64,000 bases of DNA from Cubamyces lactineus (lineage: Eukaryota; Basidiomycota; Agaricomycetes; Polyporales; Polyporaceae). Shown piece by piece: positions 1 to 64,000 of the stretch. Made by a program: the position numbers and the translations under genes. Within the stretch, counting starts at the first letter, position 1; the number at the start of each line of letters is the position of its first letter. Location of the stretch: assembly GCA_022376465.1 (NCBI GenBank), contig JACDTU010000004.1, forward strand, positions 2,418,001 to 2,482,000. The letters are read 5' to 3'. The notes beneath the pieces were generated by a model. It saw nothing but the letters and a program-made list of their open reading frames with translations, did not search any database and had not been told where the DNA came from.

Positions 1-1409
1 AAGTGCACGCCGTCGCCAACGAAATCTCTTGCGCCATCAGCCAGTACGGTGCTTCATCCACCATCCAGTTGATTCTCCACTCACATCTCTATCTCATAGC
101 ATGGACTACCTGTCCGTATGTCGTCCGTGACGGTAAGGTCAACCCCGACGTGCGGACCCTCCCAGACTCTCCTTCCGCGGTCGACATGGCGCAGTCCGTG
201 CTGTACAACGCAGTCGCGTACGGGACGCAGAAGACGCGGACGTACTCGCAGAACGTCGCAAGGTTCATCGACGCGTTCTTCCTCGCGTCCTCGACAGCGA
301 TGAACCCGAACATAAACTACGGCCAGCAGGTCCGTGGACCCGGGAAGGACCACCAATACGGGACGTACACGGGCATCCTCGACTTGCGCGGGCTCGTCAA
401 GGTCGTCAACGCCATCCAGATCATGAAAGCAACCGCGAGCCCGGACTGGACCTCATCGAGGGACAAGGCGATGACCAGCTGGATGCAATCCTACGTGTCG
501 TGGCTCCAGAACAGCGCTCTTGGCAAGGAAGCTGCGTCCAAGGCGAAGTGAGTTTGGTCCTATATGATGTCCATTGAGCAGTGGCCTAACGTCCTGAAAG
601 CAACCATCTCACCTTCTATATCAACCAACTCGTCGCTGCAAAGATGTACATTGGCGACACACAGGGCGCTCAGAATGCGCTTAAGCAGTACTTCACGAAC
701 CAGTTCCTCGATCAGATCGCTGCTTCGGGTGAGCAGCCCTTCGAAGCCGTTCGGACTCGCCCGTACCATTATCGCTGCTTCAACTTGGAGGCTATGATTG
801 TGAGTGTACCACCATGATCTAACGCTTTCGCGCACTGACAGCCGTTCGATGTGATAGACCAACGCCAAGCTCGGTGACCAGCTGGGCATGAACTTCTGGA
901 CAGCGAAATCCAAGTACGGTGCGACGATCCAGACCGCACTCGATTACACGATGGGTCTGGACCCCAAGGGCGAGGACGTGTCGGACATCTTCCCGCATGT
1001 CGCGGCAGTCGCGGCGGCTTATGGGGACCCAAAGGGCAAGTACGCGGCATTCCTCCAGCAGAAGGACGGCAGTTACAGCAGCCAGCCGTTCTGGTTCTAC
1101 GACCAAAGCGGGGCGCTTCCGAACTCCCCAGCTGGGAGCCACGCCAAGCACCGGCGCGATGCGATCCAAGAACCCATCGCGAACGTTACGAAAGCATTGA
1201 GTGCAGATACGGTCGGCAGCATGCACCAGATGGCAGCACAGGTCTTGGACGATGTGGGTTCGGGCAGGATGGGATTTGAATGCCCAAAGGTGTTCCAGTG
1301 GGCAAAAGAGACGGAGCTGGAGGTTGGGTTGCGAGTAGATTGCGAAGAACTCAGGCCGTTTTACGAATTAGCGGGTTTGGTAGACCCTGATGATGACCTG
1401 TCATTCTGA
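1..1409 (+). CDS. Alginate-lyase-like polysaccharide lyase, 5' truncated
   Basis: The 3' part of a gene entering from the left edge. Clear coding begins at 100 (WTTCPYVVRDGKVNPD), after what looks like an intron ending in AG at 98-99; bases 1-48 may be an earlier exon or intron. Further exons are 601-799 and 858-1409, joined in frame across introns 548-600 and 800-857. The spliced protein has the alpha/alpha-toroid signature of the alginate lyase family (PF05426): the NINYGQQVRG segment, an ILDLRG segment, and RTRPYHYRCFNLEAM with the conserved His/Tyr-rich active-site region. Such proteins are usually secreted, but the signal peptide would lie outside the window. The substrate in a terrestrial fungus is unknown; uronic-acid-containing glycans are possible. 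The family call is firm, the substrate is not. Confidence 0.8.
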
Positions 1410-1670
1410 ACTGGCCGTGAATTGCAGTCTTTTCTAAGAAAGGCCAGACACGGTGCTTGTCACGAGAAAGAAAGAACGAGCAGGATGAACCAGGGACGCC
1501 GGCGCCGGGAGGAGGGATGACCAGAGGCGCCGGAATACGGACAAACAAGAGCGGCCGTGACAGTTGTGCGGCCGTGTGCGCTGTTCCTCGTTACGCCATC
1601 ATCCTCTCTCTCACCTAGCCTCCGCCTTGTATTGTATTTCTCTCCCCTCCACGACCCCCCGACATAGACA

Positions 1671-2782
1671 ATGGCCGACGCTGCTTCAGGCTCGACAGAG
1701 AGGTCCGTCCAGGTCAAGCTGGTGCTGCTAGGTGAGCTCTCGCGCTCCGCTTTCGGCCGTCCGCCCCCGCCCCGCACCTCCTTTGCTTCTGCACCGTCCG
1801 CAGCCAGTGCAGCGCGACGGCACACCTGACCGCATCCCTACTTCATTTCAATGCATTCCACGTGTGGCAAGATGGCTGATGGGCTCGGGCCCTCGCAGGT
1901 GAGGCAGCAGTCGGAAAGTCATCAATCGTGCTGCGATTCGTGCGTAATCTCCATACCACACGCCATATCTCCTCTGTAACCTCCCTCCCGTAGGTTTCAA
2001 ACGAGTTCCAGCCCAACAAGGAGCCCACAATTGGAGCCGCCTTCCTGACGCAGAAGTGCCGTCTTGAGGATCGTGTTCTGCGATATGAGATTTGGGATAC
2101 GGCGGGACAGGAACGATTCCACTCCCTCGCGGTATGTGCCACTGTCATATCCAATAGCATCTCGATGCTCATTGTGGCTTTGGCTACACATAGCCCATGT
2201 ACTACCGCAATGCGCAAGCCGCAGTGGTCGTTTACGACGTGACGAAGGCGTCGAGTCTCGAGAAGGCGAAGACGTGGGTAAAGGAGCTCCAACGGCAAGC
2301 AAATCCCAACATTGTCATCGCACTCGCCGGAAACAAGATCGATCTCGTCACTCCTTCCGCGGATTCCTCAGCGCCCGCCGCCGAGTCCGAAGATGAGGCC
2401 GACGATGCGACCGCCACTCCCGGGGAGACGACTGCATCCGGCGAGCCCGAGAGCCTCAGGCAAGTACCCAGGGACGAGGCGGAAGCGTACGCGCAGGAGG
2501 CCGGCCTGCTCTTCTTCGAGACGTCCGCAAAGACAGGCGAGGGCGTCGTAGAGATCTTCACCGAGATTGGTAAGCTCAGCGCAACAGCCGTCCCAGGTGC
2601 TGCGGCTCACTCTTACACTCCGTCGCCTTGCAGCCAAGAAGATCCCCATTGACCAGATCCTGGCTTCTACGCGCGGCGGTGCCGGCCGCCCTGGTGCCGC
2701 CGCTGGCCGCCCCGGTGCTCAGGAGGGCGGGGTGAACCTAGAGGAGAACAACACGAAGGGCAAGGATGCCTGCAATTGCTGA
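1671..2782 (+). CDS. vps21: Rab5/Vps21-type small GTPase
   Basis: Five exons: 1671-1731, 1899-1939, 1994-2131, 2194-2569 and 2634-2782, giving 254 residues in one frame. Visible are the P-loop GEAAVGKSS, the Rab5-type effector region [13 protein letters not shown], the switch II motif [22 protein letters not shown] (G4), ETSAK (G5) and a C-terminal Cys-Asn-Cys for double geranylgeranylation. Rab5 proteins direct early endosome fusion and vacuolar sorting on membranes. About 40 extra acidic/Ser/Thr/Pro residues sit between NKID and ETSAK, making the protein longer than the usual ~215 residues. The start is the first ATG after a CT-rich leader. The gene converges with the arrestin gene downstream. 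Confidence 0.93.
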
Positions 2783-3345
2783 ACTCGCCCGCGCGTGCGC
2801 CACCCCTACACCGTTCTCTCGCGTGGACACACGATTCCCCCCGACCTGTTACGAGCTTAATGTCTTACCGTACTTACTTCCTCCTCCCTCTTCCCCCTTC
2901 ACGCTTTGTCCGATCTATATGGCCTTCTTCCCGTACATGTATTTGCTGTCGTATTGGAGCGGTATTGGACTGACATATCATATATTGATGTTGTCTACAC
3001 ATCTTTCCCTGCACGCGCGCTGCAAGACGACCACAGCCCGAGCGGACGTGAAACTTGGTATATTTTGAGACTCGGCCGAACGGCCACGGTTGTCAGACAT
3101 GTAAAGCTCATGGAGTGGCTGGATTTGTACATTTTGTCAGGTAAGTATACAAGGCTACCTCCGGGTCTGATGCGCGAATCGATGTTATGGGTTTGCTAGC
3201 GAAACAAGGTCTGTAGGCTGGTCTATGGACACACTCGTACTCTTCTCATATATTGCGCGACGCACTGTGACACTATGGAACGAATCGAATCAAGCAAAGC
3301 TTCAACGATAAGGTCGTTGAGAACATCACGACAACTCGACGAGGA
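2783..3345. other. Convergent 3' region between Rab and arrestin genes
   Basis: No supportable gene here. It must hold the 3' UTRs and poly(A) sites of both neighbours. The short open frames are not protein-like. Confidence 0.5.
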
Positions 3346-5932
3346 CTAGCGGGATTCATGGACGAGGTCCATGTACGGCGGCGGGTGCGCGACGCGCTCA
3401 TGCTCGCTCTCGAGGTCGGGCACCCGATACGGCGGAGGAGCGTGCCCATGCGATTCCTCCCCTTCGTCGTCCACACCTACACCTACGCCTACGCCCACAC
3501 CTACGCCGCCGCGCACAGGCGGCTCCGTGAGCTGCCCGAAGCTTGCGTGCGGGCTCTGCGCGCGCACGGGGATCGCTGGGGGCTATCGTGCACGCGCGGG
3601 GCGCCTGGGGCACGGAACTCGGACGAGTCGATGGATGGCGGCGGGTCGGACGGGTCGTCCATCGGGGGCGGGGGTGGTGGGAGCAATCCGTCATCGTCGA
3701 CCCCCACGCCAACCCCAACTCCGACGCCCACTCCTACCCCGACACCGACCCCGGCAGCATCCGCAGCAGCAGAGAGGGCCTGCTGCTCGAGCGCAAGCCC
3801 AAGAGCTTCCATCGCAGCCGCCCCGTCGTCCATGCTCATGTTCGCGAGCCCGGTCACGTCGGCGTCGTGCGTCGCCATCTCGAGCGTCGGCGGGGGCGTA
3901 TACGCGCGTTGGGGTAGCACGTCCATGTACCCATCAAATTGCGCATTCGGTGCGAATCCGAACAGCGTGCCCTCGCCTTCGAACACGACGTCGGGCAGGC
4001 CAAGCGGTGGTGGGGGCGCGAGCGCAGGGTCATCTGCGGGCGGCACGTAGATCTCGTGCTCGGACTCGAGGAACGTCGGGAGGCGCGTCGACGTCGACGC
4101 CTCCGCCTCCGCTTCAGTAGACCAGAATGGCGGCGGGGCTTCGCGCTCCTCGAACGGGGGCGGAGCGCCGGCAATGACGCTCGGGCCGGCCTCGTACTGC
4201 GGGACCTCGACGTCGTCGTCCTGGCGGACGGTGCGCGCAGGCGGGCGGTCGTGCTTCTTGTGGTACGCCTCGTCGAGGGACGGCTCGACCTCGGGGAGCG
4301 GCGCGCTCGGCGGGAGGATGCGCAGCGGGAGGGACACGGTCGAGACGCGCTCGGTGTGGCTGGCCATGTTCATGAACGTCGCGTGCACGAACAGTCGGAA
4401 GGAGACGGAGTGCATGAGCGTGCTCTGCGTGATCGTCGCGCAGTCTGCGTCGGGCTCGAACGTGTAGTGGCCCTCTGGGGGGAGGTGGCCTGGTGGGCCT
4501 GGGAGAGGCGATTGTGAGGGAGGATGCAGGACGAGGCGGACGCGGATAGCTCGCGATGGGTGCAGTCGGCACGATGCACCAGACAGAGCCACAATCTTGC
4601 GATCCCCGTGCTCACCACTGCGCGAGATGAAGTCTACTCCCTCTCTTGAACTTGATGGGTCGGCGGCCATTTTCTGCGGCGAAGGCGGCGGCGGCCCCGC
4701 GTCGTCTTCCAACTCCGGATGCGCCCCGCCCTCCTTCCCCTCCTTCTCCTCACCTTCCTCTGGCTTCCTGATCGCAATATACCTAACAAGCTCCGCCCTC
4801 AAATTCCGCAACCGCAAGCCCTGCTCAAGGACGAGCTCCGGCGCAGGCGCCGGGACGGTGATATATATCGGGATCGCCTCCCCCGCCTTGAACGTCGTCC
4901 GCGGGACCTGCACCTCCACCCGGCTCGGCTCCTCGATCACGCGCGTCTCGGGCACGGGGTAGAGCGCGTGCGTATGGGAGGTGTACCGGCGCGTGTGCAC
5001 GACGAACGCACGCGAGCGCAGCGGAGGCGGCGTCGGGGGCGTGGATGGGGATGCAGCTGGGGATGGGGATGGGGGCGGGGGTGAGGCGGCGTCGTCGGAA
5101 TCATCGGCTGGATAGAGCGCGGCGGAGAGAGTGTGCTCGAGCGCGGATCGGGGCGTGTGTATACACTGTGGTGTATCTGGCGGGAGAGGGATCGAAAATG
5201 GGAAGCTCGCTCGCTGCTGTCCGGCTGCGTCTGCAGCGCTGGAGAGTATGACCTCAGTGTGCGCGAGCTCGATCTCGCGCGCGTGCGCCCTTTCGACTGT
5301 CCGGAGGGAGACCGTCCTACAGCAAACAAACAAACAAGCAAGCATGCACACAGCGTCGTCAGTCGGCGATGCCCACACAGTCCACAGCACGCACCCGCAT
5401 ATCTCAGACCTCAAGCCCGACAAGAGAGGACAGGAGAAGAGCGCGATGCTCCAAGAATCCTGGTACAGAGGCAGAGGGAGGGGGGTACTCACACTTTCCG
5501 CCACTTGCACGGCGCGTCCGCGCTCTTGATCTGGAGCTCGCCCTCGATCGCCGCGCGCTCGCCGTCCGCGCCGAGGTAGCCCTTCTGGAAGTGCACGCCG
5601 TCCGCGGCGGGGACGATGAGGATCTGCGGGCCCCCTGCACCAACTTCAGCCCCGGCCCCGGCCCCAGTCCCTACGCTGAGCCCTACGCTAAGCCCGGCAC
5701 TACCGATATCGCCGCTCACACCTGCCCCGAGTCCCCCTCTGTCATTTCCTACGTTTATGGCGTCGCGATAGAGGGCGCTGGGCGCGAGACCGACGTCGCA
5801 CGCGGAGACGAAGCTGTCGGAGGAGCTGTCGGAGGAAGAGGAGGGCAGGGGCGGGGGCGCGTCCGACTCGGACGGTTCTTGGGTGTACGTCGGGGGCAGG
5901 TCTGAGTCTGCTGGGTCCTCGGGGGTGGGCAT
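3346..5932 (-). CDS. Arrestin-related trafficking adaptor (alpha-arrestin) with PY motifs
   Basis: Three exons on the minus strand: 5932-5493, 5316-3594 and 3531-3346, together an exact 782-codon frame. The N-terminus is Pro/Ser/Gly-rich and contains a PPTY. It is followed by arrestin-like beta-strand segments (QILIVPAADGVHFQKGYLG, GELQIKSAD, VEVQVPRTTFKAGEAIPIYI) that continue to about residue 480. The tail is disordered and Pro-rich. The last exon ends with two PPPY motifs (PPPYRV and PPPYMD), the WW-domain docking sites expected of ART adaptors that bring Rsp5/Nedd4 ubiquitin ligase to plasma-membrane transporters. Two Gly-Val dipeptide tracts flank the last intron. The 62-bp last intron is inferred from the reading frame; without it the protein would end early and lose the PY motifs. 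Confidence 0.82.
3471..3512 (+). repeat. Hexanucleotide-type tandem repeat encoding Gly-Val (tract 2)
   Basis: Degenerate CACCTA/CGCCTA units. Read on the minus strand they encode a Gly-Val run in the last exon of the arrestin gene, just upstream of the two PPPY motifs. Confidence 0.7.
3699..3755 (+). repeat. Hexanucleotide-type tandem repeat encoding Gly-Val (tract 1)
   Basis: Degenerate CCAACC/CCGACG units encoding about nine Gly-Val pairs on the minus strand, near the end of the long arrestin exon. Third-position variation shows that it is not a perfect, recently expanded satellite. Confidence 0.75.
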
Positions 5933-6908
5933 CGTGGTGTGCTGTATGTCGGGATCGCAATGTGTGTTCGATGTTGACGTTCAAGCTGAAGCTCAAGTCG
6001 TGGGGGTTGGTCAGTAGCTAGCGATTACCACGACGCGTCTCTGTCAGGGCTATACGCCGGAAAGAAGACTGATCGCTGTGTGTGACGAATCGACGCAGAC
6101 AGCCAAGCTGGAGGTAGCAGTGGTCGTTGTGCAGGAGGGGGATGTTGGGAGAGGGACGGGCAGGAGGCATGATATGATGGCCCGCGAGCGGATGCGGAGT
6201 CTTCTTGTCCTTGTAGCGTGCACCGCGTTGCCCGTCCGCAGTGCCATGATCAATCCATCATCTCACCATCGGCGCTACTCTCCTCCACCGTCAAGCGCTG
6301 CACTAGTGCTGTCGATATTGCATCGCTTGCTATTGGTGGTTGGGCATCTACGTATACGTGCATGTCTAGTAGCTAGACAGGGACCATTACCGTCATACGC
6401 GCGCATCTCTGTGCTGGCACGTTCCTGCTCACGGATCCAATTAATACGTGCTTACTGGAAGCACATACATACATAGATGATAGATCCACTGCGCACGCAA
6501 ACTTAAACGCGATGCCAACTCCCGACCGACGAGCAGCATCCTGTCAGAAAGCAAACATTCATCACACTCAAGCAGCTAGAAGCCCGATCGTGACTCGAGG
6601 GCTAATACTGTCAACCAGTTACGATACTGCTCCGAAGCACTCCAGGCTTCGAACAGGCTGCGCAGAAGCCGACGTCGGGTTTAGCTAGAGGACGCCATGC
6701 ATACTATAACGTACGCATGCGAATCGGACATATCGTCAAGACGGCCGGTGAACAGCGGACATGCTGACAGATGATATCTTGCATTGATCACAGCGTACAT
6801 ACATACGTCCTTCTTTGATACCTATGAACTCTTCTGAGAAGGCATCGGGGGGATGTGCCTCGGGCGTCGAGGAGGCACTCACACCAGTGCAGACAATCGT
6901 CCTAGGAC
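5933..6908. other. Non-coding upstream region of the arrestin gene
   Basis: No protein-like frame on either strand. It should contain the arrestin promoter (minus strand) and, near its right end, the 5' part of the putative snoRNA host transcript. Confidence 0.5.
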
Positions 6909-6958
6909 GTGAGTGAGCACCCCGTTTGAAGTCCCGGGCTGGAACATAAATGCGACGA

Positions 6959-7125
6959 TCTTGGCTACGATTTGACCTCGCGCTGTCGTAGGAATGAGCG
7001 ACGGCGGAGGATACCTTGATAGCCAGCCAGCGCGCACGCACGCATTGCGTGCGAAAAAGACCAGATTGCACGCATATCGAGCGGTGAATGGTTTTGTGTC
7101 ATTGGCAGTGTGGTACGATACATAT
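6959..7125 (+). ncRNA. H/ACA-type snoRNA-like unit, copy A
   Basis: The 5' hairpin has outer stem GGCTA (6963-6967) with TAGCC (7020-7024), inner stem CCTC/GAGG (6976-6979 with 7007-7010) and an upper stem GTCG/CGAC, leaving a two-sided internal loop like a pseudouridylation pocket. A candidate ACA box is at 7120-7122. The 3' half is less clear, although a strong GCACGCA/TGCGTGC arm follows the first hairpin. It shares the TCTTGGCTAC start and the internal-loop layout with copies B and C, but with different stem bases. Confidence 0.45.
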
Positions 7126-7310
7126 CGTGCCTAGAAGCAAGTACCTAAGCGGCTAAGCCTCAGAAACGGACACACGCTACACGCTACAAGTGCGACTTAC
7201 CCAGGTACGTACAGAAATCGCGACGAGATGTTTCCTACATTCGTATACATTAGTGCATCAACGCCTGCACGAGTGGGCGGCTCGAGAAAGGGAAGCTGAG
7301 AGGAAGGTTG

Positions 7311-7449
7311 GTTCTTGGCTACACATTGACCTCGCTCAACCACGGAGGAAGGCAGACGAGGCTTCGATAGAGCCGGGATACGACGGGAACAGTCCGCAGG
7401 CCACGCAGAGGAAAACCGGATATATATTTGAGGGACCTGTAGTACATCT
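7311..7449 (+). ncRNA. H/ACA-type snoRNA-like unit, copy B
   Basis: 5' hairpin: GGCT (7317-7320) pairs with AGCC (7371-7374). An internal loop follows, then CCTCG (7330-7334) pairs with CGAGG (7357-7361). An exact H box (ANANNA) ATACGA lies at 7378-7383. 3' hairpin: ACAGTCC (7389-7395) pairs with GGACCTGT (7433-7440) with one bulge. ACA follows at 7444-7446, three bases from the inferred end. The order hairpin, H box, hairpin, ACA and the length of about 139 nt match H/ACA guide RNAs, which direct pseudouridylation with Cbf5, Nop10, Nhp2 and Gar1. The target is unknown. Confidence 0.55.
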
Positions 7450-7621
7450 CGAGCTGATAGGACGTCAGCGACATATCAAGATCGTTGTGCATCAGCGAAC
7501 GCACCTGATCGACACATAAGAGATGGGCAACTATGTGAGGGATGTTCTTCCCGGAGTGTAGCACGCCGTCAATGAGGTGAATTGTGACGGCACGGCTTCG
7601 TTTGTGGGAAGCTAAAGCTCG

Positions 7622-7774
7622 CTCTTGGCTACACATTGACCTCGCTCTACCATCGCCGGAGCGGTAGGCGAGGCTTCGATAGAGCCGTCATACGTTCCTC
7701 TCAGAACAAACAAAGACGAGAAGCAAGGGGGGTATCATCTATAAATACAGCAGGTGGTTGATACTGATACATCT
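7622..7774 (+). ncRNA. H/ACA-type snoRNA-like unit, copy C
   Basis: Near-duplicate of copy B in the 5' hairpin: both internal-loop strands are identical (ACACATTGA on the left, CTTCGATAG on the right). The upper stem differs but still pairs: CCTCGC (7640-7645) with GCGAGG (7668-7673), and CTACC with GGTAG. The 3' hairpin is GTATCA (7732-7737) with TGATAC (7759-7764), followed by ACA at 7769-7771. The 3' end ACATCTC is the same as in copy B. An H-box candidate AGAACA lies between the hairpins. Confidence 0.55.
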
Positions 7775-7910
7775 CAGAAACCTGCGGAGAGTCGTCAGAC
7801 GATGATGCTCGGGGTGACCGTGGCGATGCACTTACAGCATTGACAATCAAAGGGACACAATGGGGTATCTGAGGGACAGTGAGAATTGGACGGGCGAGAG
7901 CGCGAACAGG

Positions 7911-8416
7911 CTACTGACCACCGCCTTGATCTGTTATGCCGAGCTCGTCTTCCTTGTAGATGGCGAACCCTTCCTCTGTCTTCCGACCTGGCGTGCGTGT
8001 CAGATCGCGCAGCAGTGATTCGGATTAGAGGGAGACTTACGAGGACCTGTTCCCCGGGAGTCCTTGAAGCGCTGCTCCTCCTCCCGGTCCAGTTTTGGTT
8101 TCTTGAGTTTTGCCGCAGCAGGAGCGGACTTGTCCGCCTTGCGCGTCTTGCTCTCCTTTGCAGAAGGGAGAGCAGCGGAGGGGTCGAAGACGGTCTCTGG
8201 TACCTTGCGTTTTACAGGTTTGGACGGAGCAGCAGCCTCTTCTGCATCCACGCCCGCGTCCGCGTCGTCGCGTTTGCGCTTGGCGGACTTGTCCTTTTTC
8301 TTCTTCTTTTTCTTGTCGGCGGGCTGAGAGGGAGACGAAGATGATGCTGCGGGCAGTGCGGCCGAGAAGGCCTTGCCTTTGGAAGCGAAAATCTCGTCTA
8401 TTTCTGAGGCGGGCAT
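7911..8416 (-). CDS. DUF1764-family basic nuclear protein
   Basis: Two exons (8416-8041 and 7987-7911) give 150 residues. The N-terminus MPASEIDEIFASKGK and the C-terminal RRKTEEGFAIYKEDELGI segment, which spans the splice junction, are the conserved ends of the DUF1764 family (PF08576). Between them lies a Lys-rich low-complexity stretch with a run of seven lysines and several nuclear-localization-like patches. The molecular function of the family is unknown to me; the composition suggests a nuclear or nucleolar protein. It is transcribed divergently from swi1. Confidence 0.82.
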
Positions 8417-8635
8417 GGGAGGCAGGGAGAAAAAACAAGAGGAAGGAGGTGAAGTGCGCGCGCTTAAATGGGGAGGCAGAGGAGGGCGCCTGGGAGAAGG
8501 GAGACGCCGCGTAGTGTGACGCGTGACGGAGGGCGTTGGGAGCGAATCGGAAGGCGAGGAGAGAGAGCAGGAGAGACGGACGCAGTGTCGGTGTCGGTGT
8601 CGGCCAACAGAACAGCGAGCTCAACACACCACCCA
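8417..8635. promoter_or_regulatory. Divergent promoter, DUF1764 gene / swi1
   Basis: About 220 bp separate the two start codons, so both 5' UTRs and core promoters must fit here. A short TCGGTG repeat (about 8586-8603) lies in the swi1 leader. I see no clear TATA box. Confidence 0.5.
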
Positions 8636-11600
8636 ATGTACGTCTTCCGTCCGCCACCTCCCCCGCCGTTGTCCCGCTCATCCATGCCAGGCAGCAGAAC
8701 GTCCCCAACGCCAACGGCCCCGCCCCCGCCACCACGTCCACCTTCGGCTCATCGTTATCAGACGGCTCTGGTTCAGCCAGCGGCGGCGGCCCAGTCCCGA
8801 ATCTGCCCTTCAATCTCGACCCGTTCACGGCCAAGCAGATGGCCGCCCTCCAGGCCACGAGTCTCGCAAAAGCCGCGAACCGTTCTGCGCCAGGCGGAAC
8901 CTCGGCGTCTTATTTCGGAGGAATGTCGATGAACCCAAACACAGCCCAACTCCAGCATCCTCTCCTCCATCATCCCCTCCATGAACACCTGAGCGCTCGC
9001 CCTCCCTCCGCCTCCGCCTCAGCCTCCGCCTCTGCCCCCTTCCTCCATCCTCAGGACCATCAGGCGCCCGTTCCCCTCTCCAATCAGCCCATGAATGTTC
9101 GTCCCTCCCTCCTCCCTCATGTCCCATCCGCTCACTTCTCCCACAGCCTCCGCAGCAGCAACCGCAGAGCCAGGCGGCCATGCAGCAGCAACAGCAGCAG
9201 CAGCAGCAGACCATGCTCCTCCGTAAACGCAGCTGGCTCAACGGCCTCGCCACCCTCATGGTCCAACGTGGTACGCCCCTGCCTCCGCAGCTCACCGGCG
9301 TCCCCTTCCCCCCAAGTTATGATCCCGCCAACATGCCCTGGAAGTCCCTCGAGGTCTCCCCAACAGACATCGGCATCGTTCGCATAGCCGGCAAAGACGT
9401 CGATCTCTTCAAACTCTGGACCATGATCATCCAGGCGGGGGGCGGTCACAAAGTGCGTTCCTCTTCCTCTTCTCGCCCGCATACACCCCCCTCCAACCCC
9501 GACTCCCTGCACTAGATCACACAAAAGAACGCCTGGTCGTTGGTCGCCCAGCACTTCGACCTCCCAGAGTCCATACCCGCTCCCAATAATTCCGCAGAAG
9601 CCCAGACCATCGCCTCCGTCGTCGAACGTTACTACAGCGCCATACTCGGTCCCTTCGAAGAGGCCTACCGCAAGAACGTCATGGAGCAGCAGTCGCAACG
9701 CGCAGCCATCGCCAGTCGCATGAACGGCCAACAGCAGGGCCCCATGAACTCACCAGTGCGCCCGGGCGGTATGCCAGGCATGCCAGGACAGGGTCCTCTC
9801 CCCGGCCCCAGCGCCGCGGGGATGAGCATGATGCCCCAGCCCAACGCTGGCCAGCCCATGGACGGCGCCCTCCCTGGTCAGTTCCATCCCGCCCAGGCCT
9901 TCCAGGCGCCATTCCAGCACCCACCTAACCCCATGGTCCCAGGCGGTGCGATCCCGGCGAGCGGAGGGCCCCTTCTCCCACAAATGAACGGCAACGGCAT
10001 GCAGATGCCCAAGATGCCCCCGGGCGGATTCCCGGCGATGCCTGGGCCCGTGCCGAATGGCCCGCCGGGCGACGTCGAGCACGAGATGGACAGCCGCAAG
10101 CGCAAGATGCAGGAGGCGAACGAGTCGGAGGCGAAGCGCGCCAGGCAGAAGACAGGTGCGTCCCGGTCCCGTTTGCGTTTGCGTGTGCTGTGGTGTCGAG
10201 TGCATCGCGAGAACATCGCCGTTGATCCCCCACGTCCGTTTAGGCGGCTCGGACGTATCGGATGCGCGATCCGTGAGTGTATGTCCATGCTCGTGTGCGG
10301 CCAAGTCAATATTGACGGATGTGTACGCCAGTCCGTCGCTCCCCCGCCGTCCGTCGACGGTTCCGCCGCGCCCTCCGCAACAGCAGGCACGCGCACGATC
10401 CGCCAGCCGTCGCGGCGCAAGATCGAGTACGTGCCGTACGCGCGCGAGGTCGACACCGCGGGCGGGCGCGACCTCGACGCGATCCAGAGCGAGTGGCACC
10501 GCATGGCGACGAAGCCGGTAAGGCACATCGACGAGTGGGGCCCCGTCGACATCGATGCGCTCACGCTGTCCCTCCGCTCGCGCGTGCCGACGGAGCTCTC
10601 GTACGCACTCACGACGTTCACGATCCTCACGCTCCTCCGCGCGCCCGGCCAGGACCGCGGGTTCCCGATCGTGCAGGCCCCGGATCTGCTCGACGAGATG
10701 GTCGACCTGGTCGAGGACCTGGCGTTTGATGGGGCAGAGGATGTGGGGTATGGAGGGGACGAGGAGGGCGAGGCGCCGATTGTCACACATAGAGAGCTCG
10801 TGAACGCGATCGTGGAGGAGGGTACGAAGCCGTTCGCGGCGCTGGACAAGACGCAGGGCGCGAGAGACCCGAACCACGGCCCGCGACATCGCCCGGCGGA
10901 GGTCATCCTTGTCGTCCTCAACATTATCCGCAACCTCTCTGTCGCGGCCGACAACCAGGAGTACCTCGCGAAGCACGAGAAGCTGCTCCCTGTCCTGTTG
11001 AGACTGTGCGCGCTGGCACCCCCAGGCAAGCATACAACGCCGCTGCCGGCCTCCCCGGTGCTCTCCCTCAACGACTTGATCACGATCCGCAAGGACGTGA
11101 TGAATATTTTGCTCAACATCGCGCTGCACGTCACGCTCTCGCCCTCGTCACCTTCAAAACAGCTGTTGCTCACCGTGCGACGTGCATTCGAGGTCCTGGC
11201 GTCGTACATTGTCGACCCCGCCGAAGCGATCTCGCCCTTCCAGTGCATCCTCCAGACCGGGATCCCGCCCGCAGTGCACCAGCCAAAGCCGCCCGCGCTC
11301 GCAGACATGGCGCTCGAGACGTTCGCCCGCTTCGCACTCCCGGACGACAGCCGCCTCGTCGTCGCGCGCGCGACGCCCTGCGCGTGGCTCTGGACGCTGC
11401 TCGAGGCGCTCGTGCACCGCCTGCCGGTCGCGGACAGCGACTTCCAGGTGATCATGCGCGACGTGTGGCTGACGTACGTCGAGCGGCTCATCATGGCGCT
11501 CTACGCGCTCGCGTTCCTCGCGCCCCAGGCGGTGCGCGCGCGCGCGCGGCGCGATGCGCGCCTCGGGTTCGCGAAGGTCATGCTCAGGCTCGTGAAGAAG

Positions 11601-11975
11601 TTCACGGTGCATGCGCCCCATGAGCTCCGGCACCATTTTGCGATATCGGTCAGGCGCGCGGTCGAGGCGATGAAGCTCATCGACGACGACGGCGCGGACG
11701 CGTTCGACGCCTCTGCGGGTTCGGGCTCTGGCGCGGGTTCTGGATCGGGGGCGGGGGCGGGGGCAGGGGCGAGTGCGGGTGCGGGAGGTGCGGGGCAGCC
11801 GGCGTTGGCGTTTGGTATGGGGTATGGGGAGCATGCGGACGGGCGCATCGAGCGCGGGATGGGCCTGCTGAGTGGGTACCAGGAGGACATCACGTTTGGG
11901 CTGATGATGCACCCCGAGCTCGTCGACGCGATGCTCTTCTCGGAGCTGGAGAGCCTCGTACGCGTCGGCCGGTGA
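8636..11975 (+). CDS. swi1: SWI/SNF complex subunit Swi1 (ARID protein)
   Basis: Exons 8636-8637, 8691-9096, 9147-9452, 9516-10155, 10244-10272 and 10332-11975 give an exact 1008-residue frame. The ATG is proposed to be split by the 53-bp first intron (AT plus G). The N-terminus is Gln/Pro/Ser-rich with a poly-Gln tract. An ARID DNA-binding domain lies at about residues 160-300 (RKRSWLNGLATLMVQRG; IAGKDVDLFKLWTMIIQAGGGHK; ITQKNAWSLVAQHF). A Pro/Met/Gly linker and a basic patch follow. The C-terminal ~550 residues are helical and armadillo-like, as in fungal Swi1 (TTFTILTLLRAP; AEVILVVLNIIRNLSV), with a late Gly/Ser/Ala low-complexity insert. Swi1 is the ARID subunit of the nucleosome remodeller. 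An upstream in-frame ATG at 8468 would add 56 Arg-rich residues and is less likely. Confidence 0.88.
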
Positions 11976-12567
11976 GCGCGAGGTGTAGCCTGGGTTGGTG
12001 GGAGAGGGAGAGGAGGCGGGTTACTCGTCTGCATGTGTGAATGTGCGATGCCCATTCCGTGACTCTGCTTTCTGGTGATGACTGTGCTATGTTATACCAT
12101 TATCTGTATCTGTACGCTGTACATCCCGCTATCGACCGCCTTTTATTCCACAGTACCGGGAGATTCGTCACGTAAGGGATGCGACTGACTGAGGGGGATG
12201 AATAGTATATATATATAGAGAGAGAGGTGGGGAGGAAGAGAGAGATTGAAGGTACGCGACTGAAGTGTGCGTGGGACGAGAAAGCCAACGATACAGAGAT
12301 GTTGCGTATTGCGTGTCCTGGCCATGGGCACCGAAAGCAGCTCAGTTATTACAACAGCAGTCCTTATGCACTTGAACGATGCGCGATGCGCGGATGTGGG
12401 GTCCCTTGAAAGCGAACTAGAGTTCAAGCTAAAAAGCTGTAAACCAATACGAGACGGGCAGGGGCCCATGAAAACCTCCCAGGTAGACGGTAGGCGAGTA
12501 TACTATATATGCTACTCATGTTCTTGGCAAGTGGTTGAACATCGTGACCTTCCCCGACTTCTCTCCG
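11976..12567. other. Convergent 3' region of swi1 and the WD40 gene
   Basis: No gene seen. It contains a TA-then-GA dinucleotide tract at about 12204-12227 and should hold both poly(A) regions. Confidence 0.55.
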
Positions 12568-15500
12568 CTACAAAGACACGATGTGAGCGGGGGCGAACAC
12601 GACACGACAAGAAAGAGCACGGTGAAGTTCTACGCACAGAATGATGGGCATCTCCCCCTTGTAGATGTCCCCGAGGGCGAACGTCGCGACGTCGTCGACG
12701 CCCTGCGCGAGGATCGTCCCGTTCAGCGGGTCGTCGGACGCATGCCGGACGTCCCACAGCCGAACGCAACCTGCATACCTTACGTCGTCAGCATTCTACC
12801 CGCGCTCACCACACGCGCACGTGCGGACAAGCCTAGGAAAACTCACCGTCGATCCCTCCGGTGACGAGCCCGACGCCGTGCGGTGCGCCGTCGACCCACT
12901 CCGTCTTGACGACCCCGTACGTGTCGGGCGCGACGGAGCCCTCGTGCGCGAAGCTATGGAGCGGGCCGCGCGCGAGCATCCGCGCGTCGTACACGTCCGT
13001 CCAGTTGTCAGTCCGGCCCGCGGCGATGTAGAGCGCGTCCGAGCTGAGCGAGAGCGAGTTGACGTCCATCGCGCTCCTGTCGGAGATGTCGGCGAACGGC
13101 TCGAGCTCGACGCTCTGCGCTGCTTTCCGCTCGCGGTGGCGGACGTCGAATTGGCGGAGGGTGTAGCGGCCTTCGGCGCTCTCGGTCGCAATGAAAAGTT
13201 TCTCTCCTGCAGAAAGGTGAGGATGAAACACAACATGAAATGAGGGACATGGGGAGACACGCACCGAAAGGGTCGAGCGCGAGGGTGCTGCACGCCTCCT
13301 TTGCCGCATCGAACTCGACGACCATCTTGTTCCGTCGGATGTCAAACGCTTTATGGTGGCCGGTCCAGTCGGCCGTACACGCTGAGGATGCTAACAACAA
13401 GCTGCTAGAGGCGTCCGATCCCCATGTCATTCCTGCGGTGACATGGCCGCGGCCAGGAGGGACGATGACTGCTTTGCTGATGGAGTCGTCCGAGTGGATG
13501 TAAACACAGCTGAGAGCAAGGTCAGTACCCTCAGGAGATGGGGCTGAGATCAACGGGAACTGACCCGTTATCACATTGGATGGCCAGCGCAGAGCCGTCC
13601 GGATGGTACTTCACGACCTCAGGGTTGTCTTCGCAGTCAACTGGTGAGGGCTCCTCGGTTAACCACGGTGTAGAATCGCCCGTGCAATTATACTCACTAT
13701 CCTCAACCAACGCTGGCGGTTCATCTTGCTCTAGTGGATCGTATGCCCATATCAACACGCGTCGATCGCGACCAGCGGATGCGAAACGGGTAGGACTAGT
13801 ACCAATCAGTCGTCCGTTATGGGGCTATGAGGTGCCAGAAGGTCCATACCATGACGGGTCTATTGCTACATCATTCACTGTGAAATGGTGTCGCGTCGGG
13901 CACTCTATGCCACACGGTCATTCTAACGTCTACTCGTAAAGCCCGGCGGAATTACCTGGATTGGTTGTCATGTCTGCACTGTGACCTGTCAAGACATGTT
14001 CTTCGAGCGTTGTCAGTGGGATGTCGCTCACGCTATTTCATCCAGTGTACCTTTTCCTGCCACCCGTACAACAAGGGTACCGTCTTGGTTGTATGGACCA
14101 AGAGTATCTGGCTGCTGTTCAGAACGTGGCTGAGGACAACAGGACCATGGGAGGCTCTGCTTACCCCCGAACGATCCATCAGCCACAGCACTCGCCATGA
14201 CAATCATATCGCGACACTGCACAACGGTGTTCACGTCTAGTGAAACGTTAATGAGACCACAGATGACCGTGGGTACTAGTACTGACCTTTCGGAAGCCGG
14301 CAAGTAGACCTCAGGGGGCGTAAACCTACCCATGAAGCAAAGTCGCTCGAGAACCAGGACGTCCTCGACCTCGCCTTGGGGAGTCTAGTGGATTGCTGAA
14401 CCTGTCTGTGCCATGAGCTAAATGTACGTCAGGTAATGGGTAGATAGAATCGAGTCGCACAGCATAGAATACATGTGGTTTCCTGGAGCGATGATCGCTA
14501 CTCGACCAATCCAAGACCGCGGACCGTTGTAATCGAGCCGACATGTTATGTAGGCGGTGTCGTTTGGTAGTCTCTGCCATAGACAAGGCAGCTGTACGGA
14601 GCACGAGTTCGTCATTATCCGAATCTGTGTCGTCCGAATCGTCGCTCTGCAGGCCGAGGTGATGGTCCCTGGTGTCATTTAGGTCGTCCCACTGAAAACG
14701 AGAGTGCCTTCAATTGGTGTAGGGACAATATATGTTCATTGCACTCACATTCGCTCGACAATCAATGTCTAGAGCCGCATATGCCGCCGCATAGTCTCGC
14801 TCTTCTTGGTCAACGTCCATGAGATCCTAAGGAAATTTGAACAACATGATTGTTATACCGTTTGAACACGAGACATACCTCAACATCTGAAGGCAGCTCG
14901 GTTATGCTCTGTTTGCTTATAGCATTCGCCTCCTTCGTCTTGCGCGTCGACGACGAAATCCTCTGGCGGATCATAGACGTGTGAGCATACATGCGGGGAC
15001 TACACCAGTGTGGTCGTACCTTCACCGGTGGAGCCTCGTCGTCGCTGTCGCTGATGCAGATGACCTCCGAGGCAATGGCACCGCTGCGCGAGCTAGCCTG
15101 CATGGTCGCATAGTTTCGTTTCAGGTGTGGATTGGTAGTCGAAGGAGTATGTATACGCTTTCGACGTTTGACTGGCGGTCCGCTGTTGGAGGCTGGTTGG
15201 GGGCGTTTGGCGGACTCACTACGAGGGACCTAGTGGCATCATGATTCACTGGCCATTCTTCGGTAGAGCTGATAACACTCACGTTTACCCCGATCCCGAC
15301 CTCGCGTTTCACCATTGATGCTGACGGCGGCTCGACTGACTCCAGAGTCTTGCTAGAGCTAGGAGTAGGACGCCAGGAAGAATCACAGTCAAGTGGCTTT
15401 TGCTCCTGTAGAGTATCCTTAAACCCAACATACACGAACCCTTCCGTGTCAAGTTGCGCTGAATGAATCTGGCTCTTCGACGCGTCGCGCTTGAAGCCAG

Positions 15501-15576
15501 TGAACACTATGTCCGAGTCATCTGAGGAAGGTTCCGGCAGGTCATCAACGTCTATTACTTCGATGACCTTCTCCAT
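12568..15576 (-). CDS. WD40-repeat protein with acidic, disordered N-terminus
   Basis: A multi-exon minus-strand gene starting at the ATG at 15574-15576. The first exons (15576-15283, 15229-15020 and others) encode an acidic/Ser-rich N-terminus with repeated short acidic motifs (VIDVDDLPEPSSDDSDIVF, ICISDSDDEAPP) and a KRRKR basic patch. Downstream exons encode beta-propeller blades: GHSADM, NDVAIDPS, RFASAGRDRRVLIWAYDP, VVKYHPDGSALAIQ, VYDARML, LVTGGIDG and the closing CVRLWDVRHASDD. The last exon ends in TAG at 12568-12570. WD40 proteins are scaffolds, and I do not recognise a specific orthologue. Exon boundaries between about 13990 and 14290 could not be resolved and one proposed intron is only 43 bp, so the model there is provisional. 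I treat it as one gene because the frame flows into the propeller. Confidence 0.65.
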
Positions 15577-16088
15577 AGTGTCACGCGAGTTCAAGAAACG
15601 AGTGGCTTGAGCAGGGGTCCGAGTGAAAGACTGTGTTTAACCCAGCACGAGAGCAGAATATGCTGAGGCCAGATCAAAATGGTGGCATGGTAGAAGACGG
15701 TGAGAGGAAGACTCGGAGGCAATTGCAGCCATTGTGCTGCAGTCGCGTTTAGGACGCGTCCTTAACTCCTCGGTGATGCGGACGGCTTGACGGCCCGGTC
15801 ACTCTCGAGCCGTGTAATCTCGTACGTAAGACTATAGCAGCACCGGGCAGTACTGTACAGTGGACGATTCTAGCTAATGTGAGGTACCAGCTCTGCACAA
15901 CGTGGGGAAACATAGATCGAGAACAGTATCTCGAGAAACCAGGAATACAGTTGTTAGGGCAGTCGAATCACTCGAATGTCACCCGTGGGCCTTCGCATGC
16001 GACTGGGTCCTTGCAGGATGAGGATGGCTAGTGCGCACAGAACTAGGTATTATAGCAGCTACATATAGAGATAGGGATACAGATCTAT
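15577..16088. other. Spacer between WD40 gene start and helicase gene end
   Basis: About 510 bp between two minus-strand genes. No gene seen. It should contain the WD40-gene promoter and the helicase 3' UTR. Confidence 0.5.
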
Positions 16089-19000
16089 TCAGCTTCTATT
16101 GTTCACAACCAGCGTCACGGCATCTGGCATCTGCGGAGAGCCCTCCGGTCTCGCCTTACCCAGTATCATCATAGCAATCTCGTCCCAAACTCTCTGGGCT
16201 TCGGACAGCGGCCGGATGCGGAACTGGGTGGCCAAGATCGAGGCCAAGTTGTTACGCAGCAGTTTGAGAGCGATACTGGCCTTGGGCTGAACACGGAAGC
16301 GAACCTTGCGGTCGATGGAGGCGGTGTGTGCCATGAGCTATCGAGTTTGCTGACGTTGAGCTGTGTGCTTCGAGGTTACTGGTTAAGAACTCACTTTGAA
16401 CTCGGCATCACCACACAAAAGCAGCAGCGCCATGTCTTCGACAGGCCCAGTCTCCCACGCGTACAGCTTCTTGGAGTGCCTGTATACGGAAACGATTGAG
16501 CATCACCGGTAGAATGATAGGGACTTAAGGGCACCTACATGAGCGTGAAATAACAAAGATGGTTCACGCCAAAGTCTCCAAGACGCCTCTTGAAATTGAC
16601 GGACGATGGGTGGAACGACGCGGGCTGATTATTGGTAATAGTGCGCATCTCACCCTTCATCGGGTCGACAGCGAGGATCTTAGGGTACAGACCGGCGGCG
16701 AGTGCTGCGTGTACGATGGCAGCGTTGCCTGAGTTGACGTCTAAGTCACTGGGGACCATGACGAAGCGCGTCTTGCTACGGCCATAGCGTGCTCTGTAGT
16801 GATATCGGTACATGCCGGCCTGAGTATCAACTTGGGATACACTCACCTGCTCAGCTCTCGGATGAAACCTCTGTCGACGTGGATGAAGGAGGAGTCAACG
16901 AGATAGCCGAGGAATTGCTGTCGCAATTCCTCAATCTGCTGCAAATTCTGTACGACAAATTGAGGAGGATGCTGATTTACAGCAGTGGTGGACGACCCGT
17001 ACCTGGTGACTGAGATAGTTCGATTTGCAGAATTTGCGAGCTACACCGTTGCCGCATGCGCGTCGCCAGCTCGCGAATGCATTGTGCAGAGTCAAGAAGT
17101 CAGAGTTCTCTGTAAAAAGGCTTAGAAACGGCACTCAGAAGCTTTGCACTGCGCAAAGAACGTACCAACTCGGAACGATAGCTTGGCTTTCTCCGCCTCC
17201 TGCTCGAGACCGAGTGGGGACAAGAAGGGCGACTTCGAGTTAAGCGTAGCAGCGATGGTGAGAGCAGGGTCGAGACAGCGGAACAACGTCGCGATCAACA
17301 GGAACTTCCCCAAATGAACGTCGGTAGGAAGCTGGCTAAGAAGCCTGCCCATATGCGTGATCTCCTCGTTTGGTGTCAGAGCGCGGACCTAGGCCAGGTG
17401 TGAGCCCGATTCGCGGCACAATTGGTGAGACATACCTCAACGAGTGCAGACACCGCGCGCTGGACGTTGATGGCGAGGGGTGGGTCGAGAGCACGGGAGA
17501 GGACGTCCTCGATAGACGTGCCTAAGTTGACCTTCATGATCTTGATACGCAAGGCGAGGTCGCTCAGGCTCAGCCGCATGATCTCTGGGTCCGGATGCGC
17601 AGCCATCTAATGGAGCATTGTAGCGGTGTTCTGACTCGGGAAGGCGTCAATTCTCACCTTCGTGTCGTGACGGGCTTTAGTGAAGAGGTGGAAGCACAGG
17701 CCTGACTGCACACGACCAGCGCGACCTCGCCGTTGTGCGGCGTTACTCCTCGCGATGAACGTCTCGATCAGGCGGCTGATTTGCCGCTTCTCATCAAAGC
17801 GCATCTCACGGTGCTTGCCAGTGTCAATGACACAAGTGATGTCAGGGATAGTGATACCGGTTTCAGCGATGTTAGTAGCTAGTGAGCACAAATGTTAGCA
17901 CTCGCCAGATGCTAACATACCCACTACATACCGATGACGATCTTCCTGGCACCTGGAGGCGGTATGTCGAAGACTGCGCCCTGTTGGTCGCTGGAGATGG
18001 TTGAGTGCAACGGGTAGATTCTGAACTGGTCATCCACGCCGAAGGAACGATGTTCACTGAGGATATCGTTCAATCGGCGAATTTCGCCCATGCCCGGCAT
18101 GAAGATGAGGATGGCCGACGAATAAACTTCGTAATCGGGGTCTTCGAAACAGATCCTCTCCAGCAACCTAACGATGAGATCGTATGGGATGAGACGTTCG
18201 TCCAGGAGGTTCACAGTTGAGATTGTCTCCGGGGAGTATCGCTTCTCCAGAGTGACATTCTCTTGCTGACCGACATCATCATCGTCATCATCCCCGGCTG
18301 CGGTGTCTTCCGTCCACTCTAATCGAGCTTTGTTGCGGTAGAACTTGTCTTTACCTATCACCGGGTCAGCACCAATGCTATCTCACTGCAGACATAGAGC
18401 TCACCTCGTCTAGCGTAGGGAGAACCCTCTGTTACCTTCCACCTAGTGAACTCGACAGCGTCCTCAAGGAAGCGAACGTCCACTGGATAGGTACGCCCAG
18501 GGACTGAGAGAACCGGACATCCTCCGAAGTAGTTAGATATTTTCTCAGCCTCGAGGGTAGCAGACATCAACACGATCCTAACGACGAGATTAGTCAAGGA
18601 GGAATGCTGAACATTATACTGACGTACTTCAGCTCAGGCCGTTGGACGAGCAGAGATTTCAGGACAATCAAGAGGAAGTCTGACTCGATGGTACGCTCAT
18701 GGACTTCATCAATAATGATGTGCTGCAAGATGATAAGCATGTGTTCAGACGAACGTCGTTGGGGATCTCACCGTAATCTCGTCGAAGGCAGTACCTTGTC
18801 CGCCTTGGCCGGAACCACCCTCTAGCATACGAAGGGCGATACCATTCGTGACGTATGCCAAACGAGTACGGCGGTTGATGTTGCTCTCCAGCCGAATCGC
18901 ATAGCCAACCAAGGAGTTTCCAGTGCCGCAAGCTCCTGCAGGTTCCCCGAGTTCCCGTGAAACACGCTGTGCGAGTGAGATCGCAGAGATTCGTCGAGGT

Positions 19001-21424
19001 TCAGTACAGTAGATCTTGCAATGACGACCTTTCAGGAGCTGATCCTCCAAAATGAATGCGGGCACTTGGGTAGATTTACCGCTGTGAGGGTGTTAGTGAC
19101 AAATTGTAGCCTGCTGTAAGTCTACTGACCATCCTGTCTCGCCGCTAAGGACGACAATTTGAGACATCTCCAGCAGTGACAGAAGATCCTGCCTATATTG
19201 AGCCATAGGCAGTTGGTTCCGTTGGCGCTGTAGGTCAAAGTCAGACCATCGACCCACACCGTACCATATGGTCTACACACAAGCATCTCTTGATAAGCAG
19301 GACTTGCTTGCCGAGCCTGGAAGTCTGCGATGATCTGCTCGGGCGATACGTCACTGCCGTAGTCGACTTGACGGATAGGTCCTAAATCCTTCGTCTCTGT
19401 AGGTTGTCGCGAAGGGCGGCTGCTCAACTGAGCAATTGCGCCATCAGTGTTGGAAAAGCTATCGTTTTAGCGTGCTGCATACCTTCTCCGAACGTGATAA
19501 CTTGGGCGTGAGGATATCACGGAGTTTGGCCCAAGCAGCGCGGTTCGTACTGTCGTCATCCGACCGACGCTTCTGCTCCAACTCGTCCCACAAGTCACGG
19601 AAGACGGGTGGTAGTAAGCGGAAGGACGTCTGACTACCCGTCGAGGTACCACCGGCGGCGAAGCCGTCAGATTGCGGGAAGGTCAAGGCGTGCAAGGCAA
19701 CAGTCGAGATGTAATGCTCGGCCTGAGTGGTGTCATGGCACGCAACATCCTCCATTGACCACCACTGCGTCCTGCCTCCGTCCCACCGAATCTCGACAGA
19801 ACATCGCTTGGCGCGACTGGCGCCGGAGATGCACGTAAAAGATATGACAGCATAGCGATCGGTCTTGCGGACATTCTCTGCGAGAAGGACCTTGGGCGTA
19901 CGTCCGGACCAGTGTTTGGGAAGAGCCATGTCCCTAACTTGAATGGTGACACCGCTCTCTGTAGTTTCCTTTTCGGGCATCTGTTCCAAGAGCTCAAACA
20001 TGCCTCCAGGAGACTCTTCGTTGTCCTCGAAGACATCTGCGGTTGACACTGATGCAACACTCTCCGCACGAGATGGTGGTTCCGCGATCTTGCGTCTGAG
20101 ACGAGGCGGGGGTTTCGCAGGAGCAGCGTCCGCGGCCGCACGCAGCTTAGTCTGCAAGGCATTAGCCTCCACCTTGCTGCGCTCGACTGCGAACATCGCC
20201 TCGGCTTCACGTTGGTCAAAGAGGTAGTCTTGCTGCACTTCTTTGAGGCGACGCTGGAGTTCCTGAAGGAAAGCAGCATCTGCTTTCTCATCCGCACGCC
20301 TAAAAGTGGTGAGATCCATGATGCGCAACTTGAGCCGAACAAACTCGTCGTTAGGATCATCGACCGGTGACCAACGCGCACTGTCTGTGGGACCCATCGC
20401 AGAGGAAGGCGTTGAGGAACCATTGGTTGCGCCCGGCTTGTGTTCATCTCGAGATGGTGCATCATCGGTCCTGCGTCCGGGAACAAATGCTGGAGCAGTC
20501 GCATCAAGTGATGACTTGATGCTTGGACTGGGCGGGGTTATGGAGGACGCTGATGATTCCGTCCGAAGGTGAGACTGGCGTAACGTCTTCGGGTGTTTGG
20601 GAGTGATCGGTGTGCGAGGTTCGATCAATTCTGCACGCAACTCAAACCATCAGCGTATTGTACCGAGCACATCATGAGCAGACTACCTTGCTGAACACCC
20701 AATTCCTCTTCGGTGCAGTGTAGGTGCAACTGGTAACTCGTTAGGTTCTCAGTCTTTGGTTTTCCTCTAGAAGCATACCCATTCAACAGCCTCATCAAGA
20801 TCGACGCCCGGTATTGCCCTCAAACACTCTTCAACGCGTGTTTCTGTGAAGCCGAGCCGTCTGAGAACACCGTACGTGATAGCGAGGCGCACGAGAGCTT
20901 TCTCCTCCGGCTCGTCAATTGGTTTGGTTGCTGTCAACGAAATTCATTGTGTATTCTGATGACCACAAATATGTGTACATACACTCCGTACTTTCGAACT
21001 CCATGGCTAGCTCCAGGATACGTTCGACATAGGCGGGATCAAGGTCGAGACGCAGCAAAGTCTCAGAGAATCGGCGGTCTTGCTCGATGGCCTACAACAG
21101 ACATCACTTTCCGTTGTCGTCTGAGTGGTTTGATAAACAAACCTTGACCGTCCGGACAACTTCCTTCTCCACTTTATCCTGGAACTTCTCAATCAAGTTC
21201 TGCAGAGCCTGGTCCTCCTCACTCAGAGTAGGGCTTGTAGCAGCTCCTAACGATGGACCCAACCCGCCAGATGCCTTTTGGGCCTCCGACGCGTCTGGTA
21301 TATCATTGGCAGGGGCGGCGACCTCGGGCTCTTTCGGTGCCTCGACAACCTTCTTAGGTACGGAAGTTGTCGCGAAGCCCCGCGCAACAGGCTTGAGTTG
21401 AGTTTTCTTCTTTTTGGGCGCCAT
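16089..21424 (-). CDS. DEAH/RHA-family RNA helicase, DHX29/YLR419W type
   Basis: A large multi-exon gene from ATG at 21424 to TGA at 16089. The N-terminus MAPKKKKTQLKPVARGF and a UBA-like helical region (YGVLRRLGFTETRVEECL, LDEAVEWLYLH) are typical of the DHX29/YLR419W/DHX57 branch. Helicase motifs read in order across introns: SGETGCGKSTQVP (motif I, split by an intron), TEPRRISAISLAQRV (Ia), DEVHERT (II), SATLEAEKI (III), ATNIAETGITIPD (V) and QRRGRAGRV (VI). HA2/ratchet and OB-fold regions follow, ending near MILGKARPEGSPQMPD. DHX29 homologues act in translation initiation on structured 5' UTRs; whether this fungal protein does so is inference. The tail of INO80 lies upstream on the same strand. 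Confidence 0.9.
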
Positions 21425-22163
21425 AGCGGCGTATCACAGAGACAACGGCGAGAGTCGCCTGAGTCTGCTGGATGCAGTAGAGCTGTCGCAAGGTGTAGGT
21501 CCCAAGCTAGAGGAAGACGTTCCGCGTATTGAGTCTAGAGGTACCCTAGCAGTTATAAGGCTGGTGTTGAGAGGATTGCAGCAAGTTATCTAGTGTCGGG
21601 GACGAGGGAATGTTCAGACAAGAAGACCAGAGTTGTTCCGTGGCGAGCAACTCTTGCAGATAAATAGAGGGGATTGGTAGCTGAGAAGAGTCATGTATGA
21701 AGGACGACGACCTGGTGGCGGCAACTAGGTTGCGGTAAGTAGAGACAAGCCCTCGAGAACGTGAAAATCTGATCGCGGATCTCACCATTATTGCTACGTC
21801 CTTACGCTGACGTAACTGAATACTACAAAGTAATACAACAGTTCACTTACTTCTGTCAATGCTCGTGCGCGTAAGGAATTGCTCAACATCAGACCGCACT
21901 GTTATATGACAACGACAACAAGGGAATAATTATTGCAAACGAGTGGACGCACGGTAACCATGCGGTATACAAGAATACAAAACATAAGATGCCATAAAGT
22001 ACGAGTACATGATCATGATGAGAGGGGCTGATCTAGGTCGCAATACACTAACGAGCACGAGAGCGGGAGCAGGCTTAAGAGCAACAGACATACACTACCG
22101 AGGTAAGCGAGAATGGGATCCGACCAAATTGTGTGAGTGTTCTGAAGACACCCTGCGAATAGT
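21425..22163. other. Spacer between INO80 end and helicase start
   Basis: About 740 bp without a protein-like frame. It should contain the helicase promoter and the INO80 3' UTR. Confidence 0.5.
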
Positions 22164-27786
<5,623 letters not shown>

Positions 27787-28464
27787 TGTTGTGGGGGAAG
27801 GAGGACGACGTGGTGCGTGCAAGGGGGCTTCGTAATAAATAGGTTTGCTTCGGCGCACTGCTGGACAGCGAACGAAGCGCCCAGCGATGCCACACGAGAG
27901 ACAACAACCTAAGCTCGGCCAAGAAGAGACCGACACGGACGTGTGCCGTCGGGCGTCGTATATGAGCGACGGGGGTCGTGCGTCGGGTGTCGGCGACGGT
28001 GTGCAAACGAAGTGCGAAGGAGAGGTCGATGTGGGAGACGATGCTGGGGAGGAATGATGCAGGGCTGGGCCCGAAAAGCTACGGCTGAGCCGCGATTTGC
28101 CCAGCGACTCCGAGCACGTCTCATAGGATTTCCTCTTGCTACAAATATGTCCATTGCCTCTTTTGGCCTCCCCACGCCGACTCTTCTCTCCCTCACCGTG
28201 TCACACTCCCCTGTCACACTCCGTCCTCTCTCAACCCGGTCTTCCTCTTCCAACCGTCCAGCATGCATTAGCCTAGCATCTCACAGCGGAGTGTCGAGCG
28301 AACGAACGGCGTTTCAACCCACAGGAGGAAGCACGTTCTACCGTTTCGCATGTCATCCCACGCGATCTCGTCATATCGTCAGATCCCGCCAGATCTCATT
28401 GTCACAACGTACACGGCCGCAATTGACTATAGGCAAAGTGACATGACAAATGCGCCCCCCTTCC
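27787..28464. other. INO80 upstream region / fumarase 3' side
   Basis: About 680 bp between two minus-strand genes. No supportable gene. It is expected to hold the INO80 promoter and a CT/GA-rich leader. Confidence 0.5.
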
Positions 28465-30680
28465 TCATGCCTCGTCGGGGTGCAACATCAGCTCAGGGCG
28501 AACCTTCTGGTCGAACTCCTCAGGAGTCAAGAAGCCCAGCGCAACAGTCGCCTCCTTCAACGTCGTACCCTCCTTGTGTGCCTTCTTCGCGCACTTGGCG
28601 ACATCTGTCGAATGACAATTAAACATGTGGAATGGACGTGTGAATGACGGGGTAAACTTACTGTCGTAACCAAGGTGGCTATTGAGGATCGTTGCCAACA
28701 TGAGCGACTCGTGGAGCAGCTGGTTGATGCGCTTCTCGTTGGCCTGAATGCCAACAACGCAGTTCTTCGTGAACGAGCGCGACGCTGCAATAACATGAGC
28801 ACCCGGAAACAATGTATCGTTCACAATAGAACTCACCATCCGCAAGCAGGCGGATGCTCTGGAGCACGTTCTTGATGATAACAGGCTTGAAGACGTTCAG
28901 CTGCGCAAGGTCTTAGCTATGATATCCCACTTCTACGCATGAATAGCATCGCACGCACCTCGAACTGACCGCTAGCGCCCGCAATGCTAACGACGGTTTG
29001 GTTGCCCATCACCTGGGCGCACACCATGGTCATAGCCTCACATTGCGTAGGGTTGACCTTTCCGGGCATGATGCTGCTACCAGGCTCGTTCTCCGGAAGC
29101 TGGAGCTCACCGAGGCCGCAGCGGGGACCTGAGCCAAGGTACCGGATGTCATTGGCGATCTTCATGAGCGAGCACGCCACGGTGTTGAGTGCACCGTGGG
29201 CCTCCACGAGAGCATCGTGTGATGCAAGCGCCTCGAACTGTGCAACACCATGAGATCCAATCGAGGGAAGTTCATGGGAACCGGTGGCATCTATACCTTG
29301 TTCGGGGCAGTCTTGAACTCGATGCCGGTCAGCTTCGAGATCTCGGCGGCAACCTTGACGTCAAAGCCCTTCTTCGTGTTGAGGCCCTAGAGTCCGTGTT
29401 GGTTGGATGCGGTATGACACTTCACGGCGGAGATGACTTACAGTACCAACAGCAGTACCACCCTGAGCCAGGAGGCTGAGACGAGGCAAGGTGTCCTTGA
29501 TGCGCTCGATGCCGTTCGTCAGCTGCTGAACGTAGCCGCTGAACTCCTGGCCAAGGGTCAAAGGCGTCGCATCCTAGTCAGAGGACGTGAGTTGTAATTC
29601 TAAGCCAGATATGACGTTCACCAAACCTGCAAGTGGGTACGACCGATCTTGATGATGTGTTCGAACTCCTTTGCCTTCGCATCGAGCGCGTCCCGCAGCT
29701 CAGTCAGGGCAGGAAGGAGCGTGTGGTGAATTTCCGTCACAGCAGCGACATGCATCGCAGTGGGGAAGCTACGAAAGGTTCAGCCGTCACTGAATCGATA
29801 TACAATGCGTCCACAACGTACGTGTCGTTGCTGCTCTGGCTCATGTTGACGTGATCGTTGGGGTGAACAGGCTTCTTCGAGCCACGCTCACCGCCAAGGA
29901 TCTCAATTGCACGGTTCGAAATGACCTGCCCATCGCGTTAGGACATCAGCTAAGTCGCGTAGATTTAGCGATACCGACCTCGTTCGCGTTCATGTTGCTC
30001 TGAGTTCCGCTGCCAGTCTGGAAGACGACAAGGGGGAACTCTCCAACCAGCTTTCCAGAGATGACCTATACTCCTAGGTGAGTATCTCTGCTTGACACTT
30101 CACGCATGGAGACGCACCTCATCAGCGGCCTTCTGGATCGCCTCACCGACTTTGGGGTCAAGACCATAGCTAACGTTCACAATCGATGCCGCCTTCTTCA
30201 GCACACCGAAAGCCTTGATGAGGGGCTCCGGGAGGCGCTCAGCGGGACCACCAATGTCGAAATTCTGCAGCGAGCTGAAAGGACGTCATGTCACCAAGAT
30301 GCGCCGGCGATTCATATCTAATCGTACATACCGCTGCGTCTGCGCTCCCCAGTAGCGATCCGCGGGCACCTGGAGCTCACCGAAGGTGTCTCGCTCGATA
30401 CGGTACTTCTGCTCCTGAGCGTCACCACCACCATATCAGTCGGATGCTGCAAAAGAACAGTATCGCAATCCCACTAACCATGGCGACTGATGAGGAGGAA
30501 AACAAACGCGATGCTGCAGGAGCGCGTGAAGATTCGAGCTGCAGAGTTATAGTATATGGGCACCGGAGAGCGGCACGGGGTTCGAGCAATCACATGAGTC
30601 AGTGACGTCCGTGTCGCGCTTTCAGCGGTAGGTCGACCGAGACTCACGAAGGTGGCACGAGCGAGACGAATTCCAGCCAT
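28465..30680 (-). CDS. fum1: Fumarate hydratase, class II (mitochondrial)
   Basis: A many-exon gene from ATG at 30678-30680 to the stop at 28465. Exons 1-2 (30680-30648 and 30538-30479) encode a 31-residue Arg/Ser-rich mitochondrial presequence that ends in Met; the enzyme proper begins in exon 3 with [17 protein letters not shown]. Class II hallmarks are [50 protein letters not shown] and the signature [15 protein letters not shown]. It reversibly hydrates fumarate to malate in the TCA cycle. The second Met at the exon 2/3 junction could initiate a cytosolic form. The gene is divergent from pex11. Confidence 0.96.
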
Positions 30681-31154
30681 TTTTGATGGTACGAAGAAGG
30701 GACGAAGGGGGACGACGGTGGGGGACAGCGGCTCTCAGAGCTTCAGCAGCGTGTAGAACAGTGACGAATTATACGAACGCGTCGCTGGCGGAACATACAC
30801 CGTAGCCGCCTAGTCCCGATCCATCGCCCCGATTTCCTCCGTCACCGTCATGCCTCGCGTCCTTCGATGCTCTTCGACCGCCGGACGCGTTGCAACCGCG
30901 AACAGGACTTCGGATTGCGTTCGGGGGTCATATGCATCGACTGTGTGCTCACTCGCAACGACAGCGGCTATTGCAGAGCTCAGCGGGGTATCACAGGAGA
31001 CAAGCGTGGGGATTTCACGTGATATGCTCGGGCTCTTTCAATACCCCAGGTGCGCACGCTATGGGGAAGTGCATCCCTGAGTGCGCACACATCCTCTTGT
31101 CACTATCACCACCCAGTACCTCCCAGCTCGCAACCCCCCTGAAGTGCAAGCGTC
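30681..31154. promoter_or_regulatory. Divergent promoter, fum1 / pex11
   Basis: About 470 bp separate the two ATGs. Short open frames on the plus strand here are not protein-like. Both 5' UTRs and promoters must lie here. Confidence 0.5.
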
Positions 31155-32183
31155 ATGGCAAGCATCGCGTCGCAACTGGTTCTCCACCCAGTCACCTCGC
31201 AGTCGCTGCGCGTTTTGAATACCTCCCTCGGAAGGGACAAGGTATGACCTCATCCTCCTGCTTACGTCCGAAAGCCCGAGTGAACCGACTCCCCCAATCG
31301 TGACGCTCAGCTATACCGTGCTCTGCAATATTTTGCGCGGTTCTTTGCATGGCTGCTCCTATCCAGGGGATACAAGATACAAGCCGCGAGGTGGGACGCC
31401 TTGAAGTCCCACCTAGCACTCGGACGCAAGCGTGAGTGCTCTGGTACGAATATGGAGAGCATCAGGGAATTCATCGACTCTATTATAGTTCTGCGTCTTG
31501 GGAAGTTCATGGAGAATGCTCAAGCCGCGCTACGCGTGCTCTCCTCCCCGGGCGAGACAGGGGAGCGGGTCACCATGATTGGCAGGCACCTTGGGTACTT
31601 CGGGTACTTGTTCCTGGATAACATTGCCTGGGTGCGTTGGACTATGCTCTTCGAATTCCGAGCCACCTAACCCTGATCGTGCTTCAGGCGAATGCTATCA
31701 AATTCTACAACCTGAAGCCGTCGACGGCACAGAAGCTCAACAAGCGCGTGATGCAATTCTGGTTCTCCGGAATTGTATTCAGCATTGCTCACGGATTGCT
31801 GAAGGTAAGTCCATTGCAGAATCTTGGAACGAGCTCGCCCTCAATTGGCAAACAGGCTGGCAGACTTGCCAACGAAGTGAAGAAACTGCAGAACCAGACT
31901 TGGGCAGAGAAGAGCGCGGAGGCAGAGCGCGATCTCAAGCTCCACGACCTGCAGCTTGCTCGCGAGGCTGTCCGGTACCAATTCATCATCGACCTGCTCG
32001 ATGTCTGGATCCCCGCTACCAACATTGGTCTCGTCAACCTCAACGATGGCATCCTCGGTATCTTTGGGTAAGTGAAGACCGTAAGTTCATTTTCGGGCAA
32101 TGTGTACTGACCATATCCGCAGTTTCATTACATCTCTTATGGCGCTACGCCAGCAGTGGTTCGCTGCTGCTGGCAAGAAATGA
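31155..32183 (+). CDS. pex11: Peroxisomal membrane protein Pex11
   Basis: Six exons (31155-31241, 31311-31431, 31489-31631, 31688-31804, 31856-32067 and 32123-32183) give an exact 246-residue frame, the usual Pex11 length. Landmarks are LYRALQYFARFFAWLLLSRGY, LLRLGKFMENAQAAL, the membrane-associated HLGYFGYLFLDNIAW, FWFSGIVFSIAHGLLK and a C-terminal RYQFIIDLLDVWIPA..NDGILGIFGFITSLMALRQQW. Pex11 elongates and divides peroxisomes and forms a membrane channel. The gene converges with cmc1, with 241 bp between the stops. Confidence 0.94.
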
Positions 32184-32424
32184 GCGGCGGTCTTGGTACT
32201 CCTCAGTATCTATTCCTGGATGTGTTACCATTATGTCTTCGATATTATCCTACAAAACTAGTGCTTCCCAAGATATCCATCCGCGTTTGGAGTGCGCGCA
32301 TCTAGTTGGCCTGAAGTGTATGACGGTATTCAGGGCAGTCATTGATGAAGGTACAGTATTGGCACCAGGGTCATTGATTGCTTTTTCGCATTCGTGATAG
32401 GCCCTGAGCGAACCGTTTGAAACG

Positions 32425-32809
32425 TTATGATGCTTTGGCTTTGGTTTTCTGCTGCTGTTCATTGCGTAGCCGCAAATATTCGGCACGCACTAACGCCATA
32501 GCTTCCGGCCCAGTGCTGCGACACGATGATTATTGAGCTAGAACCGTTCGAGACTAACACATAGATACGCACAACTGGAGCATGCAGTCCTGTACAGCCT
32601 TGTACTTGCCCCTGCATTCCCAAGCGACAGAGAACGTGCGGCCCTCTGCACACTCAGCGAACTCTACACCTCGCGAGTCAGCCTGATTGGTCGAGAGCAT
32701 GCACCTGAGACGCTGACGCACCTTTGACGATTGGATCACACTCCTTCAGCGCATGCTCCTTCGTCTTTTTGAGCAGCGTCTCTTCCTCGCGGCGGGAGAG
32801 GGCATTCAT
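32425..32809 (-). CDS. cmc1: Twin-CX9C mitochondrial protein Cmc1 (cytochrome oxidase assembly)
   Basis: A small three-exon gene from ATG 32807-32809 to TAA 32425-32427; exon 1 is 32809-32722 and exon 2 begins at 32663. The protein has two CX9C pairs, CDPIVKEFAEC and CRGKYKAVQDC, forming the CHCH hairpin-helix fold, and a charged helical end LVRAEYLRLRNEQQQKTKAK. Cmc1-type proteins are oxidised by Mia40 in the intermembrane space and assist Cox1 and copper handling in complex IV assembly. Cmc2 is the alternative name to consider. It is divergent from lipoyl synthase across 233 bp. Confidence 0.88.
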
Positions 32810-33042
32810 CGTGAACGCCAGCGGCAGGAAGAGGACGGAGAGGCGTTGTGGCAAACGGCTCTCCGCGCCGTCGGCTTGCTCTGGCTATGATCGGGACCCG
32901 AGAGCGCTGTATCTCGATATGGACATCCCGGCGGCCAGGAAATCCAAGCAAGGTGGCTCGACTGTGCAGCGCACTCTCCAGCCATTCCGCACCTCGGACC
33001 ATCCGCCTCTGCCTCAGAACCCTTCAGCTGGCTTGTACGAGG
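32810..33042. promoter_or_regulatory. Divergent promoter, cmc1 / lipoyl synthase
   Basis: Only 233 bp separate the start codons of two nuclear genes for mitochondrial proteins, so the promoter is probably shared. No TATA box is obvious. Confidence 0.5.
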
Positions 33043-34536
33043 ATGCATCTATCTACGCCTCAAGTCCAGTCCGCCCTACGCGTCGCTCGGGCTGCGCGGG
33101 CCCACGTTCGGTGTCTGGCTACACCGTCTTCGTCCAAGGGCAGCTTTAGTCAGATTCTCGCGGACGGCCCCTCATTGGACGATTTCATCGCGGACAGAGT
33201 TCCGGAGAGGGTCGTGCTAGGCAACAAGAATGCGTGAGTGCTGCATACGCGTGTTTGCGAAACCAGCAAGAACTCATTTGGTGGCTGATGCAGCCCTCGT
33301 CTCCCGTCATACCTCAAGACCACTATCCCAAAGGGTGCTTCTTTCGCCAGGATCAAGAAGGACCTCCGTGGCTTGAACTTGCACACGGTCTGCGAGGAGG
33401 CTAGATGCCCTAATATCGGCGACTGCTGGGGTGGTAAAGAAGGCATGAGCGAGGCCGAAGGAAAGAAGGCTGCGACTGCCACGATCATGGTACGCCGTGT
33501 GCATCACCCGCATTATTGCAGACATGCTGACGGCTTGCGTAGCTGATGGGTGACACATGTACTCGAGGGTGTAGGTTCTGCTCCGTGAAAACGTCTAGGA
33601 CTCCACCCCCGCTCGATCCCCACGAGCCAGAGAACACCGCGGAGGCCATCAGTCGATGGGGCCTGGGATACATCGTCCTAACTAGTGTGGACCGTGATGG
33701 TAATGATTCTGAAACGCACTCGGTCCAACCATGTCTGACATGTCCTCTAGACCTCGCGGACGGCGGTGCGCACCACTTTGCCGAGACCATTATGAAGATA
33801 AAGCAGAAGTGAGTGTTGGCCGCTCAACCCCCCACAAGAGGCTAGACTGACATATCCGACCAGGGCTCCACAGATTCTAGTTGAGGCCCTCACTGGCGAC
33901 TTTGCAGGGAACCTTGAGCATGTGGGCCTGGTCGCGAAGTCAGGCCTTGACGTTTACGCGCACAATATCGAGACAGTCGAAGCGCTCACGCCCTTTGTCC
34001 GGGACCGCCGCGCGAAGTTCAGGCAGAGTCTGCAGGTCCTCGAACATGCTAAGAAGTCAGGTGTTCGGGTGACCAAGACGAGCATGATGCTCGGAGTCGG
34101 TGAAAACGAGGATCAGATTATGGACGCGCTCCGGGGTGAGTGTCCGTTCACGGGTATAGTACATGATTGAGCGTTATTGACCATGCGCTCCTGACCGTAG
34201 AGCTACGTAAGAGTGACGTGGACGTGGTCACATTCGGCCAGTACATGCGACCTACAAAGCGGCATATGAAGGTCGACCGATACGTCGAGCCGGCTGAGTT
34301 CGATCGCTGGAAGCAGGTCGCGGAAGATATGGGCTTCCTGTATGTTGCGAGCGGGCCGCTCGTCCGCAGTAGCTACAAGGTCAGTGGTTTGATTCGTCCT
34401 TCTGCAGTATTTCATGTTGATACCGATCCAGGCCGGCGAGTTCTACATTGAGAACGTCTTGAGAGGGAAGTCAGCGGAGAGACGGACGAAGACGCTCGTT
34501 GCCGACAAAGCGCTGGAGACCAACGCGCAGTCATGA
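33043..34536 (+). CDS. lip5: Lipoyl synthase, mitochondrial
   Basis: Seven exons: 33043-33233, 33294-33489, 33543-33699, 33751-33808, 33864-34135, 34201-34379 and 34432-34536, an exact 385-residue frame. The N-terminal ~35 residues are Arg/Ala/Val-rich without acids, a typical mitochondrial presequence. The auxiliary iron-sulfur cluster motif [12 protein letters not shown] and the radical-SAM motif CTRGCRFC are present, followed by [11 protein letters not shown] and [12 protein letters not shown]. The enzyme inserts two sulfurs into octanoyl groups on GcvH and E2 proteins to form lipoate. It is needed by pyruvate and 2-oxoglutarate dehydrogenases and so links to the TCA enzyme fum1 nearby. 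Confidence 0.96.
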
Positions 34537-34743
34537 CCGGATCGGATATTGCACCTACCTATAGCTCGCGCATTCTTACTCTATGCATGTACACCGATAC
34601 CGCTAGCAGCGTCGTAATAGCATCCCTCTTCAGGAGTCGGCAAGCATAGATTCGAATTCGTGCAAGGCAATGCTGCTCTACGCCCCGCGTAGGCGGGAAG
34701 TGGGGAACCCGGCCCGGGGCTGGGTAGGAGTCTGGGGCAGAAT

Positions 34744-34763
34744 CCGCCGGCAATCGCCGGCGG
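34744..34763. promoter_or_regulatory. Perfect inverted repeat upstream of rps28
   Basis: Two 8-bp arms CCGCCGGC and GCCGGCGG separated by AATC, about 100 bp upstream of the eS28 ATG. Either a symmetric protein-binding site or a GC hairpin in the 5' leader. The sequence is certain, the role is not. Confidence 0.5.
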
Positions 34764-34862
34764 GGCTGAACTCAGCTCAAGCCTTGAACCTTATTTTTCT
34801 ACACAGTACACCGACCCGCAAAAGTACCGCCAGCTTCGCCCTCGGCCTCCCCACAAGCAAAA

Positions 34863-35256
34863 ATGGTGAGTAACCCTGCCCTGTCGATCTGGAAGACGCA
34901 GAAACTGACATATGCTATAGGACTCCTCAAAAGCCCCCGTCAAGCTCGCTACCGTCATTAAGGTCCCTACGCTCGTTCATCTGTCGCCTCGGTGCTAGTT
35001 CTGACCTTGGATTGTGCGCATCCAACAGGTCCTTGGGCGCACTGGCTCCCGTGGTGGTGTCACGCAGGTCCGCGTCGAGTTCATGGACGACCCCAGCCGG
35101 ACCATCATCCGTAACGTGAAGGGCCCCGTCCGCGAGAAGGACATCCTGGCTCTCCTGGAGAGTGAGCGTGAGGCTCGGTGCGTGCAATTTTTTCAGTTCG
35201 CAACTCAAATCAGCAGCACTCATATGGACATAATCTTCTTCAGCCGCCTGCGGTAG
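34863..35256 (+). CDS. rps28: 40S ribosomal protein eS28
   Basis: Four exons: 34863-34865 (the ATG alone), 34921-34962, 35029-35177 and 35244-35256, giving 68 residues, the normal size. The sequence includes [40 protein letters not shown] and the conserved end ESEREARRLR. It is an OB-fold protein of the small-subunit head near the mRNA exit channel. The first exon holds only the initiator codon, a common arrangement for fungal ribosomal protein genes. Confidence 0.96.
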
Positions 35257-35932
35257 ATTGCTGTCGTGCTATGATTTGTTGTCGCATTATTCTCCTCTTT
35301 TCGCCACACGACGCTTCTGTATGACCATGCCAATGCTATGCGCATGAGATGCCACCGGGACTGAACTGTATCACTGTGCGCTACTTTCTACTGCCTCCTA
35401 TGTCCTGCCTGGGATGCCGTGAACCGCCCGACATCGAAAATGGGCGTTTTGCCAAACCTGCCGTACAAGGCGTGTGTGCAGACTGCTGGCGATCGAGAGT
35501 GAGCATATGCGGATGTCACCATTTTCAGGGCATCTGCCACCGGTTTTTGGCACGTTCCGCGGAGATTTGAGAGCTTTTGGAGAGGCGAAGGGCGCTGTGT
35601 ACACACGAGGCTCGTTGAAATGATAGTCCTCGGCGCTCGGAACGCCTCTTCAACAGCACCGAGGGTGACGGGAATATGGCTACTGTGTAGTGCTATTGGA
35701 TCTCATTCCGTTCACGAGGGCGTTTAGCCATCGATAACACTCATGGTCGCAGCTGCAGCCACACCGGATGTTAATGCGCGACATGCTCGGCCGTAGTCCG
35801 CCATGCATATGGGCCGCTCAGTCAGCTATAAGACAGCTCTCTCTGGCCTCTCAGCTTTCCCAGATTCGCCATCCCGCATCCCCCAAGCTTGAGCACTGTG
35901 CACAAGGCATCCGTTGACACTAGAGGCGCACC
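35257..35932. other. Intergenic region before the GT8 gene
   Basis: About 680 bp with no supportable gene. The last ~100 bp probably form the promoter and leader of the glycosyltransferase gene. Confidence 0.5.
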
Positions 35933-37054
35933 ATGTCCCGCCGCGCATACCTGACGCTGCTCACGAAAGCCGACTATCTGCCAGGCTTGCTCGTCCTGCA
36001 CCAGTCCCTGGTGGACTCGGGCACCAAGTACCCTCTGATCGTAATGACCACGCCCGCGTTGCCCCAGGAAGTGCGCGAGGTCGTCGCCCGGAGAGGACTC
36101 GAGTTCCTAGAAGTCGAGCCTCTGCGCCCGAAGGAAGGCCAACACGCGCTGAACCCGCATGATATCAGGTTCGCCGAGACGTGGACGAAACTCCGGTACG
36201 TCATCCCTATCTGGACGCGACGCGACCACAACCCAGACTAACGTTGTTCCAACAGTGTGTTCGAGCTACTCCAGTTCGACGTCAGTACCACCTCGCGCTC
36301 GTTCGTGTGCAGACCTGTGTCAGTCAGCTGACGGCGGCTTCTAGCACCTCGTCGTATTGGACGCCGACATGGTCGTCCGGCGCAACATGGACGAGCTCAT
36401 GGACTTCGACCTGCCCCCGGGCCACATAGCGGCCGCGCACGTCTGCTCGTGCAATCCACGCAAGCTCGCGCACTATCCCAAGGACTGGTATGGCCCAAAT
36501 CGTACCAGTACCGTAACGTACATCTGATCCACCGGAACAGGACGCCTGAGAACTGCCCTCACACCGGCATGAAACACCCAGAGACATCGCCGAGACGGAT
36601 AGAACCCTCGAGCCCCCGCCCGCACACGCTTCTCAACGGCGGGCTTGTTATTCTTCGGCCCTCGCTTGACATCTACCGCGAACTTCGCCAGTTCCTGGCG
36701 GAATCGCCGCTCGTGCCGACGTTCTCGTTCCCAGACCAGGATCTGATGTCGATATACTTCAAGGACCGCTGGCAGCCGCTCCCCTGGTGCTACAACGCGC
36801 TCAGGCCCCTGCGCTGGGTGCACCCCGAGGAATGGCGCGACGAGGAGGTCCGCTGCGTGCACTACATCTTGAGCGACAAGCCCTGGATGGTGCGGCCCGG
36901 CACAGGCGACCCGAACTTCTTGGTGGTGAACCAGTGGTGGTGGGACGTCTTCGAGAAGCTCCGCATGGAGATGGGGGCCTCGGACCCGGAAGGGTGGAAG
37001 TTGGTGGAGAGCGTGGTGGCTGAGTCGATTGAGCGTTTCGAGAAGCAGAAATAG
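35933..37054 (+). CDS. Glycosyltransferase family 8 protein (glycogenin/galactinol-synthase-like)
   Basis: Four exons, 35933-36195, 36256-36280, 36345-36487 and 36541-37054, give an exact 314-residue frame. The protein starts with the GT8 strand RRAYLTLLTKADYLPGLLVL. It continues with RFAETWTKLR and VFELLQFD, then the metal-binding DXD motif in HLVVLDADMVVRRNMDEL, and LNGGLVILRPS and PDQDLMSIYF. Near the C-terminus is HYILSDKPW, which fits the conserved HxxGxxKPW region in reduced form. GT8 enzymes are retaining GT-A transferases using UDP-sugars and Mn2+. There is no signal peptide or membrane segment, so it is probably cytosolic; the acceptor is unknown. Confidence 0.9.
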
Positions 37055-37363
37055 GTTGCTTGAGTATCTGGCACGCTCTGTGCACGCGTTGATGTCTTGC
37101 TCTCTTTGCTTGTAATATTTTGTGGCTTTTTGCTGACAGTCTACTTACCCTACTGACATTGGATTCTGATGCTGGCAACTCTTTCTAACATTCACGTTAT
37201 ACATACCTCGATGTTCTCTCAAATACTGCTTGAATCTATCATTGACAGGCACACCGCGAGAGACGTGAACCACGACACGAAGTGCACATACCGATACAAC
37301 ATATATAATACACGGCATTTCTTTCTCTCACTGCTTCCATGTCCGGCCGGAGTACAGGCTATG

Positions 37364-38954
37364 TCATGCCCGCCACGCGACATGTACTTGATCAGTCCGG
37401 AAGCTTCGCCCACACAATCAGCGCTCGGCCATACACAGAACGACAGGCAGGCACTTACCGCTGCGTGCATGTGCTTTTCACCAGCGGAGTCTCGTAACCC
37501 ATTCGGTAGCTCAGAAGGCCCGCCTGCGCAATCATGATCCCATTGTCGATGCAGAACCTAGAAGAGAGAACCGCAAAGGGGAAACGCCGCCCCAGGTGCT
37601 GTGAGAAGGAGCCCTTGCAATGCACGTTTGACAGATGCCGCTACGCACCGCTCGTCTGTGGCGAAAACATTCCCTCCGCGTTCCCTCGCCATGACGCCCA
37701 TCATCTCTTGCAGACGCTCATTGCCTGGCCGCCGTAATCAGCACCGAAGGTCCAAGGGGTCCGCGGTTCGCGCACGGCGATGTCTGCGGACCAGAGAGGA
37801 GGGAATACTCACAACCTACGCCGCCCACGATAAGGACTTCTTTGCTTCCGATGTGCGCCATGGCCCGCTCGGTGATCTCTACGAGCATCGCGAAAACATG
37901 TTCTTGCAACGAGAAGCACAGATCCTGTGGTGTGATGATGTCTTCACCGTCATCCGGGGAGGGCCCATTCGGCCTGAACCGCTTGTCCGTAGTATATGCC
38001 TCGGTGGAAGTGAGGATACCCGACAAACTAATGTCCATCCCTTTCGTCGTATAGGGAAGCGGAAGCAGTCGCTTTCCTCTGCGTCAATCAGCAGGTGAGC
38101 GGCGGATGGTCACGAGCCAATATCATCGCGCACGCACTTCTTTGCTTCCTGCTCGATATTGTATCCCGGGCTGGGATCATTGCTGAGGTTGATCACGCGG
38201 GCGAAGCGGTCGAGGCAGTTCCCAACCGCGATGTCGAGGGTCTCCCCGAAGATGCGGTAGCACTGCTGCGAGTAGGCAATGACCTGCGTGTTCCCACCCG
38301 AGACGTACAGCACGACCGGGTTTTGTGCACCCGTGACTTGTCTGCCCATTTCGATGTCTGGGTACGACGGGGTCAGTGGGAATGACATGCGGTGCCACGA
38401 GCTGCGCGGGTGCTTACGGCCGACACAATGGTTCACCCCCACGAGGGGTTTGTTGTACAAGAGGGATAGGGTACGAGCGACGAGCGCAACGGACACCAGC
38501 GGCGCCCCCATCCCTGGGCCTGACCATCCCGCCAAAATCATATCAGCACACTGCCGCACTCACGATCACGCAAATTCAGTCAGCTAGTAGAACGCGCACC
38601 CTTGGTGAAGCAGATGCAGTCGATGTCGTGGAGCGATACCTCCGCCTTGTTGAGCGCGTCGTTGATCACGGTCAGCGCCCATTCGCGATGGTGCTGCGCG
38701 GTGTCGCGCGGCAGGAAGCCTTCGCCAGGGGGTGTTATGTAGGTGTGCCTGACGTTGGAGAGGACGTGCGTCGAGCCATCTGGGGAGTGCTTGATGATCC
38801 CTGCACCGAGTTTGTTCGCAGACCCCTCGAGCCCGAGAGCGATGTAAGGTCTCTCTATGAAAGCGTTGCTCTTGAGATTGTCGATTAGTTGTGCCTAACA
38901 CAGTCACATACCTGGCGCCTTCAGCGGCGAACGTTTCTTGACTCGTCCTGGCAT
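37364..38954 (-). CDS. kae1: Kae1/OSGEP, tRNA t6A-modification catalytic subunit of KEOPS
   Basis: A multi-exon gene from ATG 38952-38954 to TGA 37364-37366. After a short basic N-terminus ([14 protein letters not shown]) comes [18 protein letters not shown], then [21 protein letters not shown] and the metal-binding NHCVGHIEMGR. The ATP-site segment [14 protein letters not shown] and [18 protein letters not shown] follow, with [10 protein letters not shown] and [15 protein letters not shown] later. The last exon is very short and encodes [12 protein letters not shown], the usual Kae1 end. Kae1 transfers threonylcarbamoyl to A37 of ANN-decoding tRNAs. Lack of a clear mitochondrial presequence favours the cytosolic KEOPS form over Qri7. 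Confidence 0.95.
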
Positions 38955-39239
38955 CTCTGTACCTGCGTTGAGTGTGTGTTCTTGGTTAAAGCACAAGCGA
39001 GTGTGGCTGGAGCAGCGCTTTCTGGGGCGCGAGCGGCAGATCTCGATGCTCGATCATCGAGCGCACAATCTAATCGCGTCACGTGTGTCATAATTTCCCA
39101 GCAAGGAGTCATTCTGCAGTCTGGTCCCCTCCACAGGTCGAGCAAAACCGCGGACGAGCACTCTCGTTTGCTTCACTACCCGACTCCCATCTTCACCCCA
39201 CCGACCCTTCGTTTCATTTCCACGGCCACGACCATCGTT
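38955..39239. promoter_or_regulatory. Divergent promoter, kae1 / lys1, with an E-box
   Basis: 285 bp between the ATGs. It contains a palindromic CACGTG at 39080-39085, a bHLH-type site. A CT-rich leader follows before lys1. Confidence 0.5.
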
Positions 39240-40531
<1,292 letters not shown>

Positions 40532-41833
40532 GGAGACGTTCTAGAAGACGAAAAGTAAAGCAGCATTGTACAACGTTAGACGGCACGTGTATTGCTTTGT
40601 TGTATGTAGAGATATACAAGGGAAGTCGAGCGGTCGGAAACCGTGGACGTGATTCTGGGCTTGGCCTTGACTGCGGTGCGAGCGAGCTGTCGAAAGTTCA
40701 AGGGAAAAGTGCACCCGCGAGACCATGGCGACCAGGATCGCGGCATGATTCTCAGCTTGGTGAGGATTACCGAGAATAGAGTCCGATGTATGGCGAACTG
40801 CCGTGCTATGTCCGTGACATGGAAAACGAACAGGGGAGCCTGGGGAGGCGAGCAAGACATCAGGCTAGGATCGGAGCAGAGGTCTAATCAGAGCGTGATG
40901 CAAACAGCTGTGCCTTGGGACGTGCGAGACTGCGAGCGCACAGGAGAGGACTAGTCTATGATGTTGTGCGCTGGGACGTCAGCAAGAGGATCGTTGTCAT
41001 GATGGGAGTTGTTAGATTATGCAGTGGCCACGTCAGTCCGAGAGATAGCAATTGCGCAAGGACTGGGAGGTGGCCCTGGGACAGGCAGGCGTTCCGCCGC
41101 AGACTGGTGCGCAGCAGGAGAGGTGGACAGAGACGGGTCACGGCTTGGGCCGCGCCGCGCCGCGACCCAAGGCAAGAATGCCAGAAATGCGAGAGGGATA
41201 GATGCGAAGGTCGGTCAGAGAGAGCGCGGTTGCTATGAAGACTATGAGGGGAGAGAGAAGAGTCGGGGTGGTCTGGAGTGAGACCGATGTGGACGGTGAG
41301 GCTGGGCTGTTGTGGTGCTGGGTGAGGAGATGATGGACTGGATGTGTGGCATTTGTTGCGAGCTGAAGCTGAAGCTGTGCGGCGGGCATAGGGAAATGCG
41401 TTGGCCTGGGCTGGGCTGGGGAATCGGATGGGGGGTTGCTCACGGAAGATGCGCTCAGAGCCAGAACGGGACCGCGTCCCCTTGGCCGTTACAGTGACAG
41501 TGGCCATCACAAGCCTCCCATCCCATCCCATCTCACCTCCACATCCTCTCCCTCGCTCCTCGTACTTTCCCATCTTTCTCTCTTTCCTTCATCTTCTCCT
41601 TCTCGGTCCCTGTGGTGCCAACTTTCCTGGGCTTTTCTTCCTTTCCTTCATTCAGCCTACCCTATTCCTACTCTTGCTCCCGGCCTTCTACCCGGTGCAC
41701 ATTCTTCTCCAAGTGTCCACTGGTGCTGGTCGCCTGCGCGTCCTAATCTTCCAACTCACCAACCAAGCAGCAATCTCCTGCCAACACACCCCCACCTCCA
41801 CGTCCGCATCTACGTTCCGTCGCGTCACCTACC
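40532..41833. other. Intergenic region with CT-rich leader
   Basis: 1.3 kb with no supportable gene. From about 41510 to 41830 the plus strand is strongly CT-rich, as in leaders upstream of fungal start codons, and probably forms the 5' UTR and promoter of the next gene. A symmetric CTTGGG..CCCAAG pair flanks a GC core at 41144-41171. Confidence 0.5.
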
Positions 41834-43114
41834 ATGCCCCTCGCGCTCTCGCCCGTTCCAGAGATCTCCATCTCGCTCGCGTCTCCTGATGAGCCTTGTC
41901 CAGAGCCCTTCTCCCCCTTCTCGCAGAGCTCTTTCCTCAGCGACGATCACGACAGCTTCCGCCCTACCTTGCTTTCCCCGCCCCCGGTGGTAAGCCCAAG
42001 GCAGCTGTCGCCTCTGCGGCCAAAGGACGCGCCGGTCACAGGCAAGGGTTTGGAAAGGGAGAGGTTCGAAGCTCTCCTCCAAGCCACCCGGGAGAGAAAT
42101 GCAGCGTTAGGAAGCAAGAAGCCCACCGATCTCCGCAAGGAGATCGCGCTCAAAGTTCACCGTAACAAGCAGGGTACGTCCGTCCACGTTCGCCTCCACT
42201 CTCGCTGCGGCGCGGTGTGCTGACTGTCTATGCTCACTACAGTGGAAAGACGTGCGCTGTTCCTGTCCAAGGTCCAGGCGCCACCCTCTCCTTCCGCCAC
42301 CTTCACCCCGGTCACGCCCCCCGAGTCGCCTGCAGTGTTCCACTATTCCCTGCCCTCTCCCGGACTCGCGTCTCCGCTGGAGGTCTTTGAGGCGCTTCAG
42401 CTTGGCAAGCCCGTTGCCTCCACCTGCCACCCTTGGGTCGAGCAGGTCGACTTCCGGTTGCCCAAGGATGCTCCCCTCAAGTCTGCTCCTGCTACTGGAC
42501 CCTCGATGAAGAGGAAGCCTCTCCCTTCTCTTGACCAAATCACGGCTCGTCTGAGCTCGAACGGCCATGTTGCTGCACCTGTCCAGTTGCCACGCTCTAG
42601 GCGTCTGCCTACGTTCCTGCGTACATCTTCACAACCGGAACAACCTGTGGCTCAGCTTGAGCCCGTCCCAGAAGCTCCGAAAGCTCGTCCTGCTCTGCCT
42701 AGCGGTGTTGGACGTCTACGCTTTCCGACTCGCGCTGCTCCCGAAGCGCCCGCAGTCGAGATCGCCCAGCCTACGCCATGCCTCCCTCCTGCCTCCCCGC
42801 GCTCGCCTTTGGCCCCGAAGCTGCAGGTTACGACCACCGTCGTACCGCGTACCGCTTCGTCTTCGCCTGTCGAGCTCACGGAGTCGAACTTGCTTGCGTT
42901 CACGGCGTCGCGTGAACGCACAGCGCGCAACATGCTCACGCGCCTCCGCCGTCGCACGCTTCCTCCTCAAATCGCCGTCCCTGCACCCGGGGAATTCGAC
43001 CGCGAGGACGAGATGGAGCGCAAGAGCCGCAGACACAGTGCGCCGCCCGAGCTCCCACAGCGAGAGCGGGTCGGGTTCTCGCACCCGATCCTCGAGCTCC
43101 CGGGGGCGTTCTGA
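41834..43114 (+). CDS. Proline/serine-rich protein of unknown function
   Basis: Two exons (41834-42173 and 42243-43114) give a continuous 403-residue frame. I do not recognise a family. The N-terminal 70 residues are Pro/Ser/acidic. A charged helical segment follows (RERFEALLQATRERNAAL; DLRKEIALKVHRNKQVERRALFLSKV), which looks like the only structured part. The rest is Pro/Ala/Ser-rich with several S/T-P sites (SPSATFTPVTPPESPAV). A basic helix NMLTRLRRRTLPPQ and a mixed-charge end RKSRRHSAPPELPQRER precede the C-terminus. RRHSAP and similar sites would suit basophilic kinases or 14-3-3. The intron junction and long frame make a real gene likely. Confidence 0.7.
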
Positions 43115-44649
43115 TTCGGGCTTTGCGCACTGCGTCCTACCTTACGGATACCTCCTCCATCCCTCGCTCACTACTTGGTCCGACTCCCTCTCCTTAAGCC
43201 TCTGACATCAGACCTAAATCATAACGTAATGTCGCATCTCTCGTGGACGGTTGGCAACGGATACTGCTTGTATTCTTATTCTCCGGCACCCTTGTTTCCG
43301 TAACCTCCTTCCCCTCCCTCACCACCCCCGCTACCCCGCCCCTTCCAGGGCACCCAACACCTAATCCGACCGTGTCTCCCTAGACATCTTCCGTCTTCCA
43401 TTTTTTGTTCCATTTTCCTTGTTGTCGCCGTTTTTTTTCGTTCCTGCCGCGCTGGTCTGGGTGGGACGGCCTGCTTTCTTCGGGGGTGTGTTGTACGATG
43501 GCGTCGGTTGTTTCTCTGAGACGGACGTGTGGGGAGCTCGGGGCGTCGGCTGCGCCTGTGCCCTTGGGTGAACCCGCGGCCTCTTCAAGCTCCTCCCCGC
43601 GCATCGCCGCTGCCACCTTACCGCTGCTGCTGCTGCCCCGACCATCATCGGCGCCTCGGCGCCGTTGTCATCCGTCTCGGAGCTGGTCCTCCATCCGTCC
43701 GTACCGTCTCATCACATCCCTCACACTCCTTGCCTTGCCATCCATAGCTACTTACCACGCACTACCCGCCAGATGTACCCATCCATCTGCACTACCCCAC
43801 TTTTGTTCTTGCGCGGACGGTGGCCGGGCTGTGCCCTCATCGCTCCCTTCCCCTTACCTCGCACACAAGCAATGGAATAAAAACCCAAAAAATTCATGGA
43901 ACGAATTCTTCTCTTGCACCGGTGTGAATGGATGCGCCGTGAGCTCGCGGACGACGTGGCGGCGGCCCACGGGAGGTCCGCCGCCGAGGAAAGGAAGAGC
44001 AAATACATCTAGATGGATTTTTGAGAGTAGCTAGTACCGAGCGATACACAGGGTGCGGGTGCGGGTGCGGGTGCGGGTGCGTGGGATGGGGATTAGGGGA
44101 ATTTGCGTGTGTAAACATTACCTAAAATACTGATATCAGATATACGTGGGAGTATGCTGCTGCTGCTGCTGTTGCGGGACAGTACTTGGCACAAGAGAGA
44201 GTAAGGCAGGAGGGCATTGAGGGACCGACGACGACGACAAAGGGGGGATGGGTGCATGGTTGGCGGGACGAGACGGGAGACATCACGGGGGAATATTATC
44301 AGCGTACAGAGATCGCACCGCTACACTGGTGCCATAGGCCCTGCGCGCGAGAGCCGCGTGGGTATGATGCGTGAGCTTGCGTTGTCGGACGGGTCCGACG
44401 GACGTCCGGACGTACCGAGCAAGAAGGATGAGAAGGAAAGGACAAAGGAAGGCGCGCGGGCGAGCGAGGGAGGCAAGGGGCGCGCCGGGTATGGTGCGGT
44501 CAGCGCCAGGACTGCACGTGCTGGAGCCTCCCGGTGGGCTGGCCAGCCTGGCTGCTGCTTCCCGGCTGCGGCTCGGGTTCTGGGGTCGGTTCCTTACCCC
44601 GGAGCCGAGCGAGGACCCGCAGACGGCGGTCTGCGAGGAGAAAAAGGAA
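43115..44649. other. Gene-free interval with tandem GGGTGC repeat
   Basis: 1.5 kb between convergent genes. The longest plus-strand frame (43405-44034) is Ser/Arg/Pro noise without domain features. It holds a hexamer satellite at 44051-44080 and a CTG triplet run near 44157. Confidence 0.5.
44051..44080 (+). repeat. (GGGTGC)5 tandem repeat
   Basis: Five perfect copies of GGGTGC. G-rich on the plus strand, in the non-coding interval before the Ies1-like gene. Confidence 0.9.
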
Positions 44650-46439
44650 TCAGCAGGCTGTAAGTGACAGCGCGACGCCGCCGGAGGGCAGGCAGCGAAG
44701 GGAAGGGCGAGAAGAGACGGTGACGCACTGTAATCGAGCCGAACGTGCTCGTCTTCTTCCTTGTCCGAGTCCTCGAGCGGATCGGTGCTGTTAATGACGT
44801 GCCACGCCTCTGCAGGTTGCAACCGCTCAATCAGCGGGGGAAATTACAAGGGCGCGCGGGATAAGCCGGCTTACGCTGCAGCATTGTGCGCTCCTGGTTA
44901 GGGTCCTCCCCAGAGAGGTCAGCTGGGAACGGCGGCGGGTCAGCGTTCAGTCAGTTAGACTTCGCGAACAACGCACCCCTAAACGGCTCGAGTTGAGGAA
45001 GCGGCCGCGAGCTGGACTCGTACGAGGTGTAGCCATGGCTGCGGCCTTCGTGCGATTGGGACGAGCCCCGACTCCTGGGGTCCTCCATCCGCTGCGCCCG
45101 AGCTTGTCGGATGACGGCCATCTCCTGTGCTGCATCGCGCCGTCAGAAAGCGGGCTCGGTCCGCCACATTAAATTTTATGATGACGGCAACCCACCGGTA
45201 TACGAAGTCGACGGCGCGACTGGCGGCGGGAGGGGAGGGTTCTTCTTGCGGCGCTTCTCTTGCTCCATTTCGTCCACAAGCTCGCGGAGGAATTTGCTCC
45301 TGAGCGCACTCATGCGCTTGCCCCATTCAATCTCGTCCGGTGGATCGACGTTCTCCTGGGCCAGCTCCTCGCGCGTTAGCGGGATCATCCGCGGGACCCT
45401 GCCAGGATGTGTCCTCGAGTACTCGTCGTCAAAGGGGTTCGGCTTATCCGGCCCTTGGAGGTAATGAAACATAAGCCAGAGAAACACCCGCGCGCGGGAT
45501 AGCGAGGACAGATTGATGGGCAAGAACAGGTCTAGAAATTCCACCGGCGGGTCGAAATGTTTTTGCGCCACCGTCTGATTTTTTGGACGCAGACGGTGAG
45601 AGACGCGTCAGTATCGGATGAGAATTGGCGTACCATCGCATGGTTGGAATTTGAGAGAACGAAGATGAGGTTGACCACGCTCGTCGGGGGGATTTGACCC
45701 GACCGCTGCATACAGAGGTCAAAAATTTAAAGGCGCTTAGAGGGCCCGCACACACTCACGGCCTTCTCGATGATTTCTGCCGGTGAAGACGGAGGGGGAG
45801 TCTTGAATTCAAAAGGCAGAAGCGCGGCCTTTAGACAGTTCTTGATCCGAGGAGCGTCTTGCAGGTTCCCATCGGTCTTCTGCAGGGAGGGAACCGGGTG
45901 GTAACTCCGAAGGGCAGTTTTCATCTCTGGGAAGACTGCAGGAAGTTAGCGGCGCGGCCGGCGAGGAGAGGAAATTGTCCGCGCGCGGGTGCTGCTCACA
46001 GGCCATGGTCGTGTTGATACGCCCGACGTTCGTCAAGAGGGCAATCTTGGCAAATTCGATGGCGAACGCGGGGGTCTCAACCATCTTGTCCTTGAGGACC
46101 TTGGAACACTTGGGCGAGTTGTAGAGGGCATTGACGTAGAGGTCACAGAAATTGACGACGGGGCGGGTGGGGGCAAGGTAGTCGACGAAGGCCTCTGTTT
46201 GATCGGCAAAGATATAATAGAGGAGGTCGTACTGGAGGTCCTCCCTGGTCAAGGGCTCAGCGTCTGCGCGCTTGATGGGAAGGGTTTTTCTGCCTAGGTA
46301 CTGTGGGCTGACGAAAGTTGAGAGGAGGGGTTGGGGACGGTCAAGAGAGGCAGAAAAGCGCTTACGGCGTGTTGACCTGCTGTATGTTCCATCCCTGGAT
46401 GTTGGCGGCGTAACGGTCTGTTGAGCTGGATGACGCCAT
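44650..46439 (-). CDS. Ies1-like subunit of the INO80 complex
   Basis: About eight exons from ATG 46437-46439; the first are 46439-46377, 46300-46000, 45935-45760, 45705-45634 and 45574-45196. The protein reads NIQGWNIQQ, then KTLPIKRADAEPLTREDLQYDLL, CDLYVNALYNSPKCSKVLKDKM, FAKIALLTNVGRINTTMAFFPEMKTALRSYHPVPSLQ and DAPRIKNCLKAALLP, then SVVNLIFVLSNSNHAMV and LSRARVFLWLMFHYL. A charged tail carries RMEDPRSRG, and the C-terminus is acidic (NSTDPLEDSDKEDEHVRLDY). This matches my memory of fungal Ies1 proteins, nuclear partners of the Ino80 ATPase, also encoded in this window. The exon 1 donor (GTCAAC) is unusual and the last exon is provisional. Confidence 0.7.
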
Positions 46440-48634
46440 GAAGAGGAGAGAAAGCAGGTGCACGAGGCAATTACGGAAGTACTGACCCTCTCAGCACGAG
46501 GCGTCAAAGCGAATTGTGGTGGAGGATGTGCCTTTTATCGCTGGGACGCAGGGTAGGGGACTTCTCGAATCTTGGGAGGGATCTCACGTGTGTACAACAG
46601 GACGAGAAGAATCTTTGTCCGATATTCATCAGCCCTTGGACGATCGATTTGGCCGCAAGGAGAGGGTCCAAGAATGGCGCGGGAAACCCGGGGAGGAGAA
46701 AAGGACCGAGGTGTATCAAAATGGATACGTTGGAACGAGGCGACGTTGAATCAATCAACACAAGAATGAAGACAAGGCACGGGGGGAAATGGAGGGCAGA
46801 AGGAGGAGGGCCGTTCTACCACATGAGCATGAGCGTCGATGCGTATAATGAAAAAACGACCGGGCCCGGAGACGCGAGGAGCTCGTGGCGTCGGGCGGTC
46901 GCTGGTGGCTGTCGCTGATGGGAGATGGGCCATGGCCCAAAGCAGCCCGCTGCCCAATGGCCAATGGCCAATGGCTGCCCAGATCAGATCTCCCCCAGGC
47001 GCCCGCCCGAGCCCTTCTCCTCCAGTTCACACGCACTCTCTCGCCGGGCCTCCCGAGTCCCTCCCAGTCCGTATGTTCGCGGATGCAAATGTCACCCCGC
47101 AACATCGCCCTTCCCTCGCATCATTTCCAGGGCAAATCTGTTCTCTTGTTTTCTCAGCAGAAATCCTCCTCGGCATCTTCCTCCCCCTTCCACCTAACAG
47201 CCGTCCCCTTTAGGCAACCGGCCTCCTTCGCGCGCCTCTTGTATTCCGCCCTCTTCCTTGTCTCGCTCGCGCTCGCTCTCCTTCCGCCAATTGTTGCCCC
47301 TGCCTCACCCACCGTGTGTAGCATGCGGCCATACATAGCCCTCCCTTTTTCTCCGACCCTCCGACGGTCTCAACCACAATAACAGCCGCGTATGACAACC
47401 ACCACAGCCAACTTCGCCAGACGCGACTTCTCCCTCCGCCTGTGATCGCCCGATAACCCTCCTTGCATCGCGGGAGACATTTCAGGCGATTCCTGGCCAC
47501 CATGTTGCACTTCGCATCGATGTCGCACTGCATCTAAAAGCTCCATGGTGTCAGATGTCGTCCGGCCTCTGCACTCATCCGCTGCGTGCCGAACCCCCTC
47601 TCACTACGTCCGGATGCTCGGCGCAGAGTCCAGATCTGACTTCACGTACAAAACATGTAAACCGCGCTGGTATGTCCCATACTGCCTCCACGGATATTAA
47701 GGCTGCTGACGAGCGTGGAGTTCGTCGATCCCTACCCCAGGGCCGTACGTCCCGGGTTCGTATCTCGACGCACCCTTCTCCTCATTTGCACGACTTCTAT
47801 GAGACTTTCTGACCGCGCTAGCATACGACAGGTGATATCCGCCTCGTCGTGAGGAATTTCTATCCGATCCGTTCAGCTCTTAGTCGCGTGCTGCCTCACG
47901 GAGCTGGGATTGCTTCCCGCCCCCTTTCCCTCCTGGCTTCTACTTCCATGGTGTGCTCGCACGCCTTGCTAATAGAACAACGAACATCGAATCTACGTGT
48001 TTCATACCGGCAATACCTTCTGCGCCGCCGAATCGTCTGCAGATAGTACCGACCGGCATGCCAGTGACTGCGCTGGGCCTGCACTGCAATGTCGCCTTCA
48101 TGGCGCATATCAATGTTCGGTAGCGGTTCTGGTGACATGGCCTTGAACACATGAGCTCCGCCCGGATATATCTCTCGCTCTGATACCTCCTCTGGCGCAG
48201 CTCATGATCACCGAAGACTCAGGGTCCGTGGTACTGAATAGGGCATGCGCGACGCGTTCAGAGTTCTAGCGTCAATGCGTGCAGGACTCTCACCCCCAAA
48301 CCCCGCCTGCCGCAAGGTGCACACGTTGGGCGAGTTCGCAACCACACTGCTGACCAGCCGAGGGAGGGACCCTGCCGTAGCCCGAGTCTCTGTCCTGGGA
48401 GCGTCACCGCGACGCTCGTTCATTCTAAGTTACAGGCGCCTGTTTAGCTTCCTACTCCGAGCCGATCGGGCGTCTACCAGTGCTTCCTAATTCAGTCTGT
48501 GACGCCACGTGCCGGGCCCGCTTTTCAGGAACGGGACACGGTGTCGGTCAGGACGACCACGACCACAACCCTCAGCCTCCGCTGCCCTCCTCACTGTTCT
48601 CGCCGTCCGGGTCCGATATCTTCGCGTCGCTACT
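46440..48634. other. 2.2-kb region without a supported gene
   Basis: Lies between the Ies1-like start and Tim8. It contains three CCAAT pentamers in a tight array (46954-46972) followed on the plus strand by a CT-rich stretch (about 47000-47380), an arrangement seen at fungal promoters. No downstream protein-like frame was found. The plus-strand frame 47555-47812 and the minus-strand frame 47896-48150 lack domain or codon support. A short-ORF or non-coding transcript is possible. Confidence 0.45.
46954..46974 (+). promoter_or_regulatory. Triple CCAAT-box array
   Basis: Three direct CCAATGG units at exactly 7-bp spacing. CCAAT is the binding core of the HAP/NF-Y complex. The gene it would serve is uncertain: either the divergent Ies1-like gene about 515 bp to the left or an unrecognised plus-strand transcript. 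Confidence 0.45.
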
Positions 48635-49094
48635 ATGGCCGAGCAGCCCAACTTCAACCTTGACCCTGCTTCCCGCGTGTGTACCGTTGCGCTGGCCTCG
48701 TTCTGAATTCTTTGGGTTGTTGACACGCGCCGCAGAAGGAGCTCGAGCAGTTCATCGAGACCCAGCAGGCGCAATCCCGCGTCCAAACGCAAGTGCATAT
48801 GCTGACCAGCATGTGCTGGGACAAGTGCGTCTTCTTGTCGCTCCTTCCGCCTAGCCTCGCTCCTCACCGTCGTTCGTATTACCGCCTCATCTCGCCTCGC
48901 GTCCTGCGCTTCCCCCTTCTCGCTCTGCCTCGGTCCCCATATCCGCGCTGTCTAGATGCGTCGGCTCGATCTCTTCCAGCTTCTCTGGGAAAGAACAGAG
49001 CTGCCTTGCAAATTGCGTGGACCGCTTCCTTGACACTAGCGTATTCCTCGTGAAGAAGGTCGAGGACCAACGTTCAGCAGCCATGGGCCACTGA
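48635..49094 (+). CDS. tim8: Small Tim chaperone Tim8
   Basis: Three exons, 48635-48676, 48736-48824 and 48956-49094, give an exact 89-residue frame. It has the twin CX3C motifs CWDKC and CLANC spaced as in small Tims, and the Tim8-type start FNLDPASRKELEQFIETQQAQSRVQTQVH and the segment VDRFLDTS. Tim8 pairs with Tim13 in the intermembrane space to guide hydrophobic precursors to TIM23/TIM22 after Mia40-dependent oxidation. It converges with the acyltransferase gene. Confidence 0.95.
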
Positions 49095-49387
49095 TCGTCG
49101 TCCCTACCCCCGCCGCTCATCGACCACGGTGCTCGCCTTGCAAGCACCATCGCCCTTTCGGCACGCTAGACCGATGCTGCATCGTACCCAGAAGCCCCAG
49201 TGCAGGGACCGCATTCTATGTAATTCACACAAAGTACTCTATTGCCGCAACTCATCCGTAATCGACATACACCATGCATCCTACGGATATAGTCATCCGA
49301 ACTTATACACCCTATCCGTCCGTGCTGCGTGAAAATCGTGTCGTAACGTCCGTAAGTACGTGCTTCGTCCCCGGCGGTGGGAGGCCC

Positions 49388-50970
49388 TCAGCGAAGCTTG
49401 GACCACGCCCATCCAGCCACCGCGGGAACGAAGAAACAGAATGCGTCGAGAACTTCGTACGCGTGCCGCAGTCTTAATGGCACATCTATCTCGACAGGCT
49501 TCCCGGCTGCGGTCGGAGCGTCCAGCGACCCAGTCTCGAGGAACCTGCCCATGAGCTTGTCCTTCTCACGCCATAAGCTCCGCAACCATATCTCGAACGC
49601 TTCGCGCTCGGGCTCGGGGATTTCCACCTCGACCGTGGACTTGGCAGAGCCGTTCGGAAGCACGTTCGGGTTGCTCGACGAGACGTTGCCGATGGGCACG
49701 TCGCGGTTGACGTCGAACTTGCGGATGTGCATGTGCACCGCGGGAGGCGGGACCGCGTCGCAGAAGATGGAACGCAGCGTGTAGTAGTCCTGTCCGTAGC
49801 GCAGTGCGGGGATGCCTGCGCGGGACGGTCAGCCACCGAGATTTACCCCATAACCAGGGCACTTGCCGGGATAGGCCATCGTGATGTCCAGCAGCTGCAG
49901 GTTCGGTATGCGCGGTGCGAGCGACCGCAAGGAATAGTGCAGGCCCGTCGAGCGGGGGAGCAGCGTATGTGTCATGTCGGGCTAGGAGGGCACGAGCGCG
50001 CGTCAGCATCGTTGTCGATCGTGCACTTCCTTGATTTCATGACGCACGATGCCTAGCTTGTCTGCGTACTTCTTGCTGATCGGCCGCGTGTCCTTGCTGA
50101 CGAGTGTCCCCTCTGGGTAGAGGATGAACGTCAGAGGGGAGTCCTCCTTCTCCGCGCGGCGCGCGAGCCACGACAGGCTTGTCGACAAATGCAGGCGATC
50201 AGAAGCCCAGGAACGCGCCAGGAAGATGAAGTTGTAGAATTGCATTCCCTGCGCCCACAAAGTGGCTCTCTCATGTCAGGCACCGCGGCGCGACGACGGG
50301 GCGAGGAGAGAAATGGAGGCGCACCCAGCCGACCACAGGGACCCATTTCAGGCTCTTCTTGAGCACAATGAACACGTCCTTGTGCGTGCCCATGAAGTAC
50401 GTCAGCGTCCAGGCGTACCACCAGTCTGCGTAGATCTACGGTAATGCCCCGGATATGAAAGGTGTGCATTAGGCAGTAGCGAGCTGTATCGTGTACGCAC
50501 CTGGTGGTTCGCGATCAGAACGGCTTTCTGTGGCAGGTTGAGAGCCGTCACTCTCCCGTTCTTGTCGCGTTGGACCAACGTCTCAATCTCTTCAGGGGTG
50601 AACTTGCCTTGTCCCTCAGTCTCGAATGAGAGCACTAGTTTAGTCGGTGCGAACCATTGGCATGCAAGCACTGATGCACGAGTAGCTCCTAAACACTTCT
50701 CGTCCTCATTTCATCACGGAGAACACACGTACCCAACAGAGCCCCAAACGCGCCCTTGCTATATCTGATTCCCTCATAGTACGTCTTGCGCGCAAAGCGG
50801 AATGGGAGGAGTCTCAGCGGGAGCAGGACGACGAACTGCGAGCCATTGATCATAAGACATCCAAAGAGGAAGACGACGAGGAAGACGAGGCCGTGCACCG
50901 TCTGCGCCCACGTGCGGCGCGGACGCAAGGCGATGGGGAGGGTGTAGAGTTCTGGGGCTACCGCAGTCAT
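49388..50970 (-). CDS. PlsC-type lysophospholipid acyltransferase (Cst26/LCLAT1-like)
   Basis: A multi-exon gene from ATG 50968-50970 to the stop at 49388. The N-terminus carries one or two membrane segments (VHGLVFLVVFLFGCLMI; FVVLLPLRLLPF). The catalytic block I is read across an intron as NHQIYADWW (the HX4D motif), and block III is FILYPEGTLVS. The central GMQFYNFIFLARSW and the C-terminal AFCFFVPAVAGWAW add hydrophobic stretches. The order fits the fungal and animal branch that acylates lysophosphatidylinositol or lysocardiolipin at the ER. The lipid substrate is not decided by the sequence. Confidence 0.87.
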
Positions 50971-51777
50971 GCGCGCTGAGGGATGGCGATTCGGAGACTA
51001 GTGCTATGAGAATGCAATGAAGCTGGAACGCTTGAGGCGCAGATGGGGGCGAGAACGAGGAGTCGGACCCCTAGCTAGGCTGAGCTGGACGGGGCCACGC
51101 TGAAGGATGGGGTCTGCGGTCAGGAGCCGGGATGGACGGGAGGGAGGCGCTGCAGGGGACTCAGATGGGTGCTGCCGCCGCGACTGGAGGATTCCGCACG
51201 CCCATGCAGCGCGGCGGCAGCCTGAGCGTTCGGTGGCCTCGTCATTCCAGAAACGTTGTCCTCGGCGGCTCGGGCCACAATCACAGGAATGGATCCTCGT
51301 CCCGCGCCGTGAGTGCCGGTCGAATACAGGAGTCAGGGGCCTGCGTCCGAGTCCGCCAGGTGGTTCAGGCGCAGGCATCAGGGTAGCAGCAGCCTGAGCA
51401 TGAGCACTTGAACGCTGGCACGAGTACGTCAGGGAAGGCGGTGGAAGACAGAAGACAAGGGTGGTTTGGTATCGATTTGTAGTGGATCACTGAAGGTTTG
51501 CGTCAAGCACGGTCGAGCCGCGTCGCGCGAGGTCTGGGACTCTGACTGACAAGCAGAAGGCTGTAAGACGGCTTCATTCGTTGCAGAAAATGAACCTATA
51601 TGAAGCCTTTCGAACCACTCGCTTCTCGACGCTGATCGCTTCGGGGAGCTAAGAACTACCAAACGATATATCCGATATGTGCGACTGCAGGGTGATAGGT
51701 ATACACGAAGTTTGCCGAATTGTATCTACACGAGCTCTATCATATTGCGCTGCTTCTAAGGTCTGGCAATGGTGTTT
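50971..51777. other. Intergenic region upstream of the acyltransferase
   Basis: About 800 bp between two minus-strand genes; no gene seen. It should hold the acyltransferase promoter and the 3' UTR of the transporter. Confidence 0.5.
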
Positions 51778-53690
51778 TTAGCAGGTGAAAGGCTTCCCTA
51801 CAAGCCCTTCTCTGTAGGCGTCTGCAATGAGCTAGAAGCAAGTCAGCGTGTTCAGCACCAAGGACGCTTTCGGGGAGTAGGGTCCCAAGTTCGCACCTTC
51901 GCAGAGACGTAGGTTCCCGCGATGCACATGAACGCGCCCGCTAGGACCGTGGACGCCGCAAGCACAGTACCAAACCATCTGCGCTTCAAGCCCTCAGCCC
52001 CACCCTTTAGATGGAACGTGTCGTAGAGCCAGAAAAACCCTGCGATGCCGTACGTGTACCACGAGGCAAACAGGGACGCCGTAATGCCTGCAAGATAGGA
52101 GAAGATCGGGACGGCCGTGGCGAAGACGAACGCGATGGCGGTCGAGACGAAGCAAAGCGACACCCAGACCGTCCATCCGAGCATAGTGTGTGAGTAGACG
52201 TGGCGCGAGCGGCGGAAGAACCGCACGAAGACCAGTTTGGCGGCAACGTGGGCATAGAGAGCACCGGAACTTGAACGAAGAGACGGTGCGTGAGGTCAAG
52301 GTGCAATAGACATGGCAGGATAGATGTGGAGCGTACATGAGGAAGTTAACCAAACCCATGGCGAAGGTTATCTTCGACCATACTGGCGGTAAGGAGACGA
52401 GGGCAGGAGAGGCGACCGTACTTCCGATGTACACATAGACAACTAGGCTGAATACAGCGTAGAATGCCGTGGAGAATCCTTGTAGCACCCAAGCGGCCTG
52501 GCAGACTCGATGAGTCGACGGATGTCTCGTTCACAGGTAGAACGATTGACCTTCATGGCGTCTTGCGGCTTGCGCATCTCACTGATAAGAATGAAGAACC
52601 TAGCAGAGGCACCGTCAGTCAGTTCTCTTCAGCATAGAGAGCTCGATATGGGTATCTCACATGAAGTGTCCTGGTGTAAAAAAGGAATGCATGAGCTCTC
52701 GAACACGATGATGCTGGTTGAGCATTGCTTACCAGCGTATGAAAATACGGGTCCAGTAATCGCCAGGAAGGCCTCGTAGAACGTAGTGGGTACCGTCGCG
52801 ACTACGATACGGCCTGGTACCGGATTCGCACCTGCTCCGACCATGGCAAGAAAGCCGCATACAGTGATAAAGACAGCGCTAAGGAAACCAAGCCAGTTTA
52901 GGCCACTAAGGGTGCGGGGCAGGCTGAGGAGGAATATGGCTACGGAGAATATTGCGAGGAACACCACAGCACAGAGACCGTTGTTCGACAGCATTGACAA
53001 TGCCAACTGCCCGGATAGGATCTCAGAGCCCTACACACGCATTGTAAGCCTCGATGTACCGCTAGGGAAGATACGATACTCACTACTGCAAAAACCGCGA
53101 ATATAATGGTGCCTATTGAAAATATTTCTCTGCCAATAGGACCGAACATGATGAAACCAGCATCGCCTGTCGGTCCAACGGATACGGTGCGTCAATACAG
53201 TCACATCCCCGCGGCAGAGTACAACTACCTACCCATGTTGTGGACTTCCGGATGGTTCAACTTAAAGTCTATCAACAATTTCGCGGTGTACAGGGCGAAC
53301 ACTCCCAGAAATATGGTCAAAATGAGCGACGGCACGATACCTGTCGTCCGGATGAGTACGCAGCCAGCATACCAAACGTTTCTGGGGTCGTACCGACGAC
53401 GGCCATCGCATTAGGCAGAGTGAGCATACCATTGCTCACAATCTCCGCAATCATGAACGCGGCAACGAACTTGGTACGCGTTCTCAACATATCAGGCAAC
53501 AGTACTACCTCGAACGTTTGCTCACCGGCCACGACAGGGTCTTGTATCGGATGTCATGATCTTCTTCATCCCCGAAGACGTCTTCCAAAAGCACCGTGCC
53601 CTTCTCTGTGTTCTCGGATGGCGGTGCACCGAAACGGACTTCGCTGCTGGTGAACTCCGCTTTGCTGTCGACGGTAGCAGCGGCGGCCAT
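51778..53690 (-). CDS. AAAP-family amino acid transporter (Mtr-like)
   Basis: A multi-exon gene from ATG 53688-53690 to TAA 51778-51780. The hydrophilic N-terminus contains DEEDHDIRYKTLSW, typical of the fungal Mtr/neutral amino acid permease branch, followed by the first membrane helix region AFMIAEIVSNGMLTLPNAMAVVG. About ten further hydrophobic segments can be read through the exons (for example WTVWVSLCFVSTAIAFVFATAVPIFSYLAGI). The last exon supplies LIADAYREGLVGKPFTC at the C-terminus, the usual end for this family. A secondary transporter of neutral and aromatic amino acids at the plasma membrane is the expected role; the exact substrates are unknown. Confidence 0.88.
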
Positions 53691-54654
53691 GGCTATCGAA
53701 CGGGGCTGGGAGAAGAGCGGCTCTTCCCAACAGTCGTAGTGCAGCTAAGTAGGGGTGTCGGTGCAGACTATCTTATCGCAGCACACGAGTGCGAGAGCGG
53801 GGCCTGAGCGAAGATGTTAGTCAGGGGAAGAGCTCAGCAATGCCGAAGTGTAGCCTGGGTGCGTTATCAACGATTCTCGCGGACGATAAACTCGGGCATG
53901 ACTTACATTTCGAGCTAGCACGCATGCCATCACCGAAGTGTGCAGGCATCACGGCGCATAAGCAGCACGGAGACGCGTACGGACGAAATAGATTCGCGTT
54001 TGCCGCACAACACCGAGGAGCGGAGCAGCCTCGGAGGCGCCGAGTGGGAGCAGTCCCACGTCGTGTAAGCGCCGGGACGCGATCGGGGTGGTCTTGTGAC
54101 CGAGCACCCACAAGCGCCCATTGTTTCTGGCGCCCGTAATTCGTCCTCTGCTCAGTTCTGCTTTCATGTACGTGGTCGACCATATCAAGGCCCACTGCTA
54201 TCTAGTTGGCGTCGAGGCAACCGCCAAAAACTACTGCCATGACTCCCAAAGGTACACGGAGGAGATGGGAATTCTCGGCCACGACCGTGCTCGGCGTAGT
54301 CGATTCTTTGCCAATCCCGCTGAAAAGCACCTCACGGTGAATCTAAGGTGCCGTAAATATCTCATGCTGCTGTGTCCCTTGTTGCTGAGTGCAGACGGTG
54401 TTGGGTATATGATTGCGAATACTGGCCCAGCACTGTACTCAGACAACGCACCTCAAACGTTCAATATCTTATCATGTGATCGAGCGTCAACAAGCGCCCA
54501 TGGCACACGCCCACGCCTGTCGCCTGTTTCTCCGCACGTCTCAGTCCTGTACGGCATGGGTTCCGACTCTGTCCAGCCTGTCTGCGGCTACGACTCCCCA
54601 ACACCCTCCTTGCCTTACAACCACTAGCATCGCTGGCATTGCGCGCAGCCCCGC
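53691..54654. other. Divergent intergenic region, transporter / F-box gene
   Basis: About 960 bp with several short frames, none protein-like. Holds both promoters. Confidence 0.5.
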
Positions 54655-55797
54655 ATGGACACTACTCGCCCCGCCCCGGTCCTTGTAGACGATCTCATCC
54701 CCATCATCCTCGAGAGCGAGGATCACTGGTGGCCAAGGGATTTCCAAAGGCTCGCTCTCGTCTCTCCAGCATGGGTTTCGCCTGTCAGGAAACGGCTATA
54801 CGCCCACCCGTCGTTGCGCTCGTATCGCGCGTGTCAGCTCCTCGCTCGCACGTTCACGGAGAACCCGGGGCTGCTGTCTTTCGTGCGAAGCCTCGAGTTG
54901 CGACCCACTGCCGATGAGCATAGGACCCTGGACGAACGGGAGATGCAGAGCCTGAGGCGCATCCTCGGACTCAAAGGCTTGCGCTCGGTAACACTCGGAG
55001 GGGACCTGGCCATCGCCGCACAGAGGTTTCTTGGTGTCATGGTCGACACTCGCGCCGTCACCGAGCTGCATATCGACGGGTGCATGATTTCCAAGGGCCG
55101 CTCGACATCCCTCGCCCCAGTGGTGCCCTCATTGGAATGGGACGACGCGATCGCGTTCAGGTTCCCCAACCTCCGCAGTCTCACCCTAAGCAACGTCCTC
55201 CTGACCATCATCCCCTCGATGATGGACCGCCCATCCGGCCTAACGCATCTGACGCTCAATAACGTGGACCTGGACGTCGGCTTCCTCCCTGACATCTGTC
55301 AAGGGTCCTGGGAAACGCTGCGGGACTTGAGGGTCGTTGGTGGCAACGCGGTCGAGCTGGATGACGGCATCCGCTCTATGCTGGAGATGTGCGAGAACAT
55401 TGAGACGCTGCACTGCGAGGCGAGAGACCTGTCCAGCCATCCTTCAATCTTTGACGACCAGCCGCCGCCGTGCCCAAGCCTGCGCAGATTGTGCTTGTCG
55501 GGCTTCGACGCGAATCCCCAAACCTTGCAGGCCATCATCCAGGCGTGCCCGCAGTTAGAGGATTTAGCTGTGCTAGGGCGTGTCGTCCGCATATCTCCCG
55601 AGCAGTGGGCATCCTTCGTGACGTCTGGCGCATTACCCTCACTCCGGCGATTAGTTGCGCCTTCGGGCACGAACCAACCACCCTTCACCTTCTGGTCCTC
55701 TAGCGAGTTTGAGAAGCTGTACGATGCTTGTCATGCGAAAGACGTCGAGTTGGATAGCCTGACTTCCAAGGGCTCTCCCCGTCCTCTTATGTTCTAA
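54655..55797 (+). CDS. F-box/LRR-like protein, single exon
   Basis: An uninterrupted 380-residue frame. The N-terminal ~50 residues resemble an F-box (VDDLIPIILESEDHWWPRDFQRLALVSPAWVSPVRKRLY). The rest has degenerate leucine-rich repeats (LRSLTLSNVLL; LTHLTLNNVDL; LRDLRVVGGNAVEL; LRRLCLSGFDANPQTL; CPQLEDLAVLG). Agaricomycetes carry large families of such proteins, possible SCF ubiquitin-ligase adaptors or divergent relatives. Lack of introns contrasts with the neighbouring genes and suits this fast-evolving family. Target unknown. Confidence 0.82.
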   Translation: MDTTRPAPVLVDDLIPIILESEDHWWPRDFQRLALVSPAWVSPVRKRLYAHPSLRSYRACQLLARTFTENPGLLSFVRSLELRPTADEHRTLDEREMQSLRRILGLKGLRSVTLGGDLAIAAQRFLGVMVDTRAVTELHIDGCMISKGRSTSLAPVVPSLEWDDAIAFRFPNLRSLTLSNVLLTIIPSMMDRPSGLTHLTLNNVDLDVGFLPDICQGSWETLRDLRVVGGNAVELDDGIRSMLEMCENIETLHCEARDLSSHPSIFDDQPPPCPSLRRLCLSGFDANPQTLQAIIQACPQLEDLAVLGRVVRISPEQWASFVTSGALPSLRRLVAPSGTNQPPFTFWSSSEFEKLYDACHAKDVELDSLTSKGSPRPLMF

Positions 55798-56514
55798 TAG
55801 CAGGGTACGTAGTACGATTACTTCATTGAGACACGTATTCAGCCTAAAGATGCCTTCATTACAGCGCTTACTCCAACTGACACCAAACGTCTGGAATTTC
55901 TTACCACTTCTCGGGGCCGTTGAATGTTTCTCGGTTTGTTCCTTTTGCACCACACACTCGACTATACCCCTGGTTCTTCAGGTACGACTTATGTATGATA
56001 TTGACGATTACGATCACATCGCATTGCGCATGCACCGCAACTCACCTCTCCCGTGTCAATCTCGCTATCCGTGTCACATATGTACTTGTATCGCCTCCAT
56101 TGCTGCATCCCGTACTCTGCTGTACATACCTACTGTTCCTTAGGCTCAATATGCCATCTTCGTGTCTCGTCGTCCTGGCGACTGGGAGTGGTCGAGGAAT
56201 GCGGGGTACCTGAGCGGCGCGTTAATTGCCGGAGATCGAGTCGGAGCAGGATGGGCAAGCGAGGGACGCGTGAGGAAGCGCCCAATATTGTTTGTTTCGT
56301 GCCTGCGAGCGCGGCCGCTCACGACGTTCTTGTCCTATCACGCCAGATACCCCGCCCCTCGTCGTCGCCGTCGCCGACAGCGACGCAGGTCTGCGACCAC
56401 CAGTGTCCCCCATACGCCGCTCGCCTGGCCTGCAGCTTCCCCTTTTTGCCCCGTTCACCGCTCCTTCCCCGCCACGTTCGCTTCTGAAGTTTTCTAAATA
56501 CCACGCAACGTCAA
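55798..56514. other. Intergenic region upstream of the hydrolase gene
   Basis: About 720 bp with no supportable gene. The last ~200 bp are CT-rich and probably the leader of the next gene. Confidence 0.5.
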
Positions 56515-59500
56515 ATGTCGACCCACGTCCTCACGCACGATCCACCCTCCGCCAACGCGAGCGGATCCCAGCAGCCCCGCAAGGCTCAGAAGAAGTCTTC
56601 CTTCCTCTCCCTTCGTCGCGAGCAGCGGTCTCCTACCTCTCCAGATACCTCAGCTAGTAGCGGAGGTCGATCCCACGCGATTGACAAGTCGACATCACCC
56701 TCTGCGTTCCATGCCTTCCAAGACGTCTCGCGGCCGGTAATCTCCCGTCCAACAGAGCTGGGTTCGCGCAGCCACAACCGCCGTCCATCGAAGACGACCA
56801 GCTTGAGGCACGACGCCGGCTATTCGAGAGGAACTCGCGAGCGCGAACGAGACCGCGAGCGGGAGCTGCAGCTCGAGGCGGAGAAGGAGAAGGAGCAAGA
56901 GGAGGAGTACGAGGCGACCGAGCTCGGCTTCGTCGACTTCCCGAGCTTTGACCAACGCTCGTCGCGTTCCCGCGGGAGTGAGAGCGCAAAGGCCCGTTCG
57001 CGTGTGCGGTCGGGCCCCTCCAGCAAACGGAGCTTCCCAGGCCATGCACACGGCGACCCTTACGGCTACCCCGTCCGCGACTCCAACTCGTCCTCCCTCA
57101 GCCAGTTCACGGACATACCCCAGACGCCTGTCGACGAGTCCTTCTTCCGCGACCCGATCTTCGGCTCCCAGGTTGTCGTCGCTGCACCCGTCGCGGGCGT
57201 CGAGACGATGGATGCGCTGGTTGACGGCATGAACCACTTCGGTGGCGACGACCACTTCATGGGCATGGGCGGCATGTCCGCACGCTCCAAGTTCTCTGCA
57301 AAGTCGGGTTTCCACCCTCTCTACCAACCCCCTCTGCCGACGCCGCCGCCTGGGGTAAAGCTTGGCGGTGCCATGCCTAGGAAATCCCCTGCCAGATCCA
57401 GAGGCTCTGATGCGGACGAAGAGGAGGACGTAAGCCGTGCTCGCTCTCCGCAGTCCAAGCCACGAAAGAGTCCTCGTCCACAGCCCTCCCGATCTGACAC
57501 TATACGCCCTGATCGCCCTGACACCGCGGACACTATCAAGAGCGCTCCTACGCACTCGCCGACGAGCCCTGTAAGCCCAGGCCCCGAGAAGAGACCGCAA
57601 ACATCTCCGCAGAGAACAGTCGCTCCGTCGATCTCTGAGATCATCAGGGCGCATGCACCTCCCGAACAACAGGTACGCTCCAGGAAGAGCTCGTATGCTA
57701 CTAGTTACGGCCATGGGTCGCAACATACGCACGGGAAGCTGCCGGAGCCGGAACCCGTCGTGGCGGCACAGGCCGCTGAAGACGAAGGCGATCTCATCTC
57801 AAGATCATCCGTCGACACGCTCGCGGAAGAGATACAGCGCACCATACAGGCAGAAAAGCGAGCCTCTGTCGTTCCTCGAGCTCTGCACAAAGCCAGGTCG
57901 TTCCAGTATTCCCATGTCTCCGAGGCCAGCCGCCCTGTGTCGTCTCCCCGCACCGATACCCGCCGCGAATCCTCCATCTTTTCATACTCCACAACCATAT
58001 CCGACCAGCCACCCCTCCCTCCTCTCGACATGATGGGCCTCACGAAGGTTCCCGTGAACTCTCCTTCGCAGACGATCGCGCAGTATTTGCGCTCCACTCG
58101 CTTGACCACCCTTCTTCGCCTCACACGCTCGCCTCACGCCTCGCGGGGCAACCCGCTCACGGTGAGCCTGTCCGATTTGGGAAGTCCCACTGGTTTTCCT
58201 CTGCTCGTTTTTCTCGGTTTGGGCTGTGTGCGGCATATCATGGGCTTGTATGATGAAATGGCGGAATGTATGGGTATCCGACTGATCACGATAGACCGGT
58301 AAGTGACGACAGGGATATTTGTTCTGACTGAATGCTAATTGGCGACACAGTTGGGGCTTGGGCCGTACGGAGGTTCCCAAGAACAAGTCTGCAAGGGGTA
58401 TACCGGAGTGGGCTGGCATCGTAGAGGAGGTGCTGGACCAGCTCAACATCGACCAATGTAGCATCATGGCGCATTCGGCAGGCGCCCCATATGCGATGGC
58501 CTTTGCGAACAGGTTCCCAGAGCGGATAAGGGGCGAAGTCTGTTTATTGGCACCTTGGGTCGCTGGAGGCGAGGGTGGTGAGTTGCATTGCACTGCCACA
58601 TCACAGCAAGATACTCACAGCCGATGTAGGTGGCTACAAGTGGCTGAAGTATGTCCCGAACGGGCTGCTCAAGACGGCTCAAGCAGCCGAGTGGAAGGTT
58701 CAGGCATGGATGCTCGGCAAGCCTCCTACCATAGCCTTCGAGGGCATTGGCTTCGAGGTCAAGACGGCCCCGACGACTCCCTCCGCCAATTCCTCTACAT
58801 CAGCTCTCGACGCTCCTCGCTCTCCCCCAAACTCGGCGTCTACAGTGACACCTAGTCTGGCTGCTCTACAAGAGCAGGAGCCTCGTCCCAGCATATCATC
58901 CGTCGCATTCAGCGAATACGACGACCTCCGCGACTTCGAGGGCTGTTTCGAGAGTCGTAGCACATTGGGCCGAGCCAGCTCAAGCTCGCAGCGAAAACGG
59001 GTGGTCAGCGACTGCAAGTCAGGATCGTCGGCACAGACTACCATGAGGAAGCCTTCAAGGGGTTTCCTTGGCAGATTCAAGTCTGGTGCAAACAACCAGC
59101 AGGTGCCAAGCCCCACACCCGAGAAGCCGGCCGGCGGGGGTGCGAAGAAGCTGAAGGCTCTTCGCTCAATGGGCTCGCTTAAAGGCCGGTCACGGCCAAG
59201 CACAGGAAGCAAGATGTCTGATCCACCTGTGCCCACGCCGCCATGGATTCCTCCTGCCCCTCTAGGCAGCTCGGAAGTTGGCTTAGGTTTGGACCAACTA
59301 GACTGGTCAAATACTTCTTTGCGGAGCTCGCGATCGCCCTCTCCTGCTTTGAAGCACAAAGATCTCCCCCCTCTAGACCTATCCCGCGATATCTGTTCAC
59401 CGACACCGTCATCGCGCACAGGCGGTCGACGATCGATCTCTTTCACTGCTGGCAGCCCATCATCACCACCCTTGGTCCAGTCACCGCAGACCACCGGCGC

Positions 59501-59915
59501 AAGGACGCCCACTTCCGCCCAAAGCTTCCAGGTCGCACTTGGCAACGCGCTTCTAGCTGCCTCGCATTCTGAGTCCTCAAAAGGCACTCATAACGACCTG
59601 CTCCAGATTCTCAACCACGATCGACAACCCTGGGGCTTCTCGTACACTGCGTACCCGCACAATGTCAGGATCTGGTACGGGGACAGGGACGAGAAGATCG
59701 CGGAGAACGCGGTGCGGTGGATGGAAAACGCCATGGGTCCCGACAAGTGCCAGGTCAAGGTGATCAAGGGCGCGGATCACTCGCTCATGTTCAAGAGTTC
59801 GGTCGTCATAGAAGTCTTGGAACATATCGCTGAGTATTGGCGGGATTGTGAGTCTCCAATGCCGTCATCCCTCCAGGACGCCACGCTGACTGTCGCCACC
59901 TCGACAGGGAATTGA
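56515..59915 (+). CDS. Large alpha/beta-hydrolase-fold protein with disordered extensions
   Basis: Three exons (56515-58298, 58351-58577 and 58630-59915) give an exact 1098-residue frame. Residues 1-545 are Ser/Pro/Arg-rich and disordered, with a charged RERERDRERELQLEAEKEKE helix. The fold begins at about 550 (LTVSLSDLGSPTGFPLLVFLGLG). The nucleophile elbow AHSAGAP puts Ser at about 637. A disordered Ser/Pro-rich insert of roughly 280 residues follows (about 720-1000). The fold then resumes with VRIWYGDRDEKI (acid, Asp near 1022) and KGADHSLMF (His near 1054). The catalytic triad looks complete, so an active serine hydrolase or esterase is likely; the substrate is unknown. Many S/T-P sites suggest phospho-regulation of the insert. 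Confidence 0.85.
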
Positions 59916-60448
59916 CCGTATCTTATTCGTTGCTTGCTCCCCGATCTTCTCTTCGTGATTGTTGGATTATATACCATCTCCTGCAGATACCTTTCACCTT
60001 CCTCCCCGCCACTGTCTAATCGTTCACTACGCCCTTCGCTGTATCCCATACCATTGCACGCCCTCTTTGACCACCACACACCACCACGTACGTTATATGC
60101 GTCCCCCGCGCTCTCTAGGATTAATGGCCCATACCTCCTTTTACTCTCGTCGCTTCGTAATTCTGTAGGATTGCCTCGGGGTGGCACACACAGTTCAGCA
60201 CGGTTCTCTCTTTGTACCATTCGTTCACACTTCGCAGTTCCTCCTCGCGTGAGCTGAGCAGCAGCAGTCAGTAGTTAAGTAGCAACCCCATTTTTGCAAA
60301 TTTGATGCGTTGTTTGTGTGTCGAGCTCGAGGTAGTGAAATTGACAACAAAAAGACAAAAGAGAGACGTGTGCATTGGCCGTACCAAGAAGCACTCTGCA
60401 CTAGATAGAATGTTCCGCTGTATGCTACGTCACTAGTGTCCTGGGGGA
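59916..60448. other. Convergent 3' region
   Basis: About 530 bp between the hydrolase and the mucin-like gene. No gene seen. Confidence 0.5.
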
Positions 60449-62398
60449 TCAAGAAGGAGTGGTGGGGGACGAGTTCCGCGGTATGCGATTGAGCCACGGC
60501 GAGCTCTTGTTGAATGCTCCCCTCAAGGGGCTCTTCGGTGGGATGGCTGGGGCTGTTGTCCCGGAGACCCTGATCAACATCATGCTACCCAGAGAAGTAT
60601 GTGCACTTACGCGGCGGACGAGGCTCTTCGACGGGCATCGAATACTCGGAAGCAACACTTCCCTCCGAACCAGCCAGCGACTCTGTTGACCGAGACGCGT
60701 CGAGCGGGACGTCTGGAGGGATAGTATCTGCGAACGGATTCTGCGGTCGCATCGGGGCAAGGCCGAGAGGCCCCGACACCATCGCTGCAGGAGCCGCTTC
60801 GCGCATGAGACCCGCGGCCCCTTCCATGTCTGCAGATGCAGCCCGACGTGCGGCCTGGTTCTTCAGCAGCATGAAGAGCACTGCGCCGAGCAGGCCTAGG
60901 ACGAGCAGAGAGGCGACAACGGCGATGGCGATGATCACGGGTTTGGACACCCCAGTCGTGCTTGGCTGGCCGTTGTTCGACGCCCCTGACGTCCCGCTTG
61001 CGTTCGGGGCAGAGGAGAATATGGCCGAGGCGGATGGTTGCGAGCCGGTAGCTCCTCCAGAGACTGTATACAAGCATGCGTTGTTAGTCTTCATATGAGA
61101 TATACCAGGGACGCAGGCCTCACCGCTGGCGGCCCCTCCACTCCCGGGGGTGCTTGTGCCGCCGCCGGAAGCGGCAGACGAACCACCACCAGGTGGATTG
61201 GTCTGTGAAGGGCTGGCAGTCTGGGTACCAACAGAGGGCCCTCCGGAAGCTTGTGTCGCTCCACTACCGGTAGTAGGATTCGCTGTGACAGCGGACGTCG
61301 AGGCACTGCCAGAGCCCGCGCCTGAGGAAGGACTGGGATCGGCAGCACTCGTACCCGTTTGCGCAACAGTATCCCCGGCGGTCGCGAGGGTTGACGCTCC
61401 TGGGGACTGCGTGGGGCTAGACCCGACAGTTCCATCGCCACTGCTGGAAGCTGCGGTAGGTGGTGCGCAAGTGAGCAAATTCGTGATGTCGAATGCCAAG
61501 CTGGTAAGCACAGTGTACCCACCTTGCACGGGCTGTGTGAGAGTGCCCGTCGTGGTCGTGGTCGTAGTCGCACTCAACGTTGCTGTGTCCGTCGCGGTTA
61601 CTACTACAGTTGGCACGCCGTGTATTATGGAACTAGCTGGCCCGCTGGACGTCGTGGAGTTGGAACCATCTGGCATGACGGTCGCGCATAGCGCCGTTAG
61701 ACACAATTGGCATTCGGCGAGTACGATTTGATGCATACCACTAGAATCGATCTGTACGATGACGGAGTCGAAGGTGATCTGACTGGTGTTGTTGAACCTG
61801 TCGTCCTCGAGGTTGACGACGGTGAGGACATGTTGGCGGCCAGGGTCGAGGTCAGTGAACGAAAAGAGTGTGGCCTACGTACGTATCGTCGTTGACGCTG
61901 ATCAGTATAAGCAACCCACCATAGAAATATGTAAGACCTACTGGGGGTTGGGTCCCATTCTCCCGAGAATCGTGGGCGTCGACCGTGATGATGTCCACAC
62001 CTACGTCGGTCGTCGAATTGCAGTCGATACAGGCAAAGTACAGCGCTCCACCAGAGATCGTGAAGCCCTGGTAGAACACGGCGTTCGTTTGCTCTGTGAG
62101 AACGTAGGCATCACAATTTAGGTCCCATACGTCGTATCGCAGCAACGCTGCGCAGCACACAAACACGACACTCGCACTAGTACTCACGTGGTAGCACGAC
62201 TTGCACCTCTTCATTAGGTCCGTTTGCAAAGGCGAACTCGAGGCCGGTCCGATTGAACGTCGCGGCGCGCCATCCGGACGAGAACGACACGAGCGGGCTG
62301 TCCAGGCGGAGCGTCACGTTTTGGGGCGTGCCAGCGACCCGGGGGAGAACAACTATTGACAGTGTGAGAAGGAAAACATTTACAACGAACGAAAGCAT
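60449..62398 (-). CDS. Mucin-like single-pass membrane protein of unknown function
   Basis: A multi-exon gene from ATG 62396-62398 to TGA 60449-60451. It starts with a signal peptide (MLSFVVNVFLLTLSIVVLPRVAG). An ectodomain follows with N-glycosylation sites (NVT, NRT, NST) and beta-rich segments (FYQGFTISGGALYFACIDC; TDLDPGRQHVLTVVNLED; FDSVIVQID). A long Thr/Ser/Gly-rich stalk suitable for O-mannosylation comes next. One membrane helix (VIIAIAVVASLLVLGLLGAVLFML) is followed by a Lys/Arg stop-transfer and a ~110-residue cytoplasmic tail with NPFAD and poly-Pro motifs. The TDLDPGRQH type of motif is common in fungal surface proteins with lectin-like domains. Role unknown; a cell-wall sensor or adhesion protein is a guess. 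Confidence 0.75.
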
Positions 62399-62969
62399 GG
62401 GGAAAGGCCGGAAGGAATGACCAGCATGCCGCAGGGCAAGAAAGGAGCTATGAAGCGAACGAAGGGGGGACGAACCAAGGAGCGTCCGCGCGGGAGGCGG
62501 GGGGAAGTCGCTGTTCGCGTCGTCGTCATCACCGTCGGAGACGAGACAGGACAGCAAGAATAGGCACAGGCTCACTTGCAAGGATAGCAGGAGCTTATCT
62601 GCGCACGACCCGGAGAGGCCAATGGGGAGCAAAGCTCGTCGTTGATGATCATCCCGACAGATCCCTGCATCATCACCTGCTGGACTGACCGCAGAGCAGT
62701 GCTGCTAGGTTCCCTAGCGATCCCGAGCCAGCGCTCAACGGGCGGTGCAGCCAGCCGGACTTTGACAGCCAGTAACAGATGCAACGGTGTTGATATTCTA
62801 CAGAGTGCTACAATTATGTCGCAGTAGTAAAACATGAGCGCGACGGTGGTAATACAATGATGTCACATACTCGATACAAGCCACATCTCAACTCGATGAC
62901 TTCGGGGACCGCGTGCAGATGTCGGGTCCGCAACGCTAGCGATATCGTACCGCATGAGGCCCGGAAGCA
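62399..62969. other. Intergenic region
   Basis: About 570 bp, probably the promoter of the mucin-like gene and the 3' UTR of the next. No gene seen. Confidence 0.5.
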
Positions 62970-64000
62970 TCACACTCCGAAGGGGAAGGTCAAGTCGGCC
63001 TCTGCCTTCTGGCCCTTCCACGTGTTCTCGGACTCGAGAGGCTCAATTCCGCGGGACTCGCGGACGTGCGCGATGCAGTCAAACTGCTTCGCCGCGCTGC
63101 ACTTTGAGTAGTGCGACGGAACCTCTGTTAGACGTCGATAGATCACGCCGATGAACCGCTGGTAGCGCGGACGATCGAGGAAGCTGTCTCATCTCCGTTA
63201 GCGACTGTGTCCAGAGGGCGGTCGAGGGCCGGGGACAGAACGCACTCAGAGAGCTCTTCAGACACCTTGACCTTCTTAGTCCTGCCTTGGTAGTCCTTTA
63301 TGATCTTGTGCGTCACAATGAACGTGTCCGTGTCCGCCCATTTGTCGAAGACGGCCTCCAGCGACCCCTCGATAGGCGGGTTCATCCTCTGTAGATACGG
63401 GGGTTCGTCCCAGTTGTGTGAAGCCGTCACTGTGGACAGGTTAGCATGAGGACGACAGGCATAGTCCTGCAGATTGCGAAAGACGACCAACCTGTTCCTC
63501 TGTTGGTCAGGAAGCCGATGTTGAACACCTTGTCGTCACCAAAGATCTCGCGGCATCGTTGGCCGATGTTGATCTCGCCTGCAGGAGGGCAATTAGGTAC
63601 TAGGTCCTGATGAGGGGCAGATAGAGGGTGCTTCTTACCCCGCCGTCGCCCCATGTCGGTTGCCCGTGCATCCCCGATGTGGGAGTTGTGCGCCCAAACT
63701 ACAATTTTGGCCCGACCTGGACCGCTGTCAGAGGGTGCGAGGAATTGAGCGATGCTCGCAACCGTCCGCGCAAAGTGCTCATCGCTGCGCGCCGGCAGTT
63801 CAGAATGCATTCCTTACGTTCGCCGATGACACACGCACTCACCGTAGGTTCCAGCTCAGAACGTCTTCTGTCATCATGGTGCGGTAGTACTCTTCGGCAT
63901 CTTTGACGACAAGCGCGTTCATCTCGGCCACGAACTGCTCCTCGTGCGGATGTCCTTTTGCGTCCTTCCCCAATTCGTGCTCTATGATCCTGTGGCGATT
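62970..64000 (-). CDS. Erythromycin-esterase-like protein, 5' truncated by window end
   Basis: A minus-strand gene entering from the right edge and ending in TGA at 62970-62972. Exon segments read NRHRIIEHEL, EEQFVAEMNALVVKDAEEYYRTMM, then IVVWAHNSHIGDARATDMG, the central His-containing motif of the erythromycin esterase family (PF05139). After it come INIGQRCREIFGDDKVFNIGFLTNRGT, FLDRPRYQRFIGVIYR, HYSKCSAAKQFDC and a C-terminal WKGQKAEADLTFPFG. The bacterial members hydrolyse macrolide lactones, but fungal homologues are widespread and their substrate is unknown, so the name should not be read as drug resistance. The N-terminal third lies outside the window. Confidence 0.85.

Follow-up and report, generated by a model that had tools for sequence, protein, structure and literature searches.

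Behind a DUF1764 gene of the polypore Cubamyces (Trametes) lactineus lie three related hairpin units, and the question is which strand they are read from, how many of them amount to a complete RNA and what such an RNA would act on. An earlier note on this DNA had placed them on the plus strand, as three H/ACA RNAs carried by a non-coding host gene that is spliced and serves no other purpose. H/ACA was the right class to claim. In the reading proposed here, units 1 to 3 are tandem copies on the minus strand, and one of the three, unit 3, is a predicted complete H/ACA RNA.

Three tandem units behind a DUF1764 gene

A 39-nt core occurs three times, at 6950, 7304 and 7614 of the window (the whole stretch of 64,000 nt that was analysed), with 64%, 100% and 87% of the reference copy, and these copies bear out the claim of three related units. 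Unit 2 as a query against the whole genome finds itself and unit 3 only (E 1.1e-14, 86%) and misses unit 1. The pattern ATCGAAG...GGTCAATG has three matches genome-wide, which are units 2 and 3 and the unrelated C34:1318040. Folding gives an internal-loop hairpin in every unit, again as had been claimed; the hairpins fold on both strands, so the strand is ambiguous by eye.

Table 1. Features of the repeat cluster and the neighbouring gene, in window positions
Feature	Position	Strand	Details or evidence
DUF1764 gene, 161 aa, directly upstream of unit 3	7774..8416	-	exons 8416-8041, 7987-7919, 7868-7836, 7781-7774
Unit 3, predicted box H/ACA guide RNA (hairpin-hinge-hairpin-ACA tail)	7540..7686	-	SNORA16 match, hairpin 2 test, rRNA pairing, relatives
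Unit 3 hairpin 1 with guide pocket	7626..7686	-	arms UAUCGAAG (7681-7674), UCAA (7639-7636)
Unit 3 hinge, H-box-like AGAGCGA	7619..7625	-	14 nt past pocket top
Unit 3 hairpin 2, lower stem CUUCCC/GGGAAG	7547..7611	-	constrained energy -21.3
Unit 3 ACA box plus 3 nt, ACAUCC	7540..7545	-	sequence
Unit 2 hairpin 1	7316..7374	-	guide arms 7369-7362, 7329-7326 letter-identical to those of unit 3
Unit 1 hairpin	6962..7025	-	5' arm diverged

The spliced translation of the DUF1764 gene is identical to a database protein of Cubamyces lactineus (P0001), and its product scores 86.3 bits for Pfam PF08576 (the scored copy has one extra K). The stop codon precedes the repeat, with the usual CCF end of the family intact, and unit 3 hairpin 1 follows it after 87 nt on the minus strand. 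The description of the region as lacking any coding signal holds for 6909-7773 and fails beyond, where a coding exon of this gene ends (7774-7781) and 7782-7830 falls within its last intron. From about 8636 on the plus strand, a divergent neighbour of DUF1764 has an ARID-domain-like translation by eye. The homologue P0002 (Cubamyces menziesii) has the C-terminus CCKFVAAVTDSISV in place of CCF, as if its gene model read through the last intron (window 7835-7782). TATA-like stretches are found on the minus strand at 7426-7420, 45 nt ahead of unit 2 hairpin 1, and at 7747-7740, 53 nt ahead of unit 3 hairpin 1. A TATAGATGATACCC-like stretch upstream of unit 3 (7747-7735, minus) is kept by eye in the protein tails P0008, P0017, P0019 and P0046 described below, and may be a promoter element. 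A promoter and terminator scan of bacterial type, unsuited to fungi, found nothing.

Architecture of the units

On the minus strand unit 3 has the layout hairpin, hinge, hairpin and tail. Its length is about 147 nt, counted from hairpin 1 to 3 nt past the ACA, the predicted 3' end. The second hairpin was compared with first-order Markov resamplings on which the H/ACA spacing was imposed, one ACA being scored per minus unit. For unit 3 the energy of -21.3 stands against a resampled mean of -3.0 and a resampled best of -19.2, and 0/100 resamplings are as good. The ACA, at 7545-7543, comes right after the stem and one A. A prior run with 30 resamplings, which took each ACA at least 50 nt into the given stretches, gave a further ACA at 7559 with no structure before it. 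The hinge box is less regular: AGAGCG fits ANANNA at five of six positions, the last A being absent, and by eye the 14-nt hinge holds no exact ANANNA. In each of the three units the H box fits at five of six positions only. We regard minus-strand unit 3 as a near-canonical two-hairpin H/ACA RNA, as judged from its predicted folds and boxes.

The other two units are less complete. On the minus strand no second hairpin is recognised in unit 2 before the ACA at 7231 (37/100 resamplings as good), and that of unit 1 before the ACA at 6856 is not above chance (19/100). Units 2 and 1 thus have no complete second hairpin before an ACA and are not filed as complete H/ACA members. Beyond hairpin 1, unit 2 has little in common with unit 3, while within hairpin 1 its loop has changed and both guide arms have stayed letter-identical. 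The guide hairpin of unit 2 would be either held by selection or the sole part that was copied. An imperfect palindrome with overlapping 20-nt arms, 75% complementary, lies at window 6887-6920, inside the possible 3' part of unit 1.

The guide pocket and its probable rRNA target

Pairing of the pockets was scored on a human rRNA segment and on partial yeast rRNA segments; the resampled rRNAs were made from the yeast ones. On the minus strand the pocket of unit 3, like that of unit 2, pairs with rRNA by 12 bp (11 Watson-Crick, 1 G-U) around the U in UUGA-U-[C/U]-CUUCGAUG; 2 and 0 of 300 resampled rRNAs, respectively, pair as well. Within the same partial rRNA no target is found for the minus-strand pocket of unit 1 (156/300 as good) or for hairpin 2 of unit 3. 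The motif AACGUGAG presumably contains the 2944/4491 site; counted back from its U in the human segment, the paired U is 79 nt upstream, a spacing equal to that from 4412 to 4491 and from 2865 to 2944. The numbering of the target site is anchored on this distance, with AACGUGAG taken as the 2944 motif. A C stands 5 nt past the paired U in the human segment, as for m5C2870. We also considered yeast Psi2944 (snR37/ACA10) as the target and rejected it, as counting nucleotides gives 2865. The 5' pocket of unit 3 thus probably aims at the uridine that is Psi2865 in yeast 25S and U4412 in human 28S rRNA, as judged from the pairing and the count.

The human segment is the one printed in an available part of PMC12477938. 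In an H/ACA guide as defined in excerpts of PMC2780460, 9-13 bp to rRNA flank the target U, and the H or ACA box follows 14-16 nt further on; the unit 3 pocket, with 12 bp and 14 nt from the hinge box, falls within this definition. Available passages of PMC3542256 give U2865 and U4412 of 28S as the sites of yeast snR46 and human ACA16, and U4491 as that of human ACA10. Those of PMC8307265 assign Psi2865 to snR46 and Psi2944 to snR37, a number that differs for snR37 from the 2499 in PMC3542256. The earlier note had recognised no RNA with this sequence; the guide arms, as it turns out, match the site of an already known guide, snR46/ACA16. Parts of the target rRNA motif are also printed in a human 28S primer (excerpt of PMC5418926) and in fungal primers (excerpts of PMC3112068 and PMC3606605), and the PMC3606605 primer with the motif appears under a protein name. 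C39, from 42300, near the genome's only 5.8S match, reads by eye like the terminal part of a chromodomain-bearing polyprotein of Ty3/gypsy type.

An Rfam scan of the window reports no family at its cut-off. With lax thresholds (6400-8050, up to E 10), SNORA16 (RF00190) is the sole family, matching 7689-7540 on the minus strand with 21.1 bits where the cut-off is 35 (E 0.2 for 6400-8050). Across the 36.3-Mb genome, where 43 of the 761 first-look candidates were scored, SNORA16 has no reported match up to E 10 other than unit 3 (E 1.02). Below its cut-off the same model also matches 12 of 14 prokaryotic control genomes. By itself the Rfam score hence proves little, and with 21.1 of 35 bits unit 3 is not filed under RF00190.

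Translated copies in the protein tails of relatives

We compared the best 120 of 289 DUF1764 homologues with window 6800-7790. Five match at E<1e-3, each of them best at the minus-strand hairpin 1 of unit 3: Trametes cubensis (P0008, 3e-16), Cerioporus squamosus (P0017, 2e-12), Ganoderma adspersum (P0046, 2e-10), Ganoderma sinense (P0026, 3e-10) and Trametes cingulata (P0019, 2e-9). Two of them, P0008 and P0046, reach unit 2 too (3e-4 and 5e-4). The other 115 of 120 show no match at E<1e-3, and many of these stop at or near the CCF end and are hence uninformative. When 20 mononucleotide-shuffled regions were compared with the DUF1764 proteins, 0 matches were obtained. The tails of P0008 and P0026, used as protein queries, retrieved nothing but themselves, and a gapped guide-hairpin pattern gave 4 matches in viral_contigs, close to the 2 to 3 roughly expected by chance. 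A sixth relative, P0025 (Laetiporus), was considered and rejected: it matches elsewhere in the region (E 0.002), and by eye its tail is without the 5' guide arm.

The repeat might be thought to belong, in some species, to the DUF1764 coding region as a real extension of its C-terminus, since it is found in five database proteins. The same DNA is, however, read in three different frames (one frame in three proteins and one other frame each in the remaining two), and the stop codon and intact CCF end of the window gene come before the repeat, which leaves this explanation practically no chance. The five polypore proteins are, as far as codons and frames can tell, over-extended gene models whose tails represent putative translated snoRNA, that is, annotation artefacts. 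Such snoRNA-derived tails are usable as hidden comparative data, and they are a practical caution for gene annotation.

Back-translated, the compared stretches of the tails hold at least 1, 8, 8, 3 and 4 base changes in P0008, P0017, P0046, P0019 and P0026. Inside hairpin 1, forced changes number 1, 2, 3, 3 and 2 in the same order of proteins. In the guide arms (7681-7674 and 7639-7634) there are 0 forced changes in five of five relatives, where the codons show compatibility and not identity. P0019 stops at 7632, short of the 3' side of the lower stem. Four stem pairs carry a forced change; one is kept on the minus strand only (P0046), one on the plus strand only (P0026, unless the adjacent bulge shifts) and two on either strand. 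With this split the stems of the relatives leave the strand undecided, and what the relatives say on the strand rests on the putative guide arms and on the orientation behind DUF1764.

Strand of the RNA

Much of the earlier description depended on the plus strand. Internal-loop hairpins and ACA triplets do occur there, the triplets at 7120, 7444 and 7769, by the unit ends given in the earlier note. The hairpins before them are nevertheless at chance, with 66, 15 and 100 of 100 resamplings as good or better for units 1, 2 and 3, and an extra plus ACA of unit 3, at 7747, fares no better (100/100). For the hairpin 1 pockets on the plus strand, 105, 102 and 300 of 300 resampled rRNAs are as good in units 3, 2 and 1, so no rRNA site stands above chance. 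The end given to the third unit on this strand, 7774, is the position of the minus-strand DUF1764 stop codon. The splice-like signals said to bracket each unit are not confirmed: donor-like GTRNGT occurs twice on the plus strand in 6900-7830 against 1.54 expected (232/500 resamplings reach 2).

Two points do speak for the plus strand. Hairpin 1 folds at -31.7, -22.9 and -28.7 there and at -23.8, -21.0 and -28.5 on the minus strand (units 1, 2 and 3), a slight preference in three of three units that counts against the minus reading, and the one G. sinense stem pair noted above holds on plus alone. Hairpin 1 differs at five pairs between units 2 and 3; 2 of these are kept only on the minus strand, 0 only on the plus strand and 3 on neither. 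Taken together, the plus-strand reading, with its three H/ACA RNAs and its dedicated non-coding host that is spliced, has, in our judgement, hardly any chance. Instead, the putative RNA comes immediately after a protein gene of the same direction on the minus strand, and the codons of all five relatives exclude a donor-like GT shortly before it (assuming no indel), as described next.

Proposed mechanism and alternatives

With a probability of roughly 0.88, we propose that unit 3, on the minus strand behind DUF1764, is an H/ACA guide for the uridine equivalent to Psi2865 and that units 2 and 1 are its tandem copies. We computed the strand, the hairpins, the pairing, its place against the known site and the preservation of both guide arms across five relatives. 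For expression, protein binding, modification and the processing route of unit 3 we infer the following course. The RNA would be made in the direction of DUF1764, by 3' UTR read-through or from its own promoter just upstream. The transcript would be trimmed to hairpin, hinge, hairpin and tail, and H/ACA proteins would then bind. The 5' pocket would hold the 25S rRNA segment UUGA-UN-CUUCGAU(G), and the pseudouridine synthase Cbf5/dyskerin would convert the held U into pseudouridine at the yeast Psi2865 site, next to the peptidyl-transferase centre. Unit 2 would retain the guide hairpin with no visible 3' half, and unit 1 would have drifted.

The RNA could be released from a 3' UTR exon, from a transcript of its own promoter, or from an intron with another donor site. 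Intronic release, from a 3' UTR or a non-coding host that is spliced, agrees with available passages of PMC3596301, in which the snoRNAs of three basidiomycete C/D clusters are all intronic, and with donor-like GTRNGT on the minus strand, 5 in 6900-7830 against 2.33 expected (43/500 resamplings). Against it, the donor-like GT of GTATGAC at 7693-7692, just 5' of unit 3, is excluded in five of five relatives (assuming no indel), the gene models of these relatives treat unit 3 as exon, and 2 of 20 Neurospora H/ACA genes are intronic in the part of PMC2780460 that counts them. We therefore consider intron release of a minus-strand guide RNA doubtful. The hairpin might also be a regulatory 3' UTR structure of the DUF1764 mRNA and no guide RNA at all, as it begins 87 nt past the stop codon and keeps this position in the relatives. 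This would leave unexplained both the 12-bp pairing with rRNA around an established pseudouridine site and the second hairpin, whose ACA and following 3 nt are correctly spaced, and it seems very unlikely.

As to the minor units, a tentative and rather unlikely suggestion is that they are undecayed extra guides. Unit 2 would then be a one-hairpin or oddly ended RNA for the same site, serving dosage or back-up, and unit 1 would be retargeted to another RNA, making the stretch behind DUF1764 a snoRNA nursery of polypores.

Relation to known guide RNAs

The kind of RNA and its target are already known; the instance and its genomic place are new. Like yeast snR46 and human ACA16 (SNORA16, RF00190), unit 3 is of H/ACA class and its 5' pocket would aim at the same uridine. 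It differs from them in scoring below the Rfam cut-off, in lying behind DUF1764 in polypores, in its two extra partial tandem copies and in a 3' hairpin with no known target. Nc ACA10 and Nc ACA16 of Neurospora crassa resemble it as H/ACA RNAs in or behind the 3' UTR of a protein gene. As described in excerpts of PMC2780460, however, both are orphans with other host genes, and their names are unrelated to human ACA10 and ACA16; the 20 Neurospora H/ACA genes counted there include 16 intergenic, 2 intronic and 2 in 3' UTRs. Fungal polycistronic C/D clusters share the tandem arrangement of multiple snoRNA units, but they are of C/D class and, in available passages of PMC3596301, intronic in basidiomycetes, while the units here are H/ACA and only doubtfully intronic. 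Among the matches listed from titles and abstracts of the open-licence literature, neither the unit 3 RNA nor a linkage of DUF1764 to a snoRNA appears, which does not prove absence. In the available parts of a 2016 survey of Pleurotus ostreatus (PMC5040776), seven snoRNAs are given and snR46 is unmentioned.

The putative RNA is linked to DUF1764 in five relatives from Trametes, Cerioporus and Ganoderma, and unit 3 likely supplies the guide for a pseudouridine of the peptidyl-transferase centre in polypore fungi. In yeast, according to the passages available of PMC1766470, loss of snR46 alters tRNA binding and raises nonsense suppression.
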